This document shows positions 1 to 45,436 of a stretch of DNA of 45,436 nucleotides, piece after piece. The notes beneath the pieces were generated by a model that was given only the letters and a program-made list of their open reading frames with translations, did not search any database and was not told the origin of the DNA. Where the stretch lies: NCBI GenBank assembly GCA_027310575.1, contig DAIDAO010000057.1, positions 1-45,436 of the forward strand, in the 5' to 3' direction. Source of the DNA: a bacterium. GTDB lineage: Archaea > Thermoproteota > Nitrososphaeria > Nitrososphaerales > Gagatemarchaeaceae. A program made the position numbers and the translations under genes. Within the stretch, counting starts at the first letter, position 1, and every line of letters begins with the position of its first letter.

Positions 1-1176
1 ACGACGCTTGAACGCTCTCGTAGACATTCGGAACAGAAACGGGATCCCGTCCTTGACCGCCTCCTCTAGCGGACGAACCGTGGACATATCGACATCGAGC
101 ACCTCGCCATCCTTTGGACATCGAACCTGACGCATCACGCGCTCAAACTCACGACGGGAAGGAAGCTGCAGACCGAGGAACTTCATCCACTCCGAATCGG
201 CCTTCCAGCTATGGACTGAATACAAGCCATACCCTGAATACCTCTGGAAGTTTCGGGTCATCAAGAGCGAGTGAAGGTAGGATTTCCTCTCGAAATGAAG
301 CCCCCTAGGCAAAGGATTCTCTGAAAGATAGTGGCTAACGTCCCACACCGAAGAACGGCCGGAATACCACAAACGATGCTCAGTCGTAGCGCCTTCTGTC
401 TCATAAGCCACGTTCAGATTCACGTCTTTTGCCTCGAAGGAGCCGTATACCTCAGTCAGACTACCAGACAACTTGACACGAGCCACCTTGAACCCCTCAT
501 CAGAATCGAAGAACATATCATGCTTGGAATCACGAAGGACGTGAAGACGCTTCGACAACCTATCCCAGCCAAAGGGAGAAGCATAGCCATGATCATGATA
601 ATGATAGGCGCTACCATATTTCTTGGCCTCTGTTCCGATTCCCAGAGGGTCTGAAGAGCGCCAATTTTGCCCGTATACATACGTGGCCAAGTTTAGACCG
701 CGAAACTCGGGCTTCTGGCTACAAAGATAGTCCCTCCACCATTGGTACCCGAAGCGCTTCCAGTGTCGCATCCCACGCTTGCTTATGCGGTACTGATACT
801 TGCCTGAAGGGGCAGTGACCTCCCACTTCCAGAAGGCCCTGCCGTGCTTGAACCCTTCCAGGTCGTCTAACTTGTCCCAGACGCGGTTAATCTTGAACAC
901 AAGCCAATCAGTGTTGGAGCCGTTCCGGCGATCCGAGCAGCGGGGACAGGCCCAGCTCCCACACGAAAGCCTCTGAAGATAAGCACCTCCGCATTTGGCG
1001 CACCTCCTTTCAATCGCATCCATACCGCAGGATGCTACGTCACGCGCGGCCTTGGCGTCGAACCTAGCCACCAGAGAAATGTAATCGTAGGGAAGGGGCT
1101 TGTTCTCAATGCGAGATGCAAGAACAACCTGGGGATTCAACTTGTCCCGATAGACCGCCCATTCCTTCAAATCCAA
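1..1176 (-). CDS. Rep-like zinc-finger protein of an integrated replicon, 3' end cut by window edge
   Basis: The frame is open from 1431 down to base 1, so the stop lies outside the window. I chose TTG at 1176, one base after the stop of the small gene 1178-1315; GTG or ATG (1023) starts are possible. From 1176 there are 392 residues. A zinc knuckle is visible (C59-x2-C62, C72, C77-x2-C80). An aromatic and basic stretch follows, with WEVTAP near residue 117, which resembles the strand motif of rolling-circle replication proteins. H192-Y-H194-D-H196 could be the HUH metal site; SHYLSENP (281-288) lies where the Tyr/Lys motif of such proteins is found, but no clear Y-x3-K is seen. Arginine codons are often CGT/CGC, unlike the AGG-rich chromosomal genes. 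Rep function is inference; it could be another phage or plasmid DNA-binding protein. Confidence 0.5.
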   Translation of the reverse strand, partial: MDLKEWAVYRDKLNPQVVLASRIENKPLPYDYISLVARFDAKAARDVASCGMDAIERRCAKCGGAYLQRLSCGSWACPRCSDRRNGSNTDWLVFKINRVWDKLDDLEGFKHGRAFWKWEVTAPSGKYQYRISKRGMRHWKRFGYQWWRDYLCSQKPEFRGLNLATYVYGQNWRSSDPLGIGTEAKKYGSAYHYHDHGYASPFGWDRLSKRLHVLRDSKHDMFFDSDEGFKVARVKLSGSLTEVYGSFEAKDVNLNVAYETEGATTEHRLWYSGRSSVWDVSHYLSENPLPRGLHFERKSYLHSLLMTRNFQRYSGYGLYSVHSWKADSEWMKFLGLQLPSRREFERVMRQVRCPKDGEVLDVDMSTVRPLEEAVKDGIPFLFRMSTRAFKRR

Positions 1177-1177
1177 G

Positions 1178-1315
1178 TTATGCAGCCTCTGCTTTGCACA
1201 GCCGACACCAGGTCGGACATAATTCTCTGTGATTCCTGTGTCGTTCACATGGCCAGCACAAGCCGGACGGATTCCTGTCTGTCCTGCGACCACAATCCTT
1301 GCAGGAGAATTCCAT
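1178..1315 (-). CDS. Small double zinc-finger protein (45 aa)
   Basis: This short frame starts at ATG 1315 and ends with TAA at 1178. It holds C5-x2-C8, C20-x2-C23 and then C33-x3-C37-x2-C40, so two zinc-binding knuckles are likely in 45 residues. The rest is Arg/His-rich, fitting a nucleic-acid-binding protein. Its stop is one base before the TTG proposed for the Rep-like gene, which would allow translational coupling. Small zinc-finger proteins of this type are common in archaeal plasmids and viruses. No clear Shine-Dalgarno sequence precedes it and homology cannot be tested here; the cysteine spacing is the main support. Confidence 0.45.
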   Translation of the reverse strand: MEFSCKDCGRRTDRNPSGLCWPCERHRNHRELCPTWCRLCKAEAA

Positions 1316-1352
1316 GGCGAAGTCTCAATCGTGATACCGCTAGAGGAGACCG

Positions 1353-1616
1353 CTAACGCGTCCCTCGGCCATTCACATTCCAATCCGGTTTGTCCTTCAA
1401 GAGCACCCCGAAAACCTCCGAAATAGAGCCGTCAATCAGCTTGCTGACCCACGGGACAAAGAGAGAGAATCGGTACTCCTCCCCGTCTATCAAGACCTGA
1501 AACCTCAGCAGCGCATCGACACGCTTACCGGCCTCATTCACCCGTTCACCGGAAAAGGTCGCACGAACATCGTACTCTCTCTCGGCGTGTCGAAACCTTT
1601 CTGTCCGGGTCTTCAT
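1353..1616 (-). CDS. Hypothetical protein of the mobile block (87 aa)
   Basis: An 87-residue protein read from ATG 1616. It is charged, with an Arg-rich N-terminus and alternating hydrophobic and polar residues in the middle (RFQVLIDGEEYRFSLFV), which suggests a small beta-rich fold; no cysteines, signal peptide or membrane segment are seen. It is divergent from the winged-helix gene at 1670 and shares a 53-base intergenic region with it; an AT-rich box at 1638-1647 could serve both directions. The next minus-strand gene starts 37 bases beyond its stop, so it probably heads a three-gene unit with the zinc-finger and Rep-like genes. Function not recognised. Confidence 0.5.
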   Translation of the reverse strand: MKTRTERFRHAEREYDVRATFSGERVNEAGKRVDALLRFQVLIDGEEYRFSLFVPWVSKLIDGSISEVFGVLLKDKPDWNVNGRGTR

Positions 1617-1637
1617 CGCCCATCTATTGTTTCAGAA

Positions 1638-1647
1638 AGTTTATCGG
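1638..1647. promoter_or_regulatory. Shared AT-rich TATA-like box
   Basis: AGTTTATCGG lies about 28 bases before the ATG of the plus-strand regulator (1670) and about 27 bases before the ATG of the minus-strand gene (1616). Either or both could use it, giving nearly leaderless messages. Confidence 0.4.
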
Positions 1648-1653
1648 CCTTAC

Positions 1654-1666
1654 ATACCTCAGGTAT
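1654..1666. promoter_or_regulatory. Perfect palindrome, probable operator of the winged-helix gene
   Basis: ATACCTCAGGTAT is a perfect inverted repeat of six bases with a single central base. It ends three bases before the ATG at 1670, where the transcription start is expected if the box at 1638-1647 is used. A repressor bound here would block its own gene, so autoregulation by the winged-helix protein is the simplest reading. Confidence 0.5.
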
Positions 1667-1669
1667 ATC

Positions 1670-2158
1670 ATGCACAGATGCAGGCACGACATAGCCTACG
1701 AGATTCTGAAGCTATGCGAGAAAGAACCTACCTACGCGTCGGAGTTCTACTCAACTCTGCATATGAAATACCCTACTATCCGCTCTGCCATTCGTTATCT
1801 GACCTATCGCTACGCCATCGTTCCGCTGAACCCTGACGGAACCCTGCCCTGGGAAGAAGAGAAGGACCAGAAAGACCTCAAGTTCTTCGACTTCCCAACC
1901 AAACAATACCCATACTATATCACACGAGTGGGAAAGATGCTACTGAAACGTCTAGAAGGCTGGTACGAGATGGATCGCTTAGCGGCGAAGTTCAAGGTCA
2001 AGGATTTCATCTTCTTCACAACAACCAAAAAGAAGGCAGAATCGATATTCATGAAGCCGAACAGATTCGTCAAACCGAAGAGAAGAACCCTACCAAAGGT
2101 CCGTGGATTCAAGAATCAGGAGGCGAGAGAAGAGGCGGAGAACGCGTATGCAGACTAG
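1670..2158 (+). CDS. Winged-helix DNA-binding regulator of the mobile block (162 aa)
   Basis: The first 60 or so residues read as a winged helix: DIAYEILKLCEKEP is helix 1, the YPTIRSAIRYLTYR stretch fits the recognition helix, and the residues up to GKMLLKRLEG (near 107-116) fit a wing and closing helix of the PadR/MarR-like type common in archaeal viruses and plasmids. The C-terminal third is very basic (KPKRRTLPKVRGF) and may contact DNA. Start chosen at ATG 1670 because the TATA-like box is about 28 bases upstream and the palindrome 1654-1666 abuts it. The gene ends convergently with the 64-residue minus-strand gene, overlapping it by four bases. Likely autoregulatory; target genes inferred only from position. 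Confidence 0.6.
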   Translation: MHRCRHDIAYEILKLCEKEPTYASEFYSTLHMKYPTIRSAIRYLTYRYAIVPLNPDGTLPWEEEKDQKDLKFFDFPTKQYPYYITRVGKMLLKRLEGWYEMDRLAAKFKVKDFIFFTTTKKKAESIFMKPNRFVKPKRRTLPKVRGFKNQEAREEAENAYAD

Positions 2159-2349
2159 GGTCCGCCGACACTGTCCAGAGGTGTGGCTTCGACGGTCACA
2201 TCTCCAGCCACCTGACTTTCCAGCAATATTCCCAACGGATTATCTGACTGTCTCAGTATATCCTTGAAAAGCTCAGTCTCAACTAGGCCATTACTACCTT
2301 CGGGACTAAAGAATCCGCCGCCCATTAATCCCTTCTTCTGGACCTCCAT
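2155..2349 (-). CDS. Small protein in operon with the Ntn hydrolase (64 aa)
   Basis: The ATG at 2349 follows the stop of the Ntn hydrolase gene by two bases, so the two are almost certainly co-transcribed. The protein has a Gly/Phe-rich N-terminal part (GLMGGGFFSPEG), one likely amphipathic helix (ETELFKDILRQ) and an acidic, Val-rich tail ending in SVGGP. No known domain is recognised. Its tight pairing with a self-activating hydrolase suggests an accessory, inhibitor or substrate, but that is inference. It overlaps the end of the convergent winged-helix gene by four bases. Confidence 0.45.
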   Translation of the reverse strand: MEVQKKGLMGGGFFSPEGSNGLVETELFKDILRQSDNPLGILLESQVAGDVTVEATPLDSVGGP

Positions 2350-2351
2350 GC

Positions 2352-3200
2352 CTAGCTCAACTCCTGCACTCCCAACTCAGTTTTAAGTTTAGTCTCCATA
2401 TCTCCAGAAATCGCAAAGGACGCCTCAATTTTCCCCTTATTTTCGGCTTGAATCTTCGCTATTTCTTCCAAGAGAGAGTCGCTCAAAGACTTGGTGGTTC
2501 TGTTTGTTCCGTCAATAATTGCGACGCTTGTTCGTTTCCCGACTCCTGGAGCCAATTCGGAGATGTACTTCGCCTCCAAGACGTTTACCAAAGTACTCTT
2601 CAGGCCCAACTTCGTATTTTGGCCCAACAACGAAAGGCGAATCAGCGCGTGGTTGGCTCCACTTCCAATCGCTGAATAACCTAGTTTGTCCAGGCTAGTA
2701 CTGGCTCCTGGATGATAAATGTTGAACACGTGGGCCCCCTTCGTATCGATACCACACACAATCAACTCAAGATTGAGATTGAAGTTGTTGGATGCCAGAA
2801 TTATCTGGCCGTAAGTGGTGGGTTGCGTTTGGAGGTACTGGGGCAGAGTCCCTCCTCTGGACTTGAACGCCTCAAAGTCTTTACCGAAGGTCCCGCTAAC
2901 TATTGTGTCATTAATCTTCTCTGACCTGACGTTTTGATACTCCACTTTGAAAGAATCAGCTAGCGAGTCTATCGAGGGAGTCGTATTTCCACCAAGCGCG
3001 CCACGGACCTTGGCGTTTATGTCGCTGGCGAATGAGACATTTCCCGATGCCATGAACAAACAAGATGAGGTCATGAGCTCGATTTTGGACTCTACTGACT
3101 CGAATTCGATGTTAACCGGGGGTGGGTAAGTGATCATTTTGTCAGCTACCGCGACAACCCTCTTTCCGCTATCGCAGATTGCTGCGATGCACACGGTCAT
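2352..3200 (-). CDS. Stand-alone proteasome-like Ntn hydrolase (282 aa)
   Basis: I start the protein at ATG 3200 (Met-Thr-Val-Cys-Ile) rather than 3224, because removal of Met would expose Thr as the N-terminal nucleophile and a TATA-like box (3223-3232) overlaps the upstream ATG. The pattern MTVCIAAIC..GKRVVAVADKMIT matches the first two strands of proteasome/HslV-type Ntn hydrolases: Thr1, an Asp in VAVAD (Asp17 position) and a Lys in ESKIEL (Lys33 position). At 281 residues after Met removal it is longer than a proteasome beta subunit (about 200), with a C-terminal helical, Lys/Glu-rich extension. It is distinct from both psmB genes in this window. Role unknown; a self-assembling peptidase or amidase is plausible. 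It heads an operon with the 64-residue gene. Confidence 0.7.
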   Translation of the reverse strand: MTVCIAAICDSGKRVVAVADKMITYPPPVNIEFESVESKIELMTSSCLFMASGNVSFASDINAKVRGALGGNTTPSIDSLADSFKVEYQNVRSEKINDTIVSGTFGKDFEAFKSRGGTLPQYLQTQPTTYGQIILASNNFNLNLELIVCGIDTKGAHVFNIYHPGASTSLDKLGYSAIGSGANHALIRLSLLGQNTKLGLKSTLVNVLEAKYISELAPGVGKRTSVAIIDGTNRTTKSLSDSLLEEIAKIQAENKGKIEASFAISGDMETKLKTELGVQELS

Positions 3201-3222
3201 AGGATTTGGGCCCGACTCGACC

Positions 3223-3232
3223 ATTTAATAAG
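3223..3232 (-). promoter_or_regulatory. TATA-like box of the Ntn hydrolase operon
   Basis: On the minus strand this reads within GGCTTATTAAATGG. It is centred about 28 bases before ATG 3200, and it covers the alternative ATG 3224, which argues for the shorter protein. Confidence 0.45.
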
Positions 3233-3234
3233 CC

Positions 3235-3489
3235 AGAACCTCGCTCTGTCCCAAGAAGATGACATCGAACAGCAACTCTGAAAGACAGACCGAGTCGCCA
3301 GAGCGATTCCCGAATGAGACAACCTACTCTAACCATACAGTAGAAACAACGTATACGTATTATGAACGCCGTCCCAGTCATAGCCCGGAGTAAGCTCCCG
3401 GGCAGATGATGAACTCGCGACGATACCGAGTCATTGATTCTCCAGGTGGCGAACCGAGGGCCAGCGTGCGGAAAGCAGGCCGTTGCTGG
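3235..3489. other. Intergenic region between the accessory block and the chromosome-like genes
   Basis: No convincing gene. It contains the ten-base palindrome ACGTATACGT at 3350-3359. The AT content drops after about 3370, so the right border of the accessory block may lie here. I could not find direct repeats or a tRNA fragment that would mark an attachment site. Confidence 0.3.
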
Positions 3490-4224
3490 CTAGCGCCACG
3501 CGGTCTCGGGGGCGGCGATCGGAACCGGGGTGAGACCCGCGTTGAGCGAGGATATCTCGAACGAGAGCGAGGGAGCCAGCTCGGTGAACCTCTGTCGCAG
3601 GTCGATCCTCGCCCAGTCATGGGGAGGGATCATGACATGCCAGTACAGGTGCACCTCCCAGTCCTTCGAGAAGAAGAGCCAGTGGGAGACGACCAGCCAG
3701 TGGGGGCTGACCACGGTTCCCAACCACTGCGTCCCGTTCGTTATTCCGAGCTCAGGATGGGAGGCCTGCAGCCATGCGACGAATCTCTCCCTCAGCTGCA
3801 CGGCATAGCCAGCGTCGGTGTTCTCCCCCGGCAGGACGGTGAACTGCAGCGTCCGACTCTGCACAAGGCCATCCCGTTCGCCGCTCACGGTCACGGTAAC
3901 GTTCCCCCCCACGGCTTCGACGCCGGGTATGACAGCCACTTCGCCCACCTGACCGGCGGAGATAAGCTCGGGCGAGACAGAGACCGACGAGTTGGGGGCC
4001 GACGCGGTCAGCTTCACGGCGCGCGCGTCCGGAGCCGACCCGCTCTCTGCGACCGTCACGAGCAGGACGACCCTCTGCCCGGCTATCGCATCTCCCCGCA
4101 GCCCTGCCGGGTAGAGGCTGAGAGCGAACGACTGGGGGGCAGGCCGGGACGGGACGAAGCTCAGGGCCAGGATCGACCCCGCCAGGATGACGAGGATGGC
4201 CGTGGCTGCCAGGACGGCTTTCAT
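3490..4224 (-). CDS. Secreted or membrane-anchored hypothetical protein (244 aa)
   Basis: The N-terminus (MKAVLAATAILVILAGSILAL) is one hydrophobic helix after a single Lys, a signal peptide or anchor. Residues about 30-130 are Val/Ser/Thr-rich with the look of an immunoglobulin-like or invasin-type beta domain (VVLLVTVAESG, VTVTVSGERDG). The C-terminal part is unusual, with many Trp and His (THWLVVSHWLFF-like stretch, then HLYWHVMIPPHDWARIDLR), and may form a separate extracytoplasmic domain. It has no lipobox cysteine. It is alone on its strand, with the 48-residue gene 4392-4538 divergent from it. No family recognised. Confidence 0.6.
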   Translation of the reverse strand: MKAVLAATAILVILAGSILALSFVPSRPAPQSFALSLYPAGLRGDAIAGQRVVLLVTVAESGSAPDARAVKLTASAPNSSVSVSPELISAGQVGEVAVIPGVEAVGGNVTVTVSGERDGLVQSRTLQFTVLPGENTDAGYAVQLRERFVAWLQASHPELGITNGTQWLGTVVSPHWLVVSHWLFFSKDWEVHLYWHVMIPPHDWARIDLRQRFTELAPSLSFEISSLNAGLTPVPIAAPETAWR

Positions 4225-4391
4225 ATCCCGCGGATTCAGCGGAGGCGAGCGCTAATTAGACTGGTACCCGATTTTCAGAAGTGGGAACACTCTGGAGCCC
4301 CATTTGGAGCCGCCGGCGTCCATCACCAGCTCGCTGCCGCGGCCGCTTCGGCAACACAGAAATACGAACCCGTACAGGGCGCAGAAAGAAC

Positions 4392-4538
4392 ATGGCGAAA
4401 TTCGACGGGATAGTCGGGAAGGCGCTTCTGACCGTGGAGGAAAAGGAGAATGAGCTCACCCTGGTCTTCGCGGACAACAGGTACCTTTTCGTCAAGCTGG
4501 ACGACGGGAAGATACATTCGGAGAGCGTCCCCGAATAG
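4392..4538 (+). CDS. Small conserved-looking protein (48 aa)
   Basis: I start at ATG 4392 (MAKFDGIVGKALL); a longer frame to 4281 has a low-complexity, Arg-rich N-terminus that looks like non-coding sequence. The 48 residues alternate hydrophobic and charged positions (TVEEKENELTLVF, RYLFVKLDDGKIH), typical of a small beta-sheet fold of four or five strands. No cysteines or membrane segment. It ends three bases before the stop of the convergent metallo-hydrolase gene. Function not recognised. Confidence 0.45.
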   Translation: MAKFDGIVGKALLTVEEKENELTLVFADNRYLFVKLDDGKIHSESVPE

Positions 4539-4541
4539 GGA

Positions 4542-5195
4542 CTACTCTTCCTCGAGTATCTCCACTGCCCTGCTGCTCCCCACCAGTCTCTTGAACTTCT
4601 CTGCGTCGGCCTTCGTCCCGACGATCCTGTTGAAGTGCATCGGCACAGCGACCTTCACCTTCATCGCCCCGGCGGCCTCCGCTGCCTCTTCGGCGGTCAT
4701 CACGTAGGTCCCGGAGACCGGTAGGAAGGCGACGTCCACGTCGAGCGCCTTCATCTCCGGCGTCGCGTCACTGTCCCCTGCGTGATAGAATCGCACTCCG
4801 TCGAGCGTCACGACGTAACCCACCTTCTTGTCCTCCTTTGGGTGGAACACCCTGCCAGGCTCCCGGAACTTGTTCAGGTTGTACGCAGGGACAGCCTGTA
4901 TGCCGACCCCCGCCACCTCGACGCTCTGTCCTGGCTCGACGATCCTCTTCTCCTGTCTGAACTGTCGTAACGGGCCTTCGCACTGCCTCGGCGCGACGAA
5001 GACCGTAGACGGGCCCGAGAATCTCCTGAGGTCGTCTTCGCTGAAGTGGTCGGAGTGCTCGTGAGAGATCAGGAGCACGTCTGCCTTGTAGTCCCCTTTC
5101 GCCTTGAAAGGGTCCAGGACGATTGTCTTCGATCCCTGCAGTACGAACGTATCGTGGCCGAGCCAGTGGACCCTGACGCTCTTGTATGTCCACAT
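4542..5195 (-). CDS. Metallo-beta-lactamase-fold hydrolase (217 aa)
   Basis: A compact MBL-fold protein of the UPF0173/L-ascorbate-6-phosphate-lactonase-like group. The metal motif HxHxDH is present as SHEHSDHF around residues 44-51; further ligands are the Asp in FYHAGDSDATPE (near 135) and His in VPMHFNR (near 185). The N-terminal WLGHDTFVLQGSKTIVLDP is the usual opening pair of strands. Length fits the family (about 210-230). The substrate cannot be read from the sequence. It sits downstream of the proteasome beta gene on the same strand with a 12-base gap, so it may be its operon partner. Confidence 0.85.
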   Translation of the reverse strand: MWTYKSVRVHWLGHDTFVLQGSKTIVLDPFKAKGDYKADVLLISHEHSDHFSEDDLRRFSGPSTVFVAPRQCEGPLRQFRQEKRIVEPGQSVEVAGVGIQAVPAYNLNKFREPGRVFHPKEDKKVGYVVTLDGVRFYHAGDSDATPEMKALDVDVAFLPVSGTYVMTAEEAAEAAGAMKVKVAVPMHFNRIVGTKADAEKFKRLVGSSRAVEILEEE

Positions 5196-5207
5196 GCCCG
5201 AAACCTA

Positions 5208-5807
5208 CTATAGGTTGACTCCTTCCTCTTTGATGCCTGTCTTGTCGATAGTGAGCAGGTCGATTCCGTTTCCGCTCATCGCGTCCCTAGCTATGGCCGC
5301 CTTTATCGCTGCGATCGCAAGGTCGCGGGCCTCCTTCTGTGTCATGGTCGGGCTGTAGCCGGCCTCGACGACGCCGATGGCGGTCTCTTCACCTGTGCCC
5401 ACTGTAGCGTACTGGTCCGAGATAACGCTCCCGAGCGGGTCGAGGACGTAGACCACCGGCTTTTCCCCCATCCCTCCGAGGATGACCTGGGTAAGGAGAG
5501 GGGCGTACCTGTTCTGGAACATCAGTGTCGACATCAGCTTGGCGACCGAGTTGGGTTTCAGCGCCTTCCTGGACTCTAGCTCCTTGAGCTTCGAATAGAC
5601 CGCGACCTCCTTCACCAGGTTCTGCATGTCAGCCACCATCCCCGCGCAGACCGCGCCGACGGTACCTGTCACCCTGAACACCTTCTTCCCGGACTTGCTC
5701 CTCACGAAACTTCCAAGCGTGATTCTCCTTTCAGCGCCGAGCACCACACCGTCCTTGTAGGCGATGCCGACCGCGGTGGCTCCAGGCATGTACTGCTCGT
5801 AGGACAT
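5208..5807 (-). CDS. psmB: Proteasome beta subunit, catalytically inactive paralogue (199 aa)
   Basis: Aligned on the conserved DGVVL strand with the active beta at 10610, the residue in the Thr1 position is Ala10 (PGATAVG instead of GTTTVG) and the Asp17 position is Glu26 (LGAERR instead of ATDTR); Lys33 is kept as Lys42 (GKKVF). The rest of the fold is intact: GTVGAVCAGMVADMQNLV and the GTGEETAIGV region match beta subunits, and the length after the short leader is normal. Sulfolobales also carry beta paralogues with this ATAVG-type N-terminus that serve a structural role. So this is probably a structural partner in a mixed 20S core. It lies upstream of the MBL gene and downstream of rtcA on the same strand. 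Confidence 0.85.
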   Translation of the reverse strand: MSYEQYMPGATAVGIAYKDGVVLGAERRITLGSFVRSKSGKKVFRVTGTVGAVCAGMVADMQNLVKEVAVYSKLKELESRKALKPNSVAKLMSTLMFQNRYAPLLTQVILGGMGEKPVVYVLDPLGSVISDQYATVGTGEETAIGVVEAGYSPTMTQKEARDLAIAAIKAAIARDAMSGNGIDLLTIDKTGIKEEGVNL

Positions 5808-5835
5808 CCGAATTCAGGCTGGGCGCGAAGGCTCG

Positions 5836-5845
5836 CCCTTTTAGA
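5836..5845 (-). promoter_or_regulatory. TATA-like box of the inactive psmB gene
   Basis: On the minus strand TCTAAAAGGG is centred about 34 bases before ATG 5807, in the short gap after the end of rtcA, so psmB can be transcribed on its own. Confidence 0.35.
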
Positions 5846-5864
5846 CATTATGCCCCGCAAACCG

Positions 5865-6908
5865 TCAGGACGTCGGGCGCGGCGTGACCACGACGACCGA
5901 GCCGCCGGACACGCTTTCGACAGACCATTCGCACGCCGTGAACTGCCTGGCAATCTCCATCCCAGACTTCAGGTGGGAGGTGACCTCGCGGACCCTGACC
6001 CTCGACTGCGAAGGCGCCAGCGAGAGGAGCGGGAGCACCATGTCTGCGAGGTTCGAGTCAAGACAGGCGCCCGACCTCGCTTCTGCGACGAATCCTGCCG
6101 CGGCCTCGCGGCCCACCTCCTCCGCCGGCTTGCCCCTGGCGCCGATACAGTCTGTGCCGAGGCAGACGCCGGGCTCAGCAAGATGGACCAGCACAGACGA
6201 CCCGGGGGAGTCGGAGCGTTCCACCGAGGACTCGGCCGCAAGGACCCTGATGCCCGACTCCTCGAGATGATGCGAAGCGGACGAGAGCTGGCGCTCCGCG
6301 ACGTGCGCGGGGAGCCCTCCGCACCTGCTGACCACTCTGGCTCCGGGCACATCCGGACGAACCACGAGGTCGAGCGCCCTGACCTGGGCACAGGGGTCTA
6401 TAGTCGCAACCACTTTCCCGCCCCCGCGCGGATAGTAGCCCCGGCGCACAGCCTTCGCAGCGAATGTGATTCCCATCCGCCCGAACGCGTCGCGGACGAC
6501 GTGCGCGAAGTAGTCGAAGGTGGGGCTCCATGGGACGTCCGTGCCTCCGGTGAGCTCCAGGCGCAGCGGCCTGCCCGAGATGGCCGTCGCGGGCACGACG
6601 GCCTGCAGGACCAGCGCTATGCTCGCCGCCGTCCCCATGTCGACCGCGAGAGAGGAGGGGCCGGTCTCCCCAGGAGCGAACTCGACGGTCGAGGAACCTT
6701 CGGAAGCGCCTTCGAGCCGGCCGCCGAAGACCTTCGCCAGGACCTGGAGCGCGGCGACGTGCTGCCGCTTGAGCCCCGGGACACCCCTGCCGGCCCTGAT
6801 CTTGGTGACTCTGACAGGTCTGCTCTGGACGGCAGAGAAGGCGACCGCTGTGCGGAGTATCTGCCCTCCCCCTTCGCCCTGGGAGCCGTCGACCTCGACG
6901 GGCTTCAT
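5865..6908 (-). CDS. rtcA: RNA 3'-terminal phosphate cyclase (347 aa)
   Basis: RtcA converts RNA 3'-phosphates to 2',3'-cyclic phosphates through an adenylated enzyme. The N-terminus DGSQGEGGGQILRTA is the family signature, followed by IRAGRGVPGLKRQHVAAL. Residues 150-165 carry RRGYYPRGGGKV, also highly conserved. Near the C-terminus the expected nucleophile motif HxA is not obvious: DMVLPLLSLA and ACEWSVESVSGG occupy that region, so the active-site His should be checked. Length (about 340) is typical. It is divergent from nadM with two facing AT-rich boxes in the 83-base gap, and lies upstream of psmB. Confidence 0.92.
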   Translation of the reverse strand: MKPVEVDGSQGEGGGQILRTAVAFSAVQSRPVRVTKIRAGRGVPGLKRQHVAALQVLAKVFGGRLEGASEGSSTVEFAPGETGPSSLAVDMGTAASIALVLQAVVPATAISGRPLRLELTGGTDVPWSPTFDYFAHVVRDAFGRMGITFAAKAVRRGYYPRGGGKVVATIDPCAQVRALDLVVRPDVPGARVVSRCGGLPAHVAERQLSSASHHLEESGIRVLAAESSVERSDSPGSSVLVHLAEPGVCLGTDCIGARGKPAEEVGREAAAGFVAEARSGACLDSNLADMVLPLLSLAPSQSRVRVREVTSHLKSGMEIARQFTACEWSVESVSGGSVVVVTPRPTS

Positions 6909-6930
6909 AGGAGGCGGTCCGGGTGGGCTA

Positions 6931-6940
6931 GATTAAGAAC
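6931..6940 (-). promoter_or_regulatory. TATA-like box of rtcA
   Basis: Minus-strand GTTCTTAATC is centred about 27 bases before ATG 6908, which predicts a nearly leaderless rtcA message. Confidence 0.4.
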
Positions 6941-6950
6941 CGGGCGCTTC

Positions 6951-6960
6951 TTCTTAAATA
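6951..6960 (+). promoter_or_regulatory. TATA-like box of nadM
   Basis: TTCTTAAATA is centred about 36 bases before ATG 6992, a normal archaeal distance with a short leader. Confidence 0.45.
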
Positions 6961-6991
6961 GCCCATATCGGGTCGCCCGAACGATAGCGGG

Positions 6992-7528
6992 ATGCGGGTC
7001 GGTCTTCTCGTGGGCCGCTTCCAGCCTTTCCACCTAGGGCACCTCGAGGCAGTGAACTATGCTCTGAAACGCGTCGACTACCTGTATGTCGTCGTGGGGT
7101 CGGCGCAGCGGAGCCACGAAAGGGACAACCCGTTCACTGCCGCGGAGAGGATCACCATGATCAAGGGCGCCCTGGACGGGAACGGCGTCGACCCCTCGAA
7201 GTGGATGGCGATACCCATAGCCGACGCAGACTCGCATTCGCTCTGGGTTTCGAGCGTGGAATCCATGGTGCCGAAGTTTGACGTGGTGTTCACCAACGAC
7301 GCACTGACGTTCCTTCTTTTCGGCGAAGAGGGGATCGACGTGAAGGCTGTCCCCTACCTCGACAGGAAGAGGTACTCGGCCACGAACGTCCGTGACAGGA
7401 TACTGGAGAGGAAGGACTGGGAGAGCCTGGTCCCACCTCAGGTGGCCAGGCTGGTGAAGAAGTTCGGAGGGGTCGAGCGGGTGAGAGCACTTATGCGTAA
7501 GGACTTGAGGGGTGAGGAGCATGGATAA
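6992..7528 (+). CDS. nadM: Nicotinamide-nucleotide adenylyltransferase (178 aa)
   Basis: Archaeal NMN adenylyltransferase makes NAD from NMN and ATP. The nucleotidyltransferase signature GRFQPFHLGHLEAV (residues 8-21) contains the HxGH motif; GSAQRSHERDNPFTAAER (36-53) matches archaeal NadM; the C-terminal YSATNVRDRI corresponds to the ISATxIR motif that binds the triphosphate. Length matches the family. The TGA/ATG region overlaps the next gene by eight bases, so nadM and the aminotransferase are translated together. Confidence 0.95.
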   Translation: MRVGLLVGRFQPFHLGHLEAVNYALKRVDYLYVVVGSAQRSHERDNPFTAAERITMIKGALDGNGVDPSKWMAIPIADADSHSLWVSSVESMVPKFDVVFTNDALTFLLFGEEGIDVKAVPYLDRKRYSATNVRDRILERKDWESLVPPQVARLVKKFGGVERVRALMRKDLRGEEHG

Positions 7529-8618
7529 GCAGAAACTGATCATGCTCCCGGGTCCGACGAACGTCTCTGATCGGGTGATGAAGGCGATGCTCAATCCGAT
7601 CATCAACCACCGGGGGGATGCGTTCAGGGAGCTCTACAAGGGGGTCCTGGACAGGACGAGGCACCTCTTCCAGACAGAAGGGGAGGTGGTCGTGCTCACC
7701 TCTTCGGGGACGGGAGGCGTGGAGGCGGCGGTCGAGAACCTCGTAAGGCCTGGAGACGCAGTGATCGTCCCTGTGTTCGGGGAGTTCAGCACCAGGCTCG
7801 CGGAGGCAGTCGAGATTGCCGGCGGGAAGGCGGTGAGAGTCAGCTCAGATTTCGGTACGGCACCCACTCTGGACCAGTTGAAGGCGGCCATGGGCGCCCA
7901 GGGGAACTTCAAGGCGATGTTTCTGGTTCACAACGAGACCAGCACCGGTGTGGCGATCCCCTACGTAGAGGAGGCCACGAGGCTCGCGAGAGCGCACGGA
8001 GCATTCGCCGTCATCGACGCCATCTCAAGCCTCGGAGGATACGCGATACCCGTGGACAAGTGGGGCGTGGACGTCTGCATAACCGGGAGCCAGAAGTGCA
8101 TAGCGGCGCCGCCGGGGCTGGCCCTGCTTTCGATCAGCGACAGGGTGGTGGAGTTCCTGAAGAAGTCCCCACCCAAGACCCGCTACTTCGAGCTGCCCAG
8201 GTACCTCGAGTACGGCTCGAGGGGGGAGACCCCCTTCACGCCTGCGCTGCCACTCTACTACGCCCTCGACGAAGCGCTGAAGGAGCTCCTCGAGGAGGGC
8301 TTCGCGAAGAGGGTTCAGAGGCACGACAGGATGTCGGAGATGCTCTACGGCGGCCTTGCAGACCTTGGCCTGAAAGCTGTGGCCGAGAAATCGGTCCGCT
8401 CCAAGACCGTGCTGGCGACCTACTATCCGCAGGGGGTTGACGATGCAGGGTTCAGGAAGGCGCTTGCCCACGACAAGGACGTAGTCATCGCAGGCGGGTT
8501 CGGGCCGTTCAAGGGGAAGGTCTTCAGGGTCGGGTGCATGGGCCAGATCAACGAGGCCTATGTCAGGAGGACTCTGAAAGCCATCGGTGAAACGATGGCG
8601 TCCTTCCGGAGTTCATGA
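7521..8618 (+). CDS. Class V aminotransferase, alanine-glyoxylate/serine-pyruvate type (365 aa)
   Basis: A PLP enzyme of the SPT/AGT group. LPGPTNVSDRVMKAM near the N-terminus, SSGTGGVEAAVENL (PLP-phosphate site) and the Lys in CITGSQKCIAAPPGLAL (Schiff base) are all visible; the C-terminal FRVGCMGQINEAYV is the typical closing motif. It probably moves an amino group from Ser or Ala to glyoxylate or pyruvate; the precise substrate pair is not certain. I start at ATG 7521 (MDKQKLIML), inside the end of nadM; a GTG three codons upstream is less likely. A threonine-to-glycine operon elsewhere in the window gives this enzyme a plausible role in glycine/serine metabolism. Confidence 0.88.
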   Translation: MDKQKLIMLPGPTNVSDRVMKAMLNPIINHRGDAFRELYKGVLDRTRHLFQTEGEVVVLTSSGTGGVEAAVENLVRPGDAVIVPVFGEFSTRLAEAVEIAGGKAVRVSSDFGTAPTLDQLKAAMGAQGNFKAMFLVHNETSTGVAIPYVEEATRLARAHGAFAVIDAISSLGGYAIPVDKWGVDVCITGSQKCIAAPPGLALLSISDRVVEFLKKSPPKTRYFELPRYLEYGSRGETPFTPALPLYYALDEALKELLEEGFAKRVQRHDRMSEMLYGGLADLGLKAVAEKSVRSKTVLATYYPQGVDDAGFRKALAHDKDVVIAGGFGPFKGKVFRVGCMGQINEAYVRRTLKAIGETMASFRSS

Positions 8619-8622
8619 AAGC

Positions 8623-8630
8623 CTATAAAC
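8623..8630 (+). promoter_or_regulatory. TATA-like box of the FKBP gene
   Basis: CTATAAAC, within GCCTATAAACCC, lies about 30 bases before ATG 8656, right after the aminotransferase stop. Confidence 0.45.
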
Positions 8631-8655
8631 CCAACGCGGAGGCTGGTCGAATCCT

Positions 8656-9438
8656 ATGCCGTTTGCAAAAGGGACCCTGATATTTGCAAACTACACCGCT
8701 CGCGTAAAGGACACGGGAGAGGGAATCGAGTCCACGGTCGAGGACGAGGCGAAGAAGCTGAAGATCTACGAGGAGTCGAGGAAGTACGAGCCTCGGCTCG
8801 TGGCTGTCGGGGAAGGCTGGCTCATCTCCGGGCTTGACGCCGAGGTCGCCAAGCTCTCCGTGGGCGACAGGAAGGAGATCGAGCTTCCGCCGGAGAAGGC
8901 CTTCGGGGCAAGAGACCCGACACAGCTCCGCATGGTCCCTCTGCGCAAGTTCGGAGAGAGGGAGCACGAACTCACGGTCGGAGACCAGGTAGAGGTTGAC
9001 AACAGGGTCGGGACCGTACGGTTCATCGGGTCGGGGAGAGCCCAGGTGGACTTCAACCACAGACTGGCAGGGAAGTCGATCGTCTACGACTTCGAGGTCC
9101 TGAAGACGGTCGACACCGACGACGACAAGGTGAAGGCGCTCGTCAACCGCAGGCTCGCCGGAATTGGCAAGGAGGCCTCGATCGAGCTCGCAGGCGGCGA
9201 CCTGACCGTCACAATCCCGGAAGAGCTGTTCCTCGTCGAGGGGCTGCAGATCATCAAGAGAGGGATATCGAATGACGTCTTCAAGTTCGTCCCGAGCCTG
9301 ACGAGCCTGACCTTCGTGGAGAAGTTCAGCAATCCGAAGGCCCAGCCGAAGAAGGAGGAGCCGAAGCCCGAGACGGCCGCAGCGGCTCCCGAAGCGAAGC
9401 CGAGGAAGAAGAAGGAAGCCCCCGCGCAGACCGCCTAG
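8656..9438 (+). CDS. FKBP-type peptidyl-prolyl isomerase with C-terminal extension (260 aa)
   Basis: The N-terminal half is an archaeal SlyD-like FKBP: FANYTARVKDTGEGIEST, then GEGWLISGLDAEVAKLSVGDRKEIELPPEKAFG, a flap (insert) domain from about residue 90 to 130 (VGDQVEVDNRVGTVRFIG) and return to the FKBP fold with VDFNHRLAGKSIVYDFEV. Residues 155-230 form a further alpha/beta domain seen in the longer archaeal FKBPs. The tail (residues 233-260) is Lys/Pro/Glu/Ala-rich and probably disordered. It acts as a cytoplasmic folding helper. The stop overlaps that of convergent egsA by four bases. Confidence 0.9.
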   Translation: MPFAKGTLIFANYTARVKDTGEGIESTVEDEAKKLKIYEESRKYEPRLVAVGEGWLISGLDAEVAKLSVGDRKEIELPPEKAFGARDPTQLRMVPLRKFGEREHELTVGDQVEVDNRVGTVRFIGSGRAQVDFNHRLAGKSIVYDFEVLKTVDTDDDKVKALVNRRLAGIGKEASIELAGGDLTVTIPEELFLVEGLQIIKRGISNDVFKFVPSLTSLTFVEKFSNPKAQPKKEEPKPETAAAAPEAKPRKKKEAPAQTA

Positions 9439-10472
9439 ATGACGCCCGTGGCCTTTGCGAGGGCCCTGGCGCTCTTGCCGTTGAGTTTCCTCCGAGACAG
9501 TATCGTGTAGCGGTCTGGCCTTATCGAACTGGCCCTCACCAGCGCTTCCACAACCATAGAGTCGTCCACCCCTATCTGCGACGCCTCGACGGGAGCACCC
9601 ACGCTCTTGAGGGCAGACCTTACCCGCCTCCAGTCGATCCCGTGAAGCTTCGCCATCATTATGGTCCCGATCCCGCACTTCTCTCCATGGAGGCCGGACT
9701 CCGGCGCCACAATGTCCAGGTAGTGGCTGAAGAGGTGCTCCGAGCCAGAGCAGGGGCGGGAGCTTCCAGCTATGCCTGCCGCCACGCCTGTGCTGATCAG
9801 CGCCTCGACCAGCTCCCTGACACTCTCCCTGTCGAACCTCCCCATCCTCCTCGCGTGATCCAGCACGACGCTGGCGCTCATCAGCGCGAGGCTCGCAGAG
9901 TAGCCCCCATAGTACTCCCCCTTCACCCTGTTCGCAAGCTGCCAGTCCTTCACGGCCGTGAGCTTGGACACGAGGTCTCCGCACCCCGAGGCCAGGAGCC
10001 GCCTTGGGGCGGATGAGATGACGTCAATGTCGGCCAGGATCCCGACCGGGGGCTTCGCCATTATCGAGTACGGGCGGTCCAGCCCCTTCAGCGAGGCGAA
10101 AGGGCTCGAAATGCCGTCGTGTGACGCGCTGGTAGGGACGGAGTAGAAGGGGAGGTGCAGCTTGAAGGCAGCCAGCTTCCCCACATCGACGCTCTTGCCG
10201 CCGCCCACCCCCACAATGCACCCGGAGCCGGACGCTGCCATCATCACCCTGTTCACGTTCTCCATGTCAGCGGCCGCGACCTCGACCCATGCGGGCTCGC
10301 TACCCAGCGCCGATTCGACCGCGTCCCTGATCTTGGTGGTGACGTTCGAGCCCGACGAGATGACGACCTTCCTGTCCCCCGCCGACTCCTTGAGGAACTC
10401 CCCGAGCCTATCAATCACACCGTCACCGATCAGGACCTTGGTCGGGAGCTCCATCAGGTGGTAGGAGTCCAC
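9435..10472 (-). CDS. egsA: sn-Glycerol-1-phosphate dehydrogenase (345 aa)
   Basis: This enzyme makes sn-glycerol-1-phosphate from dihydroxyacetone phosphate, the first step of archaeal ether lipids. GVGGGKSVDVGKLAAF (residues about 92-107) is the NAD(P)-binding loop; YSVPTSASHDGISSPFASL holds the conserved Asp/His region; zinc ligands are expected in SEHLFSHYLD and SGLHGEKCGIG. Length is typical. Its presence identifies the host as archaeal. It is transcribed toward the FKBP gene and is divergent from psmB. Confidence 0.95.
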   Translation of the reverse strand: MDSYHLMELPTKVLIGDGVIDRLGEFLKESAGDRKVVISSGSNVTTKIRDAVESALGSEPAWVEVAAADMENVNRVMMAASGSGCIVGVGGGKSVDVGKLAAFKLHLPFYSVPTSASHDGISSPFASLKGLDRPYSIMAKPPVGILADIDVISSAPRRLLASGCGDLVSKLTAVKDWQLANRVKGEYYGGYSASLALMSASVVLDHARRMGRFDRESVRELVEALISTGVAAGIAGSSRPCSGSEHLFSHYLDIVAPESGLHGEKCGIGTIMMAKLHGIDWRRVRSALKSVGAPVEASQIGVDDSMVVEALVRASSIRPDRYTILSRRKLNGKSARALAKATGVI

Positions 10473-10557
10473 GTTGGCCGAGGCCGGCAGTCGTCATTTA
10501 AGGACACTGCGAAGCAGAGGCCGTTCGCGGGACTGTTCGACGGTGAGACGCTCGAAA

Positions 10558-10567
10558 GATTAAATAA
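10558..10567 (+). promoter_or_regulatory. TATA-like box of the psmB-aCPSF1 unit
   Basis: GATTAAATAA is a good archaeal TATA match, about 48 bases before ATG 10610. A purine-rich GGGAGG at 10601-10606 lies close to the start; its spacing suits ATG 10619 better than ATG 10610. Confidence 0.5.
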
Positions 10568-10609
10568 GGAACTGGCTCACGCCGGTCCTGTCTCTTCTTC
10601 GGGAGGCTA

Positions 10610-11287
10610 ATGGACACTATGTCAATGGATTTCAGAGTAGGTAGAAAGACAGTAGGCTCGGCGGTCTATCATGGCACCACGACGGTCGGCCTCGTCTGTT
10701 CCGACGGCGTCGTGCTAGCCACGGACACGAGGGTGACCGCCGGAGGATTCATCGCCCACAAGCGGGGGAAGAAGCTGCTGAAGATAGACGACAACATCGC
10801 GATGACGATCTCTGGGGGGGTGGCCGACGCCCAGAACGTCGTCGACACTCTGAAGTACTACACCAACCTCTACAGGATCGAGAAGGGGAGGCAGATGCCT
10901 GTGAAGGCGGCCGCCCAGGTCGTCTCGAATGTCCTCTTCTCCTCGAGGCTCTACCCGTTCATCGCCGACGTCCTCGTCGGCGGGGTGGACACAGCGGGCG
11001 GATCGCTGTTCAACGTCGACTTCTTCGGGTCCATGAACAAGGAGAAGATGATAGCCACAGGGAGCGGCTCTCCGGTCGCATACGGCATACTCGAGGCCGA
11101 GTTCAAGGAAGGCATGACTGCCTCCAAGGCGTACCCCCTGGCGGCGAAGGCCATCATAGCGGCGACCCGCAGGAACGTGGCCACAGGTGACCACTTCGAC
11201 ATTGCCGTCCTGGACAAGGAGGGGTTCAGGGAGATATCGGAGCAGGAGAAGGACAAGCTCCTCGCTCAATTTACAACTGAAAATTAG
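10610..11287 (+). CDS. psmB: Proteasome beta subunit, active (225 aa precursor)
   Basis: Precursor of the catalytic 20S proteasome subunit. A propeptide of about 22 residues ends at Gly22, and autocleavage would expose Thr23 in HGTTTVGL as Thr1. Asp17 (ATDTRVT) and Lys33 (RGKKLLKI) are present. GSGSPVAYGILEAEFKEGMT is the conserved C-terminal helix region. Start could be ATG 10610 or 10619, which would only shorten the propeptide. It is followed after two bases by aCPSF1, so protein and RNA turnover genes are co-transcribed. Together with the inactive paralogue at 5208 it may form mixed beta rings; no alpha subunit is in the window. Confidence 0.95.
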   Translation: MDTMSMDFRVGRKTVGSAVYHGTTTVGLVCSDGVVLATDTRVTAGGFIAHKRGKKLLKIDDNIAMTISGGVADAQNVVDTLKYYTNLYRIEKGRQMPVKAAAQVVSNVLFSSRLYPFIADVLVGGVDTAGGSLFNVDFFGSMNKEKMIATGSGSPVAYGILEAEFKEGMTASKAYPLAAKAIIAATRRNVATGDHFDIAVLDKEGFREISEQEKDKLLAQFTTEN

Positions 11288-11289
11288 TC

Positions 11290-13203
11290 TTGGAACAGAA
11301 AGCCAACGGCGTAAGCCTGATGAGCGCAATCCTGAACAGTATCCCAGCGGAGGCTCAGATCACAAGAATAGAGTACGAGGGTCCGAGGATCGCGCTTTAC
11401 ACGAGGAACCCCGCCTTCCTCCACAAGAACAGCTACGTGATCTCCGAGATAGTCAACTCCCTGAAGAAGCGGGTCGTCACCAGGACTGAGAAGTCCATAA
11501 GGAAACCGGAGAACGAGGCGAGACAGATACTCGAGAGAACCTTCCCCACCGAGGCGGGCGTGTCGAACTACTTCTTCGACGACGCGCTGGGGGAGATAAC
11601 CGTCGAGGCCGAGACCCCCAGGCTGCTTTCACAGGAGGCGGGCTTCGACCTCGGGGCAGCCATGGATCAGACAGGATGGAAGATCAGGGTGAGGAAGGCG
11701 CCGCACATCAAGTCGACCGCGATCCAGAACATGTACTACGCCCTGAAGGTCGGGAGCGAAGCGAGAGAGAAGTTCCTCAGGGAGCTGGGGGAGGCGATAT
11801 TCAGGCCGAGAATCGCGGCCGAGGAGCACGTCACCATCAAGACCCTGGGCTCGTTCCAGGAGGTCGGCAGGTCCTGCATCCTGGTCGAGACGGCCGAGAG
11901 CAAGGTGATGCTCGACTGCGGCATCCACCCGGGGTCGAGGAACACGTGGGACGCGTACCCGAGGCTTGACTGGGCGGACATCGCGCCCAGGGACATCGAC
12001 GCGATAGTGATCAGCCACTCGCACCTGGACCACATGGGGTTCCTGCCGGCCATGTACAAGTACGGCTATGACGGGCCCGTGTACTGCACCGAGCCGACCC
12101 TCCCGCTGATGACCCTCCTTCAGAACGACTTCGTGAAGATCGCCCAGATAGAGGGGGGGAGGCTGATTTACGACCAGAAGGACATACGGAACGTCATCCA
12201 GCACGCGATAACCCTCCCGTACGGGATGGTCACGGACATCTCCCCGGACATCAAGCTCGTGTTCAACAACGCAGGGCACATCCTCGGCTCGGCTACCGTC
12301 CACCTCCACATCGGGGAGGGAGCGCACAACATAGTCTACACCGGGGACTACAAGTACGGCAGGACCCAGCTTTTCGACTCGGCGACCTGGAACTACCCGC
12401 GGGTCGAGACGCTCATCACGGAGAGCACCTACGGGGCCAAGGAAGACATCATGCCCGTCAGGGAAGAGGTCGAAATGAACTTCGTCAACGCGATCAACGA
12501 GACTCTCAAGAACGGGGGGAAGGTGCTGATCCCGATACCCGCAGTCGGGAGGGCGCAGGAGATCCTGCTCGTGCTGGACCAGTACATGCGGAACAAGATG
12601 CTCGTCGAGGCCCCCGTGTTCACTGAGGGGATGATATCCGAGGCGACGGCGATACACGTCTCGTACGCCGACTACCTTTCGAGGGAGCTGCGGACGAAGA
12701 TCCTCGAGGAAGGGGTGAACCCGTTCAGGTCGGAGTACTTCACCGAGGTGGAGCACCCGACAGACAGGGAAGAGGCGTACCGTGAGGGGCCCGCAGTCAT
12801 CATGGCAACCTCAGGGATGCTCGAGGGTGGGCCGGTCCTGGACTACTTCGAGCATCTGGCGCCTTCCGAGAAGAACAAGATCCTGTTCGTCTCGTACCAG
12901 GTCCAGGGGACCATAGGGCGGAGGGTACTCGACGGAGGGAGCCAGGCGAGCCTAATGGACCAGAACGGGAAGATCAAGATCGTCGACGTGAAGGCCAAGG
13001 TGCAGAAGATCGAAGGATTCAGCGGCCACAGCGACTACAACCAGATCATACGGTTCGTCGGGAAGGTGAGGCCGAAGCTCCAGCTCGTCCTCGTGAACCA
13101 CGGGGAGAAGCGGAAGACTGAGAACTTGGCCTACGCCATACAGCGGATCTACAGGATCCCTGCGATCCACCCGGCGGTTCAGGAAGCGATAAGGGTCTAC
13201 TGA
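11290..13203 (+). CDS. Archaeal CPSF1: KH / metallo-beta-lactamase / beta-CASP ribonuclease (637 aa)
   Basis: aCPSF1 cuts and trims mRNA 3' ends and drives archaeal transcription termination. N-terminal KH-type region (residues 1-150: ITRIEYEGPRIALYTRNP and a second KH around WKIRVRKAPHIKS), then the MBL domain with HxHxDH in VISHSHLDHMGF (near 240), AGHILGSATVHL and TGDYKYGRTQLF, the beta-CASP domain with IPAVGRAQEIL, MATSGMLEGGPVL, and the final metal motif GFSGHSDYNQI. Length matches the family. The TTG at 11290, two bases after the psmB stop, or ATG 11320 could be the start; the conserved region begins at residue 11, so both are compatible. Confidence 0.95.
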   Translation: MEQKANGVSLMSAILNSIPAEAQITRIEYEGPRIALYTRNPAFLHKNSYVISEIVNSLKKRVVTRTEKSIRKPENEARQILERTFPTEAGVSNYFFDDALGEITVEAETPRLLSQEAGFDLGAAMDQTGWKIRVRKAPHIKSTAIQNMYYALKVGSEAREKFLRELGEAIFRPRIAAEEHVTIKTLGSFQEVGRSCILVETAESKVMLDCGIHPGSRNTWDAYPRLDWADIAPRDIDAIVISHSHLDHMGFLPAMYKYGYDGPVYCTEPTLPLMTLLQNDFVKIAQIEGGRLIYDQKDIRNVIQHAITLPYGMVTDISPDIKLVFNNAGHILGSATVHLHIGEGAHNIVYTGDYKYGRTQLFDSATWNYPRVETLITESTYGAKEDIMPVREEVEMNFVNAINETLKNGGKVLIPIPAVGRAQEILLVLDQYMRNKMLVEAPVFTEGMISEATAIHVSYADYLSRELRTKILEEGVNPFRSEYFTEVEHPTDREEAYREGPAVIMATSGMLEGGPVLDYFEHLAPSEKNKILFVSYQVQGTIGRRVLDGGSQASLMDQNGKIKIVDVKAKVQKIEGFSGHSDYNQIIRFVGKVRPKLQLVLVNHGEKRKTENLAYAIQRIYRIPAIHPAVQEAIRVY

Positions 13204-13237
13204 AGGTATCGCCGCGACCGCGCAGAACGCGTCGGCG

Positions 13238-13534
13238 CTATTGCAGACCGCGCCAGATCCTTACGCCAGGCGGGGTGATGACCACCCTCTCGTCCCCGAG
13301 CCTCGCGATGTCCCCGCCGACCGAGGTCGCGAATTCGTAGAGCTGCTCCACGGATGACTTCAGCTCCTCAAGACTCTTCTGGGCGAGCGGGGTCACCTTC
13401 AGGATCACGATCGTCTTGTTGGTGACGTCCTCCTGTATCTTCGGGAGGTCTTCGATGCTGCGGAGGGCGAGCGCCTTCAGAAGAATCTCCTTGCTCTTCC
13501 CTTCCATCTTCCTTTCCTGCATCACTCCGGACAT
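13238..13534 (-). CDS. sepF: SepF-like cell division protein (98 aa)
   Basis: SepF anchors FtsZ to the membrane in Gram-positive bacteria and in archaea that divide with FtsZ. The core KTIVILKVTPLAQKSLEEL, then GGDIARLGDERVVITPPGVRI matches the SepF domain. I chose ATG 13534 because the TATA-like box 13565-13574 lies inside the longer open frame (to 13606), so that part cannot be translated from this promoter. The first 25 residues are polar and charged; the short amphipathic helix expected at the N-terminus for membrane binding is not obvious and should be checked. FtsZ itself is not in the window. Confidence 0.85.
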   Translation of the reverse strand: MSGVMQERKMEGKSKEILLKALALRSIEDLPKIQEDVTNKTIVILKVTPLAQKSLEELKSSVEQLYEFATSVGGDIARLGDERVVITPPGVRIWRGLQ

Positions 13535-13564
13535 GTACTGGTTGTTTCTCCTTTGCTCGCGGCC

Positions 13565-13574
13565 ATTATTAAGC
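13565..13574 (-). promoter_or_regulatory. TATA-like box of sepF
   Basis: Minus-strand GCTTAATAAT is centred about 35 bases before ATG 13534. A purine-rich AAGGAG (13548-13553) follows, 13 bases before the ATG. Confidence 0.5.
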
Positions 13575-13696
13575 CTAGGGCGGCATTGCAATTCTATGAT
13601 AGGCATGAATTAGTTAGACCCAGTTGTAGAGTTTTGTTCAGAGACCGCAGAATCCGTTCTCAGAATATAAGGGGAGGGGTCCCCGAAACTGAAGGC

Positions 13697-14227
13697 TTAG
13701 AGCGACTTGTGCAGGTTCCAGAACCTGTCCCCCACGTGATGGAGGTTCTTGATGCAGCCGCCCTTCGACATCTCCTGAGCCTCCGCGCCTGCGACGATCG
13801 AGTCTCCGACGGCTATTGCTCTCCCCTTCTTCTCCTCCTTGACCACGACGGTCCTTCCAGCCGCGCCCCAGTCGTCCAGCTTCCTTATCCCCGGGCGCAT
13901 GACATCCGCCCCGTTGAGCAGGAAACGGATCGCGCCCTCGTCCACGACCACGGACGGAAAGAGCGCCAGGGTAGAGGGAGCCCCCAGGAATGGGAAGAAC
14001 CGCCCCCCGGACTGGACGAACTCGAACCCGTCGATCGACACGAAGACCACGCCCTCCTCGGGCTCGGCGCACTGGGCCTGTGCGGACTTCGGCAGGTTGA
14101 GCGCCAGCCCCAGAGCAGCCTCGATCTTCGATATCATCTCAGTGGAGTCGCGGCGTGAGAGGACCCACTTCTTCAACTGGGCCGTGGCGAATATCTGCTT
14201 AAATAAATGAATTCGGACGGCCGGCAC
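13697..14227 (-). CDS. PUA-domain RNA-binding protein, MCT-1/Tma20-like (176 aa)
   Basis: The N-terminal KKWVLSRRDSTEMISKIE is the opening of archaeal PUA-domain proteins related to eukaryotic MCT-1/Tma20, and the C-terminal half is the PUA domain: PSVVVDEGAIRFLLNGADVMRPGI, then GRTVVVKEEKKGRAIAVG. Eukaryotic relatives act with the ribosome and initiation factors; in archaea the target RNA is not established. The start is uncertain: the first 12 or so residues at 14227 are not clearly conserved and an ATG further in is possible. It is divergent from the LSm gene. Confidence 0.85.
   Translation of the reverse strand: MPAVRIHLFKQIFATAQLKKWVLSRRDSTEMISKIEAALGLALNLPKSAQAQCAEPEEGVVFVSIDGFEFVQSGGRFFPFLGAPSTLALFPSVVVDEGAIRFLLNGADVMRPGIRKLDDWGAAGRTVVVKEEKKGRAIAVGDSIVAGAEAQEMSKGGCIKNLHHVGDRFWNLHKSL
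14197..14206 (+). promoter_or_regulatory. TATA-like box of the LSm gene
   Basis: GCTTAAATAA lies about 49 bases before ATG 14251, inside the 5' end of the divergent PUA frame as drawn, so that PUA start may be too long. Confidence 0.45.
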
Positions 14228-14250
14228 AAGGGAAACAATTGTCCGTAGAC

Positions 14251-14469
14251 ATGGCGGTAAAGGAACTCGAAACGAGCATGGGGAAGGTCGTCCTCATCAA
14301 GCTGAAGGGAGGGAAGGTGATCAGGGGCAGCCTCCAGGGCTTCGACCAGCACATGAACCTGGCGCTGGAGAAGGCGGAGGAGGTGGCGGAAGACGGCCAG
14401 TCGACGAACCTTGGCACGCTCATAGTAAGGGGGGACAACATCATCATGATCTCCCCACCGCCGGGCTAA
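14251..14469 (+). CDS. LSm (Sm-like) RNA-binding protein (72 aa)
   Basis: Archaeal Sm-like protein that forms a heptameric ring binding U-rich RNA. Sm1 motif: KVVLIKLKGGKVIRGSLQGF with DQHMNLAL; Sm2 motif: LGTLIVRGDNIIMISPPP. Size (about 72 residues) is typical. ATG 14251 is preferred over TTG 14239, which would add four residues. It is followed after 90 bases by a gene with its own TATA-like box. In many archaea this gene neighbours ribosomal or RNA-processing genes; here it lies beside the PUA protein. Confidence 0.95.
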   Translation: MAVKELETSMGKVVLIKLKGGKVIRGSLQGFDQHMNLALEKAEEVAEDGQSTNLGTLIVRGDNIIMISPPPG

Positions 14470-14516
14470 GACAGCGGGTGTCCTGCTAAGATCTGGCCGC
14501 CGGCAGCCGCATCGAC

Positions 14517-14526
14517 TTTTATACTA
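14517..14526 (+). promoter_or_regulatory. TATA-like box upstream of the coiled-coil gene
   Basis: TTTTATACTA, a strong match to the archaeal consensus, centred about 38 bases before ATG 14560. Confidence 0.55.
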
Positions 14527-14559
14527 AGCACGCAGGAGCACGGGCAAGGAATCACCTGC

Positions 14560-15222
14560 ATGGTCGATGTTCTGACTGCGTTGGTCGCGGGGGTGGTGGG
14601 TCTCGGCCTGGGCGGACTTGCCGCTCATTACGTCTTCGACTCGCGCGTCAGGACTGAGAGGGTGGCCGTCCCTCGCCCCGAGCCCGGCGCTAGGAACATG
14701 GACTCCATAGTCACGTCGGCCGACCTTGAGCGCTCGAGGAGGGAGATGCGCACGGTCATGGTGGAGAGGGATCTGCTTTCGTCTGCCATGATGAAGCTGT
14801 ACGAGGCGGAGTCGGAAGGAAGGATCACACGTGAGGAGAGGGAGATGATCTCGAAACGGTACAGCGACCAGATAAAGGACCTGCAGTCGAAACTCAAAGA
14901 CGTCGAGCTTGTGGTCGAGGTCGGAGAACTGGAGGGCCTGAGAGGGGAGCTCGTGACTCTTTTTGAAAGCAAGATCCAGAACATCGAAGCCCGCCTTGAC
15001 GCTGCGAAGCAGAGGCTGGGCGTGACCGCTCAGCCGGCGGTGAAGAAGGAGGCCGCCCCGAAGGTCGAGAAGGGGACGGACCTGGAGCGGGTGGTGGAAA
15101 GGAGGGCGAAGTCCGAAATGAGCGAGTCTGAGAAGAGGGTCAAGGAGATCAGGGACGAGGTCATGGACGCGCTTACCCGCCTCGAGCAGATCGACATAGA
15201 AAAGAAGCAGCAGGAAAACTGA
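14560..15222 (+). CDS. Membrane-anchored coiled-coil protein (220 aa)
   Basis: Residues 3-24 (VLTALVAGVVGLGLGGLAAHYV) form a Gly-rich membrane helix. The rest is hydrophilic: heptad-like Leu/Glu/Lys runs from about residue 53 to 150 (SRREMRTVMVERDLL, KRYSDQIKDLQSKLKDVELV) and again 175-220, separated by an Ala/Pro/Lys-rich linker (residues 158-172). So it is probably a cytoplasmic rod tethered to the membrane. Such proteins occur in archaeal envelope and division contexts, and sepF is nearby, but no family is recognised. The stop overlaps the rpiA start by one base (TGATGG), showing an operon. Confidence 0.7.
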   Translation: MVDVLTALVAGVVGLGLGGLAAHYVFDSRVRTERVAVPRPEPGARNMDSIVTSADLERSRREMRTVMVERDLLSSAMMKLYEAESEGRITREEREMISKRYSDQIKDLQSKLKDVELVVEVGELEGLRGELVTLFESKIQNIEARLDAAKQRLGVTAQPAVKKEAAPKVEKGTDLERVVERRAKSEMSESEKRVKEIRDEVMDALTRLEQIDIEKKQQEN

Positions 15223-15914
15223 TGGACAGGCTCAAGGAAGCTCTGAGAGGCGTCGCCCGGGAGCTCGCGAAGAGCATCGGGTCCGGCACCACTCTGGGCC
15301 TTGGGAGCGGTTCTACGGTCGCCACCCTTCTGGAAGAGCTCTCCCCGCTGGTCATCGCGAAGACGAAGGGGGTCAACGGCGTCGCGACGTCGACGCAGAT
15401 CGAGCTGGTCGCCTCCAGGTGCGGCGTGAACCTGGTGCCCTTCCGAGGCTCGGTGGACCTTGTCATCGACGGCGCCGACCAAGTGGACGAAGGGCTGAAC
15501 ATGATCAAAGGGGGCGGAGGAGCCCTCCTCAGGGAGAAGATCGTGATGGGGAGCGCGAAGAGCGTCGCGGTCGTCGCCGCAGAAAACAAGTTCGTAAAGA
15601 GGCTCTGCGAGAACGGCGTGAGGATTCCGGTCGAGGTGTTTCCCATGGCGAGGGAGAGCGCCAAGGTCAAGCTGTCCATGCTAGGCGGCGTCCCCGACGA
15701 GAGGCTGCTGCAGAAGGGGTATCCGTACTTCACTGAGAACGGGAACATCATCCTCGACACCATGTTCGAGCCCGTGGAGGACCCTCGGGAACTCGAGATG
15801 AAGGTGAGGTCGACCCCAGGCGTCGCCGAGGTCGGGATCTTCACGTTCAAGCCGATAACGGTCTACAGGCTCGGGACGGACGGGAGCTTTGAGAGACTCC
15901 AATCAAACGACTAG
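15222..15914 (+). CDS. rpiA: Ribose-5-phosphate isomerase A (230 aa)
   Basis: RpiA interconverts ribose-5-phosphate and ribulose-5-phosphate. The motifs are textbook: GLGSGSTVATLLEEL (residues 26-40, phosphate loop), ATSTQIE, IDGADQVDEGLNMIKGGGGALLREKIV (catalytic Asp and Lys/Glu), and KRLCENGVRIPVEV. Length is typical of archaeal RpiA. The ATG overlaps the stop of the upstream coiled-coil gene, so both share a message. In archaea without an oxidative pentose phosphate pathway this enzyme feeds nucleotide and aromatic precursors. Confidence 0.96.
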   Translation: MDRLKEALRGVARELAKSIGSGTTLGLGSGSTVATLLEELSPLVIAKTKGVNGVATSTQIELVASRCGVNLVPFRGSVDLVIDGADQVDEGLNMIKGGGGALLREKIVMGSAKSVAVVAAENKFVKRLCENGVRIPVEVFPMARESAKVKLSMLGGVPDERLLQKGYPYFTENGNIILDTMFEPVEDPRELEMKVRSTPGVAEVGIFTFKPITVYRLGTDGSFERLQSND

Positions 15915-15923
15915 ACTTAAAAA
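15914..15923 (+). promoter_or_regulatory. TATA-like box of the zinc ferredoxin gene
   Basis: GACTTAAAAA directly follows the rpiA stop and is centred about 33 bases before ATG 15951. Confidence 0.45.
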
Positions 15924-15950
15924 CACCTGACAGGGACGAGCAGTTGCACA

Positions 15951-16379
15951 ATGACTCGTGAAGTAGACTACAAGACCACGCCGATTGACCCGAACTTCCA
16001 GTCGAAGCCTGACCAGTATCCTGTGACCGGGGAGCACAATGGCCACAAGGTGAGGGCTCAGGGGACCTCGAGGATGGGAGGGGACGGGAAGCCCTATCCC
16101 ACGACGAACGGGATCCATGGGAGCCAGGTGGCCGTGGACTGGGAAGCGTGCACCGCTGACGGCGTTTGCATGGACGTCTGCCCTGTCTTCGTGTTTGAAT
16201 GGACCCTCAATCCCGGGCAGGCAGGGACGGGCAAGGACAAGATAATCGCACAGGGTACCCCTGAGTGGGACCAATACCGGACAGACAAGTCCGAGCCGGT
16301 GCGCGAGATGGACTGCATCTTCTGCATGGCGTGCGAGACGAGCTGCCCGACTCAGGCAATCAAGATCACGCAGCCATAG
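15951..16379 (+). CDS. zfx: Zinc-containing [3Fe-4S][4Fe-4S] ferredoxin (142 aa)
   Basis: Similar in plan to the Sulfolobus zinc ferredoxin. The N-terminal extension carries His residues (GEHNGHKV, NGIHGS) that supply zinc ligands. Cluster 1 reads C-x2-Asp-x2-C-x3-C-P (CTADGVCMDVCP), where Asp replaces the fourth Cys and a [3Fe-4S] cluster is usual; cluster 2 is CIFCMACETSCP. An insertion of about 40 residues separates the clusters. It serves as the electron carrier for 2-oxoacid:ferredoxin oxidoreductases and similar enzymes. It has its own promoter and no operon partner. Confidence 0.92.
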   Translation: MTREVDYKTTPIDPNFQSKPDQYPVTGEHNGHKVRAQGTSRMGGDGKPYPTTNGIHGSQVAVDWEACTADGVCMDVCPVFVFEWTLNPGQAGTGKDKIIAQGTPEWDQYRTDKSEPVREMDCIFCMACETSCPTQAIKITQP

Positions 16380-16484
16380 GCCTCGAGGACGCGTCAGCCC
16401 TCTCGTCCCGGTGAGCCCGCTGGGCGGCCGCTGAGACTGACCTTCGGCGAGTCGCTTAAAGAGAACTAGCTGGCGGGGTCAGGC

Positions 16485-17363
16485 TTGCCCAACGTCCGCG
16501 GGTACGCGCTCGTAGTCGTCCTTTCGGCGATATGGGGGCTCGCTTTCGTAGCCATCAGGCAGGCCGACTTCGAGCTGAGCGCGGTCAATCTCACCCTTCT
16601 GCGCTGGCTCATCGTCAGCGCGGGATTCCTCGCCCTCTACCCTGTGATGAGGAAGTCTTCGATCAGGTCCAAGTTCGAGTGGAAGGACTTCCCCAGACTG
16701 CTGGTTGTGGCACTCACCAGCGTCGTGATCTATCATCTCTCGCTCAACACGGCGGAGAAGCAGGTCGACGCATCCCTTGCGGGGCTGCTGATTTCGATTG
16801 GGCCTTTGACTACGGTCCTCCTCTCCGCTGCCCTGCTGCACGAGAGGGTCGGACGTAGGGTCTGGCTGGCCGTGGTGCTTGCCATCGCCGGTTCGGCGCT
16901 CATCTCGAGCCCGGACCTGACTCTCGGGTCGACCACCATCACCGGCCCGCCGCTTGTGGTTGTGGCAGCGGTGGCCAGCGCCACCTTCACTGTCGTGTCC
17001 AAGCCGCTGACGACGAAGTACGGACCCTTCGCGGTCGCCGCGTGGGCGGCCTTCCTCGGGACAGCCATCCTCTCGCCCCTCATTTCGCAGAGCCTGCTGC
17101 AGCAGGCCGAGAGCATGACCGCCGCGGGGTGGGGGTCGGTCCTCTACCTGGCCCTGCTCAGCACGGTCCTCGCCAACATGATATTCTTCACGCTCGTGTC
17201 GAAGCACGAGCTCTCCCGCCTCGGGGTGCAGCTGTACCTGGTCCCGGCCGTGAGCGCGGTTGGAGGGGTGGTCATACTCGGGGAGACCCTTGCCGGCGCC
17301 ACCGTAGCAGGGGGCGCGCTGCTGCTGATAGCCGTCGGACTTGGAACGAGCCGCCATCACTAG
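16485..17363 (+). CDS. EamA/DMT-family membrane transporter (292 aa)
   Basis: About ten hydrophobic segments in two repeats of five, the drug/metabolite transporter layout: LVVVLSAIWGLAFVAIR at the start of repeat 1 and VVVAAVASATFTVVSKPL at the start of repeat 2. The ending LGVQLYLVPAVSAVGGVVILGETL is the typical EamA motif. The substrate cannot be told; relatives export amino acids or metabolites. Start is TTG 16485, preceded by the AT-rich TCGCTTAAAGAG at about 16451-16462. A run of five T follows the stop and may be part of the PDCD5 promoter. Confidence 0.88.
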   Translation: MPNVRGYALVVVLSAIWGLAFVAIRQADFELSAVNLTLLRWLIVSAGFLALYPVMRKSSIRSKFEWKDFPRLLVVALTSVVIYHLSLNTAEKQVDASLAGLLISIGPLTTVLLSAALLHERVGRRVWLAVVLAIAGSALISSPDLTLGSTTITGPPLVVVAAVASATFTVVSKPLTTKYGPFAVAAWAAFLGTAILSPLISQSLLQQAESMTAAGWGSVLYLALLSTVLANMIFFTLVSKHELSRLGVQLYLVPAVSAVGGVVILGETLAGATVAGGALLLIAVGLGTSRHH

Positions 17364-17407
17364 TCAGCAAGCTTTTTGTGGCGAGGCAAGCGGGAGCCAC
17401 GAAAGCC

Positions 17408-17785
17408 ATGGAAGAGGACGCGGATCTAAAGCTTCTGGAGCAGAAGAAGCTGGAGGCCATGAAGAGGAAGCTCAGGGCGGCCGCCCCAGTCCCCAAGGAG
17501 GAGAAGACCGACAGGCAGGTGGTCGAAGGGATGCTGTACGACCGCGGAGACGAGGTACTTGAAGCGGCCTACTCCTTCTACCCTAGCGAGACGCAGCGGC
17601 TGGTGAAGGAGCTGGCGACCATGATAAGGGACGGTCGGCTTTCGGAGAAGGTGGCGGGCGGGGAGCTCTATTCGATATTCAGGCAGCTCGGTCTTAGGTT
17701 CAGGCTCAACACGTCGATCAGGGTGATGGACCAGGGGAAGCTGGTCGACCTGAGCGAGAAGCTGGGGAGGAAGAAGGAGGGTTGA
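17408..17785 (+). CDS. PDCD5-family DNA-binding protein (125 aa)
   Basis: Start ATG 17408 gives the family N-terminus MEEDADLKLLEQKKLEAMKR; a longer frame upstream overlaps the transporter gene and is not real. The central helical bundle (DRQVVEGMLYDRGDEVLEAAYSF, ETQRLVKELATMIRDGRL) and the C-terminal ELYSIFRQLGLRFRLNT region match archaeal TFAR19/PDCD5. Eukaryotic PDCD5 binds the chaperonin CCT and nucleic acid. The stop overlaps the TTG of the PAC2 gene (TTGA), so a folding/assembly partnership is plausible. Confidence 0.88.
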   Translation: MEEDADLKLLEQKKLEAMKRKLRAAAPVPKEEKTDRQVVEGMLYDRGDEVLEAAYSFYPSETQRLVKELATMIRDGRLSEKVAGGELYSIFRQLGLRFRLNTSIRVMDQGKLVDLSEKLGRKKEG

Positions 17786-18567
17786 CGGAGAGGGCGGCCA
17801 GGGTCCCTGTCGTGACAGAGAAGGTCACGGCGACCCCCGAGGCTGACGGCGCGGTGCTCGTGTGCGGCCTCCCCGGCAGCGGCTACGTCGGCAAGCTGGC
17901 CGCAGACCATCTCGTCAGCTCGTTCAAGCTGAAGAGGGTCGCCGAGTACTCGAGCGGGACCTTCCCGCCCCAGGTGAGCGTAAGGGAGGACGGCACCGTG
18001 GACCCGCCCAGGGGGGAGCTGTTCTTCGCTCCCGCGAGGAAGGGGAAGTACCTCTTCGTCTTCACGGCAGACGCGCAGCCGACCACCGCAGAAGGCGAGT
18101 ATGAGCTGTCGGACGCGGTCGTCAGGTTCGCCAAGAAGTGCGGGGTGAAGAGGGTCTACACCCTCGCCGCGTACATAACCGGCTCCTTTTCGAGTTCCCC
18201 CAAGGTCTACGGCGCAGGGACTTCGCGCGCGATGCTCAAGGCCCTCACAGACAACGGCGTCACTCTGATGAAGGACGGGGGGATAAGCGGGATGAACGGG
18301 CTACTCATCGGCATGGCTGCGCTCAGAGGCCTCGAGGGGGCCTGCCTGCTCGGGGAGACCTCGGGGTACGTGGTCGACGCCGGGGCGTCGAAGGCCGTGC
18401 TGGAGCTCCTTTCGAAGGTGATAGGTCTGCCCATCGACACTTCCAAGCTGAAGGAGAAGGCGGAGGAGACTCAGAAGGTCATCAGCCAGCTCCAAGCCAT
18501 GGCCGAGCAGTCGAGGGAGGCCGCGCCCCAGGCCGGGCGGGAACAGAGGCCCGGGTACATAGGGTAG
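17782..18567 (+). CDS. PAC2-family proteasome assembly chaperone homologue (261 aa)
   Basis: PAC2 proteins help assemble 20S proteasomes. LVCGLPGSGYVGKLAADHLV (residues about 26-45) is the opening signature; FTADAQPTTAEGEYELSDAVV and KRVYTLAAYITGSF follow; GGISGMNGLLIGMAALRGLEGACLLGETSGY is the conserved C-terminal core. The last 35 residues are Gln/Glu/Lys-rich and probably coiled or disordered. Start is TTG 17782, overlapping the PDCD5 stop. With two beta subunits in the same window, proteasome assembly is the likely role. Confidence 0.9.
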   Translation: MTERAARVPVVTEKVTATPEADGAVLVCGLPGSGYVGKLAADHLVSSFKLKRVAEYSSGTFPPQVSVREDGTVDPPRGELFFAPARKGKYLFVFTADAQPTTAEGEYELSDAVVRFAKKCGVKRVYTLAAYITGSFSSSPKVYGAGTSRAMLKALTDNGVTLMKDGGISGMNGLLIGMAALRGLEGACLLGETSGYVVDAGASKAVLELLSKVIGLPIDTSKLKEKAEETQKVISQLQAMAEQSREAAPQAGREQRPGYIG

Positions 18568-18571
18568 CCGA

Positions 18572-18985
18572 TTAGAACGGGAAGAAGTCCGGGAACCTGA
18601 CGCCGAAGGCGGCAAGCAGGATGAAGTCGATTATCAGGAGGATTATCCAGGCCAGGATCACGATCCCGACGGCGCCGAGCCAGGAGGTGTGGAACGCCCC
18701 CCTGAACACTGCGAGCCAGGCCAGGAGCCCGACGAGCAGCGCGAAGACGCCGGCCGACGGTCCGATGACAGCACCGAGGGCGTAGGCAACCACGAAGAAC
18801 ACGACGTAGTAGACTATGACCCCGCCCAGCGTCGCGCCCATGGCGTTCCCGAATCCCGCGCCTCCGCCCTTGATCATCTTCGCTGCGAAGTACACCGGGA
18901 TCGAGACGACCACCCACAGGATGACGAGGCCGACGACGTAGACGAGGAGGCCTACCGGGTCTGTGGGGAAGTGGGGAGAGAACAC
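18572..18985 (-). CDS. Four-helix membrane protein in the rtcB operon (137 aa)
   Basis: Four hydrophobic helices cover most of the protein (LVYVVGLVILWVVVSIPVYF, GVIVYYVVFFVVAYALGAVI, VFALLVGLLAWLAVF, AVGIVILAWIILLIIDFILL). It resembles small YIP1/DUF-type membrane proteins but no family is certain. It starts with GTG 18985, four bases after the rtcB stop, with AAAGGGTGA in front as a ribosome-binding site. It therefore belongs to the archease-rtcB transcript, and its stop is convergent with the PAC2 gene. Confidence 0.65.
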   Translation of the reverse strand: MFSPHFPTDPVGLLVYVVGLVILWVVVSIPVYFAAKMIKGGGAGFGNAMGATLGGVIVYYVVFFVVAYALGAVIGPSAGVFALLVGLLAWLAVFRGAFHTSWLGAVGIVILAWIILLIIDFILLAAFGVRFPDFFPF

Positions 18986-18989
18986 AGTT

Positions 18990-20447
18990 TCACCCTTTGA
19001 TGTTGCCCACAGGCCTCAGGGCGACCACCTTCTTGGATATTCCGGCCCGGTCCATCGTCTCCACGACCTCTGAGATGTCCTTGTAGGCCATGCCGGCCTC
19101 CTCGGCTAGGCCGTCCATGGTGGCAGCCTTCACGTAGATCCCCCTTTCCAGCATCTTCCGCTGAAGCTCGGCGCCGCGCACCTCCCTCTTCGCAGCGGTC
19201 CTCGACATGGTCCTCCCGGAGCCATGGGCGGTGGAGCCGAAGGTGTCCTCCATGGCCTTCGCGGTCCCGACGAGGAGGTACGACCCTGTCTCCATCGAAC
19301 CGCCGATGATCACCGGCTGCCCGACGTCCCTGTACGATGCGGGTATGTCCTGATGCCCCGGGCCGAAGCTCCTGGTGGCCCCCTTCCTGTGGACGAGGAC
19401 CTCCATGCTGGAGCCGTCGTACCTGTGCTTCTCCACCTTGGCGACGTTGTGGCACACGTCGTAGATCAGGTGCATGTCTAGAGCCTCCGCGTCCCTGTGG
19501 AAGACCTTGGCGAAGGCGTCCCTCACCTTGTTGACGATTATCTGTCTGTTGACGAAGGCGAAGTTGGCCGCGCAGACCATGGCCGAATAGTAGTCCTTCC
19601 CTTCCTTCGAGTTGAACGGCAGGCATGCAAGGTCCCGGTCTCTGACCTCTATGCCGAACCGCCTCATCCCCGACTCGAAGTTGCGCAGGTAGTCAGTGCA
19701 GACCTGGTGGCCGAAGCCTCTGCTCCCGCAGTGGATCATGACCATGACCTGGTCGTCGTGGACGATTCCGAACTCCTTGGCCAGCGCAGGGTCGAAGTAC
19801 CTGTCGGGGTCCACAACCTGGATCTCCAGGTAATGGTTCCCTGAGCCGAGGGTGCCGAACTGGCTCACGCCTCGGGTGATTGCCTGCCTGCTCACCTTCG
19901 ATATGTCGGCCCCCCGGATGTACCCCCCTTCTTCGACGTGCTCGGGGTCGTCGTCCCAGGCCAGGTCGTGCTCCGCGCACCACCTGACCCCTAGCGAGGT
20001 GATATCCCCCATCTGTGACTGGGCGAAGCTCTGCGAGCCCTTCACGCCGACTCCAGCGGGAACGAGGCTGAAAATCAGGTCGACAAGCTCCTTGACCTTC
20101 GGTTTGACCTCTGAAAAGCGCAGATTCGTGCGTATGAGGCGCATCCCACAGTTCACGTCGAAACCGACCCCTCCTGGAGAGATTATCCCCTTTTCCGTGT
20201 CGAATGCGGCCACCCCGCCTATCGGGAAGCCGTACCCCCAGTGGGCGTCGGCCATTGCGTAGGAGTATCTGACTATTCCGGGGAGGCAGGCGACGTTTGT
20301 GACCTGCTCGATGACCCCCGAGTCCATGTTGTCCAGGAGCTTCTTGCTTGCGTAGATCCTGGCGGGGACGTGCATCCCCTGCTTGTAGGAGGTGGGGATC
20401 TCCCATGCGACGTCTGAGACCTGCTTGATGGCTGGATTAGATGTCAG
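18990..20447 (-). CDS. rtcB: RtcB RNA ligase, probable CTG start (485 aa)
   Basis: RtcB joins 2',3'-cyclic phosphate and 5'-OH RNA ends in tRNA splicing and repair. Visible motifs: GYGFPIGGVAAFD, SPGGVGFDVNCGMRLIRT (metal Asp/Cys), LGSGNHYLEIQV, MIHCGSRGFGHQV, YDVCHNVAKVE, and the guanylylated His in STAHGSGRTMSR. The conserved N-terminus (VSDVAWEIPTSYKQG before MHVPARIY) is coded upstream of the first ATG (20375), but no ATG, GTG or TTG occurs between it and the in-frame TGA at 20451. CTG 20447, with GGTG seven bases ahead, is the best start. The upstream gene is archease, its known activator. Confidence 0.93.
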   Translation of the reverse strand: MTSNPAIKQVSDVAWEIPTSYKQGMHVPARIYASKKLLDNMDSGVIEQVTNVACLPGIVRYSYAMADAHWGYGFPIGGVAAFDTEKGIISPGGVGFDVNCGMRLIRTNLRFSEVKPKVKELVDLIFSLVPAGVGVKGSQSFAQSQMGDITSLGVRWCAEHDLAWDDDPEHVEEGGYIRGADISKVSRQAITRGVSQFGTLGSGNHYLEIQVVDPDRYFDPALAKEFGIVHDDQVMVMIHCGSRGFGHQVCTDYLRNFESGMRRFGIEVRDRDLACLPFNSKEGKDYYSAMVCAANFAFVNRQIIVNKVRDAFAKVFHRDAEALDMHLIYDVCHNVAKVEKHRYDGSSMEVLVHRKGATRSFGPGHQDIPASYRDVGQPVIIGGSMETGSYLLVGTAKAMEDTFGSTAHGSGRTMSRTAAKREVRGAELQRKMLERGIYVKAATMDGLAEEAGMAYKDISEVVETMDRAGISKKVVALRPVGNIKG

Positions 20448-20503
20448 GAGTCAGCACCCTGAAACTCTGCTGCTTCGGCTTTACTTCTTTAAGCGTTTGG
20501 AGG

Positions 20504-20926
20504 TCAGATGTCCAGCACGACCGTCGTCCTCCACCTGCGCCCCTCGTGTTTCACCCCGAAGAGGTGCATAGTCACAGCCTTGACGTCGTTCCTCAGTCTG
20601 TGCCTCTCCCTGTCGATGGCCTCTCCCTTGATCACGGCCGTCAGCGAGGTCCCCTGCGGGGAGACCTTCACCTCGTACTCTTTGAAGAGGAGGGACTCGA
20701 CGTCCTTGATCACTATCAGCTCGGTCATGAAGTCGTACAGGAGGCGGTCGAGGTCCTCGGACTCGAGGGAGAAACTCCGCTCGGTAGTCGGTCGCAGCGT
20801 CTTCGGGTCCACCATTATGTCTGTGATTGCCGCACCGCAGGTCTCGAAGAGCCCGTCCGGGCTATCTGACTCAGCCTCGAAGGCTATGTCTGCCAGCGCG
20901 ACGTCCGGAAGGAACCTGAAGGGCAT
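20504..20926 (-). CDS. Archease, RtcB activator (140 aa)
   Basis: Archease helps RtcB load GMP and metal. The opening FRFLPDVALADIAFEAE corresponds to the family's FxFLxHTADxxxxA; FETCGAAITDIMVD follows; the metal-site Asp residues are expected in DVALAD and near the C-terminal VVLDI, which is present. Length is typical (about 140). It is 57 bases upstream of rtcB on the same strand, the classic archease-rtcB pair. A TATA-like box (minus-strand GGTTAAGAGG, about 20955-20964) lies roughly 34 bases before ATG 20926. Confidence 0.92.
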   Translation of the reverse strand: MPFRFLPDVALADIAFEAESDSPDGLFETCGAAITDIMVDPKTLRPTTERSFSLESEDLDRLLYDFMTELIVIKDVESLLFKEYEVKVSPQGTSLTAVIKGEAIDRERHRLRNDVKAVTMHLFGVKHEGRRWRTTVVLDI

Positions 20927-20974
20927 ATCGGTGCCGTCGCCGTCCTTGTACCTGACCTCTTAACCTATGCGAAG

Positions 20975-22183
20975 CTAGGCATTCGCGCCCGGTATGATTC
21001 CGAGCTCCTTCCCGGCCTTCTCGAAGGCGCCTATCGCGAAGTCAAGGTCCTCCCTGGTCAGGGCCGCGTTCATGATGGTCCGTATCCTCGCCCTCCCCTG
21101 GGCCACCATCGGGTACACGATCGGAAGAGCGAAGACGCCTGTCTCGAACAGCCTGGAGCTGAGCTTCTTCGCGGCGCCGCTCTCCCCGACCATGACGGGG
21201 GTGATCGGGGTCTCGCTCCTGCCGACGTCAAACCCGAGGTCTCTCATTGCCTTCTTGAAGTAGCGGGTGTTCTCCCAGAGTCTCTGGACGTGCTGAGGCT
21301 CGCTTTCAAGCACGTCGACTGCAGCGAGGCACGCGGCAGCCACTGCGGGGGGGTGCGAGCCGCTCAGGAGCCAGGTCCTGGACTTGTTGTAGGCGAAGTT
21401 CACGAGGTCTTTCGAACCCGAAACATGCCCGCCAACGACGCCGAACGCCTTCGAGAACGTCCCCATCTCGACCTGGACCCTGTCCCTCGACAGGCCGAAG
21501 TGGGAGACGATCCCCCTCCCTCCCTCTCCGAGGACCCCCTCCCCGTGGGCGTCGTCCACGTAGACCATGGCGCCGTGCTCGGCCCCGAGGCCAGCGACCT
21601 TGTCGAGGGGGGCGATGTCGCCGTCCATCGAGAACACCCCATCGGTGATGATCAGGATCCGCCTGAACCCAGGCGATGCGCGCTCGGACTCGTCAAGGAC
21701 CCTGGCGAGGTCGTCGGGGTCCGCGTGCTTGTACACCTTCCTTTCCGCCTGCGACAGGCGCACGCCGTCTATGATGCTCCCGTGGTTCAGCTCGTCGCTG
21801 ATTATGAGGTCGCCCTTCCCGGCGAGCTGAGGTATCAGACCCGCGTTCGCCGCGAACCCGGTCTGATAGACGAGAGAAGCCTCGGCTCCCTTGAACTTCG
21901 CCAGCCGCCTCTCCAGCTCGACGTGCAGGTCCATGTTGCCGGCGATGGGCCTCACCGAGCCCGACCCCGCGCCGTGAGTCCGGACCGCCTCCATGGCTGC
22001 GGCCTTCACCTTGGGGTGGTTGCTCAGCCCCAGGTAGTTGTTCGAGCAGAACATGAGCACCTTCTTGCCGTCGACCGTGCACCAGGGCGTGCTCGGCCCG
22101 CGCAGTATCCGGAGTCTCCAGTCCAGCTCCTGCCGGACAAGATCGTCGTATTCCTCTCTGAGGAAAGAGGTGGGGTCCCTCAT
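20975..22183 (-). CDS. kbl: Glycine C-acetyltransferase / 2-amino-3-ketobutyrate CoA ligase (402 aa)
   Basis: This PLP enzyme splits 2-amino-3-oxobutyrate with CoA into glycine and acetyl-CoA. CSNNYLGLSNHPKV, GAGSGSVRPIAGN (the GSGG..R..xG region), VYVDDAHGEGVLGEGGRG and the Schiff-base Lys in GTFSKAFGVVGGHVSG are all visible, fitting the alpha-oxoamine synthase family. Length is typical. The ATG overlaps the stop of the upstream threonine dehydrogenase gene by four bases, and the pair forms the threonine-to-glycine pathway, which favours Kbl over other family members such as 8-amino-7-oxononanoate synthase. Confidence 0.92.
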   Translation of the reverse strand: MRDPTSFLREEYDDLVRQELDWRLRILRGPSTPWCTVDGKKVLMFCSNNYLGLSNHPKVKAAAMEAVRTHGAGSGSVRPIAGNMDLHVELERRLAKFKGAEASLVYQTGFAANAGLIPQLAGKGDLIISDELNHGSIIDGVRLSQAERKVYKHADPDDLARVLDESERASPGFRRILIITDGVFSMDGDIAPLDKVAGLGAEHGAMVYVDDAHGEGVLGEGGRGIVSHFGLSRDRVQVEMGTFSKAFGVVGGHVSGSKDLVNFAYNKSRTWLLSGSHPPAVAAACLAAVDVLESEPQHVQRLWENTRYFKKAMRDLGFDVGRSETPITPVMVGESGAAKKLSSRLFETGVFALPIVYPMVAQGRARIRTIMNAALTREDLDFAIGAFEKAGKELGIIPGANA

Positions 22184-23178
22184 GCCGCTCGTGAAGTGAA
22201 GGCCTGCCTGTGGTTAAACGCCTTTTCCCCAGCACGGAGCCTTTGCCGCAGTCTGGCGAGCATGTCTGTCACCATGCTGGCCATGTCGTACTCCTCCTTC
22301 CAACCCCAGTCGCGCCGGGCTGCAGAGTCGTCGATGGACTTGGGCCAGGAGTCGGCGATGGCCTGCCTCGAGTCCGGAGAATACGTCGCCTTGAACCCGG
22401 GGATGTGCTTCATGATCTCTGACGCGAGCTCCCCTGCCGAGAAGCTCATCGCTGCGAGGTTGTAGCCCGTGTGGAGCTTCACCGTCTCTTCGTCCGCCTC
22501 CATGATCTCCATCGCCCCCCGGAGGGCGTCGGGCATGTACATCATGGGGAGGACAGTATCCTTCCTGAGAAAGCACGTGTAGCGCCCGGTCTGAAGGGCG
22601 GAGTAGAATATCTCGACGGCGTAGTCCGTGGTCCCGCCCCCGGGCTTGGCCTCGCTGCTGATGAGGCCGGGGAACCGGACGCTCCTGACGTCAAGCCCGT
22701 GCTTCAGCGAGTAGTAGGACGAGAGGAGCTCCCCTGCCACCTTGGTCACGCCGTAAATCGTGGTAGGGTTCAGGGGGGTCATCTGCGGCGCCCTGAGCTT
22801 CCTCGCGTCTGGCCCGAACACGCCGATCGAGCTCGGCCAGAATATCCTGCGGACGCCGTGCCGGGTCGAGGCGTCCAGGATGTTCTTCAGCCCGTCCATG
22901 TTCACGTCCCAGGCGAGGTCGGGGTTGGCCTCCCCTGCGGCAGAGAGTATCGCTGCCAGATGGTAGATCATGTCGACCTTGTGCGCCTTGATTGCCCGCT
23001 CGACCGACGGGAGGTGCATGACGTCGAGCTGCTCAAGCACCCCTGCCGACACCTGGGCGCGCGTGACCGCCTTGTCCGTGGCCACGACGTTCTTGTAGCC
23101 GTACCTCTTCCGCAGAGCGACGACGAGCTCGGAGCCGATCTGCCCTGCCGCGCCGGTAACCAGCACCTTGGGCGACAA
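22180..23178 (-). CDS. tdh: L-threonine 3-dehydrogenase, SDR/epimerase type (332 aa)
   Basis: An extended short-chain dehydrogenase: VLVTGAAGQIGSELVVAL (NAD-binding GxxGxxG), FWPSSIGVFG and the catalytic YGVTK (near residue 146). The middle and end (GGGTTDYAVEIFYSAL, LRKDTVLPMMYMPDALRG, YNLAAMSFS) match the epimerase-like L-threonine dehydrogenases rather than sugar epimerases. It oxidises L-threonine to 2-amino-3-oxobutyrate, which the next gene product cleaves. The start is TTG 23178, with a TATA-like box 27 bases upstream, so the message is probably leaderless. Confidence 0.9.
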   Translation of the reverse strand: MSPKVLVTGAAGQIGSELVVALRKRYGYKNVVATDKAVTRAQVSAGVLEQLDVMHLPSVERAIKAHKVDMIYHLAAILSAAGEANPDLAWDVNMDGLKNILDASTRHGVRRIFWPSSIGVFGPDARKLRAPQMTPLNPTTIYGVTKVAGELLSSYYSLKHGLDVRSVRFPGLISSEAKPGGGTTDYAVEIFYSALQTGRYTCFLRKDTVLPMMYMPDALRGAMEIMEADEETVKLHTGYNLAAMSFSAGELASEIMKHIPGFKATYSPDSRQAIADSWPKSIDDSAARRDWGWKEEYDMASMVTDMLARLRQRLRAGEKAFNHRQAFTSRAA

Positions 23179-23200
23179 TAGCGCTGCCGACTAGGCTGGG

Positions 23201-23210
23201 GTTAAAACGT
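23201..23210 (-). promoter_or_regulatory. TATA-like box of the tdh-kbl operon
   Basis: Minus-strand ACGTTTTAAC is centred 27 bases before TTG 23178, predicting transcription to start at or very near the start codon. Confidence 0.45.
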
Positions 23211-23216
23211 TGATGC

Positions 23217-23447
23217 CTAGGACAGAATCTTCATCGTAATCGTCGACACGACACCAGGCTTCGACCTCAGATTGTCTGCGATTATCGACTTCACGGCCTG
23301 GTCGTCCGCTCCCTCGACCATGACGAGCAGGTCGTAGAGGCCGTACAGCTGGTAGACCGAGGTGATGCCCGTCATGCCTTTGAGGGCAGAGATGCTCTGC
23401 TCCTCGGTCCCTGGGCTGAGGTTTACGAGGACTATCGCCCTTTCCAT
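23217..23447 (-). CDS. Stand-alone Lrp/AsnC ligand-binding (RAM) domain protein (76 aa)
   Basis: The 76 residues are just the RAM domain that binds amino acids in Lrp/AsnC regulators: AIVLVNLSPGTEEQSISALKGM, then TSVYQLYGLYDLLVMVEG and the final VVSTITMKIL. There is no DNA-binding helix-turn-helix. I prefer ATG 23447; a TTG three codons upstream is also possible. Such stand-alone RAM proteins can act as amino acid sensors by pairing with full-length regulators. Its place next to the threonine-degrading operon suggests sensing of threonine or glycine, which is inference. Confidence 0.85.
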   Translation of the reverse strand: MERAIVLVNLSPGTEEQSISALKGMTGITSVYQLYGLYDLLVMVEGADDQAVKSIIADNLRSKPGVVSTITMKILS

Positions 23448-23491
23448 GCGCCTCAACTCCGCGGCCTAGGATTAAAAATTATGCTATGGGC

Positions 23492-24760
23492 TCAGGCGTG
23501 CGAGATTCGCTCCACCGCCTCTGAGAGGGGAAGGAGTTGCTCCTTCCTGGACCTCATGTCGCGCAGGGTCACGGCGTTGGCCTTGAGCTCCCTCTCCCCC
23601 ACGATCGCAGCCCAGGTCGCCCCGAGTCGGCTCGCGTCCTCCAGCTGCTTGGAGAGGGCCTTCGCCTGCAGGGGGGTCTCACATGGAATCCCGCCCTCCC
23701 TGAGGACCTTCTGCACATTCAGGGCATAGGCCGCGGCCTGCGGGCCCGCAGAGGCGACGTAGACGAGCAGACCAGGGGGACGGGGGTGAGGCTCTATCGA
23801 CATCGCGGTCCTCTCTATGCCGCCCGCGGCCCCGGTTGCCGAGAGGTCGGCCCGTCCGAATATCCTCGGGAGCGCGTCGTACCGGCCACCACCGAACAGG
23901 GAGCCGAGCTTCGGATTGCGGGCGTCGGAGGCCTCGAAGACTATGCCGGTGTAGTAGTCGATGCCCCTGACGATGCTCATGTTGTACTCGACGTTCTTCA
24001 GGCCGCGGGAGTCGAGTATGTCCGCGAGCGACCTGAGCTCGTTCACTGACTCGAGGTGGAGCTCCGACGCCCTCGCCAGCACGGCGTCCGGCTTGCCCCT
24101 GAGCGAGCCGAACTCGAGCAGCCCGTCCACCTCGCTCGCTTCGAATCCCTTCGTCGCGTACTCCGCCCTGAGTTCGGCCGCAGACTTCTTCTCCACCTTG
24201 TCGAGGGCCCGCATCAGCTCGACCAGCCTGTCCTCCTGTTCGATCCCGAGCTTCTTCCGGATGTAGTCTTCGACCACCCGCCTGTCCCCCACCTTCACGA
24301 GGAAGGCGATCCCCAGCTTCCTGAGTATGGCCGAGCTGGCGTCAATCACCTCGGCATCGGCTTCGACGGAGGGAGGCCCGAAGACCTCCAGGTCCCACTG
24401 GTGCGACCACCTGTATCTCCCGTACTGGGGCTCGTCGTACCTCCAGATCCCGCCAGATGCCGCGAGCTTGGCAGGGAGCTTCAGGTCCTTCCGGGAGCAC
24501 ACGTAGCGCGTTATCCCTACCGTCAGGTCGAAGCGGAGGCCTATGTCGCGCCCTGCCTTGTCCTTGAACCAGTAGATCTCCTTGTCAATCCCCTCCCCGC
24601 TCTTGGCCCTCAGAGTGGAGAGGTGCTCCAGGGAGGCGGGTTCCATGACGCGGAAGTTGTAGAGCCTGCAGACCTCGTCGAAGGCGGCCTCCACCTTCGC
24701 CTGGAGGGCGAAGCGCGCCGGCTCCACGTCGTCCACCCCTCTCGGGAGGGACAGGTCCAT
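23492..24760 (-). CDS. hisS: Histidyl-tRNA synthetase (422 aa)
   Basis: Class II synthetase that charges tRNA-His. Motif 2 is visible as IWRYDEPQYGRYRWSHQWDL, with the following EVFG; the His-specific loop reads VRGIDYYTGIVFEA; motif 3 is in GAAGGIERTAM. The C-terminal anticodon-binding domain (LLVYVASAGPQAAAYAL, WAAIVGERELKANAVTLRDM) is complete. Length is typical. The ATG immediately follows the RFC stop (TGAATG), so hisS is co-transcribed with the clamp-loader gene. Confidence 0.95.
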   Translation of the reverse strand: MDLSLPRGVDDVEPARFALQAKVEAAFDEVCRLYNFRVMEPASLEHLSTLRAKSGEGIDKEIYWFKDKAGRDIGLRFDLTVGITRYVCSRKDLKLPAKLAASGGIWRYDEPQYGRYRWSHQWDLEVFGPPSVEADAEVIDASSAILRKLGIAFLVKVGDRRVVEDYIRKKLGIEQEDRLVELMRALDKVEKKSAAELRAEYATKGFEASEVDGLLEFGSLRGKPDAVLARASELHLESVNELRSLADILDSRGLKNVEYNMSIVRGIDYYTGIVFEASDARNPKLGSLFGGGRYDALPRIFGRADLSATGAAGGIERTAMSIEPHPRPPGLLVYVASAGPQAAAYALNVQKVLREGGIPCETPLQAKALSKQLEDASRLGATWAAIVGERELKANAVTLRDMRSRKEQLLPLSEAVERISHA

Positions 24761-25729
24761 TCAGTCCGCCTTCCGCTTCAGCGACGAGAGCTGGGCGAGC
24801 ATCGCCGTCAGCTGCAGCTCAGGCTGAGAACCCTGGACCAGGCGGAAGTCGTACTCCGCCAGTATCGATATCGCTTTCGCCATGTCGGGGACCTTCATGC
24901 CCCCCAAGGCCTCGTTGGCGAACTTCAGGAAGTCCCTCTCCGGGATCCCGTACACCCTCGTCAGCTCCACCATCTCGGTCCTGGCTCCCTCGAAGTCCCC
25001 GCCGATCGCGGTCTCGACGATTTCTGCGACCCTGGCCTTCACGCTTGCGCCAGACACGGCCTTCACTGACTCGGACGTGAGCTCCCCGGAGGCAGACGCT
25101 GCCTGCATCAGGTTGATGGCCTGACGGAGGTCGCCGCCGCTTGCTTCGTAGATGGCCCCGAAGACCGCATCGCCGGGGGACTTCAGCTTCTCCTTCTTGG
25201 CGATGGACTTCAGGTGGTCTGTGACCGAGGCCTCGTCGAGGCGCTGGAACCGGAATATCGCGCACCTGCTCTGCAGCGGCTCGATTATCCCCGATGAGTA
25301 GTTGCATATCAGGATGAACCGGGTGAGCTCCGAGTTCTCCTCCATGACGCGCCTTAGGGCGGTCTGTGCGTCGGCGGTGGTCTCGTCCGCCTCGTCAAGG
25401 ACCACGAGCCTGAACGGCACCCCCTCGACCCTGTCGGCGAAGCGTGCGAACGTCTTGATCCTATGCCTCACCGTGTCTATCCCCCTTTCGTCCGACGCGT
25501 TGAGCGACAGGGTATAGTCCCTCCAGCGCTCGCCCAGCAGCTGCTTCGCGATTATCATCGCCGTGGTCGTCTTCCCCGAACCAGGAGGACCGGCGAAGAG
25601 GAGGTGCGGGAGCTCGGCCTTCTTTCGGAGGAGGAGACCGAGCCTTTGCTTGATGGCGACCTGGTCGACCAGGTCGTCGAGCTCAGTGGGCCTGTACTTC
25701 TCGACCCACATGAGGTCTTCGATGGGCAT
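24761..25729 (-). CDS. rfcS: Replication factor C small subunit (322 aa)
   Basis: Clamp-loader ATPase that puts PCNA on DNA. EKYRPTELDDLVDQ, Walker A GPPGSGKTT (residues 47-55), Walker B VVLDEADETT, sensor 1 FILICNYSSGII and the SRC box LQSRCAIFRF are all present, followed by the collar domain. Length is typical for archaeal RfcS. The large subunit is not in the window. Its promoter box is at 25758-25767; hisS follows without a gap. Confidence 0.95.
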   Translation of the reverse strand: MPIEDLMWVEKYRPTELDDLVDQVAIKQRLGLLLRKKAELPHLLFAGPPGSGKTTTAMIIAKQLLGERWRDYTLSLNASDERGIDTVRHRIKTFARFADRVEGVPFRLVVLDEADETTADAQTALRRVMEENSELTRFILICNYSSGIIEPLQSRCAIFRFQRLDEASVTDHLKSIAKKEKLKSPGDAVFGAIYEASGGDLRQAINLMQAASASGELTSESVKAVSGASVKARVAEIVETAIGGDFEGARTEMVELTRVYGIPERDFLKFANEALGGMKVPDMAKAISILAEYDFRLVQGSQPELQLTAMLAQLSSLKRKAD

Positions 25730-25757
25730 CTGATTCTGGCACGAGTCGACTGCGGTT

Positions 25758-25767
25758 CTTATTTATC
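25758..25767 (-). promoter_or_regulatory. TATA-like box of the rfcS-hisS operon
   Basis: Minus-strand GATAAATAAG is centred about 34 bases before ATG 25729. Confidence 0.5.
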
Positions 25768-25788
25768 CGTTGGCGGGCTGAAACGGGT

Positions 25789-26508
25789 TCACGCGCTCGC
25801 CACTTTCACGCCCAGGTAGAGCTTCGCCAGCTCCTGGTGCGCCAGGAGTTCCTTGGCCGTGCCTGCGAAAGCGTTGCGTCCACCGACGAGGAGGTATGCC
25901 CTGTCCCCTATCTCCAGCGCCCGCCGTGCGTTCTGCTCCACCAGTACGATGGTCATCTGCCTCTCCTTCGCGAGAGACTGTATCGTCTTCAGGACCTGCG
26001 TGGCGTACTTCGGTGAGAGGTTCGCCGTGGGCTCGTCGAACATTATGACCTTCGGCTTCCTGAGGAGAGCCATCGTCATGGCGACCATCTGCCTCTCCCC
26101 CCCGCTGAGGTTGACGACCTTGGACGCAAGGTACGAGTTCAGCTGCGGGAAGATTCCCAGTGAGTCTTTCACCCTGGCCTCGTAGTCGCTCTTGGAAACG
26201 GTATACGCGGCCATCTTGAAGTTCTCGGTCACGCTCAGCTGGGTGAAGACGGCGTCCGTCTGAGGGAGATAGGCTAGGCCCGACCTTGCGATGACGTGTG
26301 ACGGGTGGCCATTGAGTGTCTTCCCGTCCATGGATACGCTCCCCTTGTAGATGTTCGTGAGCCCGGCGATGGTCTTCAGGAGAGTGCTCTTCCCGGAGCC
26401 GTTGGGTCCGACGACTATCGTGAGCTCTCCCGGGGCGGCTTCCATGGAGACGTCGCTGAGAATCTGGAGCTTGCCGTATCCCGAAGACACGCCCTCGACC
26501 TTCAGCAC
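25789..26508 (-). CDS. livF: Branched-chain amino acid ABC transporter ATPase LivF (239 aa)
   Basis: One of two ATPases of a HAAT-type transporter. Walker A GPNGSGKSTLLKT, signature LSGGERQMVAMTMAL, Walker B KVIMFDEPTA and the His switch of MTIVLVEQNA are visible. The short length and the ARRALEIGDRAYLLVGGR ending are typical of LivF. The start is GTG 26508, three bases after the livG stop, so the two ATPases are co-translated. Confidence 0.93.
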   Translation of the reverse strand: MLKVEGVSSGYGKLQILSDVSMEAAPGELTIVVGPNGSGKSTLLKTIAGLTNIYKGSVSMDGKTLNGHPSHVIARSGLAYLPQTDAVFTQLSVTENFKMAAYTVSKSDYEARVKDSLGIFPQLNSYLASKVVNLSGGERQMVAMTMALLRKPKVIMFDEPTANLSPKYATQVLKTIQSLAKERQMTIVLVEQNARRALEIGDRAYLLVGGRNAFAGTAKELLAHQELAKLYLGVKVASA

Positions 26509-26511
26509 CGG

Positions 26512-27270
26512 CTACGCACCAAGGTATGCCTCTATGACCTTCGGATCGGCCATCACGAGCTCGGGCTTCCCGGCGGCCACGACCTTCCCGAGCGCCATGG
26601 CCGTCACCACGTCCACGTAGCTGAGCGCGATGTCAAGCCTGTGCTCAACTATGAGGAATGTCACGCCGAGTTCGTCGCGGAGCCTCAGAATCCGCGCAAA
26701 GATCTCGTGCGCCAGGGTCGGGTTGACCCCGGAGATCGGCTCGTCGAGGAGGACGAGCTTTGAGCCGCTCATCAGCGCCCGCGCGAGCTCAAGGAGCTTC
26801 ATCTGACCGCCGCTAAGCGTGTTCGCTCTCGCGTTCCACATCTTGCCGAGCCCAAGGAGCACGATGAGTTTCATCGCCCTCTCGGTCGCTTCGCTCTCCT
26901 GCCTGTTCCACCTACGCCTGAAGAACGCCTTCAAGAAAGACTCTCCCGGGTTTCCCTTCTCTGCGACGAGCACGTTCTCCAGGACCGTGAGCTTCCAGAA
27001 CAAGGTCGGGATCTGGAAGGTGCGCCCGAGACCCATGTTGTACATCTTGTACGCTGGGAGCCCGGTCACGTCCTTCCCCTCGAGGAGAACCCTCCCCGAA
27101 TCAGGCTTGTAGAAGCCGCTGATGACGTTGATGAGCGTCGTCTTGCCGGATCCATTCGGCCCAATCAGAATGTTCACCTTCCTTTCCTCGACGTCCAGTG
27201 TAACGCCGTCTAGGGCGTTGAGGCTGCCGAATGACTTCCTAATCTCCTTGACTTCGAGGAGCGAGGCCAT
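26512..27270 (-). CDS. livG: Branched-chain amino acid ABC transporter ATPase LivG (252 aa)
   Basis: Walker A GPNGSGKTTLINVISG, the LivG-type insertion GLGRTFQIPTLFWKLTVLENVLV, signature LSGGQMKLLELARALM, Walker B LVLLDEPISGVNP and switch FLIVEHRLDIAL. The C-terminal VVAAGKPELVMADPKVIEAYLG is the characteristic end of LivG. It lies 36 bases downstream of the substrate-binding protein gene, so livK-livG-livF form one operon on this strand. Confidence 0.94.
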   Translation of the reverse strand: MASLLEVKEIRKSFGSLNALDGVTLDVEERKVNILIGPNGSGKTTLINVISGFYKPDSGRVLLEGKDVTGLPAYKMYNMGLGRTFQIPTLFWKLTVLENVLVAEKGNPGESFLKAFFRRRWNRQESEATERAMKLIVLLGLGKMWNARANTLSGGQMKLLELARALMSGSKLVLLDEPISGVNPTLAHEIFARILRLRDELGVTFLIVEHRLDIALSYVDVVTAMALGKVVAAGKPELVMADPKVIEAYLGA

Positions 27271-27306
27271 TGGGAATCACAAAAAGAGGATGGGGGATCT
27301 CTTAGC

Positions 27307-28683
27307 TTACGGTGCACTTACCCAGGATACGCTATCTGAGTTGTAGTCGTAGGTCCCAGCCAGCACCCATGAGTAGGTGGTGCCTGATGCAACCACTTTC
27401 CAGATCTGGTACGAGCCAGGGATCCTATCGTTGCCGTCGAGTCCTTCCCAGCCGGTTAGGCCGTAGAAGCCGTTGGCTACCTGCACGAAGACGCTGTGAA
27501 TGGCCGCCCCGGAGTTCTGACCCGCCGTCATGATCGACAACGCTGCAAGCCATACGTCGTCGTAGCCTTCCATCGTGTAGAAGACTCCGCCACCTGTGAT
27601 GGCTGCGAGCGCCGGAGTGCCGGCGTACTTCTGGTAGAATTCCAAGGTCTTTGTGTTGTTGACTACATTGAAGAGTGTGGATGGGAGCTCAACGTGCGAA
27701 GTGTACTGGCCGACGGTGGAATTGCTCAGAAGCGAGTTCTGGGCCGTTCCGTCGCTGCCATACCACGGCACATTGTTGTAGATGGTTGGGCTCTGCGTGG
27801 ACGCCTGCTGGAGCATCGGACCGATCTCTTGGAAGGAAATCGAGACGATCGCTACGTGTCCAGCGGCGGCACCTGTGTTGAGAGTGTTGAATTCGTTCGT
27901 CACCTGGGTTATGAGTGAAGTGAAGTCTGTCGTGGACGTGGCGTACTTGTATGGCCCGCCGATGGCCGAAGCCGACAGTCCGTCCTGGATCAGGATGGAT
28001 CTGGTCGCGTTGGCCAGGCCGCCTCCATAGGTGTCATCCCTGTTGATTATGATGACAGCCTTCGCGCCCTGCGTCAAGACTTCCCTCGCAATCGCCCGTC
28101 CCTGGGCCGCGTCGTTCGGCGCGGTCCTGAACAGGTAGTTGTTGGTCGTGTCAGTGACGTGGAGCGCAGGAGACGTTGACGATGGGCTGATCAGCACGAT
28201 TTGGTTCTGGTTCGCGTAGCTCAGGATAGCTGCAGCCGCACCGCTGTTGAGCGGTCCGACGACAACCGAGACCCCCTGGGTGTTGAACGCCGAGAGCGCG
28301 GTGAGCGCCTTCGTGTTGTCCAGAGCATAGTCTTGGTTGTTCAGTTTGAAGGTCAGGTTGCAGCCGGAGGCCTGAGTGAACTGATTGATCTCGTTGATGG
28401 CAATGTTCTCGGCCGCCAAGTCGCCCTTGCCCTGAGCGGAGAGTTCACCGCTCATGTCGTTCAGGGCGCCAATGGTGACTGTCTTGCCGTTGCAGAGTCC
28501 CGCTGCCTGAGCTGAAGATACTGCTGTTGTGGTTACTGTTACAGTTGCGGTAGCGCCGCCCCCCAAGCCGAGTGAAGGAGCCGCCACATAGACGACGCCT
28601 GCACCGATGAGGAGGCCGACGATAAGAGATCCGATTACTACGGATGTAGATGCCCCTCTCTTTTTCAACGTGGAGTGCGCCAT
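27307..28683 (-). CDS. livK: Branched-chain amino acid ABC transporter substrate-binding protein (458 aa)
   Basis: An N-terminal signal anchor (VVIGSLIVGLLIGAGVVYVA, residues 16-35) is followed by a Thr/Ala/Val-rich linker and a type I periplasmic-binding fold: VTIGALNDMSGELSAQGKGDL, VVVGPLNSGAAAAILSYANQ, YLFRTAPNDAAQGRA and the C-terminal TMEGYDDVWLAALSIM. The archaeal version stays tethered to the outer membrane face. Ligand could be branched-chain amino acids, other amino acids or amides. Thr/Ser/Asn enrichment fits a glycosylated surface protein. Confidence 0.93.
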   Translation of the reverse strand: MAHSTLKKRGASTSVVIGSLIVGLLIGAGVVYVAAPSLGLGGGATATVTVTTTAVSSAQAAGLCNGKTVTIGALNDMSGELSAQGKGDLAAENIAINEINQFTQASGCNLTFKLNNQDYALDNTKALTALSAFNTQGVSVVVGPLNSGAAAAILSYANQNQIVLISPSSTSPALHVTDTTNNYLFRTAPNDAAQGRAIAREVLTQGAKAVIIINRDDTYGGGLANATRSILIQDGLSASAIGGPYKYATSTTDFTSLITQVTNEFNTLNTGAAAGHVAIVSISFQEIGPMLQQASTQSPTIYNNVPWYGSDGTAQNSLLSNSTVGQYTSHVELPSTLFNVVNNTKTLEFYQKYAGTPALAAITGGGVFYTMEGYDDVWLAALSIMTAGQNSGAAIHSVFVQVANGFYGLTGWEGLDGNDRIPGSYQIWKVVASGTTYSWVLAGTYDYNSDSVSWVSAP

Positions 28684-28693
28684 CCGCGAGAAA

Positions 28694-28703
28694 GTATTTT
28701 AAG
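28694..28703. promoter_or_regulatory. AT-rich box between the two arms of the liv transporter
   Basis: GTATTTTAAG lies about 38 bases before the livH TTG (28737) and about 15 bases before the livK ATG (28683). The distance suits livH; for livK it would be too close unless translation starts further in. Confidence 0.35.
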
Positions 28704-28736
28704 CCTTTTCGGGCCGTTGCGCGCAGTTAGAATCGT

Positions 28737-29906
28737 TTGGTTCCGGCCTACCTGATTTACGGAGTACTCTACGGAACCTTGTTCGCTCTCATGGCCATGG
28801 GACTCACCCTCACATACATGACCACCAAGGTGCCGAATTTCGCCTACGGCTCCTTCGTCACCCTAGGGTTATACACTGCGTACCACTTCAGCACCGTGTT
28901 CAAGATCAACCCCTACGAATCGAGTTTCGCCGCCTTCCTAGTCGCCGGCGCAGTGTCCGCCCTGATGTATGTGGCAATCCTTCGCCCTCTGGCCAGGAGG
29001 GGGACCTCCCTCGTCGCGCTGATGATTGCGACGTTCGCGGTCGATATAGGGTTCATAGGCATATTCGGCATCTATACCGACTATATGCAGGAGCACTACC
29101 CGTACTCCTACCCAAAGCAACTGCCGGCAGCCCTGCCGGGTGACTTCTTCGCGTTTGGCATCCAGGGATTGTTCTTCGTCGCACCGATCATCCTGGCGGC
29201 GATCACCCTTGCGATTTACGTGCTGTTCACGAGGACGAAGTTCGGCATAGCGATGCGCGCCTCGGTGGAGAACTCGTCGCTCGCGAAGGTTCTGGGGATC
29301 AATGTCGAGAGGGTGAACGTGGTGTCCTGGATGCTGGCCGGCGGGTTCGCAGGGGTGGCGGGCGCGCTCTACACCCTCTGGCTCCCTGGCGGGACCAGCA
29401 CCGGATCGGACCTTATCGTCCCCATATTCGCTGCGAGCGTCCTCGGTGGGCTCAACAGCATATTCGGGGCCGTGGTGGGAGGCCTGGCAATCGGCTCCAG
29501 CGAGGACCTTGTGACCACTTGGCTGGCCGTCGGCGTGGGATACTACGCTGCCGCCGGACTCGCTGTCCTGCTCATGCTGATGGGGGCAGCTCTCTTGCGG
29601 AGGAAGCTGAGGCTAGTGAGAAGGACTCTCGGGGACCCTCGGATAGGCCTCGTCGACAGGAGGACCCTACTCACGGCGATGGGGATAACGAGTGTCTTCT
29701 TCGTCGTGGTGGGGGTCTACATGCTATTCGAAATGGCCACAGGGTTCGGGACGGACCTGTTCGTTTCAGGCCTGGTGGACGGATACGGCTCGGAGGTCGT
29801 GGGATACCAGCCCGCGGTTCCGCTGCTGATAATGGCGATCACCCTCCTTGTCCTCCCTCGCGGGATAGTCTCGCTCAACCTTGGCTGGCTAAGGAGGAAG
29901 AAGTAG
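28737..29906 (+). CDS. livH: Branched-chain amino acid ABC transporter permease LivH (389 aa)
   Basis: YGVLYGTLFALMAMGLTLTYMTTKVPNFAYGSF is split here as the classic LivH opening; GIAMRASVENSSLAKVLGINVERV is the cytoplasmic loop (EAA-like) contacting the ATPases, and LAGGFAGVAGALYTLWLPG follows. Normal LivH is about 290 residues; here roughly 90 more residues add about two membrane helices (TAMGITSVFFVVVGVYMLFE, VPLLIMAITLLVLPRGIV). Start is TTG 28737. livM begins one base after the stop. Confidence 0.92.
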   Translation: MVPAYLIYGVLYGTLFALMAMGLTLTYMTTKVPNFAYGSFVTLGLYTAYHFSTVFKINPYESSFAAFLVAGAVSALMYVAILRPLARRGTSLVALMIATFAVDIGFIGIFGIYTDYMQEHYPYSYPKQLPAALPGDFFAFGIQGLFFVAPIILAAITLAIYVLFTRTKFGIAMRASVENSSLAKVLGINVERVNVVSWMLAGGFAGVAGALYTLWLPGGTSTGSDLIVPIFAASVLGGLNSIFGAVVGGLAIGSSEDLVTTWLAVGVGYYAAAGLAVLLMLMGAALLRRKLRLVRRTLGDPRIGLVDRRTLLTAMGITSVFFVVVGVYMLFEMATGFGTDLFVSGLVDGYGSEVVGYQPAVPLLIMAITLLVLPRGIVSLNLGWLRRKK

Positions 29907-29907
29907 C

Positions 29908-31113
29908 ATGGGGCTCCCGGTGATCATCCTCTTCGGGAGCTTCAACATCGTCGCCTTCTCGGTAGACTTCATCTCGTTCTACGCGCTCTACCTCGTGCTG
30001 AGCATCTCGCTCAACCTTGAGTTCGGCTACGCAGGCATCCCGAACTTCGGGAAGGTGCTCTTCATCGCAGGGGGGGCCGCATTCGCCGGCTCCATTTCGG
30101 GGAGGCTTGCAGCCTACGTCCTCAACGTCCCTACCCGTGGAGACTTCATCACGAACAACTTCAACATCATCAACGTCGGCGTGAACTCGATCCTGCCGTC
30201 GGTCCCGTGGTTCGTTGTGGTGCTAGTCGTCATCGCCCTGCTAATCGGAGGCGCGATAGGGGCATTGTTCGGGTACCTGGCATCCTTCCCTGCCATCCGT
30301 CTGAGAGAGGACTATCTCGGGATGCTCCTTCTCGGAGTCGCGCAGTTCTTCCAGCTCATCATGCTGAACTACACCCCGTTGACCGGGGGCAACCAGAACA
30401 TCGCGGTCCCCAACCCCTACCAGTACTTCACGAACCTCGGCACAGGGTACGCCACGCTCGTAGAGGCTGCGGTCATGGGCGTCCTCGCCATCTTCGTCTA
30501 CCTGTACGCAGAGCGGATCGCCCGCTCCCCCCTCGGAAGGACGCTGAAGGCCGTGAGGGACAGCGAGGACGCGGCGCGGGCCTTGGGCAAGGACGACGCG
30601 GCATTCAAGAGGAACATCCTCATAGCCGCGTCGGCAATAGCGGGGGTAGCCGGCGCGCTCTACTCGTTCCAGCTGGCTACGGTCACCTACGACACATGGA
30701 CCAGGTTCGCCTGGACGTTCTGGCCGTTTCTGATCGTGATCATCGGGGGGGCAGGAAACAACGTGGGCGTGGCGGTCGGCACCTTCTTCTTCGCCCTTGT
30801 GTACAAAGGGCTCCTCATAATCCAACCGGACCTCCAACCATACCTCGGTGGAATCGATCCGAACTGGCTGACCTACCTGCTGTTCGCGACGCTGCTGATC
30901 GGAATCCTGATGCTGAGGCCCGAAGGGCTGGTCAAGGAGAAGTCCGCGCCCACCCTCTCAAGGAGAAAGCTCATGTCGATAGTTCGGTCAGCGGGCGTGG
31001 AGCCGGGCGGGGGCGGGCAGGGAGAGAGGCTCGGCAGGGTGAAAGGGGCACTCTCTAGGCTACGCAAGCTACTGCCTAGGAAATCAGGGGGATTGGGGCA
31101 GGCCGAAAAATAG
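29908..31113 (+). CDS. livM: Branched-chain amino acid ABC transporter permease LivM (401 aa)
   Basis: Multi-spanning permease: YALYLVLSISLNLEFGYAGIPNFGKV is the typical LivM region (split here by positions 25-50), and SPLGRTLKAVRDSEDAARALGKD is the ATPase-contact loop followed by AASAIAGVAGALYSFQLATV. The last 45 residues after LRPEGLVKEK are basic and not hydrophobic, a cytoplasmic tail longer than usual. It completes the transporter with livH on the plus strand; the binding protein and ATPases are on the minus strand. Confidence 0.93.
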   Translation: MGLPVIILFGSFNIVAFSVDFISFYALYLVLSISLNLEFGYAGIPNFGKVLFIAGGAAFAGSISGRLAAYVLNVPTRGDFITNNFNIINVGVNSILPSVPWFVVVLVVIALLIGGAIGALFGYLASFPAIRLREDYLGMLLLGVAQFFQLIMLNYTPLTGGNQNIAVPNPYQYFTNLGTGYATLVEAAVMGVLAIFVYLYAERIARSPLGRTLKAVRDSEDAARALGKDDAAFKRNILIAASAIAGVAGALYSFQLATVTYDTWTRFAWTFWPFLIVIIGGAGNNVGVAVGTFFFALVYKGLLIIQPDLQPYLGGIDPNWLTYLLFATLLIGILMLRPEGLVKEKSAPTLSRRKLMSIVRSAGVEPGGGGQGERLGRVKGALSRLRKLLPRKSGGLGQAEK

Positions 31114-31129
31114 GCCGAGATCGCCCAAC

Positions 31130-31138
31130 GTTTATTAT
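31130..31138 (+). promoter_or_regulatory. TATA-like box of the GINS-MCM unit
   Basis: GTTTATTAT is centred about 30 bases before the TTG start at 31164, just after the livM stop. Confidence 0.45.
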
Positions 31139-31163
31139 CGAGACGGGGCTGTCGGCGCCCGCT

Positions 31164-31727
31164 TTGTCTGAGGAACAGGTCGCCCTGAGGCAGATCCTCG
31201 AGCGCAGGGAGCGCGAGTACCTGCTGGGGACCGCAAGGACGAAGATGCGCTCTTCAGTCGAGAATCTCGACGTGGGTGACTTCCACATAGAGAAGCTCTC
31301 CGAAGGGGAATCGATCGACCTGCCTAGGTGGGTGGCAGACGAACTCGTGGCCCAGGGGATGGCAGAGACGACGGAGCCGGCCTTCGAGAACGAGATCTTC
31401 AACGCGCTGAGCAAGGAGAAGATGATGGGCCCGCTCCAGCTGTCCGTGCTCCCCCCCGACTTCTACGTCAGGATGAGAAGAAGGCTCGGCGTCCTCGGAG
31501 CAGGCGTGGCAGAGGGGAAGGCGAGGAGAGAGGACCTCGACAGGATGAAGGGGGTCTGTTACGACCTCGTCGGGATAAGGCTGAGCAAGCTGCTGTCGCT
31601 CTCCAGCTCGTCGGCCCCCGCGTCCTCCCTCGCCGAGAAGCTCACGCCGGAAGAGTCTTCATTCTTCACCATCTCCCAGTCCCTCTCGAAGGAGTGGCGG
31701 ACCGGGCTGCTCGGAGGAGGACGCTAG
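31164..31727 (+). CDS. GINS-family replication protein, B-A (Gins23-like) order (187 aa)
   Basis: GINS links MCM to the replisome. The small beta-rich B domain comes first (VENLDVGDFHIEKLSEGESIDLPRW split around residues 33-56), followed by the helical A domain (ENEIFNALSKEKMM, LPPDFYVRMRRRLG). This B-A order is that of archaeal Gins23 and of eukaryotic Psf2/Psf3; Gins51 has A-B order. The N-terminal 30 residues are an extra charged helix. The gene lies directly before mcm with no gap, as known for gins23-mcm in Sulfolobus. Start TTG 31164. Confidence 0.8.
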   Translation: MSEEQVALRQILERREREYLLGTARTKMRSSVENLDVGDFHIEKLSEGESIDLPRWVADELVAQGMAETTEPAFENEIFNALSKEKMMGPLQLSVLPPDFYVRMRRRLGVLGAGVAEGKARREDLDRMKGVCYDLVGIRLSKLLSLSSSSAPASSLAEKLTPEESSFFTISQSLSKEWRTGLLGGGR

Positions 31728-33776
31728 ATGGCCACCCTCGCGAGCGGCAAGCTCTCTGAGATGTTCGAGGACTTCCTGAAGTCCGTGGTCGACAGGGGGG
31801 GCAACCCGGTCTACAGGAGCAAGATCTCTCAGCTCATCTCGAGCGAAGGTAAGTCCCTCGTGGTAGACTTCGGGGACCTGCTCAAGTACAACAGCGACCT
31901 CGCCAACAGGGTCATGCTGGAGCCAGACTCCTCTCTGGCTTCGTTCAGGATCGCGGCGTTCGAGACGATGAGGAGCGAGAACGCGCTCTACGCTGACAGG
32001 GTGAAGAGGGAGCTGACGGTGAGGCTCAGGGGCCTCCCCGACCTGGTGCCGCTGAGGAAGGTCGACACCTCGCACATCGACCACATGATCGCGATCTCAG
32101 GCATGGTGGTGAGGACGTCCGAGCTGAGGCCGATGATGACCGAAGGCGCCTGGGTCTGCCCGAGCGGGCACCTGACCTATCAGGAACAGGACGACCTCGC
32201 CCTGAAGCGGCCCCCGAAGTGCGAGCTCTGCGGCGAGATAAGGAACTTCGAGCTCGACAGGAGGCACAGCAGGTTCGTCGACTTCCAGATCGTCCGGGTG
32301 CAGGAGCTCCCCGAAGAGCTGCCGCCCGGTCAGCTGCCGCAGTTCTTCGACGTGAACATCGAAGGGGACATCGTGAACATGGCCAGGCCAGGGGACAGGG
32401 TGGTGATGACCGGGGTCCTGAGGGCGGTGCCCGACTACTCCGTCGGTCAGGTGAAGACCAGGCTGTTCAGGTCGCAGATTGACTGCAACCACGTCGAGGT
32501 GAAGGGAAAGGAGCCGGACCAGGTGCTCCTCACGAAGGAGGACGAGGAGATGATCAAGAAGATAGCGGGGTCGCGGGACGCGTACGAGAGGCTCATCAAC
32601 TCGGTCGCGCCAGTCATCCTGGGGCATCCTGCCGAGAAGGAAGCCATCCTGCTGATGATCACTGGAGGGAGCGCCACCCAGCTTCCAGACGGGACGAAGC
32701 TGAGAGGAGACCTGAACGTGCTGTTCGTGGGCGACCCTGGAACCGGGAAGAGCGAGATGCTGAAGTTCGCGGCCCAGGTGGCGCCGAGGGGGCTCTATGC
32801 CTCAGGCAGAGGGGCCTCGGCGGCTGGGCTCACGGCCGCTGTCATCAGGGAGAAGAACACGTTCATGCTCGAGGCCGGCGTCGTGGTGCTGGCCGACCAG
32901 GGGGTCGCCATGATAGACGAGTTCGAGAAGATGAAGAACGAGGACAGGACCGCACTTCACGAGGCGATGGAGCAGAACACTGTGACGGTCGCGAAGGGCG
33001 GTATCTTCGCCACTCTGAACGCGCGAACAGCCGTGCTCGCAGCGTGCAATCCGGTACTCGGGCGGTACAACCCCTTCCAGAATCTGATCGAGAACATCGG
33101 AACCCTCCCGCTCCCGCTGCTCTCGCGCTTCGACCTGATCTTCGTCTTCAGAGACCAGCCGACCCCGGACGAGGACGAGAGACTTGCAAGCCACATACTT
33201 GCGGTGCACGCGAAGAAGTCATACGCTGCGCCCCCTCCGATCGAGTTCAGCCTCCTCAAGAAGTACCTGACCTACGCCAAGAGAATCTCCCCTGCGCTGA
33301 CGAAGCAGGCGATGGACAGGCTCAGGGACTTCTACTTGCAGCTAAGAAGGACGTCGGGTGGGGAGGATTCGATCCCCCCGACCCCGAGGACTCTCGAGGC
33401 GCTCATCAGGATCGCCACCGCGAGGGCGAAGGTCCTGCTGAGGGAGGAGGTCACGGAGGAGGACGCCCTCGCCGCAGTCGCACTGATGAACAGGATGGTG
33501 GAGGACGTGCTGACCGACGCCGCGACGAAGAAGGCCGACTTTGGGATCCAGCTCGGGAAGCCCGTGGGAGAGACGAAGAACCTGAGGGCTGCCATGGAGG
33601 TGCTGAAGGCGCTGGAGGGGACGGAGAAGAAGCCGGTGGAGAGGAAGCAGTTCAAGGATGAGCTGATTAGGGCGAAGTTCACAGATGAGGACGCCGAACG
33701 GATGATCAGGACCATGTTCAGGGAAGGGATGGTGTACGAATCCAAACCGGGCTTCATCCGACGCCTCGGCAGCTAG
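31728..33776 (+). CDS. mcm: Replicative MCM helicase (682 aa)
   Basis: Hexameric 3'-5' helicase of DNA replication. N-terminal OB region with a zinc site (C-x3-H in CPSGH, then CELC near residue 163) between residues 130 and 170; AAA+ domain with Walker A GDPGTGKSEMLKF (near 340), PS1 beta-hairpin region ARTAVLAACNP, Walker B VAMIDEFEKM and arginine finger LLSRFDLIFVF. The C-terminal 80 residues form the winged-helix tail. Full length. It is co-transcribed with the GINS gene and followed after 17 bases by hel308. Confidence 0.97.
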   Translation: MATLASGKLSEMFEDFLKSVVDRGGNPVYRSKISQLISSEGKSLVVDFGDLLKYNSDLANRVMLEPDSSLASFRIAAFETMRSENALYADRVKRELTVRLRGLPDLVPLRKVDTSHIDHMIAISGMVVRTSELRPMMTEGAWVCPSGHLTYQEQDDLALKRPPKCELCGEIRNFELDRRHSRFVDFQIVRVQELPEELPPGQLPQFFDVNIEGDIVNMARPGDRVVMTGVLRAVPDYSVGQVKTRLFRSQIDCNHVEVKGKEPDQVLLTKEDEEMIKKIAGSRDAYERLINSVAPVILGHPAEKEAILLMITGGSATQLPDGTKLRGDLNVLFVGDPGTGKSEMLKFAAQVAPRGLYASGRGASAAGLTAAVIREKNTFMLEAGVVVLADQGVAMIDEFEKMKNEDRTALHEAMEQNTVTVAKGGIFATLNARTAVLAACNPVLGRYNPFQNLIENIGTLPLPLLSRFDLIFVFRDQPTPDEDERLASHILAVHAKKSYAAPPPIEFSLLKKYLTYAKRISPALTKQAMDRLRDFYLQLRRTSGGEDSIPPTPRTLEALIRIATARAKVLLREEVTEEDALAAVALMNRMVEDVLTDAATKKADFGIQLGKPVGETKNLRAAMEVLKALEGTEKKPVERKQFKDELIRAKFTDEDAERMIRTMFREGMVYESKPGFIRRLGS

Positions 33777-33793
33777 CCAGAGGCGGCCCACCG

Positions 33794-35938
33794 TTGAAGG
33801 TCGAAGAGGTCAAGATTCCGGAGGAGCTCATCCAGTTCTTCCGGGACAAGGGGATAGCTGAGCTCTACCCTCCGCAGGAACAGGCGATTCTGGCGGGGCT
33901 CCTCGAGGGGAAGAGCCTGGTCGTCTCCTCGCCCACTGCGTCGGGGAAGACCCTTCTGGCGCTCATGGCTGCCTACATGAAGGCCAAGGAGCAGAGGAGG
34001 AAGGTCGTGTACCTGGCGCCTCTAAGGGCCCTCGCCTCGGAGAAGTACGCGGAGTTCTCCGAGCTCTCCAGGTTCGGGATAAGGACCACGATTTCCACCG
34101 GCGACTACGACTCCAGCGGGGAGTCCCTGGGAAGGTCAGACATCATCGTGCTGACGAACGAGAGGTTCGACTCGGTCATGCGGCACAAGGTCTCCTGGAT
34201 CAACTCGGTCGGGCTCTTCATCGCAGACGAGGTCCACCTCGCAGGGAACGACAGGAGGGGCCCCACCCTCGAGATGATACTCACCAAGGCCCTTCATCTG
34301 GGACTTGAAGCCCAGCTGCTCGCCCTCTCGGCCACGATCAGCAACGCCAAGACCCTCGCACAGTGGTTGAGGGCTGTGCCGGTGGAGCTGGACTGGAGAC
34401 CGGTCCCGCTCAGGGAGGGGGTGTACGACTACGGGAGGATCGTGTTCGTGGACGGCGACCAGGTTCAGGTGCCCAGGTCCACCTACGGCGCGCCCATCGA
34501 CGTAGCCATGGACACTGTCAAGAACGGGGGCCAGTCCCTGGTCTTCGCCGGCACGAGAAGGAGGGCAGTGAGCCTGGCTACGAGGGCGTCGGAGCTCACC
34601 CAGAGGAGCCTGAGCCCCGAAGAGAAGAAGGCTGTGTCCGAGGCTTCAAGGAGAATCCTGACGTCGGGGGAGGAGACGAGCCTCAGCAGGCTCCTGGCTG
34701 AGGTGGTCGCGAAGGGCTCGGCCTTCCACCACGCAGGGCTCGAAGCCGAGCACAGAAGGATAGTCGAAGACTACTACAGGGCGAGGGCGATCAAGCTGCT
34801 GGCCGCCACCCCCACATTGGCGGCCGGAGTCAACCTCCCTGCGAGAAGGGTCGTGATCGCAGACATGACCAGGTATGATGCTGAGCGCGGCGGGAACGCG
34901 GAGATCCCGGTCTTGGAGTACAGGCAGATGGCAGGGAGGGCAGGGAGGCCTCAGTACGACGACCACGGGGAGACAGTGATGATACCCCCTCCGTCAGCCC
35001 CGGCTGCGGATTTCCTCCAGCACTACGCCAAGGAGCCCCCCGAACCAATCGAATCGAGGCTTTCTGACGAGTCGGCCATGAGGTCGCACACCCTGGCCAC
35101 GATCGTCACAGGGAGCGGGCTCTCGAAGGCTGACCTGGACAGCGTGTTCGCGAAGACCCTGCTGGCGATGCAGGTGGGGACCAAGGAGACGGCGAAGCTC
35201 ACCGAGAGGTCGCTGGGCTACCTCCTCGCAGAGAGGCTGGTGGAGTCGCACGGCGGGCTGTTCTACGCCACCGACTTCGGCAGGCGGGTCTCGATGCTGT
35301 ACATCGACCCTGTCACAGCCGTCATGTTCAGGGAGGGGGTGAGGCCGGCAGAGCCAGGGAGGAACTACGCGGCCGGGATCCTGCAGCTCGTCGCCTCCAC
35401 CCCGGACTTCGAGCCGAAGTTCCCGCTGAGGAGCAAGGACTACGACCAGGCAATGGCGTTCATGGAGGAACACTCGTCCGAGATGATCGAACGGCACAGC
35501 ACGAGGGCCTTCGCAGACTACGACCGCGTGCTGCAGGACATGAGGAGCGTCATGGCCCTGCACGGATGGATTGACGAGTGGCGGGAGGAACAGCTCCTCA
35601 CGCGACTGGGAGTCGAACCAGGGGACATGCACCGCGCGGTGGACAACGCAGACTGGCTGCTCCATTCGCTCGGCGAGCTCGCCAAGCTGTTCAAGGTCCC
35701 GGAGATGGTCAGGCAGGCAGACGTCCTGAGGCGGAGGGTCGCGAGCGGGGTCAGCGAAGAACTCCTGGAGCTGACCACGATACAGGGGGTGGGCAGGGTG
35801 AGGGCCAGAGCGCTCTACACCGCCGGCTACAAGACCATTGAGGACCTCAAGGAGGTCTCCGCGGAAAGGCTCGCCCAGGTGGACAAAGTGGGGACCGCAG
35901 TGGCCCGCAAGATCAAGGAGCAGGTGTCGCGCTTCTGA
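33794..35938 (+). CDS. hel308: Hel308 family DNA repair helicase (714 aa)
   Basis: Superfamily 2 3'-5' helicase acting on stalled forks. LYPPQEQAIL (Q motif), SSPTASGKTLLAL (motif I), IADEVHLAGNDRRGP (motif II, DEVH), LSATISNAKTL (motif III), ATPTLAAGVNLPARRVVI (motif V) and QMAGRAGRPQYDDHG (motif VI) are all present. The winged-helix and ratchet domains follow, then the C-terminal helix-hairpin-helix (TIQGVGRVRARALYTAG and VDKVGTAVARKIKEQ). Full length. Start is TTG 33794. Sharing an operon with MCM and GINS fits a role at the fork. Confidence 0.96.
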   Translation: MKVEEVKIPEELIQFFRDKGIAELYPPQEQAILAGLLEGKSLVVSSPTASGKTLLALMAAYMKAKEQRRKVVYLAPLRALASEKYAEFSELSRFGIRTTISTGDYDSSGESLGRSDIIVLTNERFDSVMRHKVSWINSVGLFIADEVHLAGNDRRGPTLEMILTKALHLGLEAQLLALSATISNAKTLAQWLRAVPVELDWRPVPLREGVYDYGRIVFVDGDQVQVPRSTYGAPIDVAMDTVKNGGQSLVFAGTRRRAVSLATRASELTQRSLSPEEKKAVSEASRRILTSGEETSLSRLLAEVVAKGSAFHHAGLEAEHRRIVEDYYRARAIKLLAATPTLAAGVNLPARRVVIADMTRYDAERGGNAEIPVLEYRQMAGRAGRPQYDDHGETVMIPPPSAPAADFLQHYAKEPPEPIESRLSDESAMRSHTLATIVTGSGLSKADLDSVFAKTLLAMQVGTKETAKLTERSLGYLLAERLVESHGGLFYATDFGRRVSMLYIDPVTAVMFREGVRPAEPGRNYAAGILQLVASTPDFEPKFPLRSKDYDQAMAFMEEHSSEMIERHSTRAFADYDRVLQDMRSVMALHGWIDEWREEQLLTRLGVEPGDMHRAVDNADWLLHSLGELAKLFKVPEMVRQADVLRRRVASGVSEELLELTTIQGVGRVRARALYTAGYKTIEDLKEVSAERLAQVDKVGTAVARKIKEQVSRF

Positions 35939-35976
35939 GCGGAGAGGGGTGGACCTTCGAGGCCGCCGCCCGCGAA

Positions 35977-36702
35977 GTGGCGGAGCTGATCGATCAGTCG
36001 GTCGCCGCAGCGGTGGCCGGGGAAACCAGGGTCGCGGTGTCCTTCTCTGGCGGGCTAGACAGCTCCGTCATCGCGAAGTGCGCGGCCGGGCGGGCAGAGG
36101 TGGTGGCGGTCGCCGGCTTCTCTGACGGCTCCGGGGATGAAGCCAGGGCGAAGGATGCCGCGACAGCCCTGGGCGTCGACCTGGTCGCCGCGAGGCTGAC
36201 GGCAGAGAACGTAGCCGATGCCCTCAGGGAGATCGACCTGCCGTTCGAGCCGACGCTCATGGACAAGGGGCTCTGGTGCCTGTACTCGATCGTGTCCAGG
36301 AGCGCCCGCGACGCCGGGGCGAAGGTCATGCTGCTCGGCCAGCTCGCTGACGAGCTCTTCGGAGGCTACGCGAAGTACGCGGACGCGCTCAAGGCGCGCG
36401 GGAGCGGCGCGGCTGCGTCGATGATGAGCCTCGACGTCCAGGAATACGCGGCCAGGGGCAGGATCAGAGACGTGAGGGCCTGCCGCCTGGTCCAGCCGAG
36501 GTTCCCGTTCGAGGCGAAGGCGCTTGTGGACTTCGCTTCAGGCCTTCCTGTCTCGTACAAGATCAGGGATGGTGTGCGCAAGGCGGTTCTGAGGGAGGCG
36601 GCAATCGCTCTGGGGGTGCCCGAAGCGCAGGCTGAAGCGGGAAAGAAGGCGGCGCAGTACAGCTCGGGCGTCCAGAAGCTCGTGGTCGGCTCACGCTTTT
36701 AA
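35977..36702 (+). CDS. Asparagine-synthetase-like ATP pyrophosphatase without glutaminase domain (241 aa)
   Basis: The PP-loop AVSFSGGLDSSVIAK (residues about 19-33) and LLGQLADELFGGYAKY (near 119-134) belong to the C-terminal synthetase domain of AsnB-type enzymes. The N-terminal Ntn glutaminase domain is absent, and at 241 residues it is shorter than the synthetase domain of AsnB. It would have to use ammonia or a different amino donor; the acceptor is unknown. Start is uncertain: GTG 35977 is used here, but the frame is open upstream with WTFEAAAREV before it and only CTG 35935 (overlapping the Hel308 stop) to begin it. Likely co-transcribed with hel308. Confidence 0.8.
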   Translation: MAELIDQSVAAAVAGETRVAVSFSGGLDSSVIAKCAAGRAEVVAVAGFSDGSGDEARAKDAATALGVDLVAARLTAENVADALREIDLPFEPTLMDKGLWCLYSIVSRSARDAGAKVMLLGQLADELFGGYAKYADALKARGSGAAASMMSLDVQEYAARGRIRDVRACRLVQPRFPFEAKALVDFASGLPVSYKIRDGVRKAVLREAAIALGVPEAQAEAGKKAAQYSSGVQKLVVGSRF

Positions 36703-36703
36703 C
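36695..36703 (+). promoter_or_regulatory. TATA-like box of the 36725-37500 operon
   Basis: CGCTTTTAA overlaps the stop of the preceding gene and is centred about 26 bases before ATG 36725, predicting a leaderless message. Confidence 0.45.
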
Positions 36704-36724
36704 GCCCCCGGCGGACGGTGAACC

Positions 36725-36988
36725 ATGATTCCATCGCCGCAGCCCAAGGGTAAGCTGGTGGGGTTCAAGCCCCTTCAGGAGAGGTTCAGCTACTATGCGC
36801 TTGACGACGGCACCGTGCTGGGGATCAAGCCCGCGGTGGTGAAGGTGTACAGATTGCAGAACCCGGACAACAGCCCTGCCTTCTCTCCCGACGGCACCCC
36901 GGCCTACTTCTACCAGACGCAGAACATAACTCAGGTCCTCACCCCTGATGAGTACAAGTCGTTCAAGGGCGACGGACTGACCGAATGA
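36725..36988 (+). CDS. Small conserved-looking protein (87 aa)
   Basis: An 87-residue protein with a strand-rich middle: GFKPLQERFSYYALDDGTVLGIKPAVVKVYRL, given here only as positions 13-45. The second half has aromatic/Pro residues (PAFSPDGTPAYFYQTQNITQ). It reads as a small single-domain beta protein; no known family recognised, though similar short proteins next to methyltransferase genes are seen in thaumarchaeal-type genomes as far as I recall. Its stop overlaps the start of the methyltransferase gene (ATGA), so the two work from the same message. Confidence 0.6.
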   Translation: MIPSPQPKGKLVGFKPLQERFSYYALDDGTVLGIKPAVVKVYRLQNPDNSPAFSPDGTPAYFYQTQNITQVLTPDEYKSFKGDGLTE

Positions 36989-37500
36989 CAGGGGACCAGT
37001 ACCTCTCTTCGGAAGACTCGGCCCTGCTGAGGAAGGCCCTGAGCGGACGCTCGGGCGACAGCTGTCTCGAGATAGGCGCGGGGAACGGCGGGAACCTGGT
37101 TCAGCTTTCGAAGGGCTTCCGGACAGTGGTCGGGACAGACCTGGTCAGGCCGTCGATGGAGGACTGGAAGGATGTCGGAGCGGACTTCGTGCTCGCCGAC
37201 GGTGCCTCCTGCATGCGGAGCGCGAGCTTCGACCTTGTGGCCTTCAACCCACCCTACCTCCGGGCTGAGGTCGACGACAGGACCGTGGACGGGGGAAGCG
37301 AGCTCGAAGTGCCGAAGAAGTTCCTGAAAGACGCCCTCCGGACCGTGAAGAGGCGCGGGGAAGTGGTCTTTATGCTCGACGACGAGGCGGCGACCGAGGA
37401 GTTCCGGAGCATCTGCTCGGGAGCGGGATTCGGTCTGAGGCGGCTGACTTCGGAGAGGGTGTTCTTCGAGGAGCTATCGGTCTTCTCCGCGAAGTCCTAG
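36985..37500 (+). CDS. HemK/Mtq2-like N5-glutamine methyltransferase (171 aa)
   Basis: SAM-dependent methyltransferase without the N-terminal domain of bacterial PrmC. The SAM loop is LEIGAGNGGNLVQL (residues about 30-43), the acidic strand VVGTDLV, and the catalytic NPPY in LVAFNPPYLRAEVDD. The size (171) matches archaeal/eukaryal HemK2-type enzymes, which methylate the GGQ glutamine of the release factor aRF1/eRF1. The substrate is inferred from the NPPY motif and domain make-up. Confidence 0.88.
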   Translation: MTGDQYLSSEDSALLRKALSGRSGDSCLEIGAGNGGNLVQLSKGFRTVVGTDLVRPSMEDWKDVGADFVLADGASCMRSASFDLVAFNPPYLRAEVDDRTVDGGSELEVPKKFLKDALRTVKRRGEVVFMLDDEAATEEFRSICSGAGFGLRRLTSERVFFEELSVFSAKS

Positions 37501-37537
37501 ACGGTCCCCTCGCCGCGACGCCAAGCGGCGGTGAAGG

Positions 37538-38014
37538 TCAGGTCGACACGGTCACGGCCAGGCGCCTGCACCAGGTTCCAGCTTCGCCTTCGAAGTTGGT
37601 CTCTTGATGGACGGCGACCGGCTTCCCCAAGCGCGCAGCCAGAGCGCCCTGGAAGAAGCCTTCGTGGAACGCGCATTCGAACATCTCCCCCGTTCCCTGG
37701 AGCTGGCCGCACACCGTGCAGTTTGAGATCTGCAGTATCAGGGGGTCGCGGCTCTCGACGGTGAGCGAGCCGAGCCTGTACCCCTGCCAGACCCTAGCGA
37801 ACTCCGCGAGCATCTGGTCAACGGACAGATTCGCCAGCCTTGCGGCTGCCTTCTTGCCCAGCTGCTCCCCGAATTCGTGCATCACCTGCTTCGAGTCTAG
37901 CCCCAGGTATCTGAGGAGAGGCACTATCCCGGGAGCAAAGTAGTCCGCCATAGCGGGGAACTCTCGCCAGAACGATTCCTCCCTTCGCCCGGCTTCCATA
38001 GCCTTCGAGGCCAT
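37538..38014 (-). CDS. V4R-domain protein (158 aa)
   Basis: I start at ATG 38014; the longer frame to 38266 covers promoter DNA and the divergent gene. Residues 95-157 are a V4R (4-vinyl reductase-like) domain with NCTVCGQLQG, FECAFHEGFFQG and GTWCRRLAV, so Cys99, Cys102, Cys114 and Cys149 are available for metal or cofactor binding. The N-terminal 90 residues are helical (FAPGIVPLLRYLGLDSKQVM). V4R domains bind small hydrophobic ligands or cofactors and often act as sensors. The operator-like palindrome 38052-38065 is 38 bases upstream, next to a TATA-like box (about 38038-38046). It is divergent from the HTH_10 regulator. Confidence 0.78.
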   Translation of the reverse strand: MASKAMEAGRREESFWREFPAMADYFAPGIVPLLRYLGLDSKQVMHEFGEQLGKKAAARLANLSVDQMLAEFARVWQGYRLGSLTVESRDPLILQISNCTVCGQLQGTGEMFECAFHEGFFQGALAARLGKPVAVHQETNFEGEAGTWCRRLAVTVST

Positions 38015-38051
38015 GGCGGATAATGGCCCCGACAGGCGATTAAGCTGGTTC

Positions 38052-38065
38052 CCTAAGCGGTTAGG
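38052..38065. promoter_or_regulatory. Palindromic operator CCTAA-N4-TTAGG, site 1
   Basis: CCTAAGCGGTTAGG is a perfect five-base inverted repeat with a four-base spacer; it extends to CCCTAA/TTAGGG. It lies directly upstream of the AT-rich box of the V4R gene. The same pattern recurs at 38868, 38883, 40363 and, degenerately, at 38135. Confidence 0.65.
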
Positions 38066-38114
38066 GGCGTCTCGGCGACGGTGCGATTTCCACTTTTGGG
38101 AATCGTGTTTCCGC

Positions 38115-38124
38115 GTTATATAGG
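38115..38124 (+). promoter_or_regulatory. TATA box of the HTH_10 regulator gene
   Basis: GTTATATAGG is one of the best TATA matches in the window, centred about 32 bases before ATG 38151; transcription should start near 38145. Confidence 0.6.
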
Positions 38125-38134
38125 CGCCACCTAC

Positions 38135-38148
38135 CCTAACCCGTTCAG
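38135..38148. promoter_or_regulatory. Degenerate operator at the HTH_10 start site
   Basis: CCTAACCCGTTCAG keeps CCTAA and TT at the right spacing but has TTCAG instead of TTAGG. It would cover the predicted transcription start of the regulator, as expected for weak autorepression. Confidence 0.4.
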
Positions 38149-38150
38149 CG

Positions 38151-38795
38151 ATGCTGAGGCAGATAGCGCTGCAGGTCAAGGCTGATAATAAGCTGCAGGA
38201 CGCAGCCAGGGCGAACGGCGCGAAGCTGAACGTCGTCGACTGCAAGCCCTTCAACAAGACCGGCATGTCGCTTCTTCTCGAGCTGCACGGGGACCCTCAG
38301 GGCGTCCGAGCCACCACGGCCGCGATCCGGAAGACCGAAGGAGTTAGGCAGGTCGTAGAGGGGGAGAGTTTGGGCGAAGCCACGCCGCTCCTGGTCGTTA
38401 TGGACAGACCCGGGGTCTGCCGCGCATCCAACGACGCAGCGATAGTGTGCCTCGAGTGCGCCCTCAATTCGGAGAACCAGCCGTCGTCATGGCGGTTCAT
38501 AGCGCGCAAGACCAGCGACTTCCGCCAGGTCCTGGCAAGGCTGACGAAAGAGGGGATTGAGACGAGGATAGAAGACGTGGCTCCGCTTGAGCGGAAGGCG
38601 ACCCTTACGGGGAGACAGAAGGAAATAATGGCCACAGCCGTGGCGCAGGGCTACTTCGAGTTCCCTCGGAGGATCAGCCTGACCGGGCTGAGCGAGCTTG
38701 TGGGCGTCAAGCCTTCGACGCTGAGCGAGATACTCAGAAGCGCTGAGCGCAGGATAATGGCGAACGCCCTGGGCGTTCCGTTCCAAGAAGAGTAG
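38151..38795 (+). CDS. HTH_10 (bacterio-opsin activator-type) regulator with cysteine-bearing sensor part (214 aa)
   Basis: The C-terminal 55 residues (LTGRQKEIMATAVAQGYFEFP, then SLTGLSELVGVKPSTLSEIL, each a separate stretch) are a clear HTH_10 domain, the Bat-type DNA-binding domain of archaea. The N-terminal part has an ACT-like alternation (MSLLLELHGDPQGVRATTAA) and four cysteines, Cys31, Cys90, Cys100 and Cys103, the last three close together in PGVC..AIVCLEC. These could hold an Fe-S cluster, a metal or a redox switch. It lies in the centre of the palindrome-linked redox cluster and is the natural candidate to bind CCTAA-N4-TTAGG. Confidence 0.85.
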   Translation: MLRQIALQVKADNKLQDAARANGAKLNVVDCKPFNKTGMSLLLELHGDPQGVRATTAAIRKTEGVRQVVEGESLGEATPLLVVMDRPGVCRASNDAAIVCLECALNSENQPSSWRFIARKTSDFRQVLARLTKEGIETRIEDVAPLERKATLTGRQKEIMATAVAQGYFEFPRRISLTGLSELVGVKPSTLSEILRSAERRIMANALGVPFQEE

Positions 38796-38867
38796 AACCG
38801 CTTACTGCTCCGGACAGCTCGAACTCCAGACAATCTGCTGCACCCGCTTGGATGGCGAATCGTCGCT

Positions 38868-38881
38868 CCTAAGCCGTTAGG
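38868..38881. promoter_or_regulatory. Palindromic operator CCTAA-N4-TTAGG, site 2
   Basis: CCTAAGCCGTTAGG, a perfect five-base inverted repeat with four-base spacer. Site 3 begins 15 bases after the start of this one, so two dimers could bind side by side upstream of the membrane protein gene. Confidence 0.65.
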
Positions 38882-38882
38882 G

Positions 38883-38896
38883 CCTAACGGATTAGG
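38883..38896. promoter_or_regulatory. Palindromic operator CCTAA-N4-TTAGG, site 3
   Basis: CCTAACGGATTAGG, again perfect. The junction with site 2 also forms a 17-base hyphenated palindrome (38874-38890, CCGTTAGG-G-CCTAACGG). A weak AT-rich box (about 38901-38911) follows, 30 bases before ATG 38936, so this arrangement suits activation or recruitment from just upstream of TATA. Confidence 0.65.
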
Positions 38897-38935
38897 GAAA
38901 CGTGCTATCTGCCCCACTAATCTCCATAACAGTCC

Positions 38936-39808
38936 ATGAGCTTCCTAAAGAAAAACGGAAAGCTTGTAGGAACCATACTCGCAGCGACTTCAGTCCTCCT
39001 TCTCAACACAGCACCGGCCTACGCCATCGACCAGTCGGGGCTCGTCTCCGGCGGGTCAATCTGGCTCGAGACGACCATCGCTGTAACGATGGTGTTTGTG
39101 ACCGCAATGGCATTCTCCCTGCAGATAGCCAGAGGGTACTTCCTCAGGACTCTGGAGAAGTTCACGCTCAGGCTGGGGGCCGACATCTGGTGGCTGGCGT
39201 ACGTCCTCATCAGGGACGCGCTCATCTTCGTGTCGTTCATCATGGGACTCATAGTCTTCTTCCCTGGGACCTTCCAGGACTACGACGTGGCCGTCCCATT
39301 CATGCCCCTGTCCGTCTTCCTCTTCGGAGCAGCGCTCATCCTGAAGCTGTACTTCGACGCCGACGAGAACAGAGGGGTATTCAGGGCTGTGACTCTCCTC
39401 GTGTTCGGCGGCACGGTCTCCTGGATCTTCGGGGCCGTCTTCGTGACGGAGACCCCCCTGGCCCTAGGAACGCTGCCGTCCGGCGTAAGCGCCAGCAGTG
39501 GGATCTGGTACACCCTCTACAACACCTTCAGCTCGAGGGCGAACGTCGACCTCTCGATGCTGAGCTTCAACATATTCTTCCCGCTCCTGGGGGTCGTCGC
39601 AGTCCTCGGACTTGCACACCCAATCCTCCACTCCAGGATAGGCAAGAGCACACCCAGAATCAGCCAGAGTCCGGGACCAGCGTCTCCAGTGGGGATGCCG
39701 GGCCGATCGGTCCAGACTCAGCCCGACTCGCCTGGACAGAAGGCGGGTAATGGTTCGCTGCAGGCGTCGTCGCCTCCCGGTAGGGACGGCGTCGAGCACA
39801 TACAATAG
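38936..39808 (+). CDS. Multi-spanning membrane protein of the redox cluster (290 aa)
   Basis: Residues 10-30 (VGTILAATSVLLLNTAPAYA) look like a signal peptide with an AYA cleavage site. Five more hydrophobic helices follow: about 43-65, 85-110, 120-142, 150-172 and 214-236. Several charged residues sit between them (RGYFLRTLEKFTLRLGAD; YFDADENRG). The last 55 residues are Pro/Ser/Gly-rich and disordered. No conserved His pairs of cytochrome b type are obvious. The next gene, 12 bases on, encodes a two-cluster ferredoxin, so a membrane electron-transfer unit is likely. No family recognised. Confidence 0.7.
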   Translation: MSFLKKNGKLVGTILAATSVLLLNTAPAYAIDQSGLVSGGSIWLETTIAVTMVFVTAMAFSLQIARGYFLRTLEKFTLRLGADIWWLAYVLIRDALIFVSFIMGLIVFFPGTFQDYDVAVPFMPLSVFLFGAALILKLYFDADENRGVFRAVTLLVFGGTVSWIFGAVFVTETPLALGTLPSGVSASSGIWYTLYNTFSSRANVDLSMLSFNIFFPLLGVVAVLGLAHPILHSRIGKSTPRISQSPGPASPVGMPGRSVQTQPDSPGQKAGNGSLQASSPPGRDGVEHIQ

Positions 39809-39820
39809 GGGAGAGGGACG

Positions 39821-40333
39821 ATGGGGCTCTACAAGTTCGTCGTCGACGAGACGAAGTGCATGAACTGTGGAGCCTGCATGGACCTCTGCCCCTCCACCTG
39901 TATTGATTTTACAAGACCGACCGACACTTCGTTCTGGGGCGCCGTCATGGGGGGCGTGGCCCCGAAGGAATGGATGATGGAGAAGCCGTACCTGATAGCC
40001 CAGGAAAGATGCACCGGCTGCCAGATCTGCGTGAGGGAGTGCCCGACCAACGCCCTGACCGTCGAGCTCGACGAGGCGAGGCCCACGTCGGCAAGGCCGA
40101 AGCCTGTCATAATCAGGAGGGAGAGGCTTGTCGACGACGGCTACTGGCACCCTCTGTCAGAGTACACGAAGGAGTACCTCAAGCGCCCCGTCAGCAGCAT
40201 GTGGTCTGGGATTTCGGACTGGAAGCCGATGACAGAGGTGCGCGGCGTATCGCAGGTCTGGCGTGGCATGAAGAAGCCGAAGGAGCCCGAAGCGCCACAG
40301 AAGGCTGCGACCCCTAAGGCTGAAGAGCGGTAG
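39821..40333 (+). CDS. Two-[4Fe-4S] ferredoxin with long C-terminal tail (170 aa)
   Basis: Cluster 1: CMNCGACMDLCP (residues 13-24, followed by a further Cys in STC). Cluster 2: CTGCQICVRECP (near 65-76). A 29-residue aromatic insertion between them (SFWGAVMGGVAPKEWMMEKP) and about 90 residues after them (PLSEYTKEYLKRPVSSMWSG) are unusual for a soluble ferredoxin and may dock to the membrane protein encoded just upstream. GGGAGAGGGACG precedes the ATG as a ribosome-binding site. NuoI-like polyferredoxin subunits have a similar layout, but no other Nuo genes are here. Confidence 0.88.
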   Translation: MGLYKFVVDETKCMNCGACMDLCPSTCIDFTRPTDTSFWGAVMGGVAPKEWMMEKPYLIAQERCTGCQICVRECPTNALTVELDEARPTSARPKPVIIRRERLVDDGYWHPLSEYTKEYLKRPVSSMWSGISDWKPMTEVRGVSQVWRGMKKPKEPEAPQKAATPKAEER

Positions 40334-40362
40334 CCCACCTTCTCAATTCTGGAAATCACCAC

Positions 40363-40376
40363 CCTATCTTATTAGG
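40363..40376. promoter_or_regulatory. Palindromic operator, site 4 (one mismatch)
   Basis: CCTATCTTATTAGG has CCTAT in place of CCTAA, with the same four-base spacer and a perfect TTAGG. It also contains the AT-rich core that could serve as TATA box, centred about 36 bases before ATG 40406, so a bound regulator would compete with TBP here. Confidence 0.5.
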
Positions 40377-40405
40377 GAACGGGGGCGTCCGCGTCGGTGA
40401 AAGAC

Positions 40406-40711
40406 ATGGCTACCTGGCGGAATCCGCGCGCGCCGACCCTACTGGAGGGTCTCGCGGTCAGGTCGCAGATCATCGAGTGCCCGCTGCACTCATTCGCGGT
40501 CACGGTCTCGAAGTGCAGCGGAATAGGAGAATGCGCCTCGGTCTGCCCGGTGGGGGTGTTCGGCACGGATTCAGGTGGGAGGTGCACGGTGTACAACGAG
40601 GAACTCTGCTTCGGGTGCATGGCGTGCGTCGCCCAGTGCGCGGAGAGGGGGGTGGCTGTCACTTCGCGGGACTCGCGGAGATACCCCTCGATTGAAGATC
40701 TGATGCGATGA
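40406..40711 (+). CDS. [3Fe-4S][4Fe-4S]-type ferredoxin, FixX-like (101 aa)
   Basis: ATG 40406 is preferred to GTG 40397 because GGTGAAAG lies just before it. The first cluster motif is C-x2-Ile-x2-C-x3-C-P (CSGIGECASVCP): the middle Cys is replaced by Ile, the usual sign of a [3Fe-4S] cluster. The second is CFGCMACVAQC, complete but with Ala instead of Pro after it. An extra Cys (IECPLHSF) near residue 28 could be an additional ligand. It ends the palindrome-linked cluster and may feed or drain the membrane module upstream. Confidence 0.85.
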   Translation: MATWRNPRAPTLLEGLAVRSQIIECPLHSFAVTVSKCSGIGECASVCPVGVFGTDSGGRCTVYNEELCFGCMACVAQCAERGVAVTSRDSRRYPSIEDLMR

Positions 40712-40759
40712 ACGCCGTCCCCTGAACCTCCAACCCCTCGCTCCCGTTCGCGCTCTGCT

Positions 40760-42130
40760 TCATCTCTGACCGTTCGAGCCTGCCTCGGCCGGAAACGGAG
40801 CGGCCCACAGCCTCTGTTCGTTTGAGACGGAGCTGTCCCCGGAGACGAGGTATGCGACTGCCGAGCCTATCATTGCAGGGATGAGGAAGCTGACGCTCCC
40901 GGTCGTGTCGCCCACGAAGGTGACAGCAGCGAGCGGCGTCTTATAGCCGGCGCTCATGAACGCCGCGATCCCTACGCTGGCGAAGATGGCGACATCACCG
41001 TGTATGAGCAGACCGAAGAGCGACCCTGCGAGTGAACCGAAGACCACCAGCGGGAAGAAGATACCGCCGATTCCTCCCGAGCCCAGGGTGAACGCGGTCG
41101 CGATCACCCTCAGCACCAGCATGGCCGCGAGGAACTCCACGGTGAACCCGCCCGACAGCCCCTGCTGGATGACGTAGTATCCGGGACCGAACGTGTAGGC
41201 ACCTCCGTAGGCTATCCTGACTAGGAGGGCGATGGCGCCGACTGCGGACCCGCCTATGACGAACCTCAACAGGAACGGCAGTCGGTTCCCTTGCAGACGC
41301 CGGCGGACCTGGCGGTAGAGCGTCGAAAAGACCACTGCCAGCACGCCAATCACCACGCCCAGGACTGCCGATAGGAGTACGTCGCCTAGCGTGAAGCCTG
41401 TGCTCGCAGACGCGAAGCTGAAGAGCGGGGACGACCCCTCGACCGAAGCGAAGGTCACGTACGAGGCGACCCCCGATACGATCGCCGGGAGGAAGGCCTT
41501 CCTGGCGATGTCGTCCTTGTATGGCACTTCCAGGGCGAAGACGATCCCGGTCAGGGGCGCCTTGAAGATCGCCGCAATCCCCGCCGAGGCCCCGGTGAGC
41601 AGCAGTATCCTCAGGTCCTCCTTGGTCAACGAGAGCCTTCTCGACATATGCCTCCACGCCCATGAGCCCACGACGCCTCCCGCGCTGATGCTGGGGCCCT
41701 CCAGCCCTGCAGAGCCGCCGAATCCTATGGTGAGGACCGCGCCGAGGTATTTCACTGCGCCTTCTTTTGCGTGGACTCCTTCGCCATAGTTGTGGTAGTG
41801 GCTCAGCAGCTCGTCAGTCCCGCTGATGTTCGGGGCAGCCGCGAACTGACGCAGGAGCAACCCGGCAGCGACGATCCCGACGAAAGGAAGCAGGAAGGAG
41901 GCCGCGGGGGTCGTGTCGTAGATCCTGATGACGAAGCCCGTGAACCCGGGACCACCGAAGCCGTTCCCCAGGAAGAGCACCCTCACGACCACGTCGAGGA
42001 GTATCGTAAGGAGGCCGGTCACGAGACCGACGAAGCCGGCAAGCAGCAGCCACTTGCGGCTGTACTCGCGGAAGTGCCCCGAGGCGTCCGGGTAGAGGCG
42101 CGACATGAAGCGGGCGTATTTCCGGACCAA
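40760..42130 (-). CDS. ClC-family chloride channel or exchanger (456 aa)
   Basis: Ten or more hydrophobic helices. The gate motif is GSAGLEGPSISAGG (near residues 138-151), whose Glu matches the gating Glu of the GxEGP motif; the later chloride-site motif is GGIGGIFFPLVVFGSLAG. The usual GSGIP of the first helix is replaced by ISGTDELL. No CBS domains follow, unlike many longer ClCs. Whether it is a channel or a Cl-/H+ exchanger cannot be read by eye. Start is TTG 42130 or ATG 42106; a CTTTCAAAAGG box lies about 30 bases before 42130. Confidence 0.9.
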   Translation of the reverse strand: MVRKYARFMSRLYPDASGHFREYSRKWLLLAGFVGLVTGLLTILLDVVVRVLFLGNGFGGPGFTGFVIRIYDTTPAASFLLPFVGIVAAGLLLRQFAAAPNISGTDELLSHYHNYGEGVHAKEGAVKYLGAVLTIGFGGSAGLEGPSISAGGVVGSWAWRHMSRRLSLTKEDLRILLLTGASAGIAAIFKAPLTGIVFALEVPYKDDIARKAFLPAIVSGVASYVTFASVEGSSPLFSFASASTGFTLGDVLLSAVLGVVIGVLAVVFSTLYRQVRRRLQGNRLPFLLRFVIGGSAVGAIALLVRIAYGGAYTFGPGYYVIQQGLSGGFTVEFLAAMLVLRVIATAFTLGSGGIGGIFFPLVVFGSLAGSLFGLLIHGDVAIFASVGIAAFMSAGYKTPLAAVTFVGDTTGSVSFLIPAMIGSAVAYLVSGDSSVSNEQRLWAAPFPAEAGSNGQR

Positions 42131-42375
42131 TCGGGGAGCCGCCGCCGGCAGCGCCTTTTGAAAGCTTTCGGCCGATCAGGCCGCGGGACGGCGGCGGGGT
42201 ACTCGGGAGATGATTCCAAGCGGGCCCGTCGTGGAACAGCTCAGAATGAACTCTGATTGGTGAACAGAGCCATGTTCTAGTTATTCTGGGGTGGCACACG
42301 AATAGTGAACAGGATGCCTGTGGCTCGACCGAGTGAACTCCAGCCTCCCCGCGATCGTCAATGATACCCACTGGA
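42131..42375. other. Gap upstream of the ClC gene with TGAAC repeats
   Basis: No gene seen. TGAAC occurs at 42247, 42261, 42306 and 42334, and GAACA-N6-TGTTC (42262-42277) is a five-base inverted repeat. These may be regulator sites for the ClC gene but are more than 130 bases from its start. Confidence 0.25.
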
Positions 42376-42398
42376 ACGGGAAGAGAAAGAAAAGGGGG
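42376..42398 (-). terminator. Pyrimidine-rich probable terminator of the beta-propeller gene
   Basis: Right after the stop on the minus strand the RNA reads CUCCCCCUUUUCUUUCUCUU-like, a U-rich tract of the kind at which archaeal RNA polymerase terminates, with aCPSF1 help. Confidence 0.4.
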
Positions 42399-42400
42399 AG

Positions 42401-44188
42401 CTACTTCGTTCTGACTATGACGTTGCCGCCGCCCAAGATGTTGTGCGAGCTGTGGATCAGCGTGCCGCCAGCGTCGGGGTCGCCGAGCCAGATCTTGATG
42501 GCAAAGGTATCGGTGCCCTGGCTTCCACCGTCATGCGCCATCACTCTGAAGTGGTAACCCGAGTCGCCGTTTACGATGGCTGTCCCTTTGAACTGAGCAC
42601 TGGATTCGCTCACAACGAGCCATGTGATGCTGGTCGACTCCAGATTGATACCGCTGTCGTGGAACTGGAACTCAAGGTTGCCCTGGGCCTGGCCCTTCTG
42701 ATATTGGGCTACGAATCCGAACGTCGCCTTTCCTGGGAGGGGGTTGTTCAAGTCGTCAAGTGGATAATACCAGCCTCCGCCGGCAGCGTTGCCGTTGGGA
42801 TCATAGACCACTAACGTCCATGTTTCCGTAGCGCCTGAGACGGACGATGAGAGTGTGTAGATCCCCGGTACGGAAGCGACGATAGCGAAGACCGCCTCGC
42901 CCTCAGCACTGGTCGTCGCTGCTGCGGGAGAGATAGTTGGCCCTTCAGGACTGGCGGTTATGGCGACCGGGGCGCCCCCAATTGGCTGACCATTGTTGTT
43001 CGTAACCAGTACAGTGACTGTTGCAGATGTACCCGTTGGCACGACGGAGTCTCCTGAAACGCTCACTATGGGAATGCCTGGTTTGACAACGTAGACTCCA
43101 TCCAGGACGCATGCTACGTAGACATCTCCGTTCAGTGGGTTGAAGGCAAGATACCATGGGATACGCCCTACATCAACCGAACTCACAGTTGCATAGGTCG
43201 TGGGGTCGATGACGAATACCTTGTTGTTGACCCAGACGTCGTACCCCGAGTTACTTGGCTCGTAGGTGTTGCTTGTCGCATACAGGTAACCATTGTTGGG
43301 ATTAAAAGCAGTAGCGTAGACATGGCTGTCGACGAGGCCAAGGCTGTTCAGGGTGGTCGACGCGGGTGTTGGGAAGGTTGCGACAAGTGTGTTGGTTGAT
43401 CCGTCGATGACGGAAATGTAACCTTCGTAGTTGGTTGCCATGTAGATGTATCCGTTGGTTGGGTCAAAGGATGGGTTCATCACTTCGTACGGGGTGTTGA
43501 TGCGCGCCACCCACTCGCCTGCGGAATCACTGTAGACTGACACACCATTGGGGCCGGTCACATATAGGTCTCCGTTAAGGGAATCAAAGACGAGCCCCCC
43601 GTAGCGGGGGGACACACCAGAACCTTGGCCTGTGGTGCTGATAATCGAGTTGGTCGTAGCGTCAATCACTGTCAATAGAGGCGAGGACCAGGAGGATCCC
43701 AGAACGAAGACGTGCCCATTCTGAGAGTTGATAGCCAAGCTGGCCACGCTGTTGTCGGCCCCCAAATCTACGGCTGCGATCACAGTCGAAGACACTATAT
43801 CGACGACGAGAACTACGCCACTTGTCTGCCATCCAGTGATGGGGAGAGCGTAGCCTCCAACGAACAGGTGTTCGTTGCTTGTGTCGACAGTCATGGCGGT
43901 GGGACAGAAATAGGCATCTGGGGTCCAGGCGGAAAGCATCGACCAAGACAAGTCCATGATAATTGAATTCGTAGTAGGGTCGATGACCGAAACGCCGCCA
44001 GGACAACCTTCCATACCCACAAACACATATCCCGTTGTCGGATCAACCGTTATGGGAAGAGGCCTTCCGGGTGTGGGAATCACTGAATCAACGGAGTCCG
44101 CTCTTACTACACCACTGGCAGAGGAGAGCAGAAGGATGAATGAAAGGAGTATCAGAACGGTACTGTTCTTAGCTTTCCCTGAGAACAT
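42401..44188 (-). CDS. Secreted YVTN beta-propeller protein with Ig-like and post-COAP-like domains (595 aa)
   Basis: Signal peptide at residues 10-30 (TVLILLSFILLLSSASGVVRA). Residues about 35-370 are repeated propeller blades of the type NGYVFVGGY..ISVIDPTTNTVV (each about 45 residues: NGHVFVLGSS, NGDLYVTGPN, NGYIYMATNY, NGYLYATSNT, NGDVYVACVL). Residues 375-465 are a bacterial-Ig-like fold (VTVLVTNNNGQPIGGAPVAITA). The last 130 residues (GGGWYYP, FGFVAQYQKG, LEFQFHDSGINLEST, IKIWLGDPDAGG, GGGNVIVRTK) resemble the post-COAP domain of archaeal surface proteins. No C-terminal anchor is seen, so it is probably released or bound to the S-layer. Confidence 0.85.
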   Translation of the reverse strand: MFSGKAKNSTVLILLSFILLLSSASGVVRADSVDSVIPTPGRPLPITVDPTTGYVFVGMEGCPGGVSVIDPTTNSIIMDLSWSMLSAWTPDAYFCPTAMTVDTSNEHLFVGGYALPITGWQTSGVVLVVDIVSSTVIAAVDLGADNSVASLAINSQNGHVFVLGSSWSSPLLTVIDATTNSIISTTGQGSGVSPRYGGLVFDSLNGDLYVTGPNGVSVYSDSAGEWVARINTPYEVMNPSFDPTNGYIYMATNYEGYISVIDGSTNTLVATFPTPASTTLNSLGLVDSHVYATAFNPNNGYLYATSNTYEPSNSGYDVWVNNKVFVIDPTTYATVSSVDVGRIPWYLAFNPLNGDVYVACVLDGVYVVKPGIPIVSVSGDSVVPTGTSATVTVLVTNNNGQPIGGAPVAITASPEGPTISPAAATTSAEGEAVFAIVASVPGIYTLSSSVSGATETWTLVVYDPNGNAAGGGWYYPLDDLNNPLPGKATFGFVAQYQKGQAQGNLEFQFHDSGINLESTSITWLVVSESSAQFKGTAIVNGDSGYHFRVMAHDGGSQGTDTFAIKIWLGDPDAGGTLIHSSHNILGGGNVIVRTK

Positions 44189-44446
44189 CTCTTTTCGGGA
44201 GGTGTCAAGGTGGGCCTGCTTTGGAGTCGTTGCACGTTTCCCAAGAGTGAGAACCAGGCAGCGCTACCCCCAACCCCTTAGGCATGTCAATCGTCAGGAA
44301 GAGCAGATATCCGACGAAATTGTCCCACATCAACAGGCCGACTCGGCCCGCCCACGCCACCCAACCAGGTCCTCTGTTATTCTTTCCGGCGTCAGAATCG
44401 TGAGCGGTTAGGAAAGAAGGGAGGGGTATTCGACCCTTGCAAGAGG
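44189..44446. other. Gap between the beta-propeller gene and the tRNA
   Basis: No convincing gene; an 88-residue minus-strand frame here runs into the tRNA and is rejected. CCCAACCCCTTAGG at 44269-44282 matches the CCTAA-N4-TTAGG operator with one mismatch, about 85 bases upstream of the beta-propeller ATG. A pyrimidine-rich tract on the minus strand just after the tRNA (about 44408-44428) may be its terminator. Confidence 0.3.
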
Positions 44447-44537
44447 CGGGCCCGGAGGGATTCGAACCCACGGTGTCTGAGGCACGCCACTTCAGCTCCG
44501 AAGGCTGACGCCTTAATCCGTGCTAGGCTACGGGCCC
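44447..44537 (-). tRNA. tRNA-Arg(UCG) with a ~15-base insertion in the variable region
   Basis: Acceptor stem GGGCCCG/CGGGCCC pairs fully, discriminator G. D-arm GCC...GGC with GG in the loop. Anticodon stem TCAGC/GCTGA with loop CTTCGGA, anticodon TCG. T-loop TTCGAAT closed by GGG/CCC. The total of 91 bases is about 15 more than a normal arginine tRNA: 20 bases instead of about 5 lie between the anticodon stem and the T-stem. Archaeal tRNA-Arg(UCG) has the same body (GGGCCCGTAGCCTAGC-type start) with a short variable loop, so a non-canonical intron is the best reading. T50-T64 would be mismatched unless splicing changes the T-stem. CCA is not encoded. Confidence 0.85.
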
Positions 44538-44558
44538 GGTCGGGCTGCGGTGGGTTGG

Positions 44559-44569
44559 GGTATTAAGAC
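44559..44569 (-). promoter_or_regulatory. TATA-like box of the tRNA-Arg gene
   Basis: Minus-strand GTCTTAATACC is centred about 27 bases before the first base of the tRNA (44537) and overlaps the end of the upstream isomerase gene. Confidence 0.5.
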
Positions 44570-45436
44570 ATCAGTGCCGCAATGTTCTCTTCGAAGGGGG
44601 ACTGGATCACCCCCCTCTCCGTGATCATCGAAGTGACGAGCTCCGGGGGAGTCATGTCGAAGGCTGGGTTGGCCACGGGAACCCCCTTCGGGGCGATCCT
44701 CCTTCCGCGGATCGCCACCACCTCCTCTGCGCCCCGCTCCTCGATAGTCACCGCTTCGTGGGTCCTCGCGAGGTCGAAGCTGGAACGGGGAGCCGCGGGG
44801 TGGAACGGGATGCCGTGCCTCTTCGCCAGGACGGCCTCCTGGTAGGTCCCGATCTTGTTGAAGACGTAGCCGTCCTTCGTGATTCTGTCCGCCCCGACTA
44901 TGACCCGGTCGACCCTGCCGAGGCTCATCATGTGCCCCACTGCCGTGTCGGAGATCAGCGTGCACGCTATCCTGTCGCGGGCGAGCTCGAATGCGGTCAG
45001 CCGCGCTCCTTGGAGGGCAGGCCTGGTCTCGGGGACGAGCACCTTGACAAGCTTCCCCTGTTCGACCGCGGCCCTCACAACTCCCAGGGCCGTGCCGTAC
45101 CCCACGGTCGCGAGCGCGCCAGCGTTGCACTGAGTCAGGACAGTGTCCCCGTCGCGGATCAGGTCTGCGCCGTTCCTGCCCAGCCTCCTGTTCACTTCCA
45201 CGTCCTCGTCCTCCATGGCCTTCACTTCCGCCGCGACCACGGCCTTCGCCTCCCTGACGGAGGGTGCCGCCCGAGCCTTCCGTAGCACGCGGTCAATCGC
45301 CCAGAAGAGGTTGACCGCCGTAGGCCTGGTCCCCCGCAGGAGGGCGGCGCTGGACTCGAGGTCCCGGAGGAGTTCGGGGAGCCTGGAGGACCTCGAACGG
45401 ACGGCAGCCAGCGCGATTCCCATCGCGGCCGCCACG
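44563..45436 (-). CDS. MtnA/eIF2B-alpha-family sugar-phosphate isomerase, 5' end cut by window edge
   Basis: The frame runs to the right edge. The residues seen first (VAAAMGIALAA) normally follow VRGAPAIG in the family, so about 40-60 N-terminal residues are missing. PTAVNLFWAIDR, TQCNAGALATVGYGTALGVV with the catalytic Cys, RVIVGADRITKDGYVFNKIGTY with the catalytic Asp, and NPAFDMTPPELVTS identify a methylthioribose-1-phosphate isomerase-type enzyme. In archaea this family also includes ribose-1,5-bisphosphate isomerase of the AMP pathway; the NLFWAIDR and DMTPPELVT motifs favour MtnA. The stop is 25 bases before the tRNA on the same strand. Confidence 0.88.
   Translation of the reverse strand, partial: VAAAMGIALAAVRSRSSRLPELLRDLESSAALLRGTRPTAVNLFWAIDRVLRKARAAPSVREAKAVVAAEVKAMEDEDVEVNRRLGRNGADLIRDGDTVLTQCNAGALATVGYGTALGVVRAAVEQGKLVKVLVPETRPALQGARLTAFELARDRIACTLISDTAVGHMMSLGRVDRVIVGADRITKDGYVFNKIGTYQEAVLAKRHGIPFHPAAPRSSFDLARTHEAVTIEERGAEEVVAIRGRRIAPKGVPVANPAFDMTPPELVTSMITERGVIQSPFEENIAALMS

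Follow-up and report, generated by a model that had tools for sequence, protein, structure and literature searches.

The redox gene cluster at 37538–40711 of the window, the 45,436-nucleotide stretch of DNA that was analysed, raises the question of which factor reads the palindrome repeated in its promoters, and how far control by that factor extends. The first-pass annotation had proposed that CCTAA-N4-TTAGG (here palindrome A) marks all four promoters of a self-contained regulon, with the HTH_10 protein as binding factor and autorepressor. A rescan of the window recovered the five annotated palindromes at the coordinates given for them (three perfect, one with one mismatch and one with two; Table 1). 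The three perfect copies fall within 850 bp, whereas 400 dinucleotide shuffles gave a mean of 0.005 and a maximum of 1 per window; the 11 matches at up to two mismatches represent no excess over the 7.2 found by chance. Two further one-mismatch copies, at 38335–38348 and 44269–44282, had been missed. The former lies within the HTH_10 open reading frame, the same in-coding copy occurs in L053, and it is put down to coding conservation.

Table 1. Genes, promoter elements and palindromes of the cluster, with one additional site outside it
Feature	Coordinates	Strand	Remarks
Palindrome B, perfect	4270-4287	-	about 63 bp before the start of gene 3490-4224; outside the cluster
V4R-domain protein, 158 aa	37538..38014	-	no DNA-binding domain; MsvR-like C-terminal part
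TATA-like element of the V4R gene	38039..38043	-	exactly 8 bp from palindrome A; TTAA/TTAAC at the same spacing in 6/6 orthologous promoters
Palindrome A, perfect (CCTAAGCGGTTAGG)	38052..38065	.	predicted to serve the V4R gene (activator geometry) and the regulator; conserved in genus orthologues
Palindrome B (TTTCCACTTTTGGGAATC, then G)	38087..38104	+	directly upstream of the regulator TATA box; present throughout the promoter alignment of orthologues
TATA box of the HTH_10 gene (TTATATA)	38116..38122	+	near-invariant TTAAATA/TTATATA in the promoter alignment
Degenerate palindrome A′, two mismatches	38135..38148	.	between TATA box and start codon of the HTH_10 gene; conserved CCCTAA half
HTH_10 regulator, 214 aa	38151..38795	+	PF04967, E 8e-17; two predicted beta-alpha-beta-beta-alpha-beta domains and a C-terminal HTH_10
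Palindrome A, perfect, distal copy of the membrane-protein promoter	38868..38881	.	from the sequence scan; tandem neighbour of the proximal copy
Palindrome A, perfect, proximal copy of the membrane-protein promoter	38883..38896	.	conserved in linked clusters
TATA-like CTATCT	38905..38910	+	8 bp after palindrome A; sequence and spacing the same in 5/5 promoters
Membrane protein, 290 aa	38936..39808	+	family unassigned by profiles; ferredoxin gene always next
Ferredoxin, 170 aa	39821..40333	+	two [4Fe-4S] motifs; PF00037 and related families
Palindrome B of the last-ferredoxin promoter	40340..40357	+	conserved in four orthologous promoters
Palindrome A copy, one mismatch	40363..40376	.	over the TATA region of the last ferredoxin; judged not a conserved site
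Last ferredoxin, 104 aa	40397..40711	+	palindrome B promoter only; PF12838, PF00037

Alignment of orthologous promoters supports palindrome A at three of the four promoters, not at all four as annotated. In the degenerate copy A′, one half is almost invariant and several orthologues carry versions with zero or one mismatch; judged by this conservation, A′ is a real site. The proximal site of the membrane-protein promoter stands at -51 to -53 in each of four linked clusters, among which this genome alone has the tandem second copy, and an unlinked copy (L250, in G009) has it at -52 with one mismatch; the membrane-protein promoters of G016 and G019 have no palindrome A. The left half of the copy at the last ferredoxin is missing in all four orthologous promoters, which read CCGTCTCTTATTA and similar and keep the TATA part alone (CTCTTATTA). 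Palindrome A was accordingly ruled out as the site of this promoter, the copy being a non-conserved overlap with the TATA region, and the last ferredoxin carries a second element, palindrome B, instead.

The gene pair behind the tandem promoter, membrane protein and ferredoxin (38936–40333), was found in 11 of 300 genomes of the order, with the ferredoxin following in all 11, and is probably co-transcribed. In another family, too, the pair adjoins or stands near HTH_10 genes (L251, L256). The membrane protein has no match in Pfam or NCBIfam, and a fold assignment was dropped because the model was too poor (mean pLDDT 48). The divergent V4R protein matches PF02830 below the Pfam cut-off (E 3e-4) and aligns to positions 122–223 of the 236 of the NCBIfam MsvR profile; its alignment displays an invariant cysteine cluster, C-x2-C-x11-C, and a terminal cysteine.

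Palindrome B (TTYYCA-N4-TGRRAATC) had escaped the first-pass annotation. Scanned across the genus as TTYYCA-N4-TGRGAATCG, it occurs in 23 of 31 genomes, and the reversed control gave 0 matches. It is located directly upstream of TATA, 59–69 bp before the start codon for most of its genes, which include the regulator, pyruvate:ferredoxin oxidoreductase (POR), a universal-stress-like protein, a CBS-domain-like protein and others (named by eye from sequence). A full MsvR was considered as its reader and rejected, there being none in the genome. The distant gene with a perfect copy, 3490–4224 on the minus strand, encodes a protein of 244 aa that is predicted to be secreted. Both palindromes occur as one-mismatch copies at 44236–44282 of the window, about 65–95 bp upstream of a beta-propeller-like gene (42401–44188, minus strand), in the order that they have at the regulator and with no obvious TATA box there. 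Near-copies of both also lie close together elsewhere in the genome (G000:C20:23338-23410 and G000:C48:85226-85380).

Beyond the cluster, the 1.58-Mb draft genome contains 11 perfect copies of palindrome A, against 0 for the reversed motif used as control. In the genus (31 genomes) the numbers are 90 and 15, counts that are not independent, since several genomes are near-duplicates (G008, G009 and G030 have identical promoters at OsmC and the regulator, and G017, G028 and G029 share one promoter) and independence is overstated; at some genes a given 14-mer may have arisen by chance. With spacers of 0–12 bases allowed in five genomes, 42 of 55 matches have a spacer of four (p about 1e-35). The bases flanking the core and those of the N4 are weakly biased, as expected of an operator rather than a repeat. 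Short palindromes do arise by chance, and the window shows no enrichment of the relaxed pattern; nevertheless, the excess over shuffles, over the reversed control and over other spacers, together with an N4 that varies freely while the halves stay and the distance to TATA is fixed, leaves only a negligible likelihood that the copies arose by chance or represent a structural DNA element, for instance a terminator or a repeat, and for the conserved sites that reading is refuted.

The same scans of the genome and its relatives bear on whether the pattern is confined to the cluster. Three perfect copies so close together would suit a local regulon of the four promoters of 37538–40711, but eight of the 11 perfect sites lie outside it, several at conserved orthologous positions, the fourth promoter is unmarked, and conserved POR sites in nine genomes refute a purely local regulon, which we regard as highly improbable. 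The palindrome thus stands as the marker of a regulon, although not of a self-contained one.

The composition of this regulon was read from the genes downstream of 69 fetched sites, which recur across genomes. POR gamma-delta is the gene with sites in nine genomes, at 16–17 bp from the start of the site to the ATG. Other recurring genes encode a TAT-type [2Fe-2S] Fer2_2 protein, 2-oxoacid:ferredoxin oxidoreductase (KOR), TusA, OsmC, a GltD-like Fer4_20 enzyme and cupredoxin/COX2-like proteins, and single cases include Nramp, radical SAM, DsbD-like and DUF1326 proteins. The sites fall into two geometries, classes that were defined post hoc, after the sequences had been seen. In the first, palindrome-N8-TATA, belong the V4R gene (6/6), the membrane protein (5/5), OsmC, the paralogous regulator described below, radical SAM, L107 and most promoters of a 247-aa membrane gene; the A-T fraction of these sites peaks at 0.67–1.0 at bases 9–12 after the palindrome. 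The second class, with the palindrome between TATA and the start codon, comprises POR, Fer2_2, KOR, TusA, Nramp, DUF1326, genes of 256, 198 and 326 aa, the cupredoxins and the A′ site of the regulator. The annotated difference in position relative to TATA therefore holds, and takes the form of a systematic two-class rule. By what is generally known of archaeal promoters, the site upstream of TATA would be an activator position and the one between TATA and the start a repressor position.

The promoter of the HTH_10 gene points to the reader of palindrome A. Most orthologues have a perfect copy about 100 bp upstream (97–101 bp in most of the genus) and a degenerate one over the start, with the TATA box and palindrome B between them; the place is fixed and the N4 variable. 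Three regulator promoters (L061, L064, L068) have no upstream site. Because the arrangement persists in orthologues without the divergent V4R gene, the upstream copy appears to serve the regulator itself. Five homologues that belong to other genera or to one other family (L036–L040, 33–44% identity) retain some or all of the arrangement, and a perfect palindrome lies 58 bp ahead of the start of a paralogue in the same genome (C30, 51% identity). Most homologues, to identities as low as 33%, keep the recognition-helix stretch KPSTLSEILR intact. That different lineages conserve the palindrome in the promoter of the regulator gene, and that it recurs in that of the paralogue, supports the proposed autoregulation.

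The distribution of sites among genomes is in agreement with this assignment. The 20 genomes with an HTH_10 orthologue contain 81 sites and the 11 without it contain 9 (Mann-Whitney p 2e-4, a test that ignores phylogeny). The complete genome G005 has neither orthologue nor sites, and in G001, where the orthologue is the sole family member detected, there are nine perfect sites. Sites occur despite no detected regulator in three incomplete genomes (five in G021, two in G017 and one in G006). The own-promoter sites of distant homologues, the scarcity of sites where the regulator is missing and the case of G001 together indicate, if indirectly, that the HTH_10 protein, proposed in the annotation as the binding factor, very probably reads palindrome A and regulates its own gene. 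It is unlikely that a different protein or mainly a paralogous HTH_10 reads the palindrome, with the HTH_10 gene of the window as a mere target: the genome does encode six HTH_10 proteins, and the recognition helix of C30, itself preceded by a perfect site, is nearly identical, but the G001 case and the co-occurrence of site and orthologue across genera and families, including in the orthologue's own promoter, argue against it.

The regulator matches PF04967 with 61.2 bits, against a cut-off of 23.1. A Pfam profile search of its 214 residues matched HTH families alone and found no PAS or GAF domain. The structural model (mean pLDDT 85.7) has an order of secondary-structure elements that fits two beta-alpha-beta-beta-alpha-beta domains before the HTH; a fold search with the model gave no convincing whole-length match, and the search for solved relatives returned chance-level chaperonin matches only. 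Residues C31, C90, C100 and C103 are invariant, among just 24 invariant columns in an alignment of 23 sequences. These four N-terminal cysteines are a plausible candidate for a redox or iron-sulphur sensor, as an Fe-S cluster or a thiol switch, and a role as zinc holders is possible.

The HTH_10 protein might use palindrome A in answer to a non-redox signal, such as an organic or amino acid held in two ACT-like domains, with carbon-flux genes as targets and the cysteines holding structural zinc. The modelled order of secondary structure, the presence of POR, KOR and the GltD-like enzyme, which are carbon and nitrogen enzymes, and the fact that no solved relative shows a cluster are compatible with such a signal; the invariance of the four cysteines and targets such as OsmC, TusA, cupredoxins, Nramp, the MsvR-related V4R protein and the ferredoxins speak against it, and we consider it possible but rather doubtful.

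Overall, the sequence patterns make it likely that palindrome A is the operator of a dimeric HTH_10 protein with a cysteine sensor, which exerts position-dependent control over its own gene and a redox regulon. We infer that the protein binds CCTAA-N4-TTAGG with one subunit per TTAGG half, and would control, in addition to itself, redox and iron-sulphur genes scattered over the genome. An operator 8 bp upstream of TATA (V4R, membrane-ferredoxin, OsmC, radical SAM, paralogue) would probably activate by helping TBP/TFB, and one between TATA and the start codon (POR, KOR, [2Fe-2S], TusA, cupredoxins, Nramp, A′) would probably repress by blocking RNA polymerase, so that the docking site appears to turn genes on from before TATA and off from over the start. 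The four cysteines would probably form the redox- or oxygen-sensitive centre, an Fe-S cluster or thiols, that sets binding.

Among characterized regulators, Bat of Halobacterium salinarum uses an upstream site to control, according to oxygen, both its own gene and a small set of other genes (PMC1885257, PMC1447603). The window regulator shares its C-terminal bacterioopsin-activator-type HTH. By contrast, Bat contains PAS and GAF domains and responds to light and oxygen, whereas the Nitrososphaerota protein matches neither domain; it has two predicted beta-alpha-beta-beta-alpha-beta domains instead, and its four cysteines are invariant. The bop UAS of Bat (ACCcnactagTTnG) may share the frame CC-n3-N4-TTnG with palindrome A, a possible lead. 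A CC-N8-TTNGG site, framed on this consensus, was absent from a single Haloplanus plasmid rhodopsin promoter, and no printed occurrence of that consensus was found in the literature searched, a set outside which the primary Bat papers lie.

The haloarchaeal NarO and DmsR, regulators of anaerobic respiration that resemble bacterioopsin activators, have an HTH without PAS or GAF, and are linked to the sensing of oxygen and to the control of redox enzymes (PMC11218638, PMC1447603). The HTH_10 protein resembles them in lacking both domains and in its predicted redox-enzyme targets. NarO is also cysteine-bearing. The motif reported at denitrification promoters is CGAAYATDKTYG, with a reader that is not established (PMC11218638). 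The operator described here is CCTAA-N4-TTAGG, not CGAAYATDKTYG, and the targets and phylum are different.

The methanogen redox regulator MsvR autoregulates via the inverted repeat TTCGTA-N4-TACGAA, and the cysteines of its V4R domain affect redox-dependent DNA binding (PMC3729527). The divergent V4R protein likewise has a V4R domain with conserved cysteines, and the repeat frame, TTC-n2-A-N4-T-n2-GAA, resembles palindrome B. However, a DNA-binding domain is missing from the V4R protein, and the DNA-binding protein here is the unrelated HTH_10; a full MsvR, with fused DNA-binding and V4R parts, was not found in the genome, and the V4R protein of the window remains far below the equivalog cut-off (67 versus 220 bits).

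The palindrome A operator was not found in print in the literature searched. From the promoters compared, it marks the regulator and many redox genes across uncultured soil and acid-mine archaea, and is probably the docking site of that regulator. More tentatively, the protein may govern redox genes globally in uncultured Nitrososphaerota, as a regulator not described before whose four cysteines form a redox or Fe-S centre, and may act as activator or repressor by operator place alone, in combination with palindrome B, which another factor would read. The comparison supplies a defined operator, a putative sensor and a target list for a phylum known mainly from metagenomes, and how these archaea adjust oxygen-sensitive ferredoxin metabolism can now be tested using a single protein and a handful of promoter fragments. 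The fixed pair of geometries would also make it possible to test cleanly whether one archaeal factor activates and represses according to position; if the proposal is true, the HTH_10 regulator would be an archaeal counterpart of FNR.
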